Shown piece after piece: positions 1 through 64,000 of a DNA stretch of 64,000 bases (its first letter is position 1; each line of letters opens with the position of its first letter). Position numbers and translations under genes: made by a program. The notes under the pieces are model-generated. The model was not told where the DNA came from. It did no database searches and saw only the letters and a list, made by a program, of their open reading frames with translations. This DNA comes from Ottowia flava (lineage in GTDB: Bacteria > Pseudomonadota > Gammaproteobacteria > Burkholderiales > Burkholderiaceae_C): NCBI RefSeq assembly GCF_008017535.1, contig NZ_VRUA01000001.1:186001-250000 (forward strand), written 5' to 3'.

Positions 1-24
1 GTTCAGCAAGGCGTTGGGATGCAT
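1..24 (-). CDS. Possible N-terminus of a gene running off the left edge
   Basis: Eight codons (MHPNALLN) are visible on the minus strand from an ATG at 24 to the window edge, following purN in the same direction. In related bacteria an RsmB/NOP-type rRNA methyltransferase beginning MHP.ALLD often follows purN, which is the only reason to suspect this identity. No clear ribosome binding site is seen. The call is weak. Confidence 0.3.
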
Positions 25-144
25 GGGGGGATTGTCGCATTCGGCTCCACGCATGCGCGGACGGCTTGTGCGGCGCGCGTGCGGCTTGCATGCGGGTCGC
101 GCGGCGGCCGGGGCCAGCGACACGGTGATAGGGCAGCGCTGCCG

Positions 145-210
145 TTTGCTATCTTCTTGCTAGCTGACCGCGCAATCCCCCGTAGGGCCAGAGGCGCATT
201 CCCCTTGAAA
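145..210 (+). repeat. Dispersed repeat, copy 1
   Basis: Core 161-200 starts TAGCTGACCGCGCAATCC and continues GTAGGGCCAGAGGCGCATT. It lies just past the purN stop, between purN and the left-edge gene. It belongs to the 19-copy family described in the findings. Confidence 0.85.
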
Positions 211-255
211 ACCTCTCGGACCGGCCCGCGCGCGCCGTCGCGGCCTATCCGCCTA

Positions 256-843
256 TCAGCCGCCCTGCTCTTGCAGCCACGCCGCGATGGCGCGCGGGTA
301 CAGCAAGTGTTCCTGGCTCAACACACGCGCGCCAAGCGTGGCGGCGCTGTCGCCCGGCAGCACCGGCACCACCGCCTGGTCCAGGATGTCGCCGTGGTCC
401 AGCTCGGCCGTCACGCGGTGCACGGTGGCACCGGCAAAGCGGCAACCCATGTCGATGGCGCGCTGGTGCGTGTGCAGGCCGGTGAAGGCCGGCAGCAGGC
501 TGGGGTGGATGTTGATCAGCCGCCCGTCAAAGCGCGCGACAAAGCCGGGCGTCAGGATGCGCATGAAGCCGGCCAGCACCACCAGCGCGGGCGCGTGCTG
601 CTCGATGGCGTCGCCCAACGCCGCGTCAAACGCCTCGCGGCTGGCGTAGGCCTGGTGGTCGACGACGTGCGTGGCCAAGCCGGCGTCCCGTGCCAGCGCC
701 AGCCCCGGCGCCTGCGGGCGGTTGCTGATCACGGCGGTGACGCGCGCGCTCAGGCGCTCGGCCCAGCGCTCGCGCTCGGCGGCCTGCACGATGGCCGCCA
801 TGTTGCTGCCGGTGCCGGAGATCAGGATGACGATGTGCTGCAT
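256..843 (-). CDS. purN: Phosphoribosylglycinamide formyltransferase
   Basis: PurN transfers a formyl group from 10-formyltetrahydrofolate to GAR in cytosolic purine synthesis. The 195-residue product has the usual length for PurN. It shows the N-terminal GTGSN phosphate loop (residues 10-14), the NIHPSLLP active-site segment with N111 and H113, and D149 in ELDHGD, matching the Asn-His-Asp catalytic set of the family. The ATG at 843 gives the canonical MQHIVILISG start. It is transcribed divergently from yceH, 80 bp away. purM, the next pathway enzyme, is encoded far away at 59.8 kb. Confidence 0.96.
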   Translation of the reverse strand: MQHIVILISGTGSNMAAIVQAAERERWAERLSARVTAVISNRPQAPGLALARDAGLATHVVDHQAYASREAFDAALGDAIEQHAPALVVLAGFMRILTPGFVARFDGRLINIHPSLLPAFTGLHTHQRAIDMGCRFAGATVHRVTAELDHGDILDQAVVPVLPGDSAATLGARVLSQEHLLYPRAIAAWLQEQGG

Positions 844-923
844 GAAGGGGGTGGATTATCGGGCAGCCCCGTGCGACGGGCGACGCGGTGGTGCGCCCGC
901 CCGCGCCTCGCTATGCTTGCCGC

Positions 924-1640
924 ATGACCTTGCCCCGACCTCTGACCCCGACCGAAACCCGCGTGCTGGGCACGCTGCTGGAAAAGGCGCGCACCGTGCC
1001 CGACACCTACCCGCTGTCGCTCAACCTGGTGGTGACCGGCTGCAACCAGAAGACCAGCCGCGAACCGGTGATGAACGTGAGCGAAGCCGAGGCGCAGGAA
1101 GCGCTGGACGATCTGAAGGCGCTGTCCCTGGTGATCGAATCGCACGGCAGCCGCGTCGCCAAGTACGAACACAACCTTCAGCGCGTGCTGCAGATCCCCG
1201 ACCAGTCGGCCGTGCTGCTGGGCCTGCTGATGCTGCGCGGACCGCAGACGGCGGCCGAGCTGCGCACCAACGCCGAGCGCTGGCACCGCTTTGCCGACAT
1301 CTCGTCGGTAGAGGGCTTTCTGAACGAGCTGGCCGAGCGCGCCGACGACAAAGGCGGCCCGCTGGTCGTGCTGCTGCCGCGCGCGGCCGGTGCGCGCGAG
1401 GCGCGGTGGGCGCACCTGCTGGCGGGCGAAGTGGACGCATCCGCTATGCAAAGCGTAGCTGGTCGTGCAGATGGTTCTAGGGCTGAAGGCCAATTTGACC
1501 GTATTTCTGCGTTGGAAGCTGAAGTGGCAGCCCTGCGTGCCACGGTAGAGCGCCTGTGCGACGCACTGGGCGTGTCGCCTGGGGAACGGGAGCCGACCGA
1601 AGCGCGTGCTACAACCACGGACTCACCGGAGACACACTGA
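924..1640 (+). CDS. yceH: YceH family protein (DUF480)
   Basis: This is a homologue of E. coli YceH, a cytosolic family of unknown biochemical role with tandem winged-helix folds. The conserved block [17 protein letters not shown] followed by SREPVMN is intact. An upstream ATG at 888 is in frame, but the ATG at 924 ([16 protein letters not shown]) matches the family start and gives 238 residues. The C-terminus has an extra segment, about residues 172-191 ([19 protein letters not shown]), that is exactly a dispersed repeat read through in frame. A short coiled-coil-like helix follows ([18 protein letters not shown]). The stop overlaps the start of the next gene by one base, suggesting co-transcription. 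Confidence 0.92.
1440..1498 (+). repeat. Dispersed repeat, copy 2 (inside yceH)
   Basis: Core 1456-1495 reads TAGCTGGTCGTGCAGATGG, then TTCTAGGGCTGAAGGCCAATT. It is in the same orientation as yceH and translated in frame near its C-terminus. Confidence 0.88.
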
Positions 1641-2848
1641 TGGATCTTGCCTTCACCCCCGAAGAATTGAAGTTCCGCGACGAGATTCGCGCTTGGGTCA
1701 AAGCCCACCTTCCCCCCGAGATCGCCGACAAGGTGCACAAGGCGCAGCGCCTGTCGCGCGACGACATGCAGCGCTGGGCCAAGATCCTGGGCAAGCAGGG
1801 TTGGCTGGGCTACGGCTGGCCCCAACAGTTCGGCGGACCGGGCTGGACTGCAGTGCAGAAACACCTTTTCGAGGAAGAATGCGCCATGGCGGGCGCGCCG
1901 CGAATCGTGCCCTTTGGCCCGGTAATGGTGGCGCCGGTGATCATGGCCTACGGCAACAAAGAGCAGCAAGAGCGCTTCCTGCCCGGCATCGCCAGCGGCG
2001 ACGTCTGGTGGAGCCAGGGCTACAGCGAGCCGGGCTCGGGGTCTGACCTGGCGTCGGTGCGCACCAAGGCCGAGCGCCAGGGCGACAAGTACATCGTCAA
2101 CGGCCAGAAGACCTGGACCACGCTGGGCCAGCACGGCGAGTGGATGTTCAACCTGGTGCGCACCAGCAACGAAGGCAAGCCGCAGACCGGCATCAGCTTC
2201 CTGCTGATCGACATGAAGTCGCCCGGCGTCAGCGTGCGCCCGATCAAGCTGCTGGACGGTGAGGTCGAGGTCAACGACGTGTTCTTCGACAACGTCGAAG
2301 TGCCGGCCGAGAACCTGATCGGCGAAGAAAACAAGGGCTGGACCTACGCCAAGCACCTGCTCAGCCACGAACGCACCAACATCGCCGACGTGAACCGCGC
2401 CAAGCGCGAGCTGGAGCGCGTCAAGCGCATCGCCAAGGCCGAAGGCGTGTACGACGACATGCGCTTTCGCGACCAGATCGCGCTGCTGGAAGTGGACGTG
2501 GTCGCCCTGGAAATGCTGGTGCTGCGCGTGCTGAGCGCCGAAAAGTCCGGCCGCAACGCGCTCGACATCGCCGGCCTCTTGAAGATCAAGGGCAGCGAGA
2601 TCCAGCAGCGCTACACCGAGCTGATGATGCTGGCCGCCGGCCCCTACAGCCTGCCCTACATCTTCGAAGCCATGGAAGCCGGCTGGCAGGGCGACCAGGC
2701 CGTTGCGGCGGGCCTGCAGGGCTTCCCGGGCGGCGACGTGGCGAACGCCACGCTCGCGCCCAGCTACTTCAACTACCGCAAGACCACGATCTACGGCGGC
2801 TCCAACGAGGTGCAGCGCAACATCGTCGCGCAGACGGTGCTCGGCTGA
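1640..2848 (+). CDS. Acyl-CoA dehydrogenase, large subunit of a two-subunit enzyme
   Basis: A 402-residue FAD-dependent acyl-CoA dehydrogenase of the pimeloyl-CoA dehydrogenase large-subunit (PimC) type. It has the N-terminal helical domain, the central QGYSEPGSGSDLAS flavin/substrate loop and the C-terminal IYGGSNEVQRNIVA segment. Where MCAD has its catalytic Glu (IYEGTSQIQR) this protein has Gly, so the base must come from elsewhere or from the partner subunit. The ATG at 1640 shares one base with the yceH stop and has GGAG upstream; an in-frame upstream extension is not conserved. The partner subunit follows 28 bp downstream. Paired subunits suggest an alpha2beta2 enzyme for dicarboxylyl- or long-chain-CoA beta-oxidation; the substrate is inferred only. 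Confidence 0.88.
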   Translation: MDLAFTPEELKFRDEIRAWVKAHLPPEIADKVHKAQRLSRDDMQRWAKILGKQGWLGYGWPQQFGGPGWTAVQKHLFEEECAMAGAPRIVPFGPVMVAPVIMAYGNKEQQERFLPGIASGDVWWSQGYSEPGSGSDLASVRTKAERQGDKYIVNGQKTWTTLGQHGEWMFNLVRTSNEGKPQTGISFLLIDMKSPGVSVRPIKLLDGEVEVNDVFFDNVEVPAENLIGEENKGWTYAKHLLSHERTNIADVNRAKRELERVKRIAKAEGVYDDMRFRDQIALLEVDVVALEMLVLRVLSAEKSGRNALDIAGLLKIKGSEIQQRYTELMMLAAGPYSLPYIFEAMEAGWQGDQAVAAGLQGFPGGDVANATLAPSYFNYRKTTIYGGSNEVQRNIVAQTVLG

Positions 2849-2876
2849 CCCACAGAACACGGAAGGCAGACAGAAC

Positions 2877-3992
2877 ATGGACTTCGATTTCTCCGACGAC
2901 CAGCAGGCCCTGCGCGACGCGGTGGCCAAGTGGGTCGAAAAAGACTATGGCTTCGAGCGCCGCCAACAGATCGTCAAGGCCGGCGGCTTTGACCGCAGCG
3001 TCTACAACGAACTGGCCAACCTGGGTCTGACCGGCATCTGGATCAGCGAAGAGCACGGCGGCCTCGGTTTGGGCCCGGTCGACGCCATGGTCGTGCTGGA
3101 AGAGCTGGGCCGCGGCATCGTGACCGAGCCGTTGGCGCAGGCTTTCGTCACCAGCGCCGTGATCGGCCAATACGGCAGCGCCGCCGTGCAGGCCGCGTGG
3201 CTGCCAAAGATCGCCAGCGGCGAAGCTCTGGTCGTGCTGGCGCAACAGGAGCGCAAGACCCGCTACCACCTGGAGCGCTGCGAGGCGCAGGCCAGCGGCA
3301 GCGGCGACAGCTGGACCGTGACCGGGCTGAAGAGCATCGTGCCGGCAGGCGATCAGGCCGACGCCTTCGTCGTTCCCGCCATGGCCGACAGCAAGATGGC
3401 GCTCTTTCTGATTGAGCGCAGCGCCCAAGGCGTCAGCACCCGCGGCTACCTGACGCAGGACGAAGCGCGCGCGGCCGAAGTGAAGTTCGACAGCGCGCCG
3501 GCCACGCTGATCACCACCGAAGGCCTCGCCGCCCTGACCTACGCCGTCGATGTAGGCATCGCCTGCGCCTGCGCTGAAGGCGTGGGCACGATGGAGCAGA
3601 CCCTGCGCCTGACCACCGAGTACATGAACCAGCGCAAGCAGTTCGGCGTGGTCATCGCCAGCTTCCAGGCGCTGCGCCATCGCGTGGCCGACATGAAGAT
3701 GCAACTGGAGCTGGCCCGCTCCATGAGCTACTACGCCATGCTGAAACTGGGCGCGCCCGAAGCCGAGCGCCGCCAGGCGCTGTCGCGCGCCAAGGTGCAG
3801 CTGGGCCAGTCGATGCGCGTGGTCGGCCAGCAGTCGGTACAGCTGCACGGCGGCATCGGCGTGACTGACGAATATGCCGGCAGCCACTACTTCAAGCGCC
3901 TCACGCAGCTGGAAATGACGTACGGCGACACGCTGCACCACCTGGGTGAAGTGTCCGAGCGCATGCAGGAATCGGCGGGCGTGTTCGCCTGA
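2877..3992 (+). CDS. Acyl-CoA dehydrogenase, small subunit of a two-subunit enzyme
   Basis: A 371-residue protein beginning MDFDFSDDQQALRDAV, typical of PimD-like small subunits. The fold is that of an acyl-CoA dehydrogenase: N-terminal helices, a degenerate central beta region and the C-terminal MNQRKQFGVVIASFQALRH and LHGGIGVTDEY motifs. The MCAD-type YEGT catalytic motif is absent (MTYGDTLHH instead). With the upstream gene it probably forms a heteromeric dehydrogenase, as known for PimC/PimD and the mycobacterial FadE28/FadE29. The start is the ATG at 2877; a longer in-frame extension overlaps the upstream gene and is rejected. A strong terminator follows. Confidence 0.88.
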   Translation: MDFDFSDDQQALRDAVAKWVEKDYGFERRQQIVKAGGFDRSVYNELANLGLTGIWISEEHGGLGLGPVDAMVVLEELGRGIVTEPLAQAFVTSAVIGQYGSAAVQAAWLPKIASGEALVVLAQQERKTRYHLERCEAQASGSGDSWTVTGLKSIVPAGDQADAFVVPAMADSKMALFLIERSAQGVSTRGYLTQDEARAAEVKFDSAPATLITTEGLAALTYAVDVGIACACAEGVGTMEQTLRLTTEYMNQRKQFGVVIASFQALRHRVADMKMQLELARSMSYYAMLKLGAPEAERRQALSRAKVQLGQSMRVVGQQSVQLHGGIGVTDEYAGSHYFKRLTQLEMTYGDTLHHLGEVSERMQESAGVFA

Positions 3993-4028
3993 ACTTCAAC
4001 GATGCCGCCCGCCTGCGCTGGCCAGGCA

Positions 4029-4058
4029 CAAAAAAAAGCGCCCGAGGGCGCTTTTTTC
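4029..4058. terminator. Bidirectional intrinsic terminator
   Basis: A-run, GCGCC-CGAG-GGCGC stem-loop, T-run. It separates the convergent acyl-CoA dehydrogenase pair and the OmpW-like gene and can serve both strands. Confidence 0.88.
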
Positions 4059-4074
4059 TAGACCCGGCGATCGA

Positions 4075-4806
4075 TCAGAACTTGTAGGTCAGGTACAGGA
4101 AGGGCACGATCGGATCGAGCCGCACGCGCGTCTGCGACACCGCAACGGTGTTGCCGCGCACCTGGGTGGTCAGCGTGGCCTTGGTTTTCATGGGGATGTA
4201 GGACACCGAGAAGGTCATGCCCAGGTTCTTGGTGAAGGCGTAGTTGAAGCCCACGTTCAGCACCGGCGCCAGTTTGCTGTCTATCTTGGCGGAGGTGGAC
4301 GAGACGCCCGGTGGCAGGCCCAACGCGCCACCCAGCGTGTTCTGCAAACCGTCGTTCAGCCGCACGCTGCCGAACTTGGTGTAGGTCAAGCCCAGGCCTG
4401 CCGAGAAACGGAACTTGTCGTCGGCACTGCCGAAGAAGTACTTGCCCAGCACGGAAGGCGCATACAGACGCGCACTGCCCAGTTGCCCCAGCGGCGCCAG
4501 CGTCCCGGCGCCGTCCAGCTTGATGCGCGGCGGCACGCCCAGCACACCTTCGACGGCCCAGTTGTCGGTGATGAAGTAGTGCAGGTTCAGGCCCAGCGTG
4601 GTCGCGTTCTTCACGCTGGCGCCAGAGCCGGGAATCTCGCGCTCGACCGGGCTGGTGAAACGCAGCGGCGTGGTCTTGTCCTGCGGCGCATACAGCAGCG
4701 CGCCCGCGCCAAAAACCCAGTCCCCCGCCTTCTGCGCGTGCGCCCCACCGGCAGCAGCCACCAAGGCAGCAGCCACAAGCCAGGATTTGGTTTGAACGGG
4801 TTTCAT
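4075..4806 (-). CDS. ompW: OmpW family outer-membrane protein
   Basis: A 243-residue small outer-membrane beta-barrel. A signal peptide with a hydrophobic AAALVAAAG stretch ends at AHA before QKAGDW. The mature part alternates short amphipathic strands and ends LYLTYKF, with the terminal Phe needed for BAM recognition. OmpW proteins form narrow hydrophobic channels for small molecules. The start ATG at 4806 (MKPVQTKSW) has a good GGAG 9 bases upstream; an in-frame ATG six codons earlier lacks one. It lies divergent from the MFS exporter. Confidence 0.88.
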   Translation of the reverse strand: MKPVQTKSWLVAAALVAAAGGAHAQKAGDWVFGAGALLYAPQDKTTPLRFTSPVEREIPGSGASVKNATTLGLNLHYFITDNWAVEGVLGVPPRIKLDGAGTLAPLGQLGSARLYAPSVLGKYFFGSADDKFRFSAGLGLTYTKFGSVRLNDGLQNTLGGALGLPPGVSSTSAKIDSKLAPVLNVGFNYAFTKNLGMTFSVSYIPMKTKATLTTQVRGNTVAVSQTRVRLDPIVPFLYLTYKF

Positions 4807-5049
4807 GGTCGGTCTCCAGTGCACGGGTCAAAGCGAATACGAGGGTCGTGTCCCAAAGCATAGGACTGCGGCTCGCGCATGTCGACCGCCATTGATGCCA
4901 GTGTGGACAAAAAAGCACATGCGTTCACTTTTTCCTTCATCCGCACACGCCGCCCAAGGTCGACAGGCTTCAGACCGCAAGCCGCCGCAAGCGCGCTCCA
5001 GGCCTCGTCGGTATCATCGGCCGGCGTCTCGCCCCCTGTGTCTGCCCTG

Positions 5050-6486
5050 ATGACCTCCAAAGCCTCCGAACAGTCCACGCGCCTGCTGCTGTGGCTGGTC
5101 GCCATCGGCTTTTTCATGCAGACGCTGGACTCCACCATCGTCAACACCGCCCTGCCCGCCATGGCGCGCAGCCTGGGTGAAAGCCCCTTGCGCATGCAGG
5201 CCGTGGTGGTGGCCTACGCGCTGGCGATGGCCACCGTGATTCCCGCCACCGGCTGGCTGGCCGACCGTTTTGGCACACGGCGCATCTTCATGCTGGCGAT
5301 TGCGCTGTTCGCGCTGGGTTCTGCGGCCTGCGCCGCCTCGCGCACGCTGACCGAACTGACACTGTCGCGCATCCTGCAGGGCTGCGGCGGCGCCATGCTG
5401 CTGCCCGTCGGGCGCCTGACGGTGCTGCGCGCCTTCCCGCGCGAGCGCTTTTTGGAGGCGATGAGCTTCGTGGCCATCCCCGGACTGGTCGGCCCGCTGA
5501 TCGGGCCGACGCTGGGGGGCTGGCTGGTGGAAGTCGCCTCCTGGCATTGGATCTTCCTGATCAACCTGCCGGTGGCGCTGGTGGGCGTTTGGGCCACGCT
5601 GCGCTACATGCCGGACTTTCGCGGCAGCGACCTGGCGCGCTTCGACCTGTCGGGCTACGTGATGCTGGTGGTGGCGATGCTGTCGATTTCGATCGCCCTG
5701 GACGGCATCGGCGCGCTGGGCCTGCAGCACGCCGTGGTGGTGGCGCTGCTGATGCTCGGCCTGGCCGCGCTGGCCTCGTACTGGCTGCACGCCCTGCGCA
5801 CGCCGGCGCCGCTGTTTTCGCCCAGCCTGTTCCAGCTGCAAAGCTACCGCGTGGGCCTGCTGGGCAACCTGTTTGCGCGCATCGGCTCGGGCGCCATGCC
5901 TTACCTGATTCCGCTGTTGATGCAACTGGCCATGGGCTACAGCCCGGCGCAGGCCGGCATGCTGATGCTGCCGGTGGCCATCGCCAGCATGGGCATGAAG
6001 CGCGTGGTGACCCGCATCGTGCAGCGCCTGGGCTACCGCCGCGTGCTGGTCGTCAACACGATCGCGCTGGGCCTGATGATCGCCAGCTTTGCGCTGATGA
6101 CGCCCACGCAGCCGCTGTGGCTGCGGGTCATCCAGATGGCGATCTTCGGTGCGGTCAATTCGATGCAATTCACCGCCATGAACACCGTGACGCTGAAGGA
6201 CCTGAACCCGGCGCACGCTTCCAGCGGCAACAGCCTGATGTCGATGGTGCAGATGCTGGGCATGAGCCTTGGCGTCAGCGTGGCGGCGGCGCTGCTCAGC
6301 ACCTTCTCTAACTGGCTGGGCGCCGGCCCCACGCCGGGGCCGCAGTCGCTGGGCGTCTTCCGCGGCGCGCTGGTGACGATCGGGGTGCTGACCATGGCCT
6401 CGGCCGCGATCTTCTGGCAACTGGCCGATGACCGCCGCCGGCCGACCGCGCCGGCCGATACCGCTGACCCCGGTCAGGCCAGTTGA
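5050..6486 (+). CDS. mdtD: MdtD-like MFS multidrug exporter (DHA2, 14 TM)
   Basis: The sequence closely follows E. coli MdtD along its whole length: GFFMQTLDSTIVNTALPAMA in the first helix, GWLADRFGTRR in loop 2-3, LQGCGGAMLLPVGRLTV (motif C region), SWHWIFLINLP and LKDLNPAHASSGNSL. It should be an inner-membrane proton-driven exporter of 478 residues. The ATG at 5050 matches the family start; an in-frame ATG at 4879 would add a 57-residue, basic, low-complexity leader and is less likely. No convincing Shine-Dalgarno is visible at either. A dispersed repeat follows the stop. Confidence 0.9.
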   Translation: MTSKASEQSTRLLLWLVAIGFFMQTLDSTIVNTALPAMARSLGESPLRMQAVVVAYALAMATVIPATGWLADRFGTRRIFMLAIALFALGSAACAASRTLTELTLSRILQGCGGAMLLPVGRLTVLRAFPRERFLEAMSFVAIPGLVGPLIGPTLGGWLVEVASWHWIFLINLPVALVGVWATLRYMPDFRGSDLARFDLSGYVMLVVAMLSISIALDGIGALGLQHAVVVALLMLGLAALASYWLHALRTPAPLFSPSLFQLQSYRVGLLGNLFARIGSGAMPYLIPLLMQLAMGYSPAQAGMLMLPVAIASMGMKRVVTRIVQRLGYRRVLVVNTIALGLMIASFALMTPTQPLWLRVIQMAIFGAVNSMQFTAMNTVTLKDLNPAHASSGNSLMSMVQMLGMSLGVSVAAALLSTFSNWLGAGPTPGPQSLGVFRGALVTIGVLTMASAAIFWQLADDRRRPTAPADTADPGQAS

Positions 6487-6508
6487 CCGGGTTCAATCAG
6501 AGGGCATT

Positions 6509-6576
6509 CTTGCTACCGATTGAGTAGCTGGTTACGCAGGTGGTTGTAGGGCTAGAGCCCTATTTCTATAAAAAAT
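6509..6576 (+). repeat. Dispersed repeat, copy 3
   Basis: Core 6525-6565 reads TAGCTGGTTACGCAGGTGG, then TTGTAGGGCTAGAGCCCTATTT. It is located between the convergent MFS exporter and P-loop kinase genes. Confidence 0.88.
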
Positions 6577-6595
6577 GGTCGACCCTGCCCCTGCG

Positions 6596-7168
6596 TTACA
6601 GCAGGCTTTTCAGCAAGCGTTCGGCCTGCTCGGTCGGGGCCGAGTTGTCGAACAGCGTGAGTTCGGGGTACTCGGCGGCGCTGGGCATGAACAGGCGGGT
6701 GCGGTAGTCGTCCCAGTGCGCCAGCTTCCACGCGTCGTTCGGGTTGCCGCGCAGCGTGATGCGGCGGCGCGCCTCGGCTTCGGGCAGGTGCACCCACACC
6801 ACGCGCACCGTGACGTCGCCTTCGACCTGCAGCCAGGCCGGGTCGGTCAGCCGGTGCGCCTTGACCTCGCGCGACAGTGGGCCGACGACCATCACGTTCA
6901 CGCCCAGCGCCAGGTTCTCGCGCGCCGTGGCCATCAGGCCCGCGTACTCGGGCTCGCGCAGGTGCTGAAGGTACGTGGGGCTGTCGCGGTCGTTGGGGTC
7001 GCCCGTCAGCGCGCCCATCACGGCGGCGCTGTAACCGCCGTACAGCGTGTCCTTGTCCAGCAGGCAGAAGGATTCGCCGGTGCGGGCCATCAGCGGGCCG
7101 ATGAGGCGCTTGGCCAGCGTGGTCTTGCCGGTGCCGGCGTGGCCGCAGAAGAAGATGAGTCGGGGCAT
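6596..7168 (-). CDS. Small P-loop kinase (AAA_33 type)
   Basis: A 190-residue protein with a Walker A loop at residues 9-17 (GHAGTGKTT) right at the N-terminus, followed by LLDKDTLYGGYS. This is the layout of AAA_33/zeta-like small-molecule kinases. A C-terminal RRRITLRGNPNDAWK segment resembles a LID region. The ATG at 7168 (MPRLIFFCGHAG) fits; the open frame continues upstream to 7495 but that part overlaps the HNH gene and looks non-coding. The substrate is unknown. No antitoxin-like partner is adjacent, so a toxin role is not supported. Confidence 0.8.
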   Translation of the reverse strand: MPRLIFFCGHAGTGKTTLAKRLIGPLMARTGESFCLLDKDTLYGGYSAAVMGALTGDPNDRDSPTYLQHLREPEYAGLMATARENLALGVNVMVVGPLSREVKAHRLTDPAWLQVEGDVTVRVVWVHLPEAEARRRITLRGNPNDAWKLAHWDDYRTRLFMPSAAEYPELTLFDNSAPTEQAERLLKSLL

Positions 7169-7218
7169 GCAGCAAGTATGCCCAAGGGCCGCACCGGGCC
7201 CCGCGCCGCCGCGGGCCG

Positions 7219-7779
7219 TCAGGCGTCGTGCAAACGCGAAGATTTGGGCAGATGCGCCATCAAGAACTCCATCTGGTCGGCCAGGATGCGCCGGTTGCGC
7301 AGGATGAAGTCTTCCCACAGGCTGGGCGCGTAGGGCGTGTACAGCAGGGGCATGTGGGCTTGCTCGGGCGTGCGGTCGCGCTTGCGGTGGTTGCAGCCGC
7401 GGCAGGCGGTGACCACGTTCATCCAGCCGTCGCGGCCGTTCTGCGCGAAGGGGATGATGTGTTCGCGCGTCAGTTCGGTTTCGTGGAAGTGGCAACCGCA
7501 GTAAGCGCAGATGTTGCGGTCGCGGGCGAACAGCTTGGCGTTGGTCAGGCCCGGGCGCAGCTCGAACGGGTTGATGTTGGGCACGCCCTTGGTGCCGATG
7601 ATGCTGTTGACCGTGATGATCGACTGCTCACCGGTGCGCGCGTTGTGGCCGCCGCGGAAGGTGGCGACCGTCTGGCCGACTTCCCAGCGCACTTCTTCGG
7701 CCGCGTAGTGGATCACCGCCTGCTCCAGCGAGACCCACGATTGCGGCAACCCCTGTGCCGACAGCTTGAGCACCTTCAC
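7219..7779 (-). CDS. HNH endonuclease
   Basis: A 186-residue protein. The C-terminal half contains CAYCG (C91, C94), REHIIPFAQNGRDGWMN (H107, N121), then ACRGCNHRK (C126, C129, N130, H131). Together these make a complete HNH fold with a structural zinc site. Translation probably starts at the GTG at 7779 (VKVLKLSAQGLP), eight bases after AAGGGGG; longer in-frame starts give a basic, low-complexity leader. Close relatives are widespread as single chromosomal genes in this family. No methylase or phage genes are nearby, so a restriction or defence role cannot be claimed. Confidence 0.85.
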   Translation of the reverse strand: MKVLKLSAQGLPQSWVSLEQAVIHYAAEEVRWEVGQTVATFRGGHNARTGEQSIITVNSIIGTKGVPNINPFELRPGLTNAKLFARDRNICAYCGCHFHETELTREHIIPFAQNGRDGWMNVVTACRGCNHRKRDRTPEQAHMPLLYTPYAPSLWEDFILRNRRILADQMEFLMAHLPKSSRLHDA

Positions 7780-8014
7780 AAAACGCCCCCTTGCAAGGAA
7801 ACCATGTTTGTGTGGCCGGCGTTGCCAGCGCCGGCCGCCCGTGTGCGCCGCCGGTGAAGCGACGCAACACCCCAATATAGCGCTTTTTCATGGCAGATTT
7901 GTGGCTGGGCACACGCCCCACCAGCGCAAGGCGCTACCAAAACCATACCCGCACCGGTCTGCTGTGCCGCCTGCGTGACGGCGTGCGCCGATGGGCCTGC
8001 ACTACAGTCGCGCC

Positions 8015-8866
8015 ATGAACACCACCGCCCTGCCCCCCATGACGCGCTTTGGCCTGACGCTGCAAGACCACATCGCCCACCTGCGGCTCAACCGCCCCGA
8101 GCGCATGAACGCCATGGACCCGGCCTTCTGGCACGAGCTGGAGGCGGTGCTGCGCCAGCTCCACCGCAGCGGCGAGGCCCGCGCGCTGGTCGTCTCGGGC
8201 GAAGGCAAGCATTTTTCATCCGGCATGGACCTGGCCGTGTTCGGCGACAGTCTGGCGCTGGACGGCGCCAGCCCGGAGGCGCGCGCCGCCGTGTTCGACC
8301 GCCTGGGCGAGTTGCAGGCCACCTTCACCCTGCTGGAGACGCTGCGCATCCCGGTGATCTTCGCGATCCAGGGCGCGTGCGTGGGCGGCGCGGTCGACCT
8401 GGTCACCGCCGGCTGCGTGCGCTACGCCACGCGCGACGCCTTCTTCTGCATCCAGGAGATCAACATCGGCATGGTGGCCGACGTGGGCACGTTGCAGCGC
8501 CTGCCCAAGCTGCTGCCGATGGGCTTGGTCAAGGAATTGGCCTACACCGGCCGCCGCTTGTCGGCCGAGCGCGCGCTGGCCTACGGCTTCGTCAACGAGG
8601 TGTTCGACACGCCCGAGGCCTGCCTGGCCGCGGCCCTGGAGTGCGCACGCGAGATCGCGGCCAAGTCACCGGTCGCCATCTGGGGCACCAAGCAGGTGCT
8701 GCACTATGCGCGCGACCACAGTGTGGAAGACAGTCTGCGCCAGATGGGCTGGATCCAGGGCGCGATCTGGAGCAACGAGCACGTGCTGGAAGCCGTGGCC
8801 GCGATGAAGGAAAAGCGCGCCGGCCAGTTCCCGCCGCTGGAGCCGATCAAGCCCTTCGGCGGCTGA
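8015..8866 (+). CDS. Crotonase, delta3,5-delta2,4-dienoyl-CoA isomerase-like
   Basis: A 283-residue enoyl-CoA hydratase/isomerase superfamily member. The segment GMVADVGTLQRLPK is the hallmark of dienoyl-CoA isomerases (ECH1), and the three catalytic acids of ECH1 are all kept: D128 in AVDLV, E148 in IQEIN and D156 in VADVG. It should help degrade unsaturated fatty acyl-CoAs with odd-position double bonds. The start at 8015 (MNTTALPPMTRFG) is preferred over an in-frame ATG eight codons upstream. It is transcribed divergently from the HNH gene and convergently with queF. Confidence 0.87.
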   Translation: MNTTALPPMTRFGLTLQDHIAHLRLNRPERMNAMDPAFWHELEAVLRQLHRSGEARALVVSGEGKHFSSGMDLAVFGDSLALDGASPEARAAVFDRLGELQATFTLLETLRIPVIFAIQGACVGGAVDLVTAGCVRYATRDAFFCIQEINIGMVADVGTLQRLPKLLPMGLVKELAYTGRRLSAERALAYGFVNEVFDTPEACLAAALECAREIAAKSPVAIWGTKQVLHYARDHSVEDSLRQMGWIQGAIWSNEHVLEAVAAMKEKRAGQFPPLEPIKPFGG

Positions 8867-8885
8867 GCGCAGACCGCAGCGCCGC

Positions 8886-9752
8886 CTACTGCCGCGCCGT
8901 GCGCACGGCGGACGGCAGCGCACCCGGGTGGCTGGTGCGCCAGGGGTTGATGTCCAGCCCGCCGCGGCGCGTGTAGCGCGCGTACACCGTCAGCTTGGTC
9001 GGGCGGCAGCGCTGCCAAATGTCGGTGAACATGCGCTCGACACAGTGCTCGTGAAAGTCGCTGTGGCCGCGGAAGCTGACGATGTAGCGCAGCAACCCGG
9101 CCTGGTCGATCTGCGGGCCAGCGTAGCGGATCTGCACACTGCCCCAATCGGGCTGGCCGGTCACCGGGCAATTGCTTTTCAGCAGGCCGCTGGTCAGTGT
9201 CTCTTCCACCGGCTGTTCGTCCAACGCGGCGGTCAGCAGATCGGGCGCGGGCTGGTAGCGGTCGCAGTCGATGTCCAGGCGATCCAGGCTCAGGCCGTCC
9301 AGCTCGTGGATGGGCTCGCGGTCAAAGTCGGCCGGCAGCACCAGGCGCACGCCGGCCGATTGCTGCACCGGCCCGCCCTGCCACAGCGCCGCGCTCAGGT
9401 CGGTCTGCAGGCGTTGCTTGACCTCTGCCTCGCTGCCGAAGGGCGTGCCGTTGAAGCTGTTCAGGTACAGCTTGAAGGACTTGCTTTCGACGATGTGCGT
9501 GCTCTCGCACGGCACGACCACGTGCGCGATCGCCAGCTGCGGCTTGCCGCGCAGGTTGAGCCAGGACAGCTCATACGCCGTCCACAGGTCGGCACCGAAA
9601 AACTTGGGTTGGCCGTTGATGCCCAAGGCGGCACGTTGCGGCGCGCGCGGGATGGCGAACAGCAGCGACGCGTCGTACTGGTCTGCGTAGGCGCTGGCGC
9701 GGCCGAGCGGCGAGTCCTGGGGTGTGGCGGGGTGAGCGGGCGAGGAGGTCAT
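8886..9752 (-). CDS. queF: NADPH-dependent 7-cyano-7-deazaguanine reductase
   Basis: QueF reduces preQ0 to preQ1 in queuosine biosynthesis. The 288-residue length is that of the two-domain (E. coli-type) enzyme. The QueF motif [12 protein letters not shown] is at residues 89-100, the thioimide-forming Cys is C195 in [12 protein letters not shown] and the general acid is D202. The C-terminal [14 protein letters not shown] segment is also conserved. The start codon overlaps the stop of the upstream alpha/beta hydrolase gene (ATGA), so the two are translationally coupled. Confidence 0.96.
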
Positions 9753-10657
9753 GACCGTGCGGCGTCCACAGACTGCAGAAAAGGGAGTTGCACCGCCAGC
9801 ACGCGGCGCAGGATTTCGGGGTGCGGCGCCGGCGCCAGGTCGTGCGCCATGTCGGGGATCACTTCCAGCCGCGCACCAGGGATGCGCCGCGCCGTGTCCT
9901 TCCCACCCGCCAGCGGCACCAGCGGGTCTTCGGCGCCGTGCACCACCAGCGTGGGCGCCTGGATGCGCGCCAGCTTGGCGGCGCGCCCGGTGTCGGCCAC
10001 GATGGCCGCCAGCTGGCGCAGCGTGGCTGCGGTCTGCGGGCGGTGGCGCGCAGCGGTGGCGCGAAAGACGTCCATCAGCTGCGCCTCGGTCGGCGCCAGC
10101 GTGTGGCTGCTGATGGTCTTCAAGAAACGGATGTAGTAGGCCACCAGCGCTGCGTCGCCGCCGCTGCGCACGCGGCCCATGCTGACGCGCATGACCTCAG
10201 GCCGCGGCTTGAGCAGCCCGCGCCCGCCGCTGCTGCCCATCAGCGAGCTCAGGCTGATCACGCGGTCTGGCGCGGCCAGCGCGACGCGCTGCGCAATCAT
10301 GGCGCCCATGCTCATGCCGACCACGTGCGCGCGTTGCACGCCCAGCGCATCCAGCACGCCCAAGGCGTCGTCTGCCATGTCGGCCAGCCGGTAAGGCACA
10401 CGCGGGCGCAGGCCCAGACGGGCACGCAGCGCGATCCACGGAATCACCGGCGTGCCGCTGGCGCGCATGTGCGTGGACAGGCCGGCGTCGCGGTTGTCCA
10501 TGCGGATCACGCGGTAACCGGCGTCAACGAGGGCCTGCACCCAGGCCGCCGGCCAGTGCGTCAACTGGCCGCCCAGGCCCATGAGCAGCAGCACGGGCGT
10601 GCCGGAGCCGCCTGTGTCCTCGACTTCGAACTGCAGGCCGGATACTTCAATTTTCAT
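9749..10657 (-). CDS. Alpha/beta hydrolase
   Basis: A 302-residue alpha/beta-hydrolase fold enzyme: oxyanion-hole segment LLLMGLGG, nucleophile elbow GMSMG with S116, acid in GAEDPLVP and base in MAHDL. It resembles bacterial aclacinomycin-methylesterase-like or peroxidase-like hydrolases; the substrate is unknown. Its ATG at 10657 is the ATG of a dispersed repeat (CAGCTATG on the minus strand), and no Shine-Dalgarno is visible, so the leader is repeat DNA. It is translationally coupled to queF downstream. Confidence 0.85.
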
Positions 10658-10708
10658 AGCTGGCCGCGCAGATGGCCGTAGGCCAGAGGTCTATTCTGCT
10701 TGAAATGG
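10651..10708 (+). repeat. Dispersed repeat, copy 4
   Basis: Core 10657-10696 reads TAGCTGGCCGCGCAGATGG, then CCGTAGGCCAGAGGTCTATT. On the minus strand it provides the start codon and leader of the alpha/beta hydrolase gene. Confidence 0.85.
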
Positions 10709-10720
10709 GTGCCGCAGGCT

Positions 10721-11569
10721 TCAACGGAATTCGCGCTCTCTCAGCCACTTGGTGGCGATCCATTTCTCGCCCGCCGTCACCGGCGCGCCGCCGTGCAGCG
10801 TGCGCGTGGACGGGTGCGGCCGTTCGTAGCTGAAGAACACGGCGTTGCCGCGCTTGGGCGCGACCGACAGGTGCACATTAGGGAACACCGTGCCGCCGCC
10901 CTTTTCGGGCTCGTTCAGGTACATCACCACCGTGCCCACGCGCTGGCCACCGCGCTTGAGGATGGTGGGCGTGCCAGGCTCGTCCGGGTCGAAGTAGTCG
11001 TAGTGCGGCTTGTATTCGGTGCCCGGCACGTACTGCAGGATCTGCAGGCCTTCGCCGTTGATCTCGGGCCAGTTGACCAGCTTGGCGATGCGCGCTTCGA
11101 TGCGGCGCACCAAGTCTGTCTCACCACGCTGGAAGAACATGCCCTGGCTGGTGCGGTCCGCGTTGACTTCTTCGCCACCGGTCTTGGTCGCCACCGTCAG
11201 CGACCGGCTGAGGCGCGGCTTGGCGGCCTCGATCAACGCGTCGCATTCCTCGTCCGACAGCAGGCCGCCAAACACCACCACGCGCGGCGACGCCATGACG
11301 CTGAGCACAGCCACCTGACGGTCGCCGCCGTCCAGGTACAGCGGCGATTCCTCGACGCTGGGCTCGGGCACCCGCGACGACGGCGGCAGGCCCTGCTCTG
11401 CCGCCTGCTGGTCGAGATGGCCGCGCAGCGTGGTTTCCATCGCGTCGATGGCCACGTCCTCGTCCCAGCCCGAGGCCTTCATCGACTGCAGCACCGATTC
11501 GGCGCTGTGCCCGGCCTGGGCCTGGTCGACGATCCATTGGCGGAGTTCGGGGGTAATCTGTTGGCTCAT
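10721..11569 (-). CDS. 2OG-Fe(II) prolyl-4-hydroxylase-like oxygenase
   Basis: A 282-residue protein with an N-terminal helical part (about 1-60) and a C-terminal prolyl-4-hydroxylase double-stranded beta-helix. Iron ligands are H189 and D191 (KPHYDYF) and H259 (RTLHGG); K269 (GEKWIATKW) would bind 2-oxoglutarate. The family hydroxylates proline in proteins or peptides; the target here is unknown. It sits 4 bp downstream of yaaA in the same direction, so it is probably in one operon with it. Confidence 0.88.
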   Translation of the reverse strand: MSQQITPELRQWIVDQAQAGHSAESVLQSMKASGWDEDVAIDAMETTLRGHLDQQAAEQGLPPSSRVPEPSVEESPLYLDGGDRQVAVLSVMASPRVVVFGGLLSDEECDALIEAAKPRLSRSLTVATKTGGEEVNADRTSQGMFFQRGETDLVRRIEARIAKLVNWPEINGEGLQILQYVPGTEYKPHYDYFDPDEPGTPTILKRGGQRVGTVVMYLNEPEKGGGTVFPNVHLSVAPKRGNAVFFSYERPHPSTRTLHGGAPVTAGEKWIATKWLREREFR

Positions 11570-11573
11570 GGCT

Positions 11574-12347
11574 TTACTGCTTGCGGCGGAACACCAGCCG
11601 GTCGGAGCTGGAGGCGGTGGGGGCGAAGGCGTAGCCTTCCAAATCGAACCCTTCCAGCTGCGCCGGACGGCCGATGCGGTGCTGCGCGGCGTAACGGGCC
11701 ATCAGCCCGCGTGCGCGCTTGGCAAAAAAGCTGATGACCTTGTACTGGCCGTTCTTGTAGTCCTCGAACACGCAGTCGATCACGCGCGCCTTCAGCACCT
11801 TGCGTTGCACCGCCTTGAAGTATTCCTGCGACGCCAGGTTGACGATGACCGGCGTCTTGTCGGCCGCGGCGCGCTGGTTCAGGTACTCGGCGATCTGCGC
11901 GCCCCAGAACTGGTACAGGTTGGCGCCGTGGTCGGTCGCCAGTGGCGTGCCCATCTCCAGCCGGTACGGCTGCATGCGGTCCAGCGGCCGCAGCACGCCG
12001 TACAGGCCGCTCAGGATGCAGACATGGTCCTGAAGCCAGTCGAGCTGCCTGGCCGTCAGGCTGGCGGCCTGCAGGCCGCCGTACACATCGCCGTTGAAGG
12101 CCAGCACCGCCTGACGCGCGTTGTGCGCCGTGGCGCGCGGGCGCCACGCGGCGTAGCGCGCCACGTTCAGGGCGGAAAGCGCGTCACTCAAGTGCATCAG
12201 CTGGGCGATCTGCTGCGGCGACTGCGCGCGCAGCACGTCGATCAGCTCGGCCGACTGCTTGGGAAACAGGGGGGACGTGTGGGGCACATCGGCCGGCACA
12301 GCGCTTTCATAGTCCAGCGCCTTGGCCGGGGACAATACAAACAACAT
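11574..12347 (-). CDS. yaaA: Peroxide stress protein YaaA (DUF328)
   Basis: A 257-residue YaaA-family protein with the family start MLFVLSPAKALDYES and conserved FNGDVYGGL, LSGLYGVLRPLD and VNLASQEY blocks. In E. coli YaaA limits free iron during peroxide stress and is under OxyR control; no OxyR site was recognised here. The start ATG shares the palindrome CATG (12345-12348) with the ATG of truC on the other strand, so the two genes overlap by two bases head to head. No clear Shine-Dalgarno is seen for either. Confidence 0.93.
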   Translation of the reverse strand: MLFVLSPAKALDYESAVPADVPHTSPLFPKQSAELIDVLRAQSPQQIAQLMHLSDALSALNVARYAAWRPRATAHNARQAVLAFNGDVYGGLQAASLTARQLDWLQDHVCILSGLYGVLRPLDRMQPYRLEMGTPLATDHGANLYQFWGAQIAEYLNQRAAADKTPVIVNLASQEYFKAVQRKVLKARVIDCVFEDYKNGQYKVISFFAKRARGLMARYAAQHRIGRPAQLEGFDLEGYAFAPTASSSDRLVFRRKQ

Positions 12348-13056
12348 GCTGCCGATTTTGTACCAAGACGCGCACCTGGTCGCCGTGGACAAGCCGGCTG
12401 GCCTGCTGGTGCACCGCACGGTCCTGGACGCGGGCGAAACGCGCTTCGCCGTGCAGCTGCTGCGCGACCAGTTGGGCCGCCCGGTGTGGCCGTTGCACCG
12501 GCTGGACAAAGGCACGAGCGGGGTACTGCTTTTCGCCCTGGACGCAGACACAGCCAGCGCGGCCAGCTCCCTTTTTGATAGTGAAGGCGCCATCGACAAG
12601 CGCTACCTCGCCGTCGTGCGCGGCTGGCCGCAGGAGCGCGGGCGCATCGATCACGCCTTGAAACGCCTGCCGGACGACGCGCGTGCAACGGCCCGGGCGC
12701 TGGAGGTGCAGCCCGCCGTCACCCATTTCGAACGCCTCGCGCGCTACGCCCTGCCCCTGCCCTACGGCGCGTTTGACCACACGCGCTGCGCCCTGCTGGC
12801 CTTGCACCCCGAAACCGGGCGACGCCACCAGCTGCGCCGGCACTGCAAGCACATCGCCCACCCGATCCTGGGCGATGCGACGCACGGCAAGGGCCCGCTG
12901 AACCGCGCGGTGGCGGACTGGCTAGGCCTGCAAAGGCTGTGGCTGCACGCGCGGGCGCTGAGCCTGCCGCACCCGTGGCGCGCCGACCGGATCGCCATTG
13001 AAGCGCCGCCGGGCAGCGAATGGCGGCGCTGGGACGCGGCGCGCGTGGCGGATTGA
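12346..13056 (+). CDS. truC: tRNA pseudouridine synthase C
   Basis: A 236-residue RluA-family enzyme with the TruC start MLPILYQDAHLVAVDKPAG and catalytic D54 in HRLDKGTSG, followed by the conserved HPETGRRHQLRRH block. TruC makes pseudouridine 65 in tRNA(Ile/Asp). The start matches E. coli TruC (MLEILYQDEWLVAVNKP), so the overlap with the yaaA start looks genuine. An upstream in-frame TTG at 12322 would lengthen the overlap further. A weak GGGGA lies about 14 bases upstream of the ATG. Confidence 0.92.
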   Translation: MLPILYQDAHLVAVDKPAGLLVHRTVLDAGETRFAVQLLRDQLGRPVWPLHRLDKGTSGVLLFALDADTASAASSLFDSEGAIDKRYLAVVRGWPQERGRIDHALKRLPDDARATARALEVQPAVTHFERLARYALPLPYGAFDHTRCALLALHPETGRRHQLRRHCKHIAHPILGDATHGKGPLNRAVADWLGLQRLWLHARALSLPHPWRADRIAIEAPPGSEWRRWDAARVAD

Positions 13057-13103
13057 AGGGGGTCGGGCCCGCGGGCAACGCCGTGGCGCCGCGGCGCCGC
13101 GGA

Positions 13104-13943
13104 TCAGAAACCGGTGTCGCGACCGGCCAGGACGAATTCGTACAGCAAGACGCTGAAGCCGCTGGGCACGTAGTCCAGCGTGCAGTCCAGCAGCATGGGC
13201 ACCTCCATGTCGGGCAGCAGTCGGCTCACGCGCAGGGCGACCCGCAGCGTGACGTCTTCCCCTGCCACGGCGTAAGTGTGGCCCAGGCCTTGCGCCAGGT
13301 AGACCAGGATGTCCACGTCGTGGCGAACGTCGCCGCTGGTTTCGATCAGCTGGGTGGCGGCGTCCGAGCCCAGCGCCATCAGCACCTGGGTCATGTACGC
13401 CTGCGCCGCCACCGGGGTGCGCACCGGCACTTGCTCAGCCTCGATGCTGTTGACCGTGGCCGCTACGCCGGCCGGCCGGGGCACGCGCAGCGGATCGACG
13501 CGCGTCGCCTTGACCACCGCGGTGCGCTCCGCCCCCAACTCGGCCCGCACGGGTGCTACCGCCGAGAAGTCGGGCGCTGGCACGTCGGCCAACCGGGTCA
13601 GCTCCTCCAGCGACATGCGCTGCAGCGAGGCTGGCTCGGGCACCGGCGGCAGGCTACTGTCGAGCTCACTGGCCAGAAAGCGGGAGGGTGGCGTTTGTGG
13701 GGCTGCTGTCAGATCGCTCAGCAGGATGTCGGGAATGCTGGGATTGGTCTCGCCATGCACCACGACGAAGCCGCGGCGCGCAAGGTTGTCCACGTCCGCC
13801 ATCACGCCGCTGCCAAACAGATCGGCCAGCTCGTCCATGGTGCGGCTGCCGTTGACCAACACCATCAACTGCCGCTCACGCAGGTTCAGCGCGTTGCGTT
13901 CGCGCAGCGCGGCCCGACCTTCGTGTGTTTTCTGGTAAATCAT
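13104..13943 (-). CDS. Uncharacterised protein with N-terminal winged-helix-like region
   Basis: A 279-residue protein, not recognised with confidence. Residues about 1-60 (QKTHEGRAALRERNALNLRE and LADLFGSGVMADVDNLARRG) look like a small winged-helix or response-regulator-associated module. Residues 70-150 are Pro/Ala/Glu-rich and probably disordered, and the C-terminal third is a mixed alpha/beta region. No membrane segments or signal peptide are seen. The start at 13943 (MIYQKTHEG) is preferred over a start 14 codons upstream. A perfect FNR/ANR site lies about 175 bp upstream, suggesting oxygen-responsive expression. Confidence 0.7.
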   Translation of the reverse strand: MIYQKTHEGRAALRERNALNLRERQLMVLVNGSRTMDELADLFGSGVMADVDNLARRGFVVVHGETNPSIPDILLSDLTAAPQTPPSRFLASELDSSLPPVPEPASLQRMSLEELTRLADVPAPDFSAVAPVRAELGAERTAVVKATRVDPLRVPRPAGVAATVNSIEAEQVPVRTPVAAQAYMTQVLMALGSDAATQLIETSGDVRHDVDILVYLAQGLGHTYAVAGEDVTLRVALRVSRLLPDMEVPMLLDCTLDYVPSGFSVLLYEFVLAGRDTGF

Positions 13944-14116
13944 GAGCAGAGCGAGGGATTTCCAACGAATTGAAACACGGCCCATGAGCCCGATCAGTCA
14001 AAAGCGGGACTAAGCCGCGATCGAAAGCGTTTTTTGCGCAATCTCAGGCATCGTTGTGGCGGTTTTCGCTAAGGCGGAGCCCATCGGTCACCCCAGCGAC
14101 AGAAACTGGGGGGAGT

Positions 14117-14130
14117 TTGATCCAGATCAA
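14117..14130. promoter_or_regulatory. FNR/ANR-type binding site
   Basis: TTGATCCAGATCAA is an exact match to the FNR consensus TTGAT-N4-ATCAA, and flanking T/A extends the symmetry. The only gene it could drive directly is the uncharacterised minus-strand gene starting at 13943. The spacing would imply a leader of well over 100 nt if the site is at about -41. Confidence 0.7.
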
Positions 14131-14216
14131 ACCCGAGCGCCCGGCGCCTGCCGGGCTGGCAGGCACTTCACCTCAAGACATGCCCGGCTCCCGAGCAATT
14201 TTCAAGCGCTTTTGCA

Positions 14217-14268
14217 CGATGGACCTACAGCCGCCGGCGCAAGCAGCTATCAAAACAATAGTTTTGAG
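14217..14268 (-). repeat. Dispersed repeat, copy 5
   Basis: Minus-strand reading TAGCTGCTTGCGCCGGCGG, then CTGTAGGTCC. It is located just past the TRAP permease stop codon. Confidence 0.75.
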
Positions 14269-14285
14269 TCTTGCGCGCGGGCACA

Positions 14286-16880
14286 TCATGCGGCCGCCAG
14301 CGCGTTCGGCCCGGTCCGGTTGCGCCGCATACGCAGACCTTGCAGCCACCAGACCAGCGCCACCAGCAGAAAACCCGGCAGGAAGAACCAGTACTTGACA
14401 GGCCGGTCCGTCGGCAACTGCACGCCGACGATGTCCCAGCCCTGCTCGAAACCCGCCTTCTTGGCGCGCGAGCCGAAGCGCACGCCGCCGACCTGCACGT
14501 CGTCGCCCAGCGGCATGAGCGTGAGGCCGGCCTCCGACAGGCGGGTGCGCCCGTCCTTGCCCTTGTCGCCGAGTTGCACAGAGACGGTCTTGGTGACGTC
14601 TTCCCCTTCCAGCGTCGTGCCCTTGATCAGCATGACGATGGTGCCGTCGCTTGGCATGTCCTTGGCGACGTCGTAGACCTGGGCCGCCGGGGCGCGCTGG
14701 TACTCGGGCGCGAGGAAGTCCATGAAAAACCCGGGGCGGAACAGCATCACGACCGCCACGGCCAGCATGGCGAATTCCCACCATTTCATGCGGATGCGCA
14801 GCCAGTACAGCGTGAGCGCGGCAAACGCCAGCATCGCGACGGTGCTGGCCACCACGACCAGGGCCAGCTCGCCCCAGCCGTGCACGTCGATTAGCAGCAG
14901 TTGCGGGTTGAAGATCCAGATGAAGGGCAGGATCACCGTGCGCAGCGCGTAAAGCGAGCCCTGGATGCCGGTCTGGATGGCGTCCTCACCCGAAATCGCC
15001 GCCGCCGCGAACGTGGCCAGGCCCACCGGCGGTGTAATGTCGCCCATGATCCCGTAATAGAAAACGAACAGGTGCACCGCCACCAGCGGCACCACCAACC
15101 CGGCCTGCGCACCCAGCTCCACCACCACCGGCGCCATCAGCGTGGCCACCAGCACGTAGTTGGCCGTGGTCGGCACGCCCATCCCCAGCACCAGGCAGAC
15201 AAAGGCGATGAACAGCAGCATCAGCATCATGTTGCCGTGCGAGACGAATTCGACGAACTCGGTCATGCGCAGGCCCAGGCCGGTCAGCGTGATGGCGCCG
15301 ACGATGATGCCCGCCGTGGCCGTGGCCACGCCGATGCCGATCATGTTGCGCGAACCGTCGTTCAGGCCGCCGATCACGCTGTGCCAGCCCTCGCTCCAGG
15401 CCCCCGGCGTCTTGACGCCCCGAAACAGGTCGATCAACGGTCGCTGCGTCAGCATCAGAACGATCAGCGACGTGACGGCCCAGAACGCCGACAGCGCCGG
15501 CGACATCTCTTCGACCATCAGGCACCAGATCAGCACACCGATCGGGATCAGGTAATGCAGCCCGGCGCGCACGGTGGGCCAGGTCTGCAGCCGCACCGGG
15601 TGGTGGATGTCGATGTCTTCCGGCAGATCGGGGCTGCGCGCGGCTTCACGCAGCGATACCAGATACAGCGCCAGCAGCGTCGCGCCCACCGCCCAGGGTG
15701 CGGCGGCGCCCAGCGTCGCCTTGAAGAACTGCAGCAGGTAGTACAAGACGCCCACCACAACGATGGAGCCGGTGATGCCGATCAGCGTGCGCAGCATGCG
15801 CGTGCGCCAAGGGTGTTGCACGGCCATGGCGGCCGGGGCGATGCCCAGCTTGAGCGCCTCCAGGTGCACGATGTACAGCAGGCCGATGTAGGACAGCGTG
15901 GCCGGCAGGAAGGCGTGCTTGACGATGTCTGAATACGGAATACCCACGTACTCCACCATCAGGAAGGCTGCGGCGCCCATGACAGGCGGCATGATCTGGC
16001 CGTTGACCGACGACATGGTCTCGATCGCGCCCGCCTTGACGCCGCCGTAGCCGGCCTTCTTCATGAGCGGGATCGTGAAGATGCCACCCGACACCACGTT
16101 TGACACCGACGAGCCTGAGATCATCCCGTTCAGCGCCGAGGACACCACCGCCACTTTGGCCGGGCCGCCACGCAGGTGGCCGAGTGCGGCAAAGCTCACC
16201 TGCATCATGTAGTTGCCGCCGCCGGCACGGTCTAGCAAGGCGCCGAACAGCACGTAGATGAAGATGGTGCTGGCCGAGACGCCCAGCGCAATGCCGTATA
16301 CGCCTTCGGTCGTGAGCCACATGTGCGAGAGCAGGCGGCTGAGCGAAGCGCCCTTGTGCGCGACCACATCCGGCAGCCACGGGCCGCCCATGCAGTAGGC
16401 CAGAAACAGCACCGCGAGCAAGGCCATGGGCCAGCCGACAGCGCGGCGCGTGGCTTCGAGCAGCAGCACCAGGCCGGTGATCGCCACGGCGATGTCCATG
16501 GTGGTGGGCTGACCGGGGCGCGTGGCCAGCTCGCGGTAGAAGATCATGATGTAGGCGCCCGCAAAGGCGCCCACGATGGCCAGCACCCAGTCCAGCGCGG
16601 GCACGTATCGGCGCGGCGACGAACGGAAGGCGGGCCACGCCAGAAACGCCAGGCCCAGCGCAAACGCCAGGTGGATCGCACGCGCTTCGGTGTCGTTCAG
16701 GATGCCGAAGCCGACCACAAAAGGCAGCGGCGACGCGTACCAAACCTGAAACAGCGCCCAGGCCACGCCCAGCCCGAAGATGAACTTGGCCGTCAGGCCG
16801 CTCGGCTTGCGCGCGCCGGTGTCCGTCTCGGCCACCAGTTCCTGCAGCGCTTCGGGGGCTTTTTCAATGTCCGTGGCCAT
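14286..16880 (-). CDS. TAXI-TRAP transporter fused permease (DctQ-DctM plus DUF3394)
   Basis: An 864-residue inner-membrane protein that fuses the small (4TM) and large (DctM, about 12TM) TRAP subunits, as is usual for TAXI-type TRAP systems. The DctM core shows GGPAKVAVVSSALNGMISGS and GLRMTEFVEF. The C-terminus (about 690-864) carries a DUF3394-like domain with LLIKGTTLEGEDVTKTV-type beta structure followed by a final TM helix. It would import an organic anion with the binding protein encoded upstream at 17092-18069. The ATG at 16880 has only a weak ribosome site. A terminator and a dispersed repeat lie between it and the binding-protein gene. Confidence 0.92.
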   Translation of the reverse strand: MATDIEKAPEALQELVAETDTGARKPSGLTAKFIFGLGVAWALFQVWYASPLPFVVGFGILNDTEARAIHLAFALGLAFLAWPAFRSSPRRYVPALDWVLAIVGAFAGAYIMIFYRELATRPGQPTTMDIAVAITGLVLLLEATRRAVGWPMALLAVLFLAYCMGGPWLPDVVAHKGASLSRLLSHMWLTTEGVYGIALGVSASTIFIYVLFGALLDRAGGGNYMMQVSFAALGHLRGGPAKVAVVSSALNGMISGSSVSNVVSGGIFTIPLMKKAGYGGVKAGAIETMSSVNGQIMPPVMGAAAFLMVEYVGIPYSDIVKHAFLPATLSYIGLLYIVHLEALKLGIAPAAMAVQHPWRTRMLRTLIGITGSIVVVGVLYYLLQFFKATLGAAAPWAVGATLLALYLVSLREAARSPDLPEDIDIHHPVRLQTWPTVRAGLHYLIPIGVLIWCLMVEEMSPALSAFWAVTSLIVLMLTQRPLIDLFRGVKTPGAWSEGWHSVIGGLNDGSRNMIGIGVATATAGIIVGAITLTGLGLRMTEFVEFVSHGNMMLMLLFIAFVCLVLGMGVPTTANYVLVATLMAPVVVELGAQAGLVVPLVAVHLFVFYYGIMGDITPPVGLATFAAAAISGEDAIQTGIQGSLYALRTVILPFIWIFNPQLLLIDVHGWGELALVVVASTVAMLAFAALTLYWLRIRMKWWEFAMLAVAVVMLFRPGFFMDFLAPEYQRAPAAQVYDVAKDMPSDGTIVMLIKGTTLEGEDVTKTVSVQLGDKGKDGRTRLSEAGLTLMPLGDDVQVGGVRFGSRAKKAGFEQGWDIVGVQLPTDRPVKYWFFLPGFLLVALVWWLQGLRMRRNRTGPNALAAA

Positions 16881-16907
16881 GGCTGCCTGCTTTCCCGGTT
16901 ACTCTTA

Positions 16908-16966
16908 ATTTCATAGCTGCCTGCGCAGATCCATCTAGGGCTGCAGCCACAAATGATGCTTTAAAA
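16908..16966 (+). repeat. Dispersed repeat, copy 6
   Basis: Core 16914-16955 reads TAGCTGCCTGCGCAGATCC, then ATCTAGGGCTGCAGCCACAAAT; close to consensus. It sits between the TRAP permease start and the terminator of the binding-protein gene. Confidence 0.9.
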
Positions 16967-16996
16967 ACGACAACGGGTGAAGTTGCCTTCACCCGT
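16962..16996 (-). terminator. Intrinsic terminator after the TAXI binding protein
   Basis: ACGGGTGAAG paired with CTTCACCCGT (10 bp, 4-base loop) is followed on the minus strand by TGTCGTTTTTAA. It lies between the binding-protein gene and the permease gene and probably lowers permease expression relative to the binding protein. Confidence 0.8.
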
Positions 16997-17091
16997 GCGG
17001 GCGGATCCGTGAAACCTGCGGCCGCGTGCTGGCGCATGGCCAGCCGCCGTGCCTGCGCCGCAGAAATCGGTCCGCGGCACACTGGCCTGGT

Positions 17092-18069
17092 TTACTTGAT
17101 CCAGCCTTTTTCCTTGTAGTAGCGTGCAGCGCCGTCGTGCAGCGGCGCGCTCAGGCCGTTCTTCACCATGTCTTCGGGCTTGAGGTGCGCGAGCGCCGGG
17201 TGCAGCTTCTTGAATTCGTCGAAGTTGTCGAACACGGCCTTGGTGACGGCGTAGATGGTGTCGGCCGGTGTCTTGGCCGACGCCACGATGGTGGCCAGCA
17301 CGCCGTAGGTCTGCGTGGGCTGCGGGTTGTTGGGGTACAGGCCGCCCGGGATGGTGACCTTGGCGTAGTAGGGCTTGCCCTCCACCAGCTTGTCGACCGC
17401 CGCGCCTTGCAGCGACACCAGCTTGGCGCCGCAACTCGTCGTCGGGTCCTGGATGTTGGCGCTGGGGTGGCCCACGCCGTAGAAGAACCCGTCGATCTTG
17501 CCGTCGCACAGCGCTGGGCCGTGCTCGTCGGCCTTGAGCTCGGAAGCCAGCGAGAAGTCGCCCAGCTTCCAGCCCATGGCGCCCAGCAGTTCTTCCATGG
17601 ACGCGCGCGTGCCCGAACCGGGGTTGCCCACGTTGAAGCGCTTGCCCTTGAAGTCTTCAAACTTGGTGATGTTCGCTTCCTTGCGCGCCACCACGGTGAA
17701 CGGCTCGGGGTGCACGGCGAACACGGCACGCAGGTCGCCCACCGGGCCGTCCTTGAACTGGCCGACGCCCTTCACGGCGTTGTACTGCACGTCGGACTGG
17801 GTGAAGCCCAGGTCCAACTCACCCGACTTGATGGTGTTGACGTTGAACACCGAGCCGCCCGTCGATTCGACCGAGCAGCGGATGCCGTGCTTGGCGCGGT
17901 CCTTGTTGACCAGGCGACAAATCGCGCCGCCTGCTGCGTAGTACACACCGGTGACGCCGCCGGTGCCGATGGTGACGAACTTCTGCTGAGCCGAGGCCGG
18001 CGCGGCCCACAGTGCGGTGGCGGTCGCAGCGGCGAAAGCCAGGGTCTTGAGGGCGGGACGAACGTTCAT
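17092..18069 (-). CDS. TAXI family TRAP substrate-binding protein
   Basis: A 325-residue periplasmic protein. A signal peptide ends at ASA before [11 protein letters not shown]. The mature part shows the TAXI signatures [20 protein letters not shown] and [15 protein letters not shown], plus [17 protein letters not shown] in the second lobe. It would bind an organic acid (glutamate-like or dicarboxylate ligands are known for the family; the ligand here is unknown) and deliver it to the downstream permease. The ATG at 18069 has GGAG nine bases upstream; an in-frame upstream extension is rejected. Confidence 0.94.
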
Positions 18070-18106
18070 GCGGAAAAGTCTCCAGACAGGAATGAAAAGT
18101 TGAAGG

Positions 18107-19441
18107 TCAGCCTTGGGCAATGGCCGCATCCACGGCATCAGCAAGGCGGGCGACGATCTGCGTCAGCTCGTCCTCGCTGGTGATGAACGGCGGCGCCAGC
18201 AGGATGTGGTCACCATACTGTCCATCGACCGTACCGCCCATGGGATAAACCAGCAAACCACGCGCAAACGCGGCGCTCTTGACCTTGGCATGCAGGCGCC
18301 GGGCCGGATCGAACGGCGCCTTGCTGGCGCGGTCCTGCACCAGCTCCACGCCCCAGAAGAATCCGCGGCCACGAATGTCGCCGACATGGGGATGGTTGCC
18401 GAAGCGATCCTGCAAAAGCGCTTCTATCCTGGCTGCGTCGCGCTGCACTTTCGAGAGCAAGCCATCGCGCTCGATCACCTGCTGCACGGTCAGCGCCGCC
18501 GCGCAGGCCACGGCGTGACCGAGGTAGGTGTGGCCGTGCTGGAAGAAGCCGCTGCCCTTGGACATGGCTTCAACGATCTTCTGCTGAGCCAGCACGGCGC
18601 CGATCGGCTGGTAGCCGCCGCCCAGGCCCTTGGCGATGGTCATGAGATCGGGCGCGACGCCGTCCTGCTCGCACGCATGCAGCGTGCCGGTGCGGCCCAT
18701 GCCGCACATCACTTCGTCCAGGATCAGCAGCACGCCGTGCTTGTCGCACACCTCGCGCACCGCCTTGAAATACCCCGGCACCGGCACCAGCACGCCGGCC
18801 GTGGCGCCGCCCACGGTTTCGGCCACGAAGGCCAGCACCTTGTTCGGCCCGACGCGCTGGATCGTCTCGTCCAGTTCCTGCGCAAGCCGCTGGCCGTACG
18901 CCTCGGGCGTCTCGCCGGGGTGCATGTCGCGGTAGGGGTAGCAGGGCGACACATGGGTCACGTCCACCAGCAGCGGCGCGAACTGCTTGCGCCGCCACGC
19001 ATTGCCGCCGACCGCGAGCGCCCCCAGGGTGTTGCCGTGGTAGCTCTGGCGCCGCGCAATGAAGTGGCTGCGCTCGGGCTGACCGATCTCCAGGTAGTAC
19101 TGGCGCGCCATCTTGAGCGCGGCCTCCACCGCCTCGGAGCCGCCGCTGACGAAGTACGCGTGGCTCATGCCCGCCGGCGCAGTGCGCACCAGCTGATCGG
19201 CCAGTTGCTCAGCCACTTCAGTGGTGAAAAAACTGGTGTGTGCGTACGCCAGAGCGTCGAGCTGCCGGTGCATCGCCTCCAGTACGTCGGGATGGCCGTG
19301 GCCCAGGCACGAAACGGCCGCACCGCCCGACGCGTCGATGTAGCGTTTGCCCGAAGCGTCTTCCAGCCAGACGCCCTCGCCTTTCACCGCCACCGGAGGC
19401 GTGCTCAACAGGCTGCGGTGAAAGACGTGCGTGGCGCTCAT
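18107..19441 (-). CDS. Class III PLP-dependent aminotransferase
   Basis: A 444-residue fold-type I class III aminotransferase. D242 ([14 protein letters not shown]) and the Schiff-base K271 ([14 protein letters not shown]) are present, as are the phosphate-binding [15 protein letters not shown] loop and [16 protein letters not shown]. Class III enzymes act on omega-amino or beta-amino acids; the substrate is not deducible. It lies 37 bp upstream of the TAXI-TRAP genes in the same direction, which suggests the transporter may import its substrate or a product. Confidence 0.93.
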
Positions 19442-19603
19442 GACAAGGGACTCCGTGGGGCATCGGTACGCTGGCTCAATCGCAGTGTGTGCTGCGTCGG
19501 CGAGACATCGAGACTATCACGGCACCCATGCCAATAGGGCGTTTCAAATACACCTCGCCCTAGGGAAACCCCGTAGCGTGGCAGGTGGCACCACGCAAGG
19601 GCG

Positions 19604-20140
19604 TCAGCGACGAGGGCGGCGCTCTACCTCGGTGCGGCCATCGGCCCATTCAGTGATCACAAGTTCGGTCTCGGCCGCGTCGCCGCCAGCAGGGGGCGCG
19701 CGGCTCGGGTCAGCGCTGTTGGCGACCGGCGCCTGGCGCCAGACCTGCTCAGCAACCGCGGGAGCAACCACCGCGATGCCCGGCGTAACCCGCTCATAAG
19801 GCACATGCGCCGCCGCAGCGGTGCCCACGTTCGTGAGCAGTGGCGCTGCGCGGCTGGGAGGTACGGCAGTGGTCTCGTCATCGGATGCGGCGGCGGAGGC
19901 CATCGGCGGCGCGCCCATCGCCGGACAATCACCCGCCTGAATGGCGACGCGGCCGCCTTCGGGCACCGTCGTCGCTTGCCCAGGATAGCGTGGCGCCTCG
20001 GCAGTCTGCAGCACGACGGCGCCGTCCGCATTGAAGACCGTGTAACAAGCCTGCGCAGCACCGGAAAATATGAGCGTCCCGAGCAGCGCCATCCCGACCA
20101 GTGCGACGCGCGGAAGCCCGAGCGAACGAGTTGCGGGCAT
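19604..20140 (-). CDS. Small secreted protein of unknown function
   Basis: A 178-residue protein with a signal peptide (VALVGMALLGTLIFSG ending AQA) followed by CYTVFNADGAVVLQTAE, which resembles short secreted proteins with a small beta domain. The rest is Ala/Pro/Thr-rich, probably extended, ending in a charged tail with ADGRTEVERRPRR. The ATG at 20140 has AAGGA at good spacing. No family is recognised with confidence. Confidence 0.75.
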   Translation of the reverse strand: MPATRSLGLPRVALVGMALLGTLIFSGAAQACYTVFNADGAVVLQTAEAPRYPGQATTVPEGGRVAIQAGDCPAMGAPPMASAAASDDETTAVPPSRAAPLLTNVGTAAAAHVPYERVTPGIAVVAPAVAEQVWRQAPVANSADPSRAPPAGGDAAETELVITEWADGRTEVERRPRR

Positions 20141-20215
20141 GGTGTTTTCCTTTTGTGCTGTGGCGCGGCGCATGCGCCCATGGTGCCTAGACCACAGCCA
20201 ATGTCACGCCAGCGC

Positions 20216-20254
20216 AAACGAAAATCGCGTGTCGGCTGGCGCTGACACGCGATT
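20216..20254 (-). terminator. Intrinsic terminator downstream of bdhA
   Basis: An 11-bp perfect stem, AATCGCGTGTC paired with GACACGCGATT, with a 10-base loop, followed on the minus strand by TTTTCGTTTG. It lies between the bdhA stop and the secreted-protein gene. Confidence 0.75.
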
Positions 20255-20267
20255 GTCGAAGCGTTGA

Positions 20268-20333
20268 TTTGCTATCGTCTCAATAGCTTCGCGCGCAGGT
20301 GGCAGTAGGGCTGATGGCACATTTCTTCAAAAA
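20268..20333 (+). repeat. Dispersed repeat, copy 7
   Basis: Core 20284-20325 reads TAGCTTCGCGCGCAGGTGG, then CAGTAGGGCTGATGGCACATTT. It lies just past the bdhA stop, before its terminator. Confidence 0.85.
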
Positions 20334-20359
20334 CTACTGCAAGCCCATCTGATCACTCG

Positions 20360-21133
20360 TTACTGAGCCGTCCAGCCGCCGTCCGACGCCCAGGCCTGCC
20401 CCCGCACGTTGTCGGCCGCCGGCGAGCAGAAAAATACGGCCATACCACCCAACTGCTCAGGCGTCGTGAACTGCAGCGAAGGCTCTTTCTCCTGCAGCAG
20501 TTCCTTGGTCGCCTGCTCGACCGTGATCTTTTCGCGCGCGGCGCGATCGTCGATCTGCTTCTGCACCAGCGGGGTCAGCACCCAGCCGGGACAGATGGCA
20601 TTGGCCGTCACACCCGTGGTGGCGGTTTCCAGCGCAACCGATTTGGTCAACCCCACGATGCCATGCTTGGCCGCGACATAGGCGGTCTTGCCGGCCGAGG
20701 CGACCAAGCCGTGCGCCGACGCCACGTTGATGATGCGGCCCCAATTCTGCTTGCGCATGTAAGGCACCGCCAAGCGCGTCGTGTGGAAGGCCGACGACAG
20801 GTTGATGGCGATGATCGCGTCCCAGCGCTCCGTGGGAAAGTCTTCAATGTTGGACACGAACTGGATACCAGCGTTGTTGACCAACACGTCGATCCCACCG
20901 AATTTCTCGTCAGCGAAGTTCATCATCGCTTCGATCTCGGCCGGCTTGGACATGTCGGCGCCATGGTATTCGACCTTCACACCGAGCGCGGCAATCTGCG
21001 CCTTCGGGCCTTCAACATCACCAAAGCCGTTCATCACGATGTTGGCGCCCTGCTTGGCCAATTCGATCGCAATGCCCAGCCCGATACCGCTGGTCGAACC
21101 TGTCACAAGTGCCGTCTTACCTTTGAGAATCAT
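20360..21133 (-). CDS. bdhA: 3-hydroxybutyrate dehydrogenase
   Basis: A 257-residue short-chain dehydrogenase. The TGSTSGIGLGIA cofactor loop and NNAG are at the N-terminus; the catalytic tetrad is N111, S139, Y152 and K156. The NVASAHGLVASAGKTAYVAA block and the C-terminal GQAWASDGGWTAQ are typical of bacterial D-3-hydroxybutyrate dehydrogenases, which interconvert 3-hydroxybutyrate and acetoacetate with NAD in PHB turnover. The ATG at 21133 gives MILKGKTALVTG. Confidence 0.93.
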   Translation of the reverse strand: MILKGKTALVTGSTSGIGLGIAIELAKQGANIVMNGFGDVEGPKAQIAALGVKVEYHGADMSKPAEIEAMMNFADEKFGGIDVLVNNAGIQFVSNIEDFPTERWDAIIAINLSSAFHTTRLAVPYMRKQNWGRIINVASAHGLVASAGKTAYVAAKHGIVGLTKSVALETATTGVTANAICPGWVLTPLVQKQIDDRAAREKITVEQATKELLQEKEPSLQFTTPEQLGGMAVFFCSPAADNVRGQAWASDGGWTAQ

Positions 21134-21506
21134 GCGTGCTCCTGAAATTCCGGGGTGCGCGAAAAGGGTTAACCCGCATCATAGTCGCCTGAGGAGCATC
21201 TCGCGGCCGCTGAGGACACTCTGCACAAATATGATCTGGGATTGGAGTTCACCCATCTCACGGACGGTTATGCGCTGAAGGATTCAGCGCAGGGTGGCCT
21301 GCTTTTGGCTGGTGCGGCTGAATGACCGCAAACAACGCCCATCTGGGCACGATGTCGTTCATCGGGCCCAGGAACACGTCGCGTTTGGTGGCTCGCCAGT
21401 ATTAGCTCGAACCCCGGTTCCTGATCGGCGGGTACCGGCAGCGCTTGCTGTTTCATGCCAATACAACGAACGCGCACAAACGATGGTGGACTCGTTCAGC
21501 GTTGCC
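21134..21506. other. 373-bp region without an intact gene
   Basis: It holds the leader of bdhA and a broken IS5-type transposase N-terminus (21288-21456). The stretch 21190-21290 gives an open frame ending LLLAGAAE on the plus strand, but nothing recognisable. Confidence 0.6.
21288..21456 (-). pseudogene. Relic of an IS5-family transposase N-terminus
   Basis: On the minus strand an ATG at 21456 opens MKQQALPVPADQEPGFE. After a frame change near 21400 the sequence continues RATKRDVFLGPMNDIVP and RWALFAVIQPHQPKAG. This follows the N-terminus of IS5-type transposases (MKQQTL..., RRD.FL..M..IVPW..L...I.P.YPK.G). The catalytic DDE domain and terminal repeats are missing, so only a decayed fragment remains. 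Confidence 0.65.
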
Positions 21507-22604
21507 TTAGCCCATCAGCCAATGCACCGCCACGTTCACCAGTAGCCCGCCCCCCAGCAACCAGCCGAACAGCATTGCAGCCAATAACAGCGGCTTGGCG
21601 CCTGCCTTGCGGATGAGTTGCAAGTGCGTGGTCAGGCCGAGGCTGGCCATGGCGGTGGCGAGCAGCGCGTCGTCGACCCACCGGCCCACGACAATCCAGT
21701 GGGCGGGCAGCGGCACGATGGTGTTGAACGCAGTGACGGCGATGAAGCCGACCGCGAACCAAGGAATAACCACGCGGCTGGGTTCACCGCTGGTCGTCGA
21801 TCCCGCTCCGGCGCTGGGCGCAGCCAGCCACCATGAAAGCGCGATCAGCAGCGGCGCCAACATCATCACACGCACCATCTTCGCAATGACGGCGGCGTTG
21901 GCGGCGGCCTCACCCTCAGAGGCGCCGGCCACGACGACCTGGGCGACTTCGTGGACGGTGGAGCCGACGAAGATCCCGTACTGGTGCGCATCCATCTGCA
22001 GCCAGCCACTTTGCGTGGCCAGGGCGTAGAGCGTCGGCCAGAGGAACATCGCCAGTGTGCCAAACACCACCACTGTCGCGACCGCCACAGCCACCTGCTC
22101 GGCGCGCGCCTTGACCACCGGCTCTGTCGCCAGCACGGCGGCTGCCCCACACACCGAACTGCCCGCGCCGATCAGCAGCACGGTCTGGCGGTCCATCTTG
22201 AACAGGCGCGTGCCGACCCAGTAGGCGCCAACAAAAGTGGAACCGAGCATCAGTACATCAATGAGCACGCCCGGCCAGCCGACCTGCGCAATGTCTGTGA
22301 ACGTCAAGCGCAAGCCGTACAGCACGATGCCAGCACGCAGCAAGGTGGATTTGGCAAAGCCCACGCCGGTGTGTGCCTGCGCTGCAATGCGCGGATACAC
22401 CGTGTTGCCGACCACCATGCCGAGCACGATGGCCAGTGTCAGTGCCGACAGGCCGTGCGACTGGAACCACGGATACCGGCTCAGCCAGATCGCCACAGCC
22501 GCCAGGGCGCCCGCCAACGCCAAGCCCGGCCAGAGCGACGGCGTGCGCGGCGTTTGCGCGGCCAACAGGGGTTGCGAGGTGGCGGGTGCGGTGGATGCAG
22601 ACAC
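21507..22604 (-). CDS. yeiH: YeiH family putative sulfate exporter
   Basis: A 365-residue inner-membrane protein with about ten hydrophobic segments. It contains the YeiH/PSE signatures GKSTLLRAGIVLYGLRLT-like (AKSTLLRAGIVLYGLRLTF), GAGSSVCGAAAVLA and VHEVAQVVVAG. Translation most likely starts at the GTG at 22604 (VSASTAPATS), preceded by CCAGGAGAAACC, a far better ribosome site than the upstream in-frame start at 22733. The next gene, on the opposite strand, is a YeiE-like regulator, as in E. coli. Confidence 0.9.
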   Translation of the reverse strand: MSASTAPATSQPLLAAQTPRTPSLWPGLALAGALAAVAIWLSRYPWFQSHGLSALTLAIVLGMVVGNTVYPRIAAQAHTGVGFAKSTLLRAGIVLYGLRLTFTDIAQVGWPGVLIDVLMLGSTFVGAYWVGTRLFKMDRQTVLLIGAGSSVCGAAAVLATEPVVKARAEQVAVAVATVVVFGTLAMFLWPTLYALATQSGWLQMDAHQYGIFVGSTVHEVAQVVVAGASEGEAAANAAVIAKMVRVMMLAPLLIALSWWLAAPSAGAGSTTSGEPSRVVIPWFAVGFIAVTAFNTIVPLPAHWIVVGRWVDDALLATAMASLGLTTHLQLIRKAGAKPLLLAAMLFGWLLGGGLLVNVAVHWLMG

Positions 22605-22743
22605 GGTTTCTCCTGGGTGAGCAAGTTGCCTGATGGGTGCAGACTGGGTTGCCGCGAAGGCATATCCCAGGGACAGTCCATCAGGACTTGCTGCAGCGAT
22701 GGTAGGCAGATGACTTGAACCCGAAAAGCGCATAATTCAATTC

Positions 22744-23664
22744 ATGTTGATCGATCAGACCGATCATTTGGCGCGTGCGACGCTGCGCCAGTACGAGGTT
22801 TTCCTGGCCATCGCTCAGACTGGCACGGCGCGCGCCGCTGCGGACCAGTTGGCGCGCTCGCAATCGGCCATCAGCTCCGCGCTGGCCGAGCTGGAATCGG
22901 CACTGGGTCAGCCGCTGTTTGACCGCACAGGCAAACGCCTGAAACTCAACGCCCACGGGCGCGCTCTGGTCGCGCCTGCGCGGGCGCTGATCGAGCGGGC
23001 AGCCGACATCGAAGCCATGTTCGCGCAGGACAGCGCGGTGTCGCTGCATGTGGCGGCCAGTTTCACGGTGGGCGAATACCTGCTGCCCGAACGCCTGGCG
23101 CAATGGGTGCGCCGTTACCCGCGGCGTCCGGTCCAGATGTCGGTGGACAACACGCGTGACGTGGTCGAAGCCGTCGCTGCGCTGCAGGCGGACATTGGTT
23201 TTGTCGAGGGCCCGGTAGCGCACCGCGACGTGCTGGTGCGCCCCTGGCTCGACGACGAGCTGGTGCTGGTCGCACGCGCAGGCCACCCGCTGGCCGGCTC
23301 GTCTGTGGAACTGGCGGCGCTGCGTTCGGCCGCGTGGGCTCTGCGCGAGCCCGGCTCGGGCACCCGGCAGGTCGCAGAAAGTTGGCTGCGTCGGCGGCTT
23401 GAATCGATCCACGTCGCGCTGGAGCTGGGCAGCACCGAAGCGATCAAGCGCGCCCTGCTGGCCAGCGATCTGCTGTCCGCGTTGTCGCGGTACGCGGTGC
23501 AGCGCGAGATCGACCACGGCACGCTGGTGTCACTGCACAGTCGCCTGGGGCCACAGCGGCGCGCGCTGTCGATCGTGTCGCACCGCGCGCGACCCGACCG
23601 CGGGGCGATCGCCGACTTCATCGCCCATTGCCGCGGCGAAGCGCCGCGACCCGCCAGCGTCTGA
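22744..23664 (+). CDS. yeiE: LysR-type regulator, YeiE-like
   Basis: A 306-residue LysR regulator: N-terminal winged helix-turn-helix (ATLRQYEVFLAIAQTGTARA to LFDRTGKRLKLN, about residues 12-72) and a type 2 periplasmic-binding-like effector domain. It is divergent from yeiH, which YeiE-type regulators commonly control; the known effector of YeiE in enterobacteria is sulfite. The 139-bp region between the genes should hold the operator; no clear T-N11-A site was fixed by eye. Confidence 0.87.
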   Translation: MLIDQTDHLARATLRQYEVFLAIAQTGTARAAADQLARSQSAISSALAELESALGQPLFDRTGKRLKLNAHGRALVAPARALIERAADIEAMFAQDSAVSLHVAASFTVGEYLLPERLAQWVRRYPRRPVQMSVDNTRDVVEAVAALQADIGFVEGPVAHRDVLVRPWLDDELVLVARAGHPLAGSSVELAALRSAAWALREPGSGTRQVAESWLRRRLESIHVALELGSTEAIKRALLASDLLSALSRYAVQREIDHGTLVSLHSRLGPQRRALSIVSHRARPDRGAIADFIAHCRGEAPRPASV

Positions 23665-23709
23665 GCCGCGAACTCTACCGCCGCAGACCGGCAGAGCGCA
23701 GCACGCCCG

Positions 23710-25203
23710 TCAGTCCGCCCGCTCGAACACCGCCATGCTTTCCACGTGCGCGGTGTGCGGGAACATGTTGACCACCCCCGCCGCCGTGCAGCGATAGCCG
23801 GCCTGGTGCACCAGCAAGCCGGCGTCGCGCGCCAGCGTGGCCGGGTTGCAGCTGACGTAGACGATGCGGCGCGGCGGCTGCCAGGCGACAGCGCCAGCGG
23901 GTAGCGGATCCGCGTCCTCGGCGCCGATGCGCGCCTGGTGGATCGCTGCCAGCGCCTTGCACAGCGCAAACGCGCCTTCGCGCGGCGGGTCGACCAGCCA
24001 GCGGTCGGCCGTGCCGTCGGCCACCAGCTGCGCGGCGGTCATGTCAAACAGGTTGCGCGCTACGAATTGCGTAGCTGCCAGCGCTGATCCTTCTAGCGCC
24101 GCAGCCCGATTCTTCTCATAGTTTTGCTGCGCGCGCGCGACCAGCGCGTCGCTGCCTTCCACGCCCAAGACTTCGCCCGCTTGCGAGGCGATGGGCAGCG
24201 TGAAGTTGCCCAGGCCGCAGAACCAGTCGATCACGCGCTCAGACTTTTGCGCGGCCAGCAGGCGCAGCGCGCGTGTGACCAGCACGCGGTTGATGTGCGG
24301 GTTGACCTGGGTGAAGTCCGTCGGCTTGAACGGCATGGTGATGCCGAAGTCCGGCAGCGCGTAGGCCAGCTGCGCCCCGCCCTCGTCCAGCAAATGCACC
24401 GTGTCCGGCCCTTTGGGTTGCAGCCACCACTGCACGCCGTGCGCGGCGCCAAAGTCGCGCAGCTTCTGCTGGTCAGCGTCCGACAGCGGCTCCAGGTGGC
24501 GCAGCACCAGCGCGGTGACGTCGTCGCCCGCGGCCAGCTCGATCTGCGGGCAGGTCTCGCGCGCCTGCAGGCTCTCGATCAGCGCGCGCAGCGGCAGCAG
24601 CAAGTCGCTGACTTGGGGCAGCAGCACGCTGCAGCTGCGCATATCGGCCACGTAGCGGCTCTTGCGTTCGTGAAAGCCGATCAGCACCTCGCCACGCTTG
24701 ACGACATAGCGCACCGACAGCCGCGCGCGGTAGCGGTAGCCCCAGGTCGGGCCTTCGATGGGGCGCAGCATCAACTCGGGCTTGACTTTGCCGAGATGCC
24801 ACAGGTTGTCCTCCAGCACGCGCTGCTTCACGGCGACCTGCGCGGACGCCTCCAGGTGCTGCATCTTGCAGCCGCCGCAGGCGCCCTGGTGCAGGCCGAA
24901 GTGCGGGCAGCGCGGGCGCACGCGCAGGCTGGATTCGCGGTGCAGCGCGGTCAGCGTGGCCGCTTCCCACTGGTTCTTGCGCTTGGTGACCTGGGCGCTG
25001 ACCCATTCACCGGGCAGCGCACCGTCGATGAAGACCACCTTGCCGTCGGGCCGGCGCGCGATGCCTTGTGCGTCCAGGTCGATCGCGTTGATGTGCAGCG
25101 CGTCGTCCGGCAGGCCCGCGGGGCGCGGCGTGACGGCGACCTCGGGGCGCGCTGCTTCAGGAGTTGTTTTATCGGTCAAATCAGCCTCTGGCGCTAGAGC
25201 CAC
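23710..25203 (-). CDS. rlmD: 23S rRNA (uracil-1939-C5)-methyltransferase
   Basis: A 497-residue RlmD/RumA. An N-terminal TRAM domain (about 35-90), the iron-sulfur cysteines C99, C109 and C112 ([14 protein letters not shown]), the SAM site [12 protein letters not shown] and the catalytic Cys C452 in [13 protein letters not shown] are all present. Residues about 366-382 ([14 protein letters not shown]) are an in-frame dispersed repeat. The start is a GTG at 25203 inside another repeat; the repeat's TAG stops the frame a few codons upstream and no better start follows before the TRAM domain. There is no clear Shine-Dalgarno. Confidence 0.93.
24058..24124 (+). repeat. Dispersed repeat, copy 8 (inside rlmD)
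   Basis: Core 24072-24112 reads TAGCTGCCAGCGCTGATCC, then TTCTAGCGCCGCAGCCCGATT. It is antisense to rlmD and translated as [14 protein letters not shown]. Confidence 0.88.
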
Positions 25204-25236
25204 CTGCGCAGGCAGCTATGAATTCAGGAGTTTTCA
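25178..25236 (-). repeat. Dispersed repeat, copy 9 (rlmD start)
   Basis: Minus-strand reading TAGCTGCCTGCGCAGGTGG, then CTCTAGCGCCAGAGGCTGATTT. It contains the GTG start and first nine codons of rlmD and lies at the nlpD-rlmD junction. Confidence 0.9.
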
Positions 25237-25255
25237 TGGGTCGATCAACGCCCGC

Positions 25256-25290
25256 TGAAAACAGCAACGGGCGCTGCTGGAGCGCCCGTT
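25256..25290 (-). terminator. Terminator hairpin after nlpD
   Basis: A perfect 10-bp stem, AACGGGCGCT paired with AGCGCCCGTT, with a 5-base loop, followed on the minus strand by GCTGTTTTCAG. The T-run is modest, so strength is uncertain. Confidence 0.7.
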
Positions 25291-25313
25291 GGCATGGCGG
25301 CCCGGCCGCGCGC

Positions 25314-26165
25314 TCAGCGCGCGGGCAGGTAGCGCGCCGGATCGACCGGCTTGCCTGAGCGGCGAATCTCGAAGTGCAGCTTGACGCGATCGGAATCGGT
25401 CGAGCCCATCTCGGCAATCTTCTGGCCCTTCTTGACGCTCTGGTCTTCCTTGACCAGCAGCGTCTGGTTGTGCGCGTAGGCCGTCAGGAAGGTGTTGTTG
25501 TGCTTCAGGATGATCAGGTTGCCGTAGCCGCGCAGGCCGGCGCCGGCGTAGACCACCTTGCCATCGGCCGCGGCCAGCACCGGGTCGCCCGCCTTGCCGG
25601 CGATGCCAATGCCTTTGTTCTTGGCGTCGTCGAAGCCCGTGATCATGGCGCCGCTGGCGGGCCAGATGAAGTCCACATCATCGGCACCAGCCGAAGGCGC
25701 CGGGGTGGCCGGAGACGGTGGACTGACGCCTGGCGTGGTCTGCGTGGCCACCGGCACCGGGGGCTTGGCGGGCGTGCTGCCGGCCGGGGGCGTCGGCCGG
25801 GTTTCCGAGACGGGGGCGACGGCAACCGTCTGGCTGCCCGTAGGCGGCACCACGCGCAACACCTGGCCCACCTCGATCTGGTTGGGGTTCTCCAGCGCGT
25901 TCCAGCGCACGATGTCGCGCCAGGGCTGGTTGACCTCGGTGGCGATCTTCATGATCGTGTCGCCAGGGCGCACCGAGTAGTAACCGGGCTTGCCGGTGTT
26001 TTCGTAACCGGGCAGCGTGGCAGGGTCGACGCGCGGGGCACTGCTGCCACCCACCGTGCGGTCTTCCACCGGCGCGCGCGAGGCCGATGTCATCGAGCAG
26101 CCGGAGACGGCCGCAGCCACCACCAGCGCGAAAGAAATCCAAGTCTTGCGACCTGAGAACTGCAT
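25314..26165 (-). CDS. nlpD: NlpD-type LysM/LytM lipoprotein
   Basis: A 283-residue lipoprotein: signal peptide with lipobox VSGC (C23), a LysM domain (GYYSVRPGDTIMKIATEV, about 61-105), a Pro/Thr linker and a C-terminal LytM (M23) domain. The zinc-binding residues of active M23 enzymes are not kept: NKGIGI stands where HxGxD is expected, and KLHFEI replaces HLHFE. It is therefore a non-catalytic activator, as E. coli NlpD is for amidase AmiC. Third gene of the surE-pcm-nlpD run. Confidence 0.93.
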   Translation of the reverse strand: MQFSGRKTWISFALVVAAAVSGCSMTSASRAPVEDRTVGGSSAPRVDPATLPGYENTGKPGYYSVRPGDTIMKIATEVNQPWRDIVRWNALENPNQIEVGQVLRVVPPTGSQTVAVAPVSETRPTPPAGSTPAKPPVPVATQTTPGVSPPSPATPAPSAGADDVDFIWPASGAMITGFDDAKNKGIGIAGKAGDPVLAAADGKVVYAGAGLRGYGNLIILKHNNTFLTAYAHNQTLLVKEDQSVKKGQKIAEMGSTDSDRVKLHFEIRRSGKPVDPARYLPAR

Positions 26166-26188
26166 AGAACTACCTTCCCGTGAGTGCC

Positions 26189-26995
26189 TTAGGCAACCCC
26201 CGATTTTAAGGGCACGAAATTGACGGCTTCCAGAATCGTCTGGCGAAGCCCGCTGCGCGATTTGTCGATCACCATCAAGGCCTGCTGCCCGGGCGCGGAA
26301 GCGACCGGTGCAACGATGCGCCCACCATAAGCGAGTTGGTCGATCCAGGCATCTGGCACCGCCTCGCCGCCGGCTGCCGCCACGATGCCAGCGTACGGCG
26401 CGCCAGAGGGGAAACCGGCCATGCCGTCGCCCAGGATCAGGTGCACGTTGGCGATGCGCAGGGGGCGCAGGTTGGCACGCGCCTTCTCATGCAGGTCGCG
26501 CAGGCGCTCGATGCTGTAGACCTCGGTGGCGATCTGCCCCATCACCACCGCCTGGTACCCGCAGCCGGTGCCGATGTCCAGCACCCGACCCAGTTTGCCG
26601 TTGTCGCCCTTCAGGCCGCCCTGCATCAGCAATTCGAGCATACGGGCCACGACGCTGGGCTTGGAAATGGTCTGTCCCAGGCCGATCGGCAGTGCGGTGT
26701 CTTCGTAGGCCTGCGGCACCAAGGCGCTGTCGACGAAGCGGTGACGGTCCACGCTGCCCATGGCGCGCAGCACCAGCGGGTCGCTGATGCCCTCGGCCAT
26801 CAGCTGCTGCACCATGCGCGCCCGCGCCGGGATGCTGTCGCGCACCGCTGCGGGCGCTCCTGCGCTTGCGGCAGTCCCGCCCTCGACCGAACGCGGCGCC
26901 GGCCGGGGCGTGCCCGGGCGCGACACGCCTGCCGTGGGCCGCGATCCCAGGTCGATGCGGGCGGGGAAGCCGGGTCGTTGTGGCGGCGTGGCCAT
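26189..26995 (-). CDS. pcm: Protein-L-isoaspartate O-methyltransferase
   Basis: PCMT methylates isoaspartyl residues in damaged proteins. The 268-residue product has an N-terminal Pro/Arg-rich extension of about 55 residues, then the family core with QTISKPSVVARMLELL and the SAM site VLDIGTGCGYQAVVMGQ. The start ATG overlaps the surE stop by one base (TGATG), so it is translationally coupled. The extension could be partly untranslated if a later start is used. Confidence 0.93.
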   Translation of the reverse strand: MATPPQRPGFPARIDLGSRPTAGVSRPGTPRPAPRSVEGGTAASAGAPAAVRDSIPARARMVQQLMAEGISDPLVLRAMGSVDRHRFVDSALVPQAYEDTALPIGLGQTISKPSVVARMLELLMQGGLKGDNGKLGRVLDIGTGCGYQAVVMGQIATEVYSIERLRDLHEKARANLRPLRIANVHLILGDGMAGFPSGAPYAGIVAAAGGEAVPDAWIDQLAYGGRIVAPVASAPGQQALMVIDKSRSGLRQTILEAVNFVPLKSGVA

Positions 26996-27765
26996 CAGCG
27001 CGGGGCTCCTTCCATCAGCTGTTTCATGCCCTGCGACCAGTAGGCCAGCGCGTCGTGGTCGGTCAGGTCGACCTTGAGCGGGGTCAGCGCGATGTGGCCC
27101 GCCGCCGTGGCGTGGAAATCGGTGCCCTCGGCCGCGTCGGCGGCGGCCCCGGCACCGCCAATCCAGTACATGGTTTCACCGCGTGGGCTGTCCATGGTGA
27201 TCACGCGTTCGGCCGCGTGGCGCCGGCCCAGACGGCAGATCTTGGGCGGCTTGATCTCGTCCAGCGGCACGTTCGGAATGTTCACGTTCAACAGCCAGGG
27301 CTTGCCGTCGCCCAGCTTCTGGGCACCGATGCGCTGCACCAGTTCGCCCGCCTTGGCCGCCGCGGCGTCCAGATGCGCCCAGCCGCGCTCGATCTGCGAA
27401 AAGGCGATGGCCGGAATGCCGAACAGGTAGCCTTCCATCGCGGCGCCCACGGTGCCGGAATAAATGGTGTCGTCGCCCATGTTGGCGCCGTTGTTGATGC
27501 CCGACACGACCAGGTCCGGCCGATAGTCCAGCAGCCCGGTCAAGGCAATGTGCACGCAGTCGGCCGGCGTGCCGTTGACGTAGCGAAAGCCGTTGGCGGC
27601 TTCGTGCACATACAGCGGCGAATGCAGCGTCAGCGCATTCGACTTGGCGCTGTTGTTGTGTTCGGGGGCGACCACTTCGACCTCGGCGAACGCGGCCAGT
27701 GCCTGGTGCAGGGCCACGATGCCCGGGGCCTGGAAACCGTCGTCGTTGCTGAGGAGAATCTTCAT
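26995..27765 (-). CDS. surE: 5'/3'-nucleotidase SurE
   Basis: A 256-residue survival protein SurE with the metal-binding [15 protein letters not shown] start (D8, D9), the [12 protein letters not shown] segment and [20 protein letters not shown]. It is a cytosolic nucleoside-monophosphatase and polyphosphatase. First gene of the surE-pcm-nlpD cluster; rpoS, usually next to nlpD in gamma- and many betaproteobacteria, is absent. Confidence 0.96.
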
Positions 27766-27908
27766 GGCGCAAGGGGAACTGAAACCGATTGTAGGCGCGC
27801 CACCCCAAGCGGCCCGCGCAGGTCACGGCAGAGACATGCGTGGGGCGCCGCGCGCTCCTATGATCTGATCAATTTTCCACCCGCCCGAACCCAGAGGAGA
27901 CCCCCCGC

Positions 27909-28886
27909 ATGCACGCCTGGCTTTGCGAAAACCCCATCGGCGTTGACGCCCTGACCTGGAAGGAGATGCCCACGCCCCAGCCGGCCAAGGGCCAGGTGCT
28001 GATCCGCATCCAGGCGGCCAGCCTGAACTTCCCCGACCTGCTGATCGTGCAGAACAAGTACCAGTTCAAGCCCGAATTGCCTTTCGTGCCCGGCTCCGAA
28101 TTCGCCGGCGTGGTCGAAGCCGTGGGCGAAGGCGTGACCAACGTCAAAGTCGGCCAGACCGTGGCCTGCCTGTCGGGCACGGGCGGCTTCGCCACGCACA
28201 CGCTGGCGCCCGCCAAGCTCTGCATGCCGCTGCCCGAGGGCTTTCCTGCCGTCGACGCCGCCGCCTTCATCATGATCTACGCCACCAGCCATCACGCGCT
28301 GCTGGACCGCGGGCAGCTGAAGCCCGGTGAAACCGTGCTGGTGCTGGGCGCGGCAGGCGGCGTGGGCATGTCGGCCATCCAGATCGCCAAGATCGCGGGC
28401 GCAAAAGTGATCGCCGCCGCCTCCACCGACGAGAAGTGCGCCTTCTGCCAATCGTTGGGGGCCGACGAAACCATCAACTACAGCACGCAGGACCTGCGCG
28501 AGCGCCTGAAGGAGTTGACGGGCGGAAAAGGCCCGGACGTGATCTACGACCCGGTCGGCGGCCCGTTCACCGAGCCGGCGTTCCGCTCGATCGCCTGGCG
28601 CGGACGGCATCTCGTCGTGGGTTTTGCCGCGGGCGAGATCCCGGCCATCAAGATCAACCTGGCCCTGGTCAAGGGCGCCAGCATCGTCGGCGTGTTCTGG
28701 GGCGACTTCGCCAAGCGGGAACCCGAAGCCAACGCCGCCATGATGCAGGAGCTGGCCACCTGGTACGCCCAGGGCAAGATCAAGCCCGTGATCGACCGTG
28801 AAATGCCCATGAGCGAGCTGAAAGCCGCCTACGCCCGCATGGGCTCGCGCGAGGTCAAGGGCAAGCTGGTGCTGGTCAACGAGTGA
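27909..28886 (+). CDS. NADPH:quinone oxidoreductase family protein
   Basis: A 325-residue zinc-independent MDR-superfamily reductase. It has a GroES-like N-terminal domain (PELPFVPGSEFAGVVEAVG) and a Rossmann domain with VLGAAGGVGMSAIQIAK (about 145-161). The zinc-ligand cysteines of alcohol dehydrogenases are missing, as in quinone oxidoreductases. The ATG at 27909 is preceded by GAGGAGA. It is divergent from surE. The natural substrate is unknown. Confidence 0.88.
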   Translation: MHAWLCENPIGVDALTWKEMPTPQPAKGQVLIRIQAASLNFPDLLIVQNKYQFKPELPFVPGSEFAGVVEAVGEGVTNVKVGQTVACLSGTGGFATHTLAPAKLCMPLPEGFPAVDAAAFIMIYATSHHALLDRGQLKPGETVLVLGAAGGVGMSAIQIAKIAGAKVIAAASTDEKCAFCQSLGADETINYSTQDLRERLKELTGGKGPDVIYDPVGGPFTEPAFRSIAWRGRHLVVGFAAGEIPAIKINLALVKGASIVGVFWGDFAKREPEANAAMMQELATWYAQGKIKPVIDREMPMSELKAAYARMGSREVKGKLVLVNE

Positions 28887-28981
28887 TGCCGTGGGCGGCC
28901 GCGCCACGCCCTGACGCGGCGTGCGCGGCAGTCAGCACCCCCCGCTTGGCAAGCCCGGCGCGACACGGCAAGATGGCCGCC

Positions 28982-29551
28982 ATGACCCGCACCGCCTCCA
29001 CCCTGTTCTCCAGCAGACACGCCCTGCTGGGCGCCCAGTTCGGCGCCCTGCTCCTGTTTGCGGCGCCCTGGGGCGCCCTAGCCCAGCCGACACCCGCCGC
29101 GTCGGCACCCCAGGCTGGGGCCAGCGCCCCGAAGGCGCCCGCCGGCCCGACGGCCCCCACCATCAAGCGCTGGGTGGATGAACGCGGCGTGGTGCACTTC
29201 AGCGATGCGCCGCCGCCGGCCAATGGCCGCCCGGCGTCGCGCGTGACCGACATCGCCACCGTGCCCCCCCTGGCGGCCAGCGAACAGTCGCGGGCGCGCG
29301 ACCTGATGCAGCAGTACCGCAATTACCTGGACCAGGAGCCTCAGGCGTCCGCCTCGGCCGCGTCCGCCGCGCGCCGCGCCACGGGGCCGTCTGCAAGCAA
29401 CCAGAGCTGCGCCGCGCAGTGGCAGCGTTATGGCGCGGCGTACCGCTGCCTGGACGGCTTTCGGGCTGCCAAGGGTGTGGTACGGCCTGAGGCCTTTGAG
29501 CGCTGCCCGGTGGTCAAGGAGCCGGACTGCCCCGCGCCGTCGTCCCCCTGA
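28982..29551 (+). CDS. DUF4124 domain secreted protein
   Basis: A 189-residue protein with a hydrophobic signal segment (GAQFGALLLFAAPWGALAQ), an Ala/Pro-rich linker, then a DUF4124 domain with IKRWVDERGVVHFSDAPPP. Four Cys residues are in the C-terminal half (QSCAAQW, YRCLDG, ERCPVVKEPDC) and could form disulfides. An in-frame ATG three codons upstream (28973) is equally possible; neither has a strong ribosome site. DUF4124 proteins are periplasmic and of unknown function. Confidence 0.8.
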   Translation: MTRTASTLFSSRHALLGAQFGALLLFAAPWGALAQPTPAASAPQAGASAPKAPAGPTAPTIKRWVDERGVVHFSDAPPPANGRPASRVTDIATVPPLAASEQSRARDLMQQYRNYLDQEPQASASAASAARRATGPSASNQSCAAQWQRYGAAYRCLDGFRAAKGVVRPEAFERCPVVKEPDCPAPSSP

Positions 29552-29660
29552 CACGCGGCCGCGCGGCCAACACCACAGGTGTGGGCCAAGGGCGTGACGA
29601 CGGGCATGCGAGGTGGTGCAAGGCCTCGACAGCTTCGGACCGACCAACCCGGTAAGCGCT

Positions 29661-29720
29661 CCTGAATTCATAGCTGCCTGCGTAGTCCCCTGTAGCGCCA
29701 GCGGCCGATTTGCTCAAGAA
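29661..29720 (+). repeat. Dispersed repeat, copy 10
   Basis: Core 29671-29711 reads TAGCTGCCTGCGTAGTCCC, then CTGTAGCGCCAGCGGCCGATTT. It lies between the DUF4124 gene and the 3' end of the broken deacetylase gene. Confidence 0.88.
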
Positions 29721-29725
29721 TCCTG

Positions 29726-30517
29726 TCAGCGCCGCGCGCCGTCCTGCACGCGGTAGTCCGGGTGCTCGCGCAGCGTCTGAAAGCAGAAACCCTGCGCTTT
29801 CAGGCCCACGATCCACGGCTCCAGCCCCACGGGCACCTGCGGCACTTGCCGCGACCAGGCGCCCAAGGGGACCGCCACCACGTCGCCTCCACGCACACGC
29901 GCCACGGCTTGGGCGATCTGTGGCTCCGTCGGGTCCTGGGCACCGGGTACACCCGTCAGAAAGCCGGGCGGCTGGCCATTGACCTGCGCGTAGCCGCACG
30001 CCTGGGCAGCCGCCAGCAGACGGGGCGAAGCCTTGCCGCCCGCGGCGCGGTACAGCGGCAGCGGGCGCGCACCGGTGACGTGCGCCAGCCGGTCGGCCGC
30101 CGCGCTGATGTTCTCGCAGTACCTGGCTGCGGGCCAGGTGAACGTGCGGCCGGCAAACGCCCCCAGCGTCGGACGCACGACGAACTGCGGGTTGCGGGCG
30201 CGCACGTCGCCGTGCGCGCGGCCAACGCGTGTCCTTCGGCTGCGCGCGCTTTCCACCAGGGCGCCCAGCTCGCGTCCAGGCTGTCACCCGAGGGGGTTGG
30301 GTGCATACCGGCTAAGAAGGTCGCACGCACCTTCTGGCGCTGCAGCACCACGGCGACCAGTGGCGCCACGTCCATGCTGCCGGTGTCAAAGGTCAGGTAA
30401 ACCGGCTTGTCGCAGGGCCAGTTCGGCCGCTTGCGCCATGGCCCCCGGTGCATGCGTCAGCAACGCAAGGCAGACGGCCAAGTGGCGCAACGAACGCGGG
30501 GAAGGGGGCAGCGTCAT
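29726..30517 (-). pseudogene. Polysaccharide deacetylase (NodB family), two frameshifts
   Basis: The signal peptide lies in one frame (30517 to about 30430, MTLPPSPRSLRHLAVCLALL to GAMAQ). The start of the NodB domain is in a second frame (about 30435-30235: CDKPVYLTFDTGSMDVAPLV to ARAAEGHALA). The rest returns to the first frame (about 30235-29726: QFVVRPTLGAFAGRTFTW to LREHPDYR). The two shifts compensate. The metal-binding HxxxxH block of the family, expected right after EGHA, is not recognisable at the second shift. Either the gene is dead or the sequence has two indel errors. The start overlaps the stop of the small membrane-protein gene. Confidence 0.75.
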
Positions 30518-30708
30518 CACCGCTGCTTGGAGGCCTTGCGCTCCCGCGCCCGGCGCTGCTGGCGCGTTTCGCTGGCCAGCTTGGCCGCGGCTTCCTTGTC
30601 GCGGCGCTTGGCGCGCCAACCGCGCGACAGGTAGCGGCCCAGCAGAAAACTGACCAGGCCGCCCACCGCCATCAGCAGCAGCCCGATGGGCGACAACTCG
30701 CCGCCCAT
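30517..30708 (-). CDS. Small single-TM protein
   Basis: A 63-residue protein with one membrane segment (PIGLLLMAVGGLVSFLLGRYL, about 6-26) followed by a highly basic, coiled-coil-like cytoplasmic tail (KRRDKEAAAKLASETRQQRR). It is coupled to parC (TGATG at 30706-30710) and to the downstream deacetylase gene by a second one-base overlap. A GTG one codon upstream is an alternative start. Function unknown. Confidence 0.72.
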   Translation of the reverse strand: MGGELSPIGLLLMAVGGLVSFLLGRYLSRGWRAKRRDKEAAAKLASETRQQRRARERKASKQR

Positions 30709-33104
30709 CACAGCACCCGCTGCACGTCGTTCGGCTTGAAGCCGAGGTCCGCCGCCTTGCCTTTGCGTCCGCGCGCGGCGCGGGCGTTGTTCAGACTGCG
30801 GATTTCCAGGGTTTCTTCACGCGCCTTGCCGCCTCGGCCGATGCCGCTGATGCGCACGCTGCGGGTGTAGGCGGCGGCGCCGGCCAGCCGGTCCTTGTCT
30901 TCCAGGTCGATCAGGGTCAGGCCGCGGCCGCCCTTTTCCATCAGCTTCAGTTCAGCGATCTCGAACGTCAGGATGCGGCCGCCCGTGGAAGCGCAGGCCA
31001 CGTGCGAGGTTGCTACACTTTGCATAGCTTGCTGCGCAGACCCCTCAAGGGCTGAAGGCAGATATTGCTTGGGATCCCAGGCCGCGAGCGATGGCCGGCA
31101 GATCTGCTCGCCCTCGCCCACACTGATGAAGGCCTTGCCGCCGCGCTGGCGCGACAGCATGTGTTCCACCCGCGCCAGAAAGCCGTAGCCGCCCGAGCCC
31201 GACAGCAGCAGCGTCGCACCCTCCGGCCCGGCAAAGAAGTGCATGGGCTGCGTGCCGCTGTCCAGGTCGATCAGCGTAGTGATCGGCTGGCCGTCGCCGC
31301 GCCCACCCGGCAGGTTGGCCACCGCCACGGTGTAGACGCGGCCGTTGCTGCCGAAGACCAGCAGGTTGTCCACGGTGCGGCATTCGAACGTGCTGTACAG
31401 CCCGTCGCCCGCCTTGAAGGCGAAGCCCGCCGCATCGTGCCCGTGGCCCTGACGCGCGCGCACCCAGCCTTTTTCGCTGATGACGACGGTGACGGGTTCG
31501 TCCACCACTTTCACTTCGGCCACGGCCTTCTTTTCGGCCTGGATCAGCGTGCGGCGCTCGTCGGCGAAGACCTTGGCGTCGGCCTCGATCTCCTTGACCA
31601 TCAGGCGACGCAGGCTGGCGGGGCTGCCCAGGATGTCTTCCAGACTGCCCTGGTCCTTGCGCAGCTCGGCCAATTCCTGCTCGATCTTGATGGCTTCCAG
31701 GCGCGCCAGTTGGCGCAGCCGGATGTCGAGGATGTCGTCGGCCTGCCGGTCGGAGAGGTTGAAGCGGGCGATCAGCGCGGCCTTGGGCTCGTCGCTCTCG
31801 CGGATGATGGCGATCACCTCGTCGATGTTCAGCAGCACCAGCTGCCGGCCTTCGAGGATGTGGATGCGGTCCAGCACCTTCTGCAGGCGGTGCTGGCTGC
31901 GGCGCGTGATGGTGGTCTGGCGGAATTCGATCCACTCGGTCAGCATATCGCGCAGCGACTTCTGCACCGGCTTGCCGTCCAGGCCCACGCAGGTCAGGTT
32001 GATCGAAGCGGAGGTTTCCAGGCTGGTGTGCGCCAGCAGCGTACGCGCCAGCTCTTCTTGGCCGATGGTGCGGCTCTTGGGCTCGAACACGATGCGCACG
32101 GCGGCGTCCTTGCTCGATTCGTCGCGCACCTCGTCCAGCACCGCCAGCACCGTCGCCTTGAGCTGGTTCTGCTCCTGCGTCAGCGCCTTCTTGCCGTTCT
32201 TGACCTTGGGGTTGGTCAGATCTTCAATTTCTTCCAGCACCTTCTGGGTGCTGACGCCCGGTGGCAACTCGGTCACCACCAGCTGCCACTGGCCGCGCGC
32301 CAGGTCCTCTATCTTCCAGCGCGCGCGCACCTTCAGGCTGCCGCGGCCCGAGCGGTAGGCGTCCTGGATGTCGCTGGCAGTGCTGATGATCTGGCCGCCG
32401 CCCGGGTAGTCGGGGCCGGGGACCAGCGTGAACAGCTCGTCGTCGCTCAGCTTGGCGTTCTTGACCAGGGCGACACAGGCGTCGGCCACTTCGCGCAGGT
32501 TGTGGCTGGGGATCTCGGTGGCCATGCCAACCGCGATGCCGCTGGCGCCGTTGAGCAGCGCGAACGGCAGGCGCGCGGGCAGCTGGCGCGGCTCTTCCTC
32601 GCGGCCGTCGTAGTTGGGCTGGAAATCGACCGTGCCTTCGTCGATCTCCTCCAGCAGCAGCCGGGTGATCCTGGACAGGCGCGCCTCGGTGTAGCGCATG
32701 GCGGCGGCGCCGTCGCCGTCGCGGCTGCCGAAGTTGCCCTGGCCGTCGACCAGCGGGTAGCGCAGCGAGAAGTCCTGCGCCATGCGCACCAGCGCGTCGT
32801 AGGCCGCGGTGTCGCCGTGCGGGTGGAACTTGCCCAGCACGTCGCCCACCACACGGGCGCTCTTGACGGGGGACGCCGCGGTGTTGCCGCCGGTGCCGCC
32901 ATAGCCCAGACCCATCTGGTCCATGACGTACAGGATGCGGCGCTGCACCGGCTTCTGGCCGTCGGCCACATCGGGCAAGGCGCGCCCCTTGACCACCGAC
33001 AAGGCGTATTCGAGGTAGGCGCGCTGCGCATAGGTGGCCAACGGCAGGTCGTCAGCCGACCCGTCATCGCCCCCGGCCAGATCGAGGACCGTTTGATCGT
33101 TCAT
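30708..33104 (-). CDS. parC: DNA topoisomerase IV subunit A
   Basis: A 798-residue ParC. It has the N-terminal breakage-reunion domain with [15 protein letters not shown], the active-site Tyr in [10 protein letters not shown], the coiled-coil tower and a C-terminal beta-propeller-like domain. With ParE it decatenates daughter chromosomes. At the positions of E. coli S80 and E84 it has Thr and Asp ([10 protein letters not shown]). Residues about 677-698 ([19 protein letters not shown]) are an in-frame dispersed repeat inside the C-terminal domain. It follows slt by 24 bp in a parE-slt-parC run. Confidence 0.96.
31009..31072 (+). repeat. Dispersed repeat, copy 11 (inside parC)
   Basis: Core 31025-31065 reads TAGCTTGCTGCGCAGACCC, then CTCAAGGGCTGAAGGCAGATAT. 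It is antisense to parC and translated in frame. Confidence 0.88.
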
Positions 33105-33128
33105 TCAGGGAAAAATCGAAAAAAGAGA

Positions 33129-34163
33129 CTATTCGCCGCCCGCGGGGCTGCTAGGGGTGGTGCGGTACACCACCGGCACCCAGCCCGTATCGACCGGGGT
33201 GGCCGCGGACGGTGCCGGGGTTTCGGCCGGCGCGGCGCGGCCCTTGGCGGGGCTGCCGCCCAGTTCGACGCGCACGCGGCCGCCGACCTTGCCGGCGGCG
33301 CGTGCCACCGGCGCACTGTTGCTGCCAACACCGCTGCTGGCCACGGCGACCGTGGCATCCGGCTTGAATGCGCCGTACAAGCCCATCACCGTACGCACGT
33401 AGCCCTGGGTTTCCTTGTAGTTCGGAATCCTGTTGCCGGCGCGCTGCACCGCACCTTCACCGGCGTTGTACGCGGCCACGGCCAGCGCAGTCTCGCCCTT
33501 GAACAGCTTGAGCAGGTAGGCCAGGTAGCGGGCCCCGGCGAAGACGTTGGTGCGCGGGTCGGTCAGCTTCTGTTCGACGCTTTGCGCGGCAATCGGTTGG
33601 CCTTTGCGGTCCTTGCGGCCTTCGCGGTCGGCGCTCACGCCGTACATCACGGCCGTGGTCGGCAGCAGCTGCATCAGGCCAACCGCGCCCTTGGGCGATA
33701 CCGCCGCTGGGTCAAAGCCGGATTCGGCAGCGACCACCGCCTTCAGCAGTTCGTAGTCCACCGCGTGCTGCTTGGCCGCCGCGCGCAAATGCTTTTGCAC
33801 CGCCTTGTAGCTGCGCGAATCGTCGATGGCTGCAAAGCGCTGCGGCACCTTGAACGCCGGTGCGCCCTGACCTGCCACGCCGGGCGTGCGCAGGCCCATG
33901 ACGCCCGCACGGGCGACCGCGCCGGGGTTGGCCAGGCGGGTCTCGGCAGTCAGGCTCAGCCTGGAGACATCGCTGCCCTTGAAGTACAGCTGGTAGCGCT
34001 CGTCGATCTTCTCCGCGGCGAAATGGGTCACACCCTGCTCGTCCACGTAGCTCCACAGATCGGCGCGCGCCGAGGCGTGGCCCAGAACCAGCACCAGCGC
34101 AACGGCTGGCGCCAGCAACGACGACGCCCGGCGCGCCCACGCGCGCAACGACGGCAATGACAT
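33129..34163 (-). CDS. Lytic transglycosylase (SLT domain) with DUF4124 region
   Basis: A 344-residue exported protein: signal peptide ending ARA, a DUF4124-like part (DLWSYVDEQGVTHFAAEKID), then a SLT domain with the catalytic Glu in VVAAESGFDPAAVSPKGAVG, LMQLLP, YNAGEGAV and the final YVRTVMGLYG. The C-terminus is a Pro/Ala-rich tail. It cleaves peptidoglycan between MurNAc and GlcNAc. The position between parE and parC is conserved in relatives and suggests co-expression; no functional link is known. Confidence 0.92.
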   Translation of the reverse strand: MSLPSLRAWARRASSLLAPAVALVLVLGHASARADLWSYVDEQGVTHFAAEKIDERYQLYFKGSDVSRLSLTAETRLANPGAVARAGVMGLRTPGVAGQGAPAFKVPQRFAAIDDSRSYKAVQKHLRAAAKQHAVDYELLKAVVAAESGFDPAAVSPKGAVGLMQLLPTTAVMYGVSADREGRKDRKGQPIAAQSVEQKLTDPRTNVFAGARYLAYLLKLFKGETALAVAAYNAGEGAVQRAGNRIPNYKETQGYVRTVMGLYGAFKPDATVAVASSGVGSNSAPVARAAGKVGGRVRVELGGSPAKGRAAPAETPAPSAATPVDTGWVPVVYRTTPSSPAGGE

Positions 34164-34182
34164 AGTGCTTTCGCGATCCCGA

Positions 34183-36162
34183 CTAGATGTCGATTTCCAC
34201 GGCGTCGCCGTGCAGTTCCATGAGCTCGCGTCGCGCGGCGGCTTCGCCCTTGCCCATGAGTTTGGTCATTTCGGCCGCTGTCTGGTTGAAGTCAAACGGC
34301 CCCAATTGCACCGGCATGAGCCGGCGGGTGTCCGGATTGAGCGTGGTTTCCCACAAATGTTCCGCGTTCATTTCACCCAGCCCCTTGAAGCGGCTGATGC
34401 TCCATTTTCCCTCAGGCACGCCATCTTTGCGTAACTTATCGAGAATGGCGGTCAATTCCCCTTCATCCAGCGCGTACATCTTGGCGGCGGGTTTCTTGCC
34501 CCGGGCCGGCGCGTCCACCCGGAAGAGCGGCGGCCGGGCCACGAACACATGCCCGGCCTCGATCAGCTTGGGGAAGTGCCGGAAGAACAGGGTCAGCAAC
34601 AGCACCTGGATGTGCGAGCCGTCCACGTCCGCGTCCGACAGCACGCAGATCTTGCCGTAGCGCAGACCGGACAGGTCGGGCGTGTCGGTCGGGCCATGCG
34701 GGTCGACGCCGATGGCGACCGAAATGTCGTGGATCTCGGTGTTCTTGAACAGCAGGTCGCGGTCGACCTCCCAGGTGTTCAGCACCTTGCCGCGCAGGGG
34801 CAGCACGGCCTGGGTCTCCTTGTCGCGACCCATCTTGGCCGAGCCGCCGGCCGAATCGCCCTCGACCAGGAACACCTCGTTGTGGGCGATGTCGCGGCTT
34901 TCGCAGTCCGTGAGCTTGCCGGGCAGCACGGCGACGCCGCTGCCCTTGCGCTTTTCGACCTTCTGCCCGGCGCGCTGGCGGGTCTGTGCGGCCTTGATGG
35001 CCAGCTCGGCCAGCCGCTTGCCGTAGTCGACGTGCTGGTTCAGCCAGAGTTCGAGCGCCGGGCGCACATAGCCCGACACCAGGCGCAGCGCGTCACGCGA
35101 GTTCAGGCGCTCCTTGATCTGGCCCTGGAACTGGGGGTCCAGCACCTTGGCCGACAGCACATAGCTGGCGCGCGCAAACACGTCCTCCGGCATCAGCTTG
35201 ACGCCCTTGGGCAGCAGCGCATGCAGCTCGATGAAGCTTTTCACGGCCTGGAACAGCCCGTCGCGCAAACCGCTGTCGTGCGTGCCGCCGGCGGTGGTCG
35301 GGATCAGGTTGACGTAGCTCTCGCGCACCGGCTGGCCGTCTTCGGTGAAGGCGACGGCCCATTGGGCGCCCTCGCCTTCGGCAAAGTTCTCGGCGTTCCC
35401 GTCGGCGTAGCCCTCACCCTCAAAGATCGGGATCACCGCATCGACCGGCAGCGTCTGCTCCAGGTAGTCGCGCAGACCGCCCTTGTACTGCCAGCTCTGG
35501 GTGTCCTTCTTCTTTTCGTCGGCCAGCTGCACCGTCACGCCGGGCATCAGCACGGCCTTGCTGCGCAGCAGGTGGACCAGCTCGCCCATCGGCAGCGTGG
35601 CCGATTCGAAGTACTTCGGGTCCGGCCAGACACGCACCGTGGTGCCCTGCTTGCGGTCGCCCTCGCCCTGTTTGCGCAGCGCCAGCTTCTCGATCACGTC
35701 GCCGCCCGAGAACACCATGGTCGCGACCTGGCCTTCGCGGTGGCTGGTGACTTCCATGCGCTGGGCCAGCGCGTTGGTCACGCTGACGCCCACGCCGTGC
35801 AGGCCGCCGGAAAAGCTGTAGGCGCCGCCCTGGCCCTTGTCGAACTTGCCGCCCGCATGCAGGCGAGTGAAGACCAGTTCAAGCACCGGCGCCTTCTCTT
35901 CGGGGTGCAGGCCGAAGGGAATACCGCGCCCGTCGTCTTCCACGCTGACCGAACCGTCGGCGTGCAACGTGACCTTGAATTTCTTGCCGAAGCCCGCCAG
36001 CGCCTCGTCGGCGGCGTTGTCGATGACTTCCTGGATAACGTGCAGCGGGTTGTCCGTGCGGGTGTACATGCCCGGGCGCTGCTTGACGGGCTCGAGCCCC
36101 TTCAGGACGCGGATCGAACCCTCGGAATAGCCCGTTTCAGTGGGCGTTGTCGGTTTGGCCAT
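34183..36162 (-). CDS. parE: DNA topoisomerase IV subunit B
   Basis: A 659-residue GHKL ATPase. It shows the Bergerat-fold motifs EVIDNAADEALAG, DDGRGIPFGLH and GGLHGVGVSVTNAL, and the TOPRIM motifs EGDSAGGSAKMGRD and LSDADVDGSHI. The C-terminus ends EIDI, as is usual for ParE. The ATG at 36162 (MAKPTTPTETGYSEGS) is preceded by GGGGGTT; the open frame extends 31 codons upstream but without conservation. Probable operon parE-slt-parC. Confidence 0.96.
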   Translation of the reverse strand: MAKPTTPTETGYSEGSIRVLKGLEPVKQRPGMYTRTDNPLHVIQEVIDNAADEALAGFGKKFKVTLHADGSVSVEDDGRGIPFGLHPEEKAPVLELVFTRLHAGGKFDKGQGGAYSFSGGLHGVGVSVTNALAQRMEVTSHREGQVATMVFSGGDVIEKLALRKQGEGDRKQGTTVRVWPDPKYFESATLPMGELVHLLRSKAVLMPGVTVQLADEKKKDTQSWQYKGGLRDYLEQTLPVDAVIPIFEGEGYADGNAENFAEGEGAQWAVAFTEDGQPVRESYVNLIPTTAGGTHDSGLRDGLFQAVKSFIELHALLPKGVKLMPEDVFARASYVLSAKVLDPQFQGQIKERLNSRDALRLVSGYVRPALELWLNQHVDYGKRLAELAIKAAQTRQRAGQKVEKRKGSGVAVLPGKLTDCESRDIAHNEVFLVEGDSAGGSAKMGRDKETQAVLPLRGKVLNTWEVDRDLLFKNTEIHDISVAIGVDPHGPTDTPDLSGLRYGKICVLSDADVDGSHIQVLLLTLFFRHFPKLIEAGHVFVARPPLFRVDAPARGKKPAAKMYALDEGELTAILDKLRKDGVPEGKWSISRFKGLGEMNAEHLWETTLNPDTRRLMPVQLGPFDFNQTAAEMTKLMGKGEAAARRELMELHGDAVEIDI

Positions 36163-36259
36163 AACCCCCCATTTTACCCCGCACGGCGGCCAGGCGCTGT
36201 ATGCAAACCCAGTCCAGACTTTGAATATCCCCGCAATACTTCCAAAAGAAATCACGCTC

Positions 36260-36308
36260 CCGCGCTACACTGATCTGCGCAGGCAGCTATCAATTTTGCA
36301 GTTTTGAG
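36260..36308 (-). repeat. Dispersed repeat, copy 12 (partial)
   Basis: Minus-strand reading TAGCTGCCTGCGCAGATCA, then GTGTAGCGCG; the GGCCGATTT half is missing. It is located between parE and the methyltransferase gene. Confidence 0.8.
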
Positions 36309-36318
36309 TAACCCGACC

Positions 36319-36894
36319 ATGTCTTCTTCCACCGCCCATGGCAGCCAGGCGCCATCACCTTGGGTGCGCCGCTTCGCCCCGCTGATCGCGCCCGGCGCCA
36401 GCGTGCTGGATGTGGCCTGCGGCCATGGGCGCCACCTGCGCTGGTTGGCCGAACAGGGCTTTCGCCTGACCGGCGTCGACCGGGATGCAGAGGCCATCGC
36501 CGCGCTGCAAGGCCTGGGCGAGGTGCTGCAGGCCGATATCGAATCGGGCAGTTGGCCCCTGCCCGGCCGCCGCTTTGGCGCCGTGGTCGTCACCCACTAC
36601 CTGTGGCGCCCGTTGATGCCCACCATGCTCGACAGCGTTGCCGAAGGCGGCGTGCTGATCTACGAGACCTTCGCGGCCGGCAATGCAACCGTCGGCAAGC
36701 CGTCGCGCCCGGACTTCCTGCTGCAGCCCGGCGAATTGCTGCGCTGGTGCGGGCGCCCCGACTGGCGCGTCATCGCCTACGAAGACGGGTTTGTCGACGC
36801 GCCGGAACGCTTCATCCAGCGCATTGCCGCCGTCCGCACGCCGATCCCCGCGAGCGCCGCCGACCAGCCCGTGGAACGTTATCCGCTGAGCTGA
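36319..36894 (+). CDS. Class I SAM-dependent methyltransferase
   Basis: A 191-residue methyltransferase with motif I VLDVACGHGRHLRWL (about 29-43), acidic motif II (VDRDAEAI) and a THYLWRP post-motif typical of small SAM enzymes of the tellurite-resistance-like group. The ATG at 36319 is used because the upstream TTG at 36304 has no support; no good ribosome site is seen. The substrate is unknown. It is divergent from parE. Confidence 0.82.
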   Translation: MSSSTAHGSQAPSPWVRRFAPLIAPGASVLDVACGHGRHLRWLAEQGFRLTGVDRDAEAIAALQGLGEVLQADIESGSWPLPGRRFGAVVVTHYLWRPLMPTMLDSVAEGGVLIYETFAAGNATVGKPSRPDFLLQPGELLRWCGRPDWRVIAYEDGFVDAPERFIQRIAAVRTPIPASAADQPVERYPLS

Positions 36895-36986
36895 CTCTTA
36901 AACCACTGCGCTTTCCCCGCGGCACTGTTACAGAACCGGTGCCAGCACACTAAAATGCGCGTTTTCCGCCGAATTCCTCGCCATCC

Positions 36987-37871
36987 ATGACCCCCATCAC
37001 TGGCAGCATCGTTGCGCTGGCCACCCCCATGCATGAAGACGGCAGCGTTGACTACCCCACGCTGCGCCAACTCATCGACTGGCATATCGCCGAAGGCACC
37101 GACTGCATCGGCGTTGTGGGCACCACGGGCGAATCGCCCACGGTGAACGTCGAAGAGCACCAGGAAATCATCCGCGTGTCGGTCGAGCAGGCCAAGGGCC
37201 GCGTGCCGATCATGGCCGGCTGCGGCGCCAACTCGACGGCCGAGGCGATCGAGCTGGCGCGCTACGCCAAAAAGGTCGGCGCCGACTGCCAGCTGCAGGT
37301 CGTGCCCTACTACAACAAGCCCACGCAAGAGGGCCAGTACCAGCACTTCAAGGCGATCGCCGAAGCCGTGGGCGACCTGCCCATGGTGCTGTACAACGTG
37401 CCCGGCCGCAGCGTAGCCGATATGCTGCACGACACCGTGCTGCGCCTGGCGCAGGTGCCGGGCATCGTCGGCATCAAGGAAGCCACCGGCAACATCGAGC
37501 GCGCGCAGTGGCTGATCCGCGACGTGCCCAAGAACTTTGCCGTCTATTCCGGCGACGACCCCACCGCCGTCGCGCTGATGCTGTGCGGCGGCCAGGGCAA
37601 CATCAGCGTCACCGCCAACGTGGCGCCGCGTCTGATGCACGAGCTGTGCGTGGCCGCCATCGCCGGCGATCGCCAGAAGGCGATGGACATCCAGTTCAAG
37701 CTGATGCCGGTGCACAAGCAGCTGTTTGTCGAAGCCAATCCGATCCCCGTGAAGTGGGCGATGGCGCGGATGGGCCTGTGCGGCCCGACCATGCGCCTGC
37801 CCATGACGCCGCTGTCGACGGCCAATGAGCCGGTGGTCGAAGCCGCCCTGAAAAGCGCCGGCTTGCTCTGA
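36987..37871 (+). CDS. dapA: 4-hydroxy-tetrahydrodipicolinate synthase
   Basis: DapA condenses pyruvate and aspartate semialdehyde in lysine and diaminopimelate synthesis. The 294-residue TIM barrel has Schiff-base K164 (GIKEATGN), Y136 (LYNVPGR), R141 and the GTTGES loop with T46 and T47. The ATG at 36987 gives the canonical [15 protein letters not shown]. It is followed by bamC after a dispersed repeat. Confidence 0.97.
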
Positions 37872-37925
37872 TTTTGCTAGCTGGTCGCGCAGATTGATGT
37901 AGGGCCAGCGCCCGATTTCCCTCCA
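37870..37925 (+). repeat. Dispersed repeat, copy 13
   Basis: Core 37878-37918 reads TAGCTGGTCGCGCAGATTG, then ATGTAGGGCCAGCGCCCGATTT. It lies directly between dapA and bamC, ending just before the bamC ribosome site. Confidence 0.9.
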
Positions 37926-37938
37926 AAGGAACGCACAC

Positions 37939-39060
37939 GTGAAAGTTGCTGATCGCCGAATTTCCCTGGCCCTCGTGGGCTCCACGGCCGTGATGGCACT
38001 GAGCGCCTGCTCGATGCTCGAGCCCGACAAGATCGACTACAAGACCGCCGGCCGCGGCGTGGCGCTGGAAGTCCCGCCCGATTTGACTCAACTGCCTGGC
38101 CAGACCCGTTACAACGCGGGCGGCAACAGCGGCGTGGTCACCGCCAGCGGCTACCAGGCCGGCCAGGCCGCGACGCAAACCACCGGCACCCAAGCCGCCG
38201 CCAACGCCATCGCCGACGTGCAATTCAAGCGCGATGGCGGCGAGCGGTGGCTGCACATCGGCCGATCGCCAGACCAGTTGTGGGGCCCAGTGCGCGACTT
38301 CTGGCTCGAAAGCGGCTTTCTGCTGGCGGTGGATCAGGCCAACATCGGCCTGATGGAAACCGACTGGGCCGAAAACCGCGCCAAAATCCCGCAGGACTTC
38401 ATCCGCAACACCATCGGCAAGGTGTTCGATTCGCTGTATTCCACCGGCGAGCGGGACCGCTTCCGCACGCGCCTGGAGCGCAGTGCTGACGGCGGCACCG
38501 ACATCTTCGTCACGCACCGCGGCATGGAAGAGGTGTATTCGTCGGCACGCAAAGACAGCACGATCTGGCAGCCGCGCGCCCGCGACCCCGAGTTGGAGGC
38601 CGAGTTCCTGCGCCGCATGATGGTCAAGCTGGGGGTGTCGCAAGAGGAATCGAAGGCCATGCTGGCCAGTACCGGCGCTGCAACCAAGGCTGCGCCGCAA
38701 GCCGCAGTGGCCTCGATCGGCGGACAGCCGACGGTGCAGGTCAACGAGGACTTCGACCGCGCCTGGCGCCGCGTCGGCCTGGCGCTCGACCGGACCGGCT
38801 TCACCGTGGAGGACCGCGACCGCAGCAAGGGCATCTACTTTGTGCGCTACATCGACCCGAAGGTCGAAAAACAGGAGCCCGGCTTCTTCGGCAAGCTGTT
38901 CGGCGGCGCCAGCAAGCAGTTGCCGACCACCAAGTACCAGATAGTGGTGCGCGGCCAAGGCCAGGGCAGCGTGGTCAACGTCATGGACGGTAACGGCGCG
39001 CCCGCGCCGCAGGCCGATGCTCAGCGCATCATGCGGGTGCTGGCCGACGAATTGAAATAA
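37939..39060 (+). CDS. bamC: Outer membrane assembly lipoprotein BamC
   Basis: A 373-residue lipoprotein (lipobox LSAC) with the BamC/NlpB layout. An unstructured N-terminal segment (YKTAGRGVALEVPPDLTQL), which in E. coli binds BamD, is followed by two helix-grip domains (about 95-205 and 260-373). Translation starts at the GTG at 37939 with AAAGGA eight bases upstream. The dapA-bamC order is conserved across beta- and gammaproteobacteria. Confidence 0.9.
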   Translation: MKVADRRISLALVGSTAVMALSACSMLEPDKIDYKTAGRGVALEVPPDLTQLPGQTRYNAGGNSGVVTASGYQAGQAATQTTGTQAAANAIADVQFKRDGGERWLHIGRSPDQLWGPVRDFWLESGFLLAVDQANIGLMETDWAENRAKIPQDFIRNTIGKVFDSLYSTGERDRFRTRLERSADGGTDIFVTHRGMEEVYSSARKDSTIWQPRARDPELEAEFLRRMMVKLGVSQEESKAMLASTGAATKAAPQAAVASIGGQPTVQVNEDFDRAWRRVGLALDRTGFTVEDRDRSKGIYFVRYIDPKVEKQEPGFFGKLFGGASKQLPTTKYQIVVRGQGQGSVVNVMDGNGAPAPQADAQRIMRVLADELK

Positions 39061-39110
39061 GCGGCGCGCGCGGCCGTTTCGTGCCGCGCATCGCCTCCTG
39101 ACCTGCTGTC

Positions 39111-39890
39111 TTGCTTCGCTTTCGCAACCTTGCCAGCGGCAGCGCTGGCAACGCCACACTGGTTGAAGCCCGCGACGGCCTGAGCCGCACCCTGGTGCTC
39201 GTCGATTGCGGTCTGGGCTGGCGACAGTTGGGCGCCGCCCTCGCCCGTTGCGGACTGAGTGCCGACGAGCTCGACGCGGTCTTCATCACCCATGAACATG
39301 GCGACCATGTCGGCTGCGCGCCCCTGCTGGCGCAGCGCCACGGCGTCGCCCTGTGGGGCAGCGCCGGCACTCTGCTCGCGCTGCGAGAGGCCGGCTACGA
39401 GGGCCCGGCGTACACCGCGCGCGACGGACAGACATTGGCCGTTGGCGCGCTACAGATCCGCCCTTTCACCGTGCCTCACGACGCACGCGAGCCGCTGCAG
39501 TTGCGCTGCAGCGACGGCGCGCGCGATCTCGGGGTGCTGACCGATCTGGGCCACGTCACGCCCTACGTCGTGGCCTGTCTGGCGCGCTGCCATGCGCTGA
39601 TGCTAGAGAGCAACCACGATCCAGCCATGCTCGCCGCGTCGCGCTACCCGCCTTTTCTGAAGCGGCGCGTGAGTGGTCTGCATGGCCACCTCAGCAACGA
39701 GCAGGCCGCCGCGGCACTGGTGTCCTTGCGACACGACGCCTTGAACACGGTCGTCGCCGCGCACCTGAGCGAGCGCAACAATCTGCCGGTACTGGCACGT
39801 ACGGCCTTTGCTGAGGCGCTCGGCAGCGCGCCGGAGGATGTCCTGGTGGCCGAGCGCCAGGGCATGGTCGAAGGATGGTTGACGGTGTAG
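39111..39890 (+). CDS. MBL-fold metallohydrolase, YycJ/WalJ-like
   Basis: A 259-residue metallo-beta-lactamase-fold protein: LASGSAGNATLVEA at the N-terminus, metal motif THEHGDHVG, and later GHLSNEQAA, HLSERNN. These are features of the YycJ (WalJ) group, implicated in exonuclease activity in Bacillus; the role in betaproteobacteria is unknown. It appears to start at the TTG at 39111, 50 bp after bamC, so it may share that operon. Confidence 0.83.
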   Translation: MLRFRNLASGSAGNATLVEARDGLSRTLVLVDCGLGWRQLGAALARCGLSADELDAVFITHEHGDHVGCAPLLAQRHGVALWGSAGTLLALREAGYEGPAYTARDGQTLAVGALQIRPFTVPHDAREPLQLRCSDGARDLGVLTDLGHVTPYVVACLARCHALMLESNHDPAMLAASRYPPFLKRRVSGLHGHLSNEQAAAALVSLRHDALNTVVAAHLSERNNLPVLARTAFAEALGSAPEDVLVAERQGMVEGWLTV

Positions 39891-40011
39891 TGTGGCGGCC
39901 CAGGGCTTGATGACCGAGTACCTCGCTGAAGCACCTTCATAAAGTTCACGCCAAAACGCCCGACGAGACGACGAGGCCAGCATGGCCTTGGCAGTCCTGG
40001 CACGTCCCAAA

Positions 40012-40032
40012 GAAAAAACCACCCGAAGGTGG
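40012..40032 (-). terminator. Intrinsic terminator of the Ala-rich lipoprotein gene
   Basis: On the minus strand: CCACC-TTCG-GGTGG followed by TTTTTTC. The UUCG tetraloop makes this a strong terminator. Confidence 0.88.
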
Positions 40033-40095
40033 CTCTCTCTCTAGCATCCAAGCTGAGACAAGGGGTCGATTCGCCCCCTGCCCAGTTGGCGCCTA

Positions 40096-40470
40096 TTAGT
40101 TGCTGGCAGCGCTGGCAGCGGCGGTAGCAGCGTCAGCGGCAGCGCTGGCGGCAGCACCCACAGCGGCGGCGGCGGCGGCACCAGCGGCATCGGCAGCAGA
40201 ACCCACGGCGGCACCAGCGGCCGACGCGGCATTGCCAGCGGCAGACGCAGCACCGTCCACAGCAGCACCGGCGGCGCTGGCAGCGTTGCCGGCGGCGGTG
40301 GCAGCAGAGTCAGCTGCGCTCGCGGCGGCGTCGGCGGCGCTGGCAGCGGAATCAGCGGCAGCAGCGGCAGCAGGCGCTTCCGGAGCAGGCGCAGGAGCCT
40401 CTTCCTTCTTGCCGCAGGCGGCGAGCGAAGCAGCGGCGATCAGGGCGGCCAGAACGAGCGATTTATTCAT
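40096..40470 (-). CDS. Alanine-rich lipoprotein with internal repeats
   Basis: A 124-residue lipoprotein (lipobox LAAC, then GKKEEAPAPAPEAP). After the linker, nearly the whole chain is Ala with periodic Ser, Asp, Gly and Asn. A 17-18-residue unit is repeated (GNAASAAGAAVDGAASAA then GNAASAAGAAVGSAADAA), predicting a continuous Ala-rich helix. A good GAGGACC ribosome site and a strong terminator suggest a highly expressed single gene. Function unknown; helical periplasmic rods such as Lpp-like spacers are only an analogy. Confidence 0.8.
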   Translation of the reverse strand: MNKSLVLAALIAAASLAACGKKEEAPAPAPEAPAAAAAADSAASAADAAASAADSAATAAGNAASAAGAAVDGAASAAGNAASAAGAAVGSAADAAGAAAAAAVGAAASAAADAATAAASAASN

Positions 40471-40667
40471 GTCAAAGGTCCTCTATGAAAATCAGAATAG
40501 TTATCAGAAGAAGAATCAGAGCGCTGCATTATCAAAATGCCATCGTCCCGACCAAATGAAAAGCGGAAAGAAGCCCTTCGCCTACTCCCGCTCAACCTGA
40601 AATTATAGCGACCAAAGATGCAATCGCTACAAACCCTGATGTACGTGCGCCACGAATAAACAAAGTT

Positions 40668-41180
40668 TCACAAACCCAGCGTCGTCGCAGGAAAACCAGG
40701 TGTGCTGCGCTTCAGCCACTCATCGAGTGCCTGGCGCTGAGCGACGCGGCGCTCCGGCTCGGACCCGCTGGTGCCTGTACTGCGCATGGTGTCGGCGCGC
40801 GCCAGTGCCCACTCGGGCGACCACAGCGCACTGGGCATATCCTGCGGACCGGCATGCGAGCAGATGCGGCAATCGATCTTGTGCGACCAGAACCTGCGCC
40901 ATTCCGTGAACAGCGGGTGGAGACGAACGACCTTGTCGTAATTTCGCGCCAGCATCACAAACCTGTCGGCTTGGCGGATCCATTTGCCCAAGGCGTCGAC
41001 CAAGGCGCGCTCGTTCAGCGGCCAATCCTCGAAATCGGCATCGCTGATGATCATTTCACGCCAGCCTGCCCGCTCAGCCATCAGGAAAGCCGCGCTGACG
41101 CTGGCCCGAAACGCCTCGCGCCCAAGGAAGGCGCCGTCGGGCAATCGGCCCGGCTCGTCGGTCATTGGCTCATTCGGCAT
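40668..41180 (-). CDS. Uncharacterised protein
   Basis: A 170-residue cytosolic protein. It has a central acidic/aromatic region (SDADFEDWPLNERALVDALG), a FVMLARNYDKVVRLHPLF stretch and WRRFWSHKIDCRIC. It is not recognised by function. The ATG at 41180 has GGGGTGGA upstream and overlaps the roxA stop by 11 bases, so the two are probably coupled; an ATG at 41165 is possible. Close relatives accompany roxA in this family of bacteria, by inference. Confidence 0.75.
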   Translation of the reverse strand: MPNEPMTDEPGRLPDGAFLGREAFRASVSAAFLMAERAGWREMIISDADFEDWPLNERALVDALGKWIRQADRFVMLARNYDKVVRLHPLFTEWRRFWSHKIDCRICSHAGPQDMPSALWSPEWALARADTMRSTGTSGSEPERRVAQRQALDEWLKRSTPGFPATTLGL

Positions 41181-42288
41181 GGATCCACCCCGCATCGCAC
41201 CATTGCTGCAACAGCGACCGCGCACCCGCGCTCAAGGCCTTCACGCCTTTGGCATCCAGACGGCGCTGGTCGGCCAGCAAGCGCATGGTTCGCGCGTCTC
41301 GACCAGAGGCACTGAAGCCTTCGCCGTTGATGAACACATGGTCTTCGTCGTAGAGCATACGGGTGCGCCGGTCAAGGCGCACGCCCTGCAGCGGCCCTAC
41401 CAAACCGGTTGGCGGCTCGAACCAGACGCTGGGCTTGGGCTCCGTCAACCATTCCCCCATCAGCATAGCCAACAGACCAGGATCCTCCAATGCGCGCGCC
41501 AGCGCGTCGCGTGCAAAGTCCCGCATGGCCGCGGGCACCTCGCCCGGAGCGCTGACGGCGGGCTGTGACGGATCGCGGTACGCGGCATCGCCGACCAGTT
41601 CGCGCGCCTCCTCGGCCAGCCGACCCAGCAGTTCCTGCGCCACCTCACCGCTCGCCGGCTGGCGAAAGCCGATGGAATACGTCATGCATTCACCTAGGGC
41701 AACTCCGTCGTGGGCCCAACGGGGCGGTAGGTAGAGCATGTCGCCCGGCTCCAGGACATGTTCTTCTTCCGGCTCGAATTCGGCCAGGATTTTCAGTGGC
41801 AGACCATCGACAAGACGGAGGTTTTTCTGCCGTCCGATGCGCCAACGGCGCTGGCCGTGCGCCTGCAGCAGAAACACGTCGTAGCTGTCGAAATGGGGAC
41901 CGACGCCGCCGCCATCGGTTGCAAAGCTGATCATGATGTCGTCCAGCCGCGCGTCCGGCACGAAGCGAAACTGCTGCATCAAGCCATGGACAGCGTCGTC
42001 GTGGAGATCGACTCCCTGCACCAGCAGCGTCCACTCGCGCTCATTCAGCGGTGGCAACGATCGGCGCGTCAGCGGGCCTCGGCGCAATCGCCAGCCGCCT
42101 GATTGCGTGATCAGGCGCGATTCGACCGACTCGTCGGCCGCCATGGCGAACAAATCCGCGCGTGAAACCAGCGGCGTGGAGCAAGGAATGGCCTGACGCA
42201 CCAGCAGGGGCTTCTTTTGCCAGTACCGCTTCATGAATTGGGCGGGAGATAGCCCACCCAGCAGGGTCTGAGGTTGGTTCACATCCAT
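41170..42288 (-). CDS. JmjC/cupin ribosomal protein oxygenase (YcfD/RoxA type)
   Basis: A 372-residue 2-oxoglutarate/Fe(II) oxygenase of the YcfD type, which in E. coli hydroxylates an arginine of ribosomal protein uL16. Iron ligands are H132 and D134 (GPHFDSYDVF) and H193 (RWAHDGVA). The C-terminal winged-helix part is also present. The ATG at 42288 (MDVNQPQTLLGGLSP) is chosen; a 23-residue upstream extension is not conserved. It is divergent from the PPIase gene. Confidence 0.9.
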   Translation of the reverse strand: MDVNQPQTLLGGLSPAQFMKRYWQKKPLLVRQAIPCSTPLVSRADLFAMAADESVESRLITQSGGWRLRRGPLTRRSLPPLNEREWTLLVQGVDLHDDAVHGLMQQFRFVPDARLDDIMISFATDGGGVGPHFDSYDVFLLQAHGQRRWRIGRQKNLRLVDGLPLKILAEFEPEEEHVLEPGDMLYLPPRWAHDGVALGECMTYSIGFRQPASGEVAQELLGRLAEEARELVGDAAYRDPSQPAVSAPGEVPAAMRDFARDALARALEDPGLLAMLMGEWLTEPKPSVWFEPPTGLVGPLQGVRLDRRTRMLYDEDHVFINGEGFSASGRDARTMRLLADQRRLDAKGVKALSAGARSLLQQWCDAGWIHAE

Positions 42289-42345
42289 GGTTGGCAAGCA
42301 TACGCAACTCGGCCGCCGCCCAGCTTGCAGTGAGACAATCAGCGC

Positions 42346-42870
42346 ATGGAAATACATTCACCCTGCGTGGTCGCGCTGACCTGGAAGCTCAAGGACAGCC
42401 TTGGCGATAACCTCGACGAACTGGACGAGCCGGTCGAGTTTCTGGTGGGCGGCGACGACTTGTTGCCAGCGATCGACCGCGCCTTGCAAGGCCACGAAGC
42501 CGGCGCTGAGTTGCACCTCAATCTGGAGCCGGAAGACGCTTTCGGCGACTACGACGAGAACCAGGTGTTTTTGGCACCCCGCGCCACGCTGCCGGAGTCG
42601 ATCGAAGAGGGCATGCTGCTGGAAGCCAGCTCGCTGCCCGCGGACGTCGTGAAGGGCGCCACGCCTGAAGCGCTGCTCACGGTCACCGAGCTTTATCCAG
42701 AACATGCCGTGCTGGATGGCAACCATCCTTTGGCAGGAATTTCGCTTCGACTCGATCTGAAGGTGGTGGCGGTGCGTGAAGCGACCGAGGCAGAAGTCGA
42801 GAATGGGTCGGTTGGCACGGGCTTTTTCCGTCTGCAACCGCTGGCGCCGGGCGGCACCGAATTGCACTGA
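42346..42870 (+). CDS. FKBP-type peptidyl-prolyl isomerase, SlyD-like
   Basis: A 174-residue protein with the SlyD layout. An FKBP core (WKLKDSLGDNLDELDEPVEF, LVGGDDLLPAIDRALQGHEAG) contains the insert-in-flap chaperone domain (PEDAFGDYDENQVF to LPADVVKG) and closes with NHPLAGISLRLDLKVVAV. The His/Cys-rich metal-binding tail of E. coli SlyD is absent. It should be a cytosolic folding helper. A strong terminator follows. Confidence 0.9.
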   Translation: MEIHSPCVVALTWKLKDSLGDNLDELDEPVEFLVGGDDLLPAIDRALQGHEAGAELHLNLEPEDAFGDYDENQVFLAPRATLPESIEEGMLLEASSLPADVVKGATPEALLTVTELYPEHAVLDGNHPLAGISLRLDLKVVAVREATEAEVENGSVGTGFFRLQPLAPGGTELH

Positions 42871-42885
42871 GGGATACGGAAATCA

Positions 42886-42916
42886 AGAAAACGGCACCCG
42901 CGGGTGCCGTTTTTCA
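42886..42916. terminator. Bidirectional intrinsic terminator
   Basis: AAAACGGCACCC paired with GGGTGCCGTTTT(T): a perfect 12-bp stem with A and T runs on both sides. It separates the convergent SlyD-like and glycine-zipper genes. Confidence 0.92.
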
Positions 42917-42948
42917 TGCCTGCCGAGGTGTTGTACGCCCCGTCAGAA

Positions 42949-43440
42949 TCAGCGGTACAGCTGATTGCCGTCTGCACGCACACGGTCGCCGATGCGCACA
43001 TCGGGTGCCTGAGCGTAGTCGAAGCTGCGCATGGAGCCGTTGTCCATCTGCACCGTGACGCGGTAGTAGTCCTGACCGCTGTTGCGGTTCATGTTTTGCT
43101 CGATGGCGCGGCCGATCAGCGCGCCGCCGACCACACCGACCACGGTCGCCGCGGTGCGACCCCTGCCGCCGCCCACCTGGTTGCCAGCCAAGCCGCCAAC
43201 AACGCCGCCTGCTACAGCGCCGGCCACGCCCTGCGATTGACCACCTCGGAGGTACTCGACGTTGGTCACGCGACCAAACTGGGCGTAGTTGCCCTGACCT
43301 TGCTGCTGCGGGTAGCCCCCCTGGGGATAGCCCTGTTGGGGATAACCGCTTTGCTGCGGGTAAGGCGCGGCACAGGCTGCCAACAGCAATGCGGCACTGG
43401 CAGCACCCACGGAAGAAATCAGTCGGGTTGGGATGGGCAT
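42949..43440 (-). CDS. Glycine-zipper lipoprotein (SlyB-like)
   Basis: A 163-residue lipoprotein (lipobox LAAC at the signal-peptide end). It has a Tyr/Gln/Gly-rich spacer with repeated GYPQQ units, a glycine-zipper 2TM domain (GVAGAVAGGVVGGLAGNQVG to TVVGVVGGALIGRAIEQ) and a small C-terminal beta domain (YRVTVQMDNGSMRSFDY). It belongs to the SlyB/Pcp outer-membrane family. The ATG at 43440 has GGAGAG upstream. The 17-residue Q/Y/G spacer is unusual in being repetitive. Confidence 0.88.
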   Translation of the reverse strand: MPIPTRLISSVGAASAALLLAACAAPYPQQSGYPQQGYPQGGYPQQQGQGNYAQFGRVTNVEYLRGGQSQGVAGAVAGGVVGGLAGNQVGGGRGRTAATVVGVVGGALIGRAIEQNMNRNSGQDYYRVTVQMDNGSMRSFDYAQAPDVRIGDRVRADGNQLYR

Positions 43441-43699
43441 GAGTTCTCTCCAAAAAATCTCGGACATCTGAGTCAGGCAAGCCACCGATGGTCAACTTGC
43501 CCGTCGTGCCCGATTAAACACAACCTGCCCATTGGAACTACGTCTGGCAGGTAAAGCCGCGGTCACAAGTCCTCAGCAAACGTAAGTACCCAGGCGAGCC
43601 TCGCGTCAGACGCGACCTACAACCCGATCGGGTTCATGATGCATCCAGAACAACTCGCCGACCTGCACGCGGAAACCGGGCGCAGCGTTGCTTCGCAGT

Positions 43700-44145
43700 T
43701 CAACCACGCCCTGTGGAGCCGTACCCACCCGTTCCGCGCGCCGATTCAGCGGCGAAGTCGTCCACGACGTTAAAGCTGGCCTGCACCACCGGCACGATCA
43801 CCAGCTGCGCGATGCGCTCCATCGGCTCGATGGTGAAGGCCACGTCGCTGCGGTTCCAGGCGCTGACCATCAGCTGGCCTTGGTAATCGCTGTCGATCAG
43901 CCCGACCAGGTTGCCCAGCACGATGCCGTGCTTGTGCCCCAGCCCGGAGCGCGGCAGGATCATCGCCGCGTAACCCGCGTCGGCCAAGTGAATCGCCATG
44001 CCGGTCGGCACCAGCTGCCAGGCGTTGGGCGCCAGCGTCAGCGGGGCGTCCAGGCAGGCGCGCAGGTCCAGCCCGGCGCTGCCCGGCGTGGCGTAGGCCG
44101 GCAGCTGGCTGCGCAGGCGTTCATCCAGAATGCGGACGTCCAGTT

Positions 44146-44149
<4 letters not shown>
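43700..44149 (-). CDS. dut: dUTP diphosphatase
   Basis: A 149-residue trimeric dUTPase with motifs in order: [42 protein letters not shown] and the C-terminal [11 protein letters not shown]. It hydrolyses dUTP to dUMP. The start overlaps the coaBC stop (ATGA); the coaBC-dut pairing is common. Confidence 0.97.
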
Positions 44150-48068
<3,919 letters not shown>

Positions 48069-48133
48069 CGCGGCTCGGCGCTGTGCGCCCTGCCCCCGAT
48101 TCATCCCATTCCAACCATCCAGGAGATCACCTC

Positions 48134-48424
48134 ATGCCCAGCGGCTACATCATCGCCAACGTCAAAGTGACCAACCCCGAGCAGTACGAGGAATACAAGA
48201 AGTGGTCGACGGCTGCGTTTGCCGCCCACAACGCCGAGATCTGCGTGCGCGGTGGCCAGGTCGAGGTGATGGAAGGCGACTGGCAGCCGGACCGCGTGGT
48301 GGTCGCCAAATTCCCCAGTTTTGATGCGGCCAAGGCCTTCTACGACTCGGTCGAATACCTGAAAGCGCGCAAAGCGCGCGAAGGTGCGGCCATCATGCGC
48401 CTGGTCGCCGTCGAAGGCATGTAA
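48134..48424 (+). CDS. DUF1330 domain protein
   Basis: A 96-residue dimeric alpha/beta-barrel-type protein. It begins MPSGYIIANVKVTNPEQYEEY and contains GGQVEVMEGDWQPDRVVVAKF and the FPSFDAAKAFYDS helix, all typical of DUF1330. The ribosome site AGGAG is strong. It is conserved between kdsA and eno in this group. The biochemical role is unknown. Confidence 0.92.
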   Translation: MPSGYIIANVKVTNPEQYEEYKKWSTAAFAAHNAEICVRGGQVEVMEGDWQPDRVVVAKFPSFDAAKAFYDSVEYLKARKAREGAAIMRLVAVEGM

Positions 48425-48485
48425 GCCTGGCGCTCCGATGCGCGCCCAGTCCGGCGCGCCCACCGGAACGACCACCCATTACTCC

Positions 48486-48545
48486 TGATTTAGTAGCTGC
48501 CTGCGCAATCCCCCGTGGGACGGGCGGCCGATTTCATTTGCAACT
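48486..48545 (+). repeat. Dispersed repeat, copy 15
   Basis: Core 48494-48534 reads TAGCTGCCTGCGCAATCCC, then CCGTGGGACGGGCGGCCGATTT. It lies in the DUF1330-eno gap and forms much of the eno leader. Confidence 0.88.
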
Positions 48546-48550
48546 CTTGA

Positions 48551-49852
<1,302 letters not shown>

Positions 49853-50030
49853 GCGACACGCTGGGTGGGAAAACCACCGTGCTTTACTCCACCCAGTGAA
49901 CAGATGATCGCCTCTGGAACCTGTCCACAGGACTGTGCAACATGCCACACTCCGCGCCAGCCGTTTTACAATCTGCGCGGAGTTCTATTAAACTCATAGC
50001 AAAGCCGTTCCTGAAAAAGCCACCCTCCGC

Positions 50031-50309
50031 ATGTCCAACCGCGCAGTCCCAGCCGTCCTGATCGTGCTGCTGGTCGTCGTCCACGCGCAGTTGTGGTTTG
50101 GGCGTGGCAGCGTGCCCAATGTGACGTCCCTGCAGCGCAAAGTCGATCAGCAAAAGGCCAGCAACAACCAGGCGCGACTGGCCAACGACCAGCTCGGCTC
50201 AGAGGTGGATGACCTGAAAGCGGGCCTCGGCATGGTTGAGGAGAAGGCGCGCATGGAACTGGGCATGGTCAGGCCCAACGAGATCTTCGTCCAGGTGACG
50301 CCGCGTTAG
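50031..50309 (+). CDS. ftsB: Cell division protein FtsB
   Basis: A 92-residue bitopic membrane protein with one N-terminal TM helix (AVPAVLIVLLVVVHAQLWFG) and a periplasmic coiled coil (SLQRKVDQQKASNNQARLAN) ending in the conserved EEKARMELGMV segment. FtsB bridges FtsL and FtsQ in the divisome. It stands 178 bp after eno, its usual neighbour. Confidence 0.93.
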   Translation: MSNRAVPAVLIVLLVVVHAQLWFGRGSVPNVTSLQRKVDQQKASNNQARLANDQLGSEVDDLKAGLGMVEEKARMELGMVRPNEIFVQVTPR

Positions 50310-50330
50310 GTGCACCGTCGGGGGCTGCAA

Positions 50331-50720
50331 CTACTTTCGCGTGTGAGTGCGAAAGGCAACAAATGCCCCGAATGCGCAGCACAGCGCCATCACCATCATG
50401 TAGACGACAACGAACCAATTCGATCCAAACTTGGATGAAGTTAGGGCCAACAGAAAAAGCGGCCCCAAGACCGCGACCATGGCCACATGAAGCTGAGGGC
50501 GATTTCTAGCGAACCGCGCGGTGAAGTACCCGGATAAGACGGGCATGAGCAGGAAATGTCCTAGCCACACCAACCCGCCAAGGACAGAAACGCGACCCTG
50601 TTCACCCCAATCCACGAAGTTGCTTAACACAACCCCCGAGGCCAGCCACGGCAGGAAATAGCAGCCGAACAGTGCGAAAAGAAGCACCCTCCAGTCGATG
50701 CGTAAGTGCTCTCGCCACAT
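50331..50720 (-). CDS. Four-TM membrane protein of unknown function, lower GC
   Basis: A 129-residue protein with four hydrophobic segments (VLLFALFGCYFLPWLASG, VLGGLVWLGHFLLMPVLSG, MVAVLGPLFLLALTS, NWFVVVYMMVMALCCAFGAF). No family is recognised. By eye its GC content and codon use are lower than the neighbours, consistent with foreign origin. GAGG precedes the ATG at 50720. It sits where trmD is usually found after rimM. Confidence 0.7.
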   Translation of the reverse strand: MWREHLRIDWRVLLFALFGCYFLPWLASGVVLSNFVDWGEQGRVSVLGGLVWLGHFLLMPVLSGYFTARFARNRPQLHVAMVAVLGPLFLLALTSSKFGSNWFVVVYMMVMALCCAFGAFVAFRTHTRK

Positions 50721-50731
50721 GCGGGCCTCAG

Positions 50732-51298
50732 TCAATAGTCCGCTTGCCAATCCACCGTGATGCGCTTGCCCGCCAGGTCGACCTCATCGACATAGGCGTC
50801 CACGAACGGAATCAGGCGCTCCAGCTGCTTGCCGTTTGCCTCGTAGCCCAGCACCAGCGTCTGCTGCGGGCCGGTGGCCATCAAGTCGGTCACGTGGCCC
50901 AAGGCCACCCCTTCGCGGTTGACCACCGGCAAGCCGATCAGGTCGACCCAGTAGTACTCGCCCTCTTCCGGTGTCGGGAAGGACGATCGGGCAATGAAGA
51001 TGCGCGCGCCCTTGAGCTGCTCTGCCGCGGTGCGATCCGGCACCTCGTGTGCGCTGGCGACGACGGTGTCGGCGTGTTCGCGCGTCTGCTTGATCGACAG
51101 GCTGACGGTACCGCTGAAATGCCGCGCACCGCGCTCGGGCTGCTGCAGAAACCAGCGTTGGGAAGAAAAAAGCGCCTCGGGCGAGGCGCTGTAGGGCTGG
51201 ATCTTGAACCAGCCCTTGATGCCCCAAGCGTCCAGTACGCGGCCAACCTCCACCGCGTCGGGTGGCAATTCGGCCGGCTCCGGTGCGCCGGGGGTCAT
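50732..51298 (-). CDS. rimM: 16S rRNA processing protein RimM
   Basis: A 188-residue RimM with an N-terminal beta-barrel (VEVGRVLDAWGIKGWFKIQP) and a C-terminal PRC-barrel (EYYWVDLIGLPVVNREGVALG). It binds uS19 and assists 30S head assembly. The start is MTPGAPEP at 51298, 7 bp after rpsP; the open frame extends upstream without conservation. An intrinsic-terminator sequence lies within codons 36-46. Unlike the usual rpsP-rimM-trmD-rplS operon, trmD and rplS do not follow. Confidence 0.94.
   Translation of the reverse strand: MTPGAPEPAELPPDAVEVGRVLDAWGIKGWFKIQPYSASPEALFSSQRWFLQQPERGARHFSGTVSLSIKQTREHADTVVASAHEVPDRTAAEQLKGARIFIARSSFPTPEEGEYYWVDLIGLPVVNREGVALGHVTDLMATGPQQTLVLGYEANGKQLERLIPFVDAYVDEVDLAGKRITVDWQADY
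51161..51190 (-). terminator. Terminator-like hairpin inside rimM
   Basis: On the coding strand: AGCGCCTCG, CC, CGAGGCGCT, then TTTTTCTTCC. The stem is a perfect 9-bp palindrome followed by six T (counting the last stem T), within rimM codons for SASPEALFSSQ and in the direction of transcription. Confidence 0.7.
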
Positions 51299-51305
51299 CG
51301 GGCGA

Positions 51306-51566
51306 TCAGGCAGCAGCTGGGGCGGCCTTGGCGGCCTGCTTGACCAGACGGGCCACGGTGGGCGACATCTGGGCGCCAACGCCGGTCCAGTAGCTCAGGC
51401 GGTCCTGGGCCACGCGCAGACCTTCTTCACCTTCGACGGCGCCGGGGTTGTAGAAACCCACGCGCTCGATGAAGCGGCCATCGCGGCGAACGCGCTTGTC
51501 GGCCACGACGATGTTGTAGAAGGGACGGGCTTTGGCGCCGCCGCGCGAGAGACGAATAACGACCAT
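51306..51566 (-). CDS. rpsP: 30S ribosomal protein bS16
   Basis: An 86-residue bS16 beginning [20 protein letters not shown], with the conserved [20 protein letters not shown]. It is first in the rpsP-rimM unit. The 274-bp region upstream up to 51840, shared with the divergent acetyltransferase, should contain the promoter. Confidence 0.98.
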
Positions 51567-51840
51567 GTTGTTGAATATCCTGGGGTGGTGATTCGGCGCC
51601 GGCGACCTCGGGTTGGGGCTGGAGGCTGGGGCACCTGATTCTTCCGATGTTGAGACACGCGACATGGCCACCCGGCCAGCGACACATCGAAAAGCCTATG
51701 ATTATAGGCTGTCCGTGCGGTGCAGTGCGCTGCCCTTGTGCCGACCGGGCCGGACGATGTCGCGTTTTTGCGCCGTTTACAAGCGATTTTCGTCCATCCG
51801 ACCCATTTTTCTGTCCCTCCGCCCTGCTTTTCTTGAAGCC

Positions 51841-52401
51841 ATGCCGCTGATTCGCCCAAGCACCGACCAGGACGTCGCTGCCGTGACCGCCATCTACACC
51901 CACCACGTGCTGCACGGCACGGGCACTTTCGAGACCGAGCCGCCGACCGAGGCCGACATGGCCCAGCGTCGCCAGGACGTACTGGCCCGCCAATTGCCCT
52001 GGTTGGTGGCCGAGGACGCCCAGCGTCAGGTGGTCGGCTTTGCCTACTGCAACTGGTTCAAACCGCGTGCGGCCTACCGCTTTTCGGCCGAGGACTCGAT
52101 CTACCTGCACCCCGATGTGCAAACGCGCGGTTTGGGGCGCGCCATGCTGAGCGAGCTGGAGCGAGCGGCCCAGGCGGCCGGTGTGCGCAAGCTGATCGCC
52201 GTGATCGGCGACTCCGCCAATACCGGATCGGTGGGACTGCACCGCGCCATGGGCTTTGCCGATGTGGGCACCATTTCTGCCTGTGGCTGGAAGTTCAACC
52301 GCTGGCTCGACATCGTGCTGATGGAGAAAGCCATCGGCGCCGGCGCCGCGCTGCCCGCCGATGCAGCCGCAACAGCACCGAAAGGCCAGCCATGCGCCTA
52401 A
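51841..52401 (+). CDS. GNAT acetyltransferase, phosphinothricin/YncA-like
   Basis: A 186-residue Gcn5-related N-acetyltransferase. It starts MPLIRPSTDQDVAAVTAIY, with GTGTFETEPPTEADM, the acetyl-CoA loop VQTRGLGRAMLSEL and IGDSANTGSVGLHRAMGF. These match the Pat/YncA group, which acetylates methionine sulfoximine, phosphinothricin or related amino acids. The actual substrate is unknown. It overlaps the TM2 gene by 10 bases. Confidence 0.88.
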   Translation: MPLIRPSTDQDVAAVTAIYTHHVLHGTGTFETEPPTEADMAQRRQDVLARQLPWLVAEDAQRQVVGFAYCNWFKPRAAYRFSAEDSIYLHPDVQTRGLGRAMLSELERAAQAAGVRKLIAVIGDSANTGSVGLHRAMGFADVGTISACGWKFNRWLDIVLMEKAIGAGAALPADAAATAPKGQPCA

Positions 52402-52844
52402 AGAACAAAACCCTCGCCACGTGGCTGACCTTCTTCGGCGGCCCACTCGGGCTGCACCGCTTCTACCTGCGCGGCTTTGGTGACCTGATGGGCTGGCTGC
52501 TGCCGATCCCTACCGCGCTGGGCCTGTACGGTATCGAGCGTGTGCAGACCTACGGTCAGGACGATTTGTGGAGCTGGCTGCTGATCCCGATGCTGGGCTT
52601 CGCCATCGCCGCCTGCGCACTCATGGCCATCATCTACGGGCTGATGACGCCGGAGAAATGGAACGCCCGCTTCAACCCCGGTGCCGACCCCGAAGCGCTG
52701 CCCGGGCGCACCAACTGGTTCACGGTGGTCGGGATTGCGGTCGCCTTGATGGTGGGCACCGCGGTGCTGATGGCCTCGCTGGCGTTCAGCTTCCAGCGCT
52801 ACTTCGAATACCAGATCGAAGAGGCGCGCAAGATCTCGCAATAG
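52392..52844 (+). CDS. TM2 domain membrane protein
   Basis: A 150-residue inner-membrane protein with the TM2 signature (LATWLTFFGGPLGLHRFYLRG) followed by two or three further TM segments (LLIPMLGFAIAACALMAIIYG, FTVVGIAVALMVGTAVLMASL). It is coupled to the acetyltransferase by overlap. TM2 proteins are of unknown function. Confidence 0.85.
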   Translation: MRLKNKTLATWLTFFGGPLGLHRFYLRGFGDLMGWLLPIPTALGLYGIERVQTYGQDDLWSWLLIPMLGFAIAACALMAIIYGLMTPEKWNARFNPGADPEALPGRTNWFTVVGIAVALMVGTAVLMASLAFSFQRYFEYQIEEARKISQ

Positions 52845-52865
52845 GGCCAGCGTTTCAAGCCCAAT

Positions 52866-52917
52866 CAGCCTTCCGCGCTACAACCATCTGCGCAGGCAGC
52901 TATATAAAAGATAGCTG
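52866..52917 (-). repeat. Dispersed repeat, copy 16
   Basis: Minus-strand reading TAGCTGCCTGCGCAGATGG, then TTGTAGCGCGGAAGGCTGATTG. It lies between the convergent TM2 and pit genes. Confidence 0.9.
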
Positions 52918-52925
52918 ACGGCCGA

Positions 52926-53936
52926 TCAGAAAATTGCAAGACTGACCCAGTAGGCCACCGCTGCCACGAAGGCGCTGGCCGGAATGGTCAGCACCCACGC
53001 CCACACGATGTTGCCGGCCACGCCCCAGCGCACCGCGCTGGCCCGCTGCGTGGAGCCCACGCCGACGATGGCGCCGGTGATGGTGTGCGTGGTCGACACC
53101 GGAATACCCAGCGCCGTGGCGATGAACAGCGTGACCGCCCCGCCCGTTTCCGCGCAGAAGCCGCCCACGGGTTTGAGCTTGGTAATCTTCTGGCCCATGG
53201 TCTTGACGATGCGCCAACCACCGAACATGGTGCCCGCCGCAATGGCCATGTAGCAGCTGATAATGGTCCACAGGGGCGGCGAGGCGTCGCTGGCGGCCGA
53301 GTAGCCGGTGGCGATCAGCAGCATCCAGATGATGCCTATGGTCTTCTGCGCATCGTTGCCGCCGTGGCCCAGGCTGTAGGCGCCGGCAGACACGAGTTGC
53401 AGGCGCCTGAACCACTTGTCGACCCTGCTGGGCCGTGTGCGCCGGAAGATCCAGGCCACCGCCACCATCATGAGCGAGCCGAAAAGAAAGCCCAGCAGCG
53501 GCGAAATGAAGATGAAAGCCACCGTCTTCAGGATGCCGCCGGCGATCAGCACGCTGGCGCCGGACTTGGCCAGTACCGCGCCCACGATGCCGCCGATCAG
53601 CGCGTGCGACGAACTGCTGGGGATGCCGTAGTACCAGGTGATCACGTTCCACGTGATGGCGCCGATCAGCGCGCCAAACACCACGTGCGTATCCACCACC
53701 CCTGGTTGCACGATGCCCTTGCCGACCGTGGCCGCCACGCTGAGGTGGAAGATGAAGATCGCGATGAAGTTGAAGAAGGCGGCAAACACCACGGCCTGCG
53801 TGGGCTTGAGCACGCCGGTGGACACCACCGTGGCGATCGAGTTGGCGGCGTCGTGAAAGCCGTTCATGAAGTCGAACGCGATCGCCAGTGCGACCAGCAG
53901 CATCACGACCCAGAGGGCGGCTTGGACGGTTTCCAT
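52926..53936 (-). CDS. pitA: Inorganic phosphate transporter (PiT family)
   Basis: A 336-residue inner-membrane Pi/cation symporter with the duplicated PiT motif: GFHDAANSIATVVSTGVL near the N-terminus and GGNDAQKTIGIIW in the middle. About eight to ten TM segments are seen. The DUF47 gene just upstream is its regular partner and probably regulates it. Confidence 0.94.
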   Translation of the reverse strand: METVQAALWVVMLLVALAIAFDFMNGFHDAANSIATVVSTGVLKPTQAVVFAAFFNFIAIFIFHLSVAATVGKGIVQPGVVDTHVVFGALIGAITWNVITWYYGIPSSSSHALIGGIVGAVLAKSGASVLIAGGILKTVAFIFISPLLGFLFGSLMMVAVAWIFRRTRPSRVDKWFRRLQLVSAGAYSLGHGGNDAQKTIGIIWMLLIATGYSAASDASPPLWTIISCYMAIAAGTMFGGWRIVKTMGQKITKLKPVGGFCAETGGAVTLFIATALGIPVSTTHTITGAIVGVGSTQRASAVRWGVAGNIVWAWVLTIPASAFVAAVAYWVSLAIF

Positions 53937-54054
53937 GGAGCGTTGAAGGTTCTTTGAGAGTGTTTCCGCCGCCGTAGGCGCGCTGACAGGCGCGCAGGCG
54001 ACACGGATGCAGCGGTGGTGCGCGCGGCCCGGGCCGCAGCGCGCCAGGCCGCCG

Positions 54055-54702
54055 TCAGGAGTTTTCCAGCACGATGCCTTCGATCTGGTTGGCCACGTCT
54101 TCGCAGCGGTCGGTGATCGATTCCAGCAACTCGTAAATGGCTTTCAGCTTGATCAGTTCGCGCACGTCCGGCTCGTGTCGGAACAGGCGGCTCATCGCAC
54201 TGCGCATCACGCGGTCGGCGTCGGACTCGAGCCGGTCGATCTCTTCGCAGGTCTTCAGCGCGGCCTCGGCCGTGCCGGGGTCGGCCAGCCGGCTCAGCAG
54301 CTTGACCGCCGCCTGCACGCGCTCGCAGCACTTCACGGCCAGGTCGGTCAGGCGCGTGATCTCCTCCGTCATGTGGTGGATGTCGTACAGCGCCATGGTC
54401 TCGGCCGAGTCCTGCAGCAGGTCGGCCACGTCGTCCATCTGGTTGATCAGCGAATGGATCTGCTCGCGGTCGATCGGCGTGATGAAGGTGGTGTGGATGA
54501 GGCGGTTGACCTCTTCCGTCACACGGTCGGCCGCACGTTCGGCGTTGTCCACTTCCTGGTTGTACTTCTCGCGCAGCTGCTGATCGTTGTAGTGCGCAAC
54601 CAGGTTCTCAAACGCCTGCGCCGCCTCGACGATCCGCTCGGCGTGCTGGTTGAAAAGCTCAAAAAAATTGCCCTCCTTGGGCAACAGTTTGCTGAACAGC
54701 AT
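54055..54702 (-). CDS. DUF47 / PhoU-like phosphate transport regulator
   Basis: A 215-residue all-helical PhoU-like protein (MLFSKLLPKEGNFFELFNQH, then ERAADRVTEEVNRLIHTTFI, PIDREQIHSLINQMDDVADL) of the TIGR00153 type. Such proteins sit next to pit genes and are thought to modulate transport. About 118 bp separate it from pitA; they are likely co-transcribed. Confidence 0.92.
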   Translation of the reverse strand: MLFSKLLPKEGNFFELFNQHAERIVEAAQAFENLVAHYNDQQLREKYNQEVDNAERAADRVTEEVNRLIHTTFITPIDREQIHSLINQMDDVADLLQDSAETMALYDIHHMTEEITRLTDLAVKCCERVQAAVKLLSRLADPGTAEAALKTCEEIDRLESDADRVMRSAMSRLFRHEPDVRELIKLKAIYELLESITDRCEDVANQIEGIVLENS

Positions 54703-54825
54703 GGTGGGTGTGGGGCTTGGCCTGAGGGTGTTCGTCTAACCCACAATTGTGACATTTTCATGTAACCGCCCGAACCACTCGCCCCAACCCGGTGCGGTAC
54801 CGCCTATCCGCTGGCGGCGCGCGGC

Positions 54826-55188
54826 TCACGCGCTGCGAAAGATGAAGTACACCGCACCCACCATGCACAGCGCAGCCCACAGGTAATCCAGCTTCATGGG
54901 CTCTTTGAGGTACAGCACGGCGAAGGGCACGAAGACGCAGAGCGTGATCACCTCCTGCATGATCTTGAGCTGCCCCACGCTGAACTGCGTGTGGCCGATG
55001 CGGTTGGCAGGCACTTGCAGCAGGTATTCGAACAGCGCAATGCCCCAGCTCACCAGCGCCGCCACGTACCAGGGTGCGGTGGTCAGGTTCTTCAGGTGCC
55101 CGTACCAGGCGAAGGTCATGAAGACGTTGCTGAGGGCCAGCAGCAGCACCGTCTGGGCGCTGATGGGCAAGGAGGTGAACGACTGCAT
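54826..55188 (-). CDS. DMT-like DUF486 membrane protein
   Basis: A 120-residue protein with four TM helices, matching the DUF486 group of half-size drug/metabolite-transporter-like proteins (FMTFAWYGHLKNL, SWGIALFEYLLQVPANRIG, GQLKIMQEVITL, LDYLWAALCMVGAVYFIF). The ATG at 55188 has TGGAG upstream. The transported compound is unknown. Confidence 0.87.
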   Translation of the reverse strand: MQSFTSLPISAQTVLLLALSNVFMTFAWYGHLKNLTTAPWYVAALVSWGIALFEYLLQVPANRIGHTQFSVGQLKIMQEVITLCVFVPFAVLYLKEPMKLDYLWAALCMVGAVYFIFRSA

Positions 55189-55238
55189 GGTGCGACTCCA
55201 GGGCACGGTCGGGCGGGAGCAGGATCATGCCGCATCTC

Positions 55239-55284
55239 GGTCGCTGCCCGGCCATGCCAGCGCACCAACCATGCGGCAGCGACC
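55239..55284. repeat. Inverted repeat (10-bp arms)
   Basis: GGTCGCTGCC and GGCAGCGACC separated by 26 bases in the gap between the GST and DUF486 genes. There is no T-run, so it is not a clear intrinsic terminator. Confidence 0.5.
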
Positions 55285-55299
55285 ATGCACCAGCGACCG

Positions 55300-55926
55300 T
55301 CAGCCCTCGGTCTGCTGCCAGGCCGGCAGCGCCTGCACCCGCGCGGCCCAGGCGGCCAGGTGCGGCAGCCCACCCAGAGGCAAGCGCGCGGTCTGCGCGT
55401 GCATCAGCGGCGCGGCCAGCGCCAGATCGGCCAGGCTGAGCGCATCGCCCGCCACCCAGGTACGCCCGTTCAGGTGCCTGTCCAGCGCTGCCAGCGCAGC
55501 GCGGCATTCGGCCTCGCCCGCGGCTATGCGCGCGGCGTCGGGCGCGCCGCCGCCGGTCAGGCCCTTGACGAAACGCTCCCAGTTCAGCACGCCCACCGGC
55601 GGCATCAGGTGCTGCGCGCTCCAGAACATCCACCGGTTGACGTCGGCGCGGGCCTGCACGTCTGCTGGCCACAGGGTCTGGCCCGGCGCGAGCTCGACAA
55701 GGTATTCCATGATCGCGTGCGACTCGGTCAGCACGAAATCGCCGTCCACCAGCACCGGTACCTTGCCCTGCGGATTCAGCCGCAGAAAGTCGGGCTGGCG
55801 ATGCTCGCCCTGGGCCAGATCGACCAGAACCAGTTCGACCGGCTCAGGCAGGCGCGGCGCCAAATGCAAGGCCGCCATCACGGCGCGGCGGGCGTTGGAC
55901 GAGAGGGGATGGTGGTACAGGCGCAT
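55300..55926 (-). CDS. Glutathione S-transferase family protein
   Basis: A 208-residue GST with thioredoxin-like N-domain (MRLYHHPLSSNARRAVMAA, GKVPVLVDGDFVLTESHAIM) and a helical C-domain containing the ALDRHLNGRTWVAGD and LSLADLAL motifs. Substrate and class cannot be fixed; it resembles bacterial theta/beta-like enzymes. Confidence 0.88.
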   Translation of the reverse strand: MRLYHHPLSSNARRAVMAALHLAPRLPEPVELVLVDLAQGEHRQPDFLRLNPQGKVPVLVDGDFVLTESHAIMEYLVELAPGQTLWPADVQARADVNRWMFWSAQHLMPPVGVLNWERFVKGLTGGGAPDAARIAAGEAECRAALAALDRHLNGRTWVAGDALSLADLALAAPLMHAQTARLPLGGLPHLAAWAARVQALPAWQQTEG

Positions 55927-56045
55927 GAGAAGCTCCGAAGGGACAAGGCCACGACATTAGGCGGGCGGTGTGTCAGAACCTGTCAGCAGCCTGCTGCCAA
56001 CCCGCGCCTTCCGCGCGCGGTGCGCGACCTGAGAGCACGGGGTAT

Positions 56046-56531
56046 TCAGTCCGTGAATGGCGTGCAGACTTGATCGGCAACCGCGGCTAGGTCGGCACCG
56101 CTCACACGCTCGGGCGCCACATCCGCCAGCGGCTGCAGCACAAAGGCGCGCTCGCGCCAGCGCGGGTGCGGCACCGTCAGCGCCGGGCTGTCGATGCGCG
56201 CGTCGCCGTACAGCAGCAAGTCCAGATCGAGCGTGCGCGGCGCGTGGCGGTACGGCCGTTCGCGCCCGGCGGCCAGCTCCTGATCCAAGAGCGCGTCCAG
56301 CAGGTCCGGCGCAGTCAGGCGCGTGGCGATGGCGGCCACGGCGTTGACGTAATAGGGGCCTGCCGCACCGACGGGCGCGGTGGCGTACAGGCGGGATGCG
56401 GCCACCAGGCGTGTCGCCGGCAGGTTCGCCAGGCCTTGCAGCGCCTGGCGGACGGCCGCGGCGGCATCGCCCAGGTTGGCGCCCACGCCGACGTAGGCGG
56501 TGACGACCTCGCGTACGGGGTCCAGGCTCAT
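56046..56531 (-). CDS. folK: 2-amino-4-hydroxy-6-hydroxymethyldihydropteridine pyrophosphokinase
   Basis: A 161-residue HPPK transferring pyrophosphate from ATP in folate synthesis. The GVGANLGD start, NAVAAIAT, RERPYRHAPRTLDLDLLLYG with the metal-binding DLDL, and PHPRWRERAFVLQPL are all present. It follows pcnB by 58 bp, the usual order. Confidence 0.95.
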   Translation of the reverse strand: MSLDPVREVVTAYVGVGANLGDAAAAVRQALQGLANLPATRLVAASRLYATAPVGAAGPYYVNAVAAIATRLTAPDLLDALLDQELAAGRERPYRHAPRTLDLDLLLYGDARIDSPALTVPHPRWRERAFVLQPLADVAPERVSGADLAAVADQVCTPFTD

Positions 56532-56589
56532 CGGGCAGACTGGCTATGAATGGGCGAGCACCTGGGCGGCGCAGCAGCCCGCCCCGGCT

Positions 56590-58224
56590 TCAATCGGCGC
56601 CGGCAGCAGGCGCCGGGCGGTCGCCACCCCCTGCCGGCTTGCGGCGACGGCGGCGGCGCTTCTTGGCCGGCGCGTCGGCGCGTTCATCGGCACCGTCGTC
56701 GAAGCCGTGGTCGTCATGGTCTGGCGCGTCGCTGTTGTCGGGCACACGCTTCGCTAGCTTTTTAGTAGCTGGCTGCGCAGTACCATCCAGGGCCGCAGCC
56801 CCTTTTGGCACGCGGTGCACGCGCGGAGCCTGTTTCTTGGCGCGCTGCTGCTCGACGCGCAGCTCGTGCACCATGCTTTCGCGCGCGCCGTCGTCCGCGA
56901 TGCTGAACTGCTGCCACCAGTCGGCCAACTCTTCGCTGACTTCACCGACGTCGGCGCGCAGGCGCAGGAAGTCGAAGCCGGCCCGAAAGCGCGGCTGGCC
57001 GGCCAGGCTGATGGGCGAATTGCCGCTGCGCTTGTCAAAGCGCGGCTGCATCATCCAGATCTCGCGCATGTCGGCGCCCAGCTTGCCGCGGCCCGACACG
57101 TCGCCCACGCGGGCGTCGAACACCTCGTCGATCGCGTCCTGCAGCGCTGGGAACGGGTGCTCCTTGCGCGCCAGGCGGGCGTTCCAGCCGCTCAGCACGT
57201 CCTGCCACAGCACGCAGGCCAGCAGGAACGACGGCGCCACCGGCTTGCCCTCGCCCACACGGCGGTCGGTGTCCTGCAGCGCGGCCTTGATGAAGGGCTG
57301 GTCGGCGCGTTCGACCACCAGGTCCAGCAGCGGGTAGATGCCCTTGCCCACGCCCAGCTTGCGCAATTGTTCGACGCTGGCCAGCGCGTGGCCGGTCTGC
57401 AGCAGCTTGAGCATTTCGTCGAACAGGCGGCTTTGCGGCACGTCGCCCAGCAGGCTGAGGGTTTCGACCAGCGGCTTGGCGGTCTTGGGCTCCAGCTTGA
57501 AACCCAGCGCCGACAGCTTGGCGCCAAAGCGCACGGCACGGATGATGCGCACCGGGTCTTCGCGGTAGCGCGTGGCTGGGTCGCCGATCATGCGCAGCAG
57601 CTTTTTCTGCGCGTCCGGGATGCCGCCGTGGTAGTCCACCACGACGCGCGATTCCGGGTCGTAGTACATGGCGTTGACGGTGAAGTCGCGCCGCGCGGCG
57701 TCTTCGTCCTGCGGGCCCCAGACGTTGTCGCGCAGCACGCGGCCGCTGGCGTCCACGGCGTGCTTCATGGTGGCCAGCTGGCCCTTGGCGGTGCGCTCGT
57801 TGCCGCTGACTTGCTCGGCCGCCGTGTTGTCCACATTGGCGCGGAAGGTGGAGACTTCGATCACCTCGTGCTCGCGCCCGCGGCCGTAGACCACGTGCAC
57901 GATGCGAAAGCGCCGCCCGATGATGAAGGCGCGGCGGAACAGCCCCTTGACCTGCTCGGGCGTGGCGTTGGTGGCCACATCGAAGTCCTTGGGTTTGAGG
58001 CCCAGCAGCAGGTCGCGCACGGCGCCGCCAACGATGTAGGCCTCGAAACCGGCCTCCTTCAGCGTGCGCACTACGCCCGCGGCGCGCTCATCGACCAGCG
58101 CCGGGTTGATGCCATGGCCGTCGGGGCCGACTTCGACCCGCTTGCCCAGCCGCTTGCGCGCTGCGCCGCTACCGTTCTTGCCAGTGGCCTTGCCGATCAG
58201 CTTGTCGATCAGGTTCTTGATCAT
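56590..58224 (-). CDS. pcnB: Poly(A) polymerase I
   Basis: A 544-residue class II nucleotidyltransferase. The head shows EAYIVGGAVRDLLLGLKPKDFDVAT with the two catalytic Asp of DFDV, then RRDFTVNAMYYDP and RIIRAVRFGAKL. The body and basic C-terminal tail (RRRRRRKPAGGG) follow. It adds 3' poly(A) that promotes RNA decay. Residues about 471-491 (KGAAALDGTAQPATKKLAK) are an in-frame dispersed repeat in the C-terminal tail. The start overlaps the stop of the HAD phosphatase gene. Confidence 0.94.
   Translation of the reverse strand: MIKNLIDKLIGKATGKNGSGAARKRLGKRVEVGPDGHGINPALVDERAAGVVRTLKEAGFEAYIVGGAVRDLLLGLKPKDFDVATNATPEQVKGLFRRAFIIGRRFRIVHVVYGRGREHEVIEVSTFRANVDNTAAEQVSGNERTAKGQLATMKHAVDASGRVLRDNVWGPQDEDAARRDFTVNAMYYDPESRVVVDYHGGIPDAQKKLLRMIGDPATRYREDPVRIIRAVRFGAKLSALGFKLEPKTAKPLVETLSLLGDVPQSRLFDEMLKLLQTGHALASVEQLRKLGVGKGIYPLLDLVVERADQPFIKAALQDTDRRVGEGKPVAPSFLLACVLWQDVLSGWNARLARKEHPFPALQDAIDEVFDARVGDVSGRGKLGADMREIWMMQPRFDKRSGNSPISLAGQPRFRAGFDFLRLRADVGEVSEELADWWQQFSIADDGARESMVHELRVEQQRAKKQAPRVHRVPKGAAALDGTAQPATKKLAKRVPDNSDAPDHDDHGFDDGADERADAPAKKRRRRRRKPAGGGDRPAPAAGAD
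56752..56810 (+). repeat. Dispersed repeat, copy 17 (inside pcnB)
   Basis: Core 56766-56806 reads TAGCTGGCTGCGCAGTACC, then ATCCAGGGCCGCAGCCCCTTTT. It is antisense to pcnB and translated as AAALDGTAQPATKKLA. Confidence 0.9.
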
Positions 58225-58898
58225 TGTTGTTCTTTGAAGAGTTCAAGGATGCGCCAGCCGCGGGCCAGCGCCGTGGCGCGCAAGGTGTCGTCGGGGTTGG
58301 TGGCCACGGGGTGCTGCACCTTTTCCAGCAGCGGCAGATCGTTGCGCGAATCGGAATAGAAGGTGATGTCCACATCGCCCCAGCCGCGCCCGCGCGCCGC
58401 CAGCCATTCGGCCACGCGGGTGACCTTGCCTTCGCGGAAGGACGGCGTGCCAGCGATATCGCCGCTGTACCAGCCGCCAGGGCCACGCGCCAACTCGACC
58501 GCGATCAGCTCCTGAACGCCGAAGCTGTGCGCGATCGGCCGGGTGACGAATTCGTTGGTGGCGGTGACGATGGCGATCTGCTCGCCCGCCTTGCGGTGCG
58601 CCTCGACCAGGGCCCGCGCCTGCGGCGTGATGGCCGGCCCGACCACTTCGCGCATGAAGCGCGTATGCGCCTCGGCCGACGCGCCGGGGCCGTGGCGGCG
58701 CACCGGCTCGGTGGTGAAGCGGATGTACTCGTGGATGTCGAGCGTGCCGGCCTTGTACTGCTCGTAAAAAGCGTCGTTGCGGCGCTTGAATTCGACCGGA
58801 TCGGCCCAGCCGATGCGGGTGGCGAACTCGCCCCACGCGTGGTCCGAATCGATCGGGATCAGCGTGTGGTCAAGGTCGAAGAGAGCCAGTTTCATCAT
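58221..58898 (-). CDS. HAD-IB family phosphatase (SerB-like)
   Basis: A 225-residue HAD hydrolase: motif I LFDLDHTLI (D8, D10), motif II IVTATNEFVTRP, motif III/IV FYSDSRNDLPLLE. It is of the phosphoserine-phosphatase/histidinol-phosphatase-like IB group; the substrate is not known. Two adjacent ATG codons (58898, 58895) could start it. The leader is dispersed-repeat DNA without a clear Shine-Dalgarno. It is coupled to pcnB by overlap. Confidence 0.88.
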   Translation of the reverse strand: MMKLALFDLDHTLIPIDSDHAWGEFATRIGWADPVEFKRRNDAFYEQYKAGTLDIHEYIRFTTEPVRRHGPGASAEAHTRFMREVVGPAITPQARALVEAHRKAGEQIAIVTATNEFVTRPIAHSFGVQELIAVELARGPGGWYSGDIAGTPSFREGKVTRVAEWLAARGRGWGDVDITFYSDSRNDLPLLEKVQHPVATNPDDTLRATALARGWRILELFKEQQ

Positions 58899-58899
58899 A

Positions 58900-58952
58900 A
58901 AAATCGGGGTTTAGCGCTACAGCCACGGGCGCGGCCAGCTACTCATTTTGCA
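58900..58952 (-). repeat. Dispersed repeat, copy 18
   Basis: Minus-strand reading TAGCTGGCCGCGCCCGTGG, then CTGTAGCGCTAAACCCCGATTT. Its first TAG is the hda stop codon, and its end is the leader of the HAD gene. Confidence 0.85.
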
Positions 58953-59625
58953 GCATGGACTTGATCAGCGGAATGGTCACGCCGCGCTGCGTCTGCAGGG
59001 CGTAGCGGTCCAGGTGGTCCAGCAGCTCGACCAGGCTGCCCAGGTCGCGCGAAAAGCGGCCGAGCACGTAGTCCATGACGTCGTCCGACAGGAACAGGCC
59101 GCGCGCGTCGGCCGCGCGGCGCAGCACGGCGCGGCATTCGGATTCGGGCAGCATGTGCAGCTCGAACACGTGGCCCCAGGCCAGGCGCGTGCGCAGATCG
59201 TCGCGCAGCGACAAGTCGGCCGGCGGCAGCGCGCCGGCGGCCAGCACCGCCCGCGGGCGGCCCGACGCGGGCGCGACGGCGTTGACGAACCAGTTGAAGG
59301 CGGTGTGCTGCTGCTCGGCGCTATAGCGGTCGACGTCGTCCATCAGCACCGCGTCCCAGTCGTCCTGAAAGCCGCGTTGCGGTGGCCCATCGGCGTCCAG
59401 CCAGCCCACGGCGGCCCCGCACGCCAGCAGGGCGGCGCGCGCACCGCGCAGCAAATGCGTCTTACCGGCGCCGGGCGGGCCCCACATGTAGGTGGGCACG
59501 GGCGAGCGCGTGGCGCTTTCTGCCCACAGGCGCAGGTGCTGCAGCGCTTCGGCATTGCGCCCGGGCAAGTAGTCGTCCAGCGTGGGCTCCGGCGCCAGCC
59601 CGATGTCCAGGGCAATCTGCTTCAT
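58939..59625 (-). CDS. hda: DnaA regulatory inactivator Hda
   Basis: A 228-residue DnaA-like AAA+ protein. The N-terminus MKQIALDIGL fits the clamp-binding motif of Hda. Walker A GPPGAGKT (49-56), Walker B AVLMDDVDRY and the C-terminal DVMDYVLGRFSRDLGSLVEL sensor helix follow. Hda with the sliding clamp stimulates ATP hydrolysis by DnaA after initiation. The start is at 59625; an upstream in-frame ATG is less likely. It is divergent from purM, a conserved betaproteobacterial arrangement. Confidence 0.9.
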   Translation of the reverse strand: MKQIALDIGLAPEPTLDDYLPGRNAEALQHLRLWAESATRSPVPTYMWGPPGAGKTHLLRGARAALLACGAAVGWLDADGPPQRGFQDDWDAVLMDDVDRYSAEQQHTAFNWFVNAVAPASGRPRAVLAAGALPPADLSLRDDLRTRLAWGHVFELHMLPESECRAVLRRAADARGLFLSDDVMDYVLGRFSRDLGSLVELLDHLDRYALQTQRGVTIPLIKSMLQNE

Positions 59626-59803
59626 TGGCGCACGGAAGAAACGAACAGGGGAACAAACAAGGGCATGCGGCCTCAATCGGACGCCGCGCGTCCCGGAAAG
59701 AACGGGAGGCAGCGCCTAGAATTCGAGCTTCGATTTTACGCGGCGCCTTGAATCGGGCGCCTTTTGCGCATCGCTGCGCCCGCTGCCTGAACCGCCTGTC
59801 CCG

Positions 59804-60862
59804 ATGAGTGCTTCCCCTACCCCCCTGAGCTACAAAGACGCGGGCGTCGATATCGACGCCGGCGACGCGCTGGTCGAGCGCATCAAGCCGCTGGCCAAGC
59901 GCACGCTGCGCGAAGGCGTGCTGTCGGGCCTGGGCGGGTTTGGCGCGCTGTTTGAAGTGCCCAAGCGCTACCAGGAGCCGGTGCTGGTCAGCGGCACCGA
60001 CGGCGTGGGCACCAAGCTGCGCCTGGCGTTCGAATGGAACGTGCACGACACCGTCGGAATCGACCTGGTCGCCATGAGCGTGAACGACGTGCTGGTGCAA
60101 GGCGCCGAGCCGCTGTTCTTCCTGGACTACTTCGCTTGCGGCAAGCTGGATGTGGACACGGCCGCGGCCGTGGTCGGCGGCATCGCCCAAGGCTGCGAGC
60201 TGGCCGGCTGCGCACTGATCGGCGGCGAAACCGCCGAGATGCCGGGCATGTACCCGGCCGGCGAATACGACCTGGCCGGTTTCTGCGTTGGCGCGGTCGA
60301 AAAATCCAAGATCCTGACCGGCCGCGATGTGGCCGAGGGCGACGTGGTGCTGGGCCTGTCGTCCAGCGGCGTGCACAGCAACGGCTTCAGCCTGGTGCGC
60401 AAGTGCATCGAGCGCGCGGGCGCCGACCTGCCCGCCACGCTGGACGGCGTGCCCTTCCGCCAGGCCGTGATGGCGCCCACGCGCATCTACGTGAAGAACG
60501 TGCTGGCCGCGCTGGCCGCGCACCCGAATACGGCCACGGCCGGCGGCATCAAGGCGCTGGCCCACATCACCGGCGGCGGCCTGCTTGAAAACATCCCGCG
60601 CGTGCTGCCCGACGGCCTGGCTGCGCATTTGACCCAGGGCAGCTGGCCGCAGACCGAGCTGTTTGCCTGGCTGCAAAAGACGGCGGGCATCGACGACACC
60701 GAGATGAACCGCACCTTCAACAACGGCATCGGCATGGTCGTGGTCGTCGCGCCGGCAGCGGCCGACGCGGTGGCGGCCGCACTGCGCGCCGGTGGCGACA
60801 GCGTGCACACCATCGGGCGCATCGCCCCGCGCGCAGGCGGCGCCGCGGTCGTGGTGGGCTAA
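59804..60862 (+). CDS. purM: Phosphoribosylformylglycinamidine cyclo-ligase
   Basis: A 352-residue AIR synthetase of the purine pathway with [60 protein letters not shown] and [15 protein letters not shown]. The ATG at 59804 follows the divergent hda promoter region (178 bp). Confidence 0.97.
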
Positions 60863-60916
60863 GCGGCTCCACCGCATTGCCCTGAACTAACCTGGACTCA
60901 ACCGGCTCCACCGCCA

Positions 60917-61939
60917 ATGACCCGTCTGCCCGCCGAGACACGCCAGCGCATTGCCGAGGTGGCCAGCCACGTGCTGATGGTGGGCGCACTGCTGCTGATC
61001 ATGTGGCAGAGCCTGCTGCCGGGTCTGCTGTGCGTCTGTCTGGGCTTTTTGAGCACACGCTGGTTCAGCCCCAAGCTGGCTGTGCTGACCCGCGCGCCGG
61101 ATGGCGAGGCCCCGCGCTTTGCCGCCGCCGTGGTCGCGCTGTTGCCGGTGCTGCTGCTGGCCATCGCCCTGCCGCGCACGCGCGGGTTGATTCTGGATGC
61201 GCCGGCGGTGTACCGCGACCTGCTGGGGTTTCTGGCCCGCACGGTGCTCGAATTCCGCGAAAAGCTGCCGACCGACCTGGCCACCCAACTGCCCGAAGGC
61301 GCGGCAGAGATCCAGCACGTCATCGCGGCCTACCTGGCCAGCAAGGCTGGCGCCATGGCCACCACCGGGCGCGCCTGGCTGGTCGGCCTGCTGTTCGCCT
61401 ACGTCGGGCTGCTGATCGGCGCGCTGGCGGCAGCGCGGCCCAGCGCCTTCGACCTGCGCCCGCTGGCGGCGCAGCTGCACCTGCGCCTGACGCGGTTTGG
61501 TGAAACCTTTCGCCAGATCGTGGTCGCGCAGTTCTGGATCGCGCTGTTCAACACCTGCCTGACCGCCATCTTCCTGCTGGTCCTGTTGCCGCTGACCGGC
61601 AACAAGCTGCCCTATTCCATGGCGCTGATCCTGCTGACGTTCGTGGCCGGGCTGGTGCCGATCGTGGGCAACCTGCTGTGCAACGCCGTGCTGACCCTGG
61701 TCGGCCTGTCAGTCTCCCCCAGCGTCGCGCTGGTCTGCCTGGCGTTCCTGGTGCTGATCCATAAGGCCGAATACTTCATCAACGCCAAGGTGATCGGCCA
61801 CCGCACCCATATGGGCGTGTGGGAGTTGCTGACGGTCATGTTCGTGATGGAAGCGATCTTCGGCCCACCTGGCCTGGTGGCCGCGCCGCTGTTCTACGCC
61901 TACTTCAAAAAAGAGCTGCAGGCGGCGGACTGGGTGTAA
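60917..61939 (+). CDS. AI-2E family transporter (PerM-like)
   Basis: A 340-residue inner-membrane protein with about eight TM helices, the central amphipathic region and the C-terminal LIHKAEYFINAKVIGHRTHM and ELLTVMFVMEAIFGPPGLV-like conserved end of the AI-2E/PerM family. It follows purM by 54 bp, as in related genomes. Despite the family name, the transported compound is unknown. Confidence 0.9.
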   Translation: MTRLPAETRQRIAEVASHVLMVGALLLIMWQSLLPGLLCVCLGFLSTRWFSPKLAVLTRAPDGEAPRFAAAVVALLPVLLLAIALPRTRGLILDAPAVYRDLLGFLARTVLEFREKLPTDLATQLPEGAAEIQHVIAAYLASKAGAMATTGRAWLVGLLFAYVGLLIGALAAARPSAFDLRPLAAQLHLRLTRFGETFRQIVVAQFWIALFNTCLTAIFLLVLLPLTGNKLPYSMALILLTFVAGLVPIVGNLLCNAVLTLVGLSVSPSVALVCLAFLVLIHKAEYFINAKVIGHRTHMGVWELLTVMFVMEAIFGPPGLVAAPLFYAYFKKELQAADWV

Positions 61940-62317
61940 CCACTGGCCGCTCGGGCGTCGAATGGGCCGCACCCGACGACACGTTCTGGCTGAGTCGGTC
62001 TTCAGATCGGCGGCTTTGCCATCAACGGATAGCTGGTCGTGCCAATCGCTTCAAGACCGGCGCTCGAAAAGCTGCTGCATGGGGTATTGGGACGCTGCTG
62101 CGTTTCCTGAGCTAAGCGAATTTTCTTAGCAAGACGGACCCGAGATCGCGGACAACCCGCTTGCTCCGCCAGCCGCCCGCAAATGTGCGCACTGAGAAGG
62201 CGGCCCGAACACTTTCGACACTGCGCGCAGGTTCCGACATCGGGCCACAGTCCGCACTGGATGCCGCTCGCACTCGAGCGCGCGACACGACAACGGCAGT
62301 TCACGCCCTGCCATTAC

Positions 62318-62375
62318 TACCAAAACAATAGCTGCCTGCGCAGATGGTTGTAGCGCTGGAGCCCGATATCTACCC
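62318..62375 (+). repeat. Dispersed repeat, copy 19
   Basis: Core 62329-62369 reads TAGCTGCCTGCGCAGATGG, then TTGTAGCGCTGGAGCCCGATAT; close to consensus. It lies between the AI-2E permease gene and the surface-protein promoter region. Confidence 0.9.
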
Positions 62376-62636
62376 AATCCTCGCAGCGAACACAAAGGCT
62401 TGGCCGCCGCAGGCGGCGAAGCATGGCGTCACCCAGGTTCCTTGGTCCAAAACGCTTTTTTTGCAGTGGCAGTTTCCCTGCACCGCACTGAAGACATTCG
62501 CCGTTTGGACATTCCCCCGCTTGCAGTGGTCATTTTCCACATTTGAATTCTTTTATCTCAAAGTAATTCTTATTTACTACTTATATCGACAAGTCTTGCT
62601 GATTGATTGTCGTAATGAGCCATTTTTTAACGTCTT

Positions 62637-62642
62637 TATAAT
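62637..62642 (+). promoter_or_regulatory. Possible -10 element of the surface-protein gene
   Basis: A perfect TATAAT stands 37 bp before the start codon in an AT-rich stretch. No good -35 hexamer is seen at 16-18 bp, so an activator or another sigma factor may be involved. Confidence 0.4.
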
Positions 62643-62678
62643 ATTAAAGTGCTACTCACTATCAACCAGGAGGTGGGT

Positions 62679-64000
62679 ATGCGCAGGATTGTGAAAATGT
62701 GCCGAAGCAGTTGGCGGCTGGCTCCATGGATGGCCGCGGCAGCAGTGCTGGCGTGGTCCGGCACAGTCTTCGCCGCTACGACCGGCACCGGTCAGGGCAC
62801 TGGCCTGCGAGCGACGGCTTCGGTGGCCGGTGTTGGTCTGGGCGTCCCTCTGGGAGACACCGGTTTGCGTACGGCGCCCGCGGATTTCAACAACAGCCAG
62901 TCAACGGTGGACGCTCAGGTCACCGCGGGTTCATTGCTGAATGTGACCGCCGGCGTGGTCAGTGGCGCCACGCAAAGCGCCTTGGCATTGAACCAGGTCA
63001 GCTCAACCGGTGGCGTGACCAATTTGAATCTGAGTCTGGTCAATGCCGACATCATCCCCCTCAGCCTGCTCAAGGTAACGGCCGATGCTGTCAGCTCCAA
63101 TGCCACAGTCGTCTGCAGCGGTGGCAGTCCGGTCGCTACCGGCAGCACCACCATCACGAATCTCAAAGTCACCGGCCCGCTCGGCTTGAACGTTCCGGTA
63201 ACCATCAATCCGACCGGCCCCACGGTCGTCAACGTGGCGGGCGTCGCCACGCTGACCATCAACGAGCAAACCGCGATCCCGAGTGGCCTGGTGGTGAACG
63301 CGCTGCACCTGGAGATCAATGTGCTGAACATCAATGCTGATGTGGTGATCGGACATTCGCGGGCGAGCATGCCCGATTGCGCGGCGGCCGCTGGCTCCGT
63401 GACCATCAGCGTTCCGAACATCAACGCCAGCAATCAGGGCGCAGTCCCGGTTCAAGGTTTGTGCACCTACGGCGGCGGTACCGTGACAATCACTTCCGAC
63501 CCGGCGATCGCTCCCGTCACCGCCGCCTGCACGCCGGCGGGAACCTACAGCGTGAACGCCAATGCCACAAGCCTTGCGAACGGCAACGTGACCTTCACAG
63601 CGACTCAGGATACGGCGACCGCCAGCACCACGGTCACCAAGGCCACCACAGCTAGGCTGCCGACGGTGACGGTGGACACGCCCGCCACCCCGATCTCTTA
63701 CGCCAACCAGGGCAGCTACGGGCCGATTACCGGCACCTGCAGTGAAACCGGCCAACCCGTCGCGGTGAAGGTCGGGACGGTGGACGTGCCCGGCGTCTCC
63801 TGTCTGGCCAGTGGCACATGGACAACCGGCCCGACGCCGCTCAATCTGACCACCTTGCCCGATGGGCCGGTGCTTATCACCGCGTCGCAAACGGATATCA
63901 ACGGCCGCACGGGCAGCGGCTCGGCCACGGTCAACAAGGACGCCACACCACCGGTCGTCACCATCGTCACGGCACCGGCCATCAACGCCACCAATGCGGG
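62679..64000 (+). CDS. Large secreted protein (choice-of-anchor-P-like, Ig-like repeats), truncated by window
   Basis: The frame is open from the ATG at 62679, preceded by AGGAGGTGGGT, to the right edge: 440 codons without a stop. A signal peptide ends VFA (residue 32). Residues 40-235 form a beta-rich domain (TLTINEQ at 191-197, NALHLEINVLNINADVVIGH at 207-226) resembling choice-of-anchor P family proteins. From about 236 on, Thr/Val/Ala-rich Ig-like modules begin; one spans roughly 328-422 with ITGTCSETGQPVAV and SGTWTTG. Paired Cys may form disulfides. The C-terminus, which would show an IPTL/PEP-CTERM or other anchor, is outside the window. Confidence 0.82.
   Translation, partial: MRRIVKMCRSSWRLAPWMAAAAVLAWSGTVFAATTGTGQGTGLRATASVAGVGLGVPLGDTGLRTAPADFNNSQSTVDAQVTAGSLLNVTAGVVSGATQSALALNQVSSTGGVTNLNLSLVNADIIPLSLLKVTADAVSSNATVVCSGGSPVATGSTTITNLKVTGPLGLNVPVTINPTGPTVVNVAGVATLTINEQTAIPSGLVVNALHLEINVLNINADVVIGHSRASMPDCAAAAGSVTISVPNINASNQGAVPVQGLCTYGGGTVTITSDPAIAPVTAACTPAGTYSVNANATSLANGNVTFTATQDTATASTTVTKATTARLPTVTVDTPATPISYANQGSYGPITGTCSETGQPVAVKVGTVDVPGVSCLASGTWTTGPTPLNLTTLPDGPVLITASQTDINGRTGSGSATVNKDATPPVVTIVTAPAINATNA

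Follow-up and report, generated by a model that had tools for sequence, protein, structure and literature searches.

A predicted secreted Ig-repeat protein of Ottowia flava with a divergent sorting-type tail and cysteine-paired repeats

The gene that crosses the right edge of the analysed Ottowia flava DNA encodes a predicted secreted protein with repeats, of a type already known from bacteria, in which two points are unusual: a divergent sorting-type tail and a pair of cysteines in every repeat. The window, i.e. the whole stretch of 64,000 nucleotides that was analysed (G000:C1:186001-250000), belongs to a genome of 4,118,950 bases in 53 contigs. Our preferred interpretation, to which as a complete proposal we give a probability of about 0.45, is that the product would leave the cytoplasm by the Sec route and act as a surface or matrix protein, its divergent tail serving for sorting by the exosortase XrtH.

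The original prediction, made from the window alone, described an unfinished 440-codon frame with a ribosome site, a signal peptide, a choice-of-anchor P-like domain and Ig-like repeats, and it was borne out on each of these points. The frame starts at the ATG at 62679 (+ strand), preceded by GGAGGT, and runs without a stop for 440 codons up to the window end. Instead of an early stop without further repeats or anchor, extension to the right in the same genome revealed five repeats in all and a C-terminal sorting-type tail, with the stop reached 904 bases beyond the window (G000:C1:250904, or 64904 in window numbering), so that the full protein has 741 residues. Since the frame continues to this stop and matches two domain families, NF040603 and NF033510, it is a real coding sequence.

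The protein opens with a signal peptide and a choice-of-anchor P domain; five Ig-like repeats come next, and it closes with the tail VPVPVGGLWAALALLATGVLGLRRRRQAAA, itself built of a motif, a hydrophobic helix and arginines. The signal peptide, MRRIVKMCRSSWRLAPWMAAAAVLAWSGTVFA/ATT, was read by eye from the translation and covers residues 1-32 (62679-62774, + strand). The limits of the other domains, all on the same strand, were set by hand: the choice-of-anchor P domain spans residues 33-238 (62775-63392; invariant cysteines 146 and 234), repeat 1 residues 239-325 (63393-63653; cysteine pair 262/284) and repeat 2 residues 326-422 (63654-63944; cysteine pair 354/375). Repeat 3 (residues 423-514) begins at 63945 and passes the window end at 64000; its remainder, repeats 4 and 5, the tail and the stop lie beyond, up to 64904 (L002). 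The choice_anch_P model NF040603 scored 60.2 bits against a cut-off of 27, with residues 131-230 as its best stretch, and the Ca_tandemer model NF033510 scored 80 bits against a cut-off of 50, in five stretches, the best being 320-411. Neither an RTX family nor one linked to type I secretion turned up when the protein was scanned against family models. A very weak match to the LBP/BPI/CETP family (E 0.025), seen for one of the four homologues described below, could be due to chance. Two terminator-like hairpins lie 3' of the stop, which is a weak signal, as the region has 5 such sites versus 3.0 expected.

Three relatives of the protein, 46-55% identical to it, were found in genomes that the search tool places in the same genus: Ottowia thiooxydans DSM 14619 (G028), an Ottowia metagenome bin (G011) and a Comamonadaceae bin (G009). 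A single-protein query of the contigs found no relative, and these three were retrieved with an alignment query. All four genus homologues have five repeats. They share twelve invariant cysteine columns, of which each repeat contributes two and the N-terminal domain the remaining two. In the present protein the repeats measure 87-97 residues within their hand-set limits. As a control we read, in the match frame, 15 places from a profile search of 399 family genomes (L020-L033, L040). In fourteen of these unrelated repeat matches the aligned part is free of cysteine, which argues that the cysteine pair marks the family of the present protein; the exception, L031, has two cysteines, but in a 70-residue match with two stops. 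Each pair may form a disulfide.

The repeats resemble the stalk domains of long adhesins. By sequence profile the closest solved structures are 6xi3 (1.8e-11) and 5irb (0.0033), both from long adhesins, and a Foldseek search with a model of the G011 homologue placed 4p99, 6xi3 and 5irb first. The TM-scores over this whole model were low (0.16-0.24) because of the uncertain relative positions of its domains. The N-terminal domain lies mostly below pLDDT 50 in both models, and ten-residue blocks of the Ig repeats lie mostly at 70-94, with a few blocks at 54-57 in the second model. The protein thus shares tandem Ig-like repeats and its best sequence and fold matches with the Ca2+-stabilised adhesin extenders (NF033510; 4p99, 6xi3, 5irb), from which it differs in the cysteine pair per repeat, in having only five repeats and in giving no hit to an RTX or type I secretion family.

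The DNA upstream of the gene had been predicted to be much more AT-rich than the rest of the window, and this was found to be so. The stretch 62551-62650 (26% GC) is the lowest among all 100-base stretches of the window taken in steps of 10, and only one of the twelve lowest stretches, at 40461 (37%), lies elsewhere. This AT-rich region (62521-62678, + strand) contains the expected TATAAT at 62637-62642, followed by the GGAGGT before the ATG. A consensus scan requiring both sigma-70 hexamers gave no match on the + strand, so that the TATAAT marks only a putative promoter. A sigma-54-like site matching 9 of 12 positions, 212 bases upstream, was rejected: counting both strands, the window contains 53 that match at least as well, and upstream of the three genus homologues no site of this quality was found. 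Over the 160 bases 5' of the gene the GC content is 34% in this genome and 50, 36 and 33% in G011, G028 and G009. Such AT-richness does not look common to XrtH substrates, as ten IPTL-CTERM loci of this genome showed 43-66% GC upstream (160 bases). These ten remained from 20 of 21 loci fetched, for which a rough rule assigned a start in 11 and none in nine, and from the 11 of which L159 was dropped for its wrong frame. Further upstream lies the dispersed repeat that had been noted before, a copy of an element of about 40 bases (ATAGCTGCCTGCGCAGATGGTTGTAGCGCT..., 62328-62367, + strand) with 8 further partial copies in the window (E < 0.1). The best of these is at 52875-52903.

The gene is patchily distributed at a fixed place. 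It was found in four of the 29 genus genomes (G000, G009, G011, G028), and in two of the 17 whose completeness reaches 90% with no more than 5% contamination; a gene universal and invariant in the genus would have looked different. The suggestion of a variable protein thus holds for its presence and not for its repeat number, constant among the homologues. In all four carriers the gene sits between an AI-2E family transporter gene (here 60917-61939, + strand; PF01594, 44 bits over 34.3), found in 25/29 genus genomes, and a transglutaminase-like/TPR gene. For a comparison of this slot we took larger stretches from 20 genomes, the window's own included; the right flanking gene lay within the stretch in 12, and four of these 12 slots hold the Ig-repeat gene. 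Just 120-224 bases separate the flanks in G012, G018 and G001. The slots of G003, G027, G016 and G025 contain frames resembling the isochorismatase and HTH regulator of G011, the one genome in which Pfam named these two; that of G011 itself contains isochorismatase, regulator and Ig-repeat gene together, and that of G007 other frames. Across the genus, then, the slot is variable: empty, with isochorismatase and regulator, with the Ig-repeat gene, or with both.

In the window, 62133-62177 (+ strand) resembles the gene for isochorismatase in G011, G016 and G025 (L094, L103, L106; blastn, 75-78% over 44-46 bases), at the place and in the orientation expected relative to the left gene, and its protein-level score was equalled by 2 of 300 triplet shuffles. 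These approximately 45 bases are therefore a probable decayed piece of isochorismatase, and the isochorismatase gene has apparently disappeared from the slot in the lineage of this genome. In the opposite direction, tblastn detected no remnants of the Ig-repeat gene in seven non-carrier slots.

Outside the genus, the profile search matched 17 of the 399 family genomes, the own genome among them. Apart from the latter, G375 and G173 are the sole genomes whose match begins in the N-terminal part, and the remaining genomes align from query position 321 on, i.e. in the repeats. No plasmid or phage relatives were found at E 1e-5. The frames of G375 and G173 have 1350 and 1264 codons (stop to stop), with 6 and 5 GxC...C pairs by a simple pattern, and they possess a different C-terminal region, ending without the helix-arginine tail. 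Both ends (L091, L092) carry two copies of a GTWVISxELNGKxGRGM... region, which has no Pfam match. With the choice-of-anchor P family our protein shares the N-terminal domain, over the cut-off, but its relatives are uneven in this respect: NF040603 matches two of the four genus homologues (the second being, by elimination, that of G011) and the G375 protein (62.6 bits), and misses those of G028, G009 and G173 at E <= 1. The C-terminal ends of these relatives differ as well, with the helix-arginine tail in the genus and the other region in G375 and G173.

The tail motif can be written as VPxGGx(W)A and lines up approximately with IPTLxxWG. In the four homologues V-P-x-G-G, one A, L-L, T-G and R-R are invariant, and three of the four tails have P, four residues and W, as in IPTLxxWG, the G011 tail being without W. 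In the genome of the window most IPTL tails read VPTLxxW(G/A). Exosortase sorting via IPTL-CTERM had been mentioned in the original prediction as occurring at times in such proteins; a sorting-type tail and exosortase genes are indeed present, but TIGR04174 matched neither the protein nor its isolated tail, and none of the four tails at E up to 10. PEP_CTERM (TIGR02595; cut-off 16) gave 16.4, 18.5 and 18.9 bits for the isolated tails of G000, G009 and G028; the G011 tail was unlisted, as were all the whole proteins at E <= 1, and the tails have no PEP motif. For MYXO-CTERM (TIGR03901) the four tails scored 12.6, 10.5, 21.4 and 13.1 bits against a cut-off of 20, only G009 passing. The MYXO-CTERM motif is reported to have an invariant cysteine (PMC11980579), and none of the four tails contains a cysteine. 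We judge these weak PEP_CTERM, LPXTG_anchor and MYXO-CTERM matches to be of a size that any helix with arginines can give.

A score matrix built from 19 IPTL tails of this genome (20 fetched, L159 dropped) allowed a finer comparison. For the motif part, the tails scored 7.0 (G000), 4.0 (G011), 10.2 (G009) and 10.2 (G028), compared with 5.4-27.1 for the IPTL tails left out one by one and -4.6 to 1.1 for eight tails of proteins encoded next to XrtQ; the G011 motif falls below every left-out IPTL tail. For the helix part, the four tails (-15.4 to 2.3) lie below all IPTL tails (3.6 and up), and the totals of -8.4, 3.4, 5.8 and 12.5 reach at most about the minimum seen for IPTL tails (12.2). For the G000 tail, placing the register two residues earlier gives a higher score (0.8) than the one proposed. 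A VP(V/A)GGxWA DNA pattern occurred in the 399 genomes, which include only six of the genus and none of the other three carriers, at 19 places in 17 genomes, versus 26 for a control pattern, and of the 19 places only the Ig-repeat gene has the motif as a tail. A profile search with the tail gave 23 places in the same genomes, some of which could not be read as tails, and one other readable VPVGG tail, that of G106, which reads VPVGGGAW, has its W shifted by one residue towards the C-terminus and reaches a motif score of -4.5 in the IPTL matrix.

The search for exosortase genes, proposed together with the original prediction, yielded two in this genome: XrtH (contig 4; 214.5 bits against a cut-off of 86, with the XrtH-associated membrane protein) and XrtQ (contig 51). 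There are also 21 IPTL-CTERM loci above the cut-off. XrtH is above its cut-off in 25/29 genus genomes, and in 52/399 genomes of the family; being so common in the genus, its presence there says little. XrtH was found in three of the four carriers; in G009, the remaining one, 36 IPTL-CTERM matches were obtained at a genome completeness of 78%. Among 11 selected genomes, the seven with XrtH and G009 have 19 to 59 IPTL-CTERM matches each, and G014, G018 and G007, the other three genus genomes that lack XrtH, have none. XrtQ occurs in eight of the 11 (G000, G003, G009, G011, G028, G014, G018, G106). In all seven genus loci inspected (L003, i.e. G000:C51:147943-151728, L132-L134, L136-L138) it adjoins a protein whose tail, STPEPxxWAAM, is strongly conserved; the G106 counterpart reads SAPEPQVWGAM. 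The neighbour in this genome, the only one tested in this respect, is a VWA-type protein with a PEP-type tail and a VWA sortase-target family match below the cut-off.

Which enzyme, if any, reads the VPxGGx(W)A tail can be approached from these data. Co-occurrence fails to separate the two exosortases, since XrtQ is found in all four carriers and in G106, the latter also having XrtH; it suits XrtQ at least as well as XrtH. Moreover, G375 and G173, whose homologues are without a VPxGG-type tail, have XrtH and give no Exosortase_EpsH match, and the XrtQ-neighbour tails share with the VPxGG tails P, four residues and W-A. Nevertheless, we consider recognition by XrtQ quite unlikely: XrtQ and its STPEPxxWAAM neighbour give the impression of an enzyme dedicated to one substrate, a matrix of the XrtQ-neighbour tails gives the five VPxGG tails scores of -23.9 to 1.5, and the non-carriers G003, G014 and G018 have XrtQ as well. 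XrtH is preferred on account of the motif register, its many and varied substrates and the way in which XrtQ seems tied to its neighbour, although the case for it over XrtQ is modest. The presence of XrtH in G106, compared with 52/399 family genomes, also speaks for it; against it stand the missing IPTL_CTERM match and the homologues without such a tail in the XrtH genomes G375 and G173.

More doubtful still is the reading in which a rhombosortase cleaves the tail as a GlyGly-CTERM-like signal. GG is invariant directly before the helix and GlyGly_CTERM (TIGR03501) was the best listed match for the G011 tail, but its scores of 13.0 (G011) and 8.2 bits (G009) are below the cut-off of 15.5, with G000 and G028 unlisted, and the GlyGly-CTERM motif is often SGGS, without a conserved VP. 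Elsewhere a rhombosortase is often near its target, within one gene in 16/21 single-target genomes (PMC3237569), and neither flanking gene here is a rhomboid or a sorting enzyme; for a many-substrate enzyme like XrtH, no sorting enzyme in the flanking genes is what would be expected. The tail might also be a plain, unprocessed inner-membrane anchor, leaving the protein facing the periplasm. The similar scores of the PEP_CTERM, LPXTG_anchor and MYXO-CTERM models, some above their cut-offs, mean that much of the tail signal is helix and arginines, and we give this explanation roughly one chance in five; against it, the VPxGG part shows no less conservation than the remainder of the tail, in proteins that share as little as about 46% identity.

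Sorting by XrtH would proceed as follows. The signal peptide would take the protein into the periplasm, and the C-terminal helix and arginine cluster would hold it in the inner membrane, where an exosortase, most likely XrtH, would recognise VPxGGx(W)A and cut off the tail. The protein would then be passed towards the cell surface or the extracellular matrix, with the five Ig-like repeats as a short stalk, stiffened perhaps by one disulfide each, the choice-of-anchor P domain at the outer end and a putative adhesive or matrix role. Our protein has in common with the IPTL-CTERM/XrtH system (TIGR04174, TIGR04177) the signal peptide, a motif-helix-arginine tail in about the same register and XrtH in the genome, and differs in reading VPxGGx(W)A, versus VPTLxxW(G/A) in most IPTL tails, with no model match. 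That such proteins can reach the surface is indicated by the S-layer protein of Methylomirabilis lanthanidiphila, which has an IPTL-CTERM tail (PMC8671808). A PEP-CTERM protein takes part in floc formation of an Aquincola strain (PMC9850573). The literature covered, with few subscription papers in it, yielded nothing on exosortase H, Comamonadaceae exosortases or disulfide-bearing bacterial Ig-like adhesin extenders. A bolder idea, that VPxGGxWA is an unrecorded Ottowia sorting signal with its own recognition, and that the Ig stalk with its cysteine pairs, built by redox chemistry, stands in for extender repeats stabilised by calcium, seems to us unlikely.

The specificity of exosortases is known mainly from sequence motifs. 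A tail approximately in the IPTLxxWG register with other letters, in genomes that have XrtH and XrtQ together, is therefore a natural test of enzyme recognition. The relatives outside the genus, which share the head and the repeats and have another C-terminal end, constitute a clear case of a changed anchor, and an adhesin stalk may here be stiffened in another way, by a cysteine pair in every Ig repeat.
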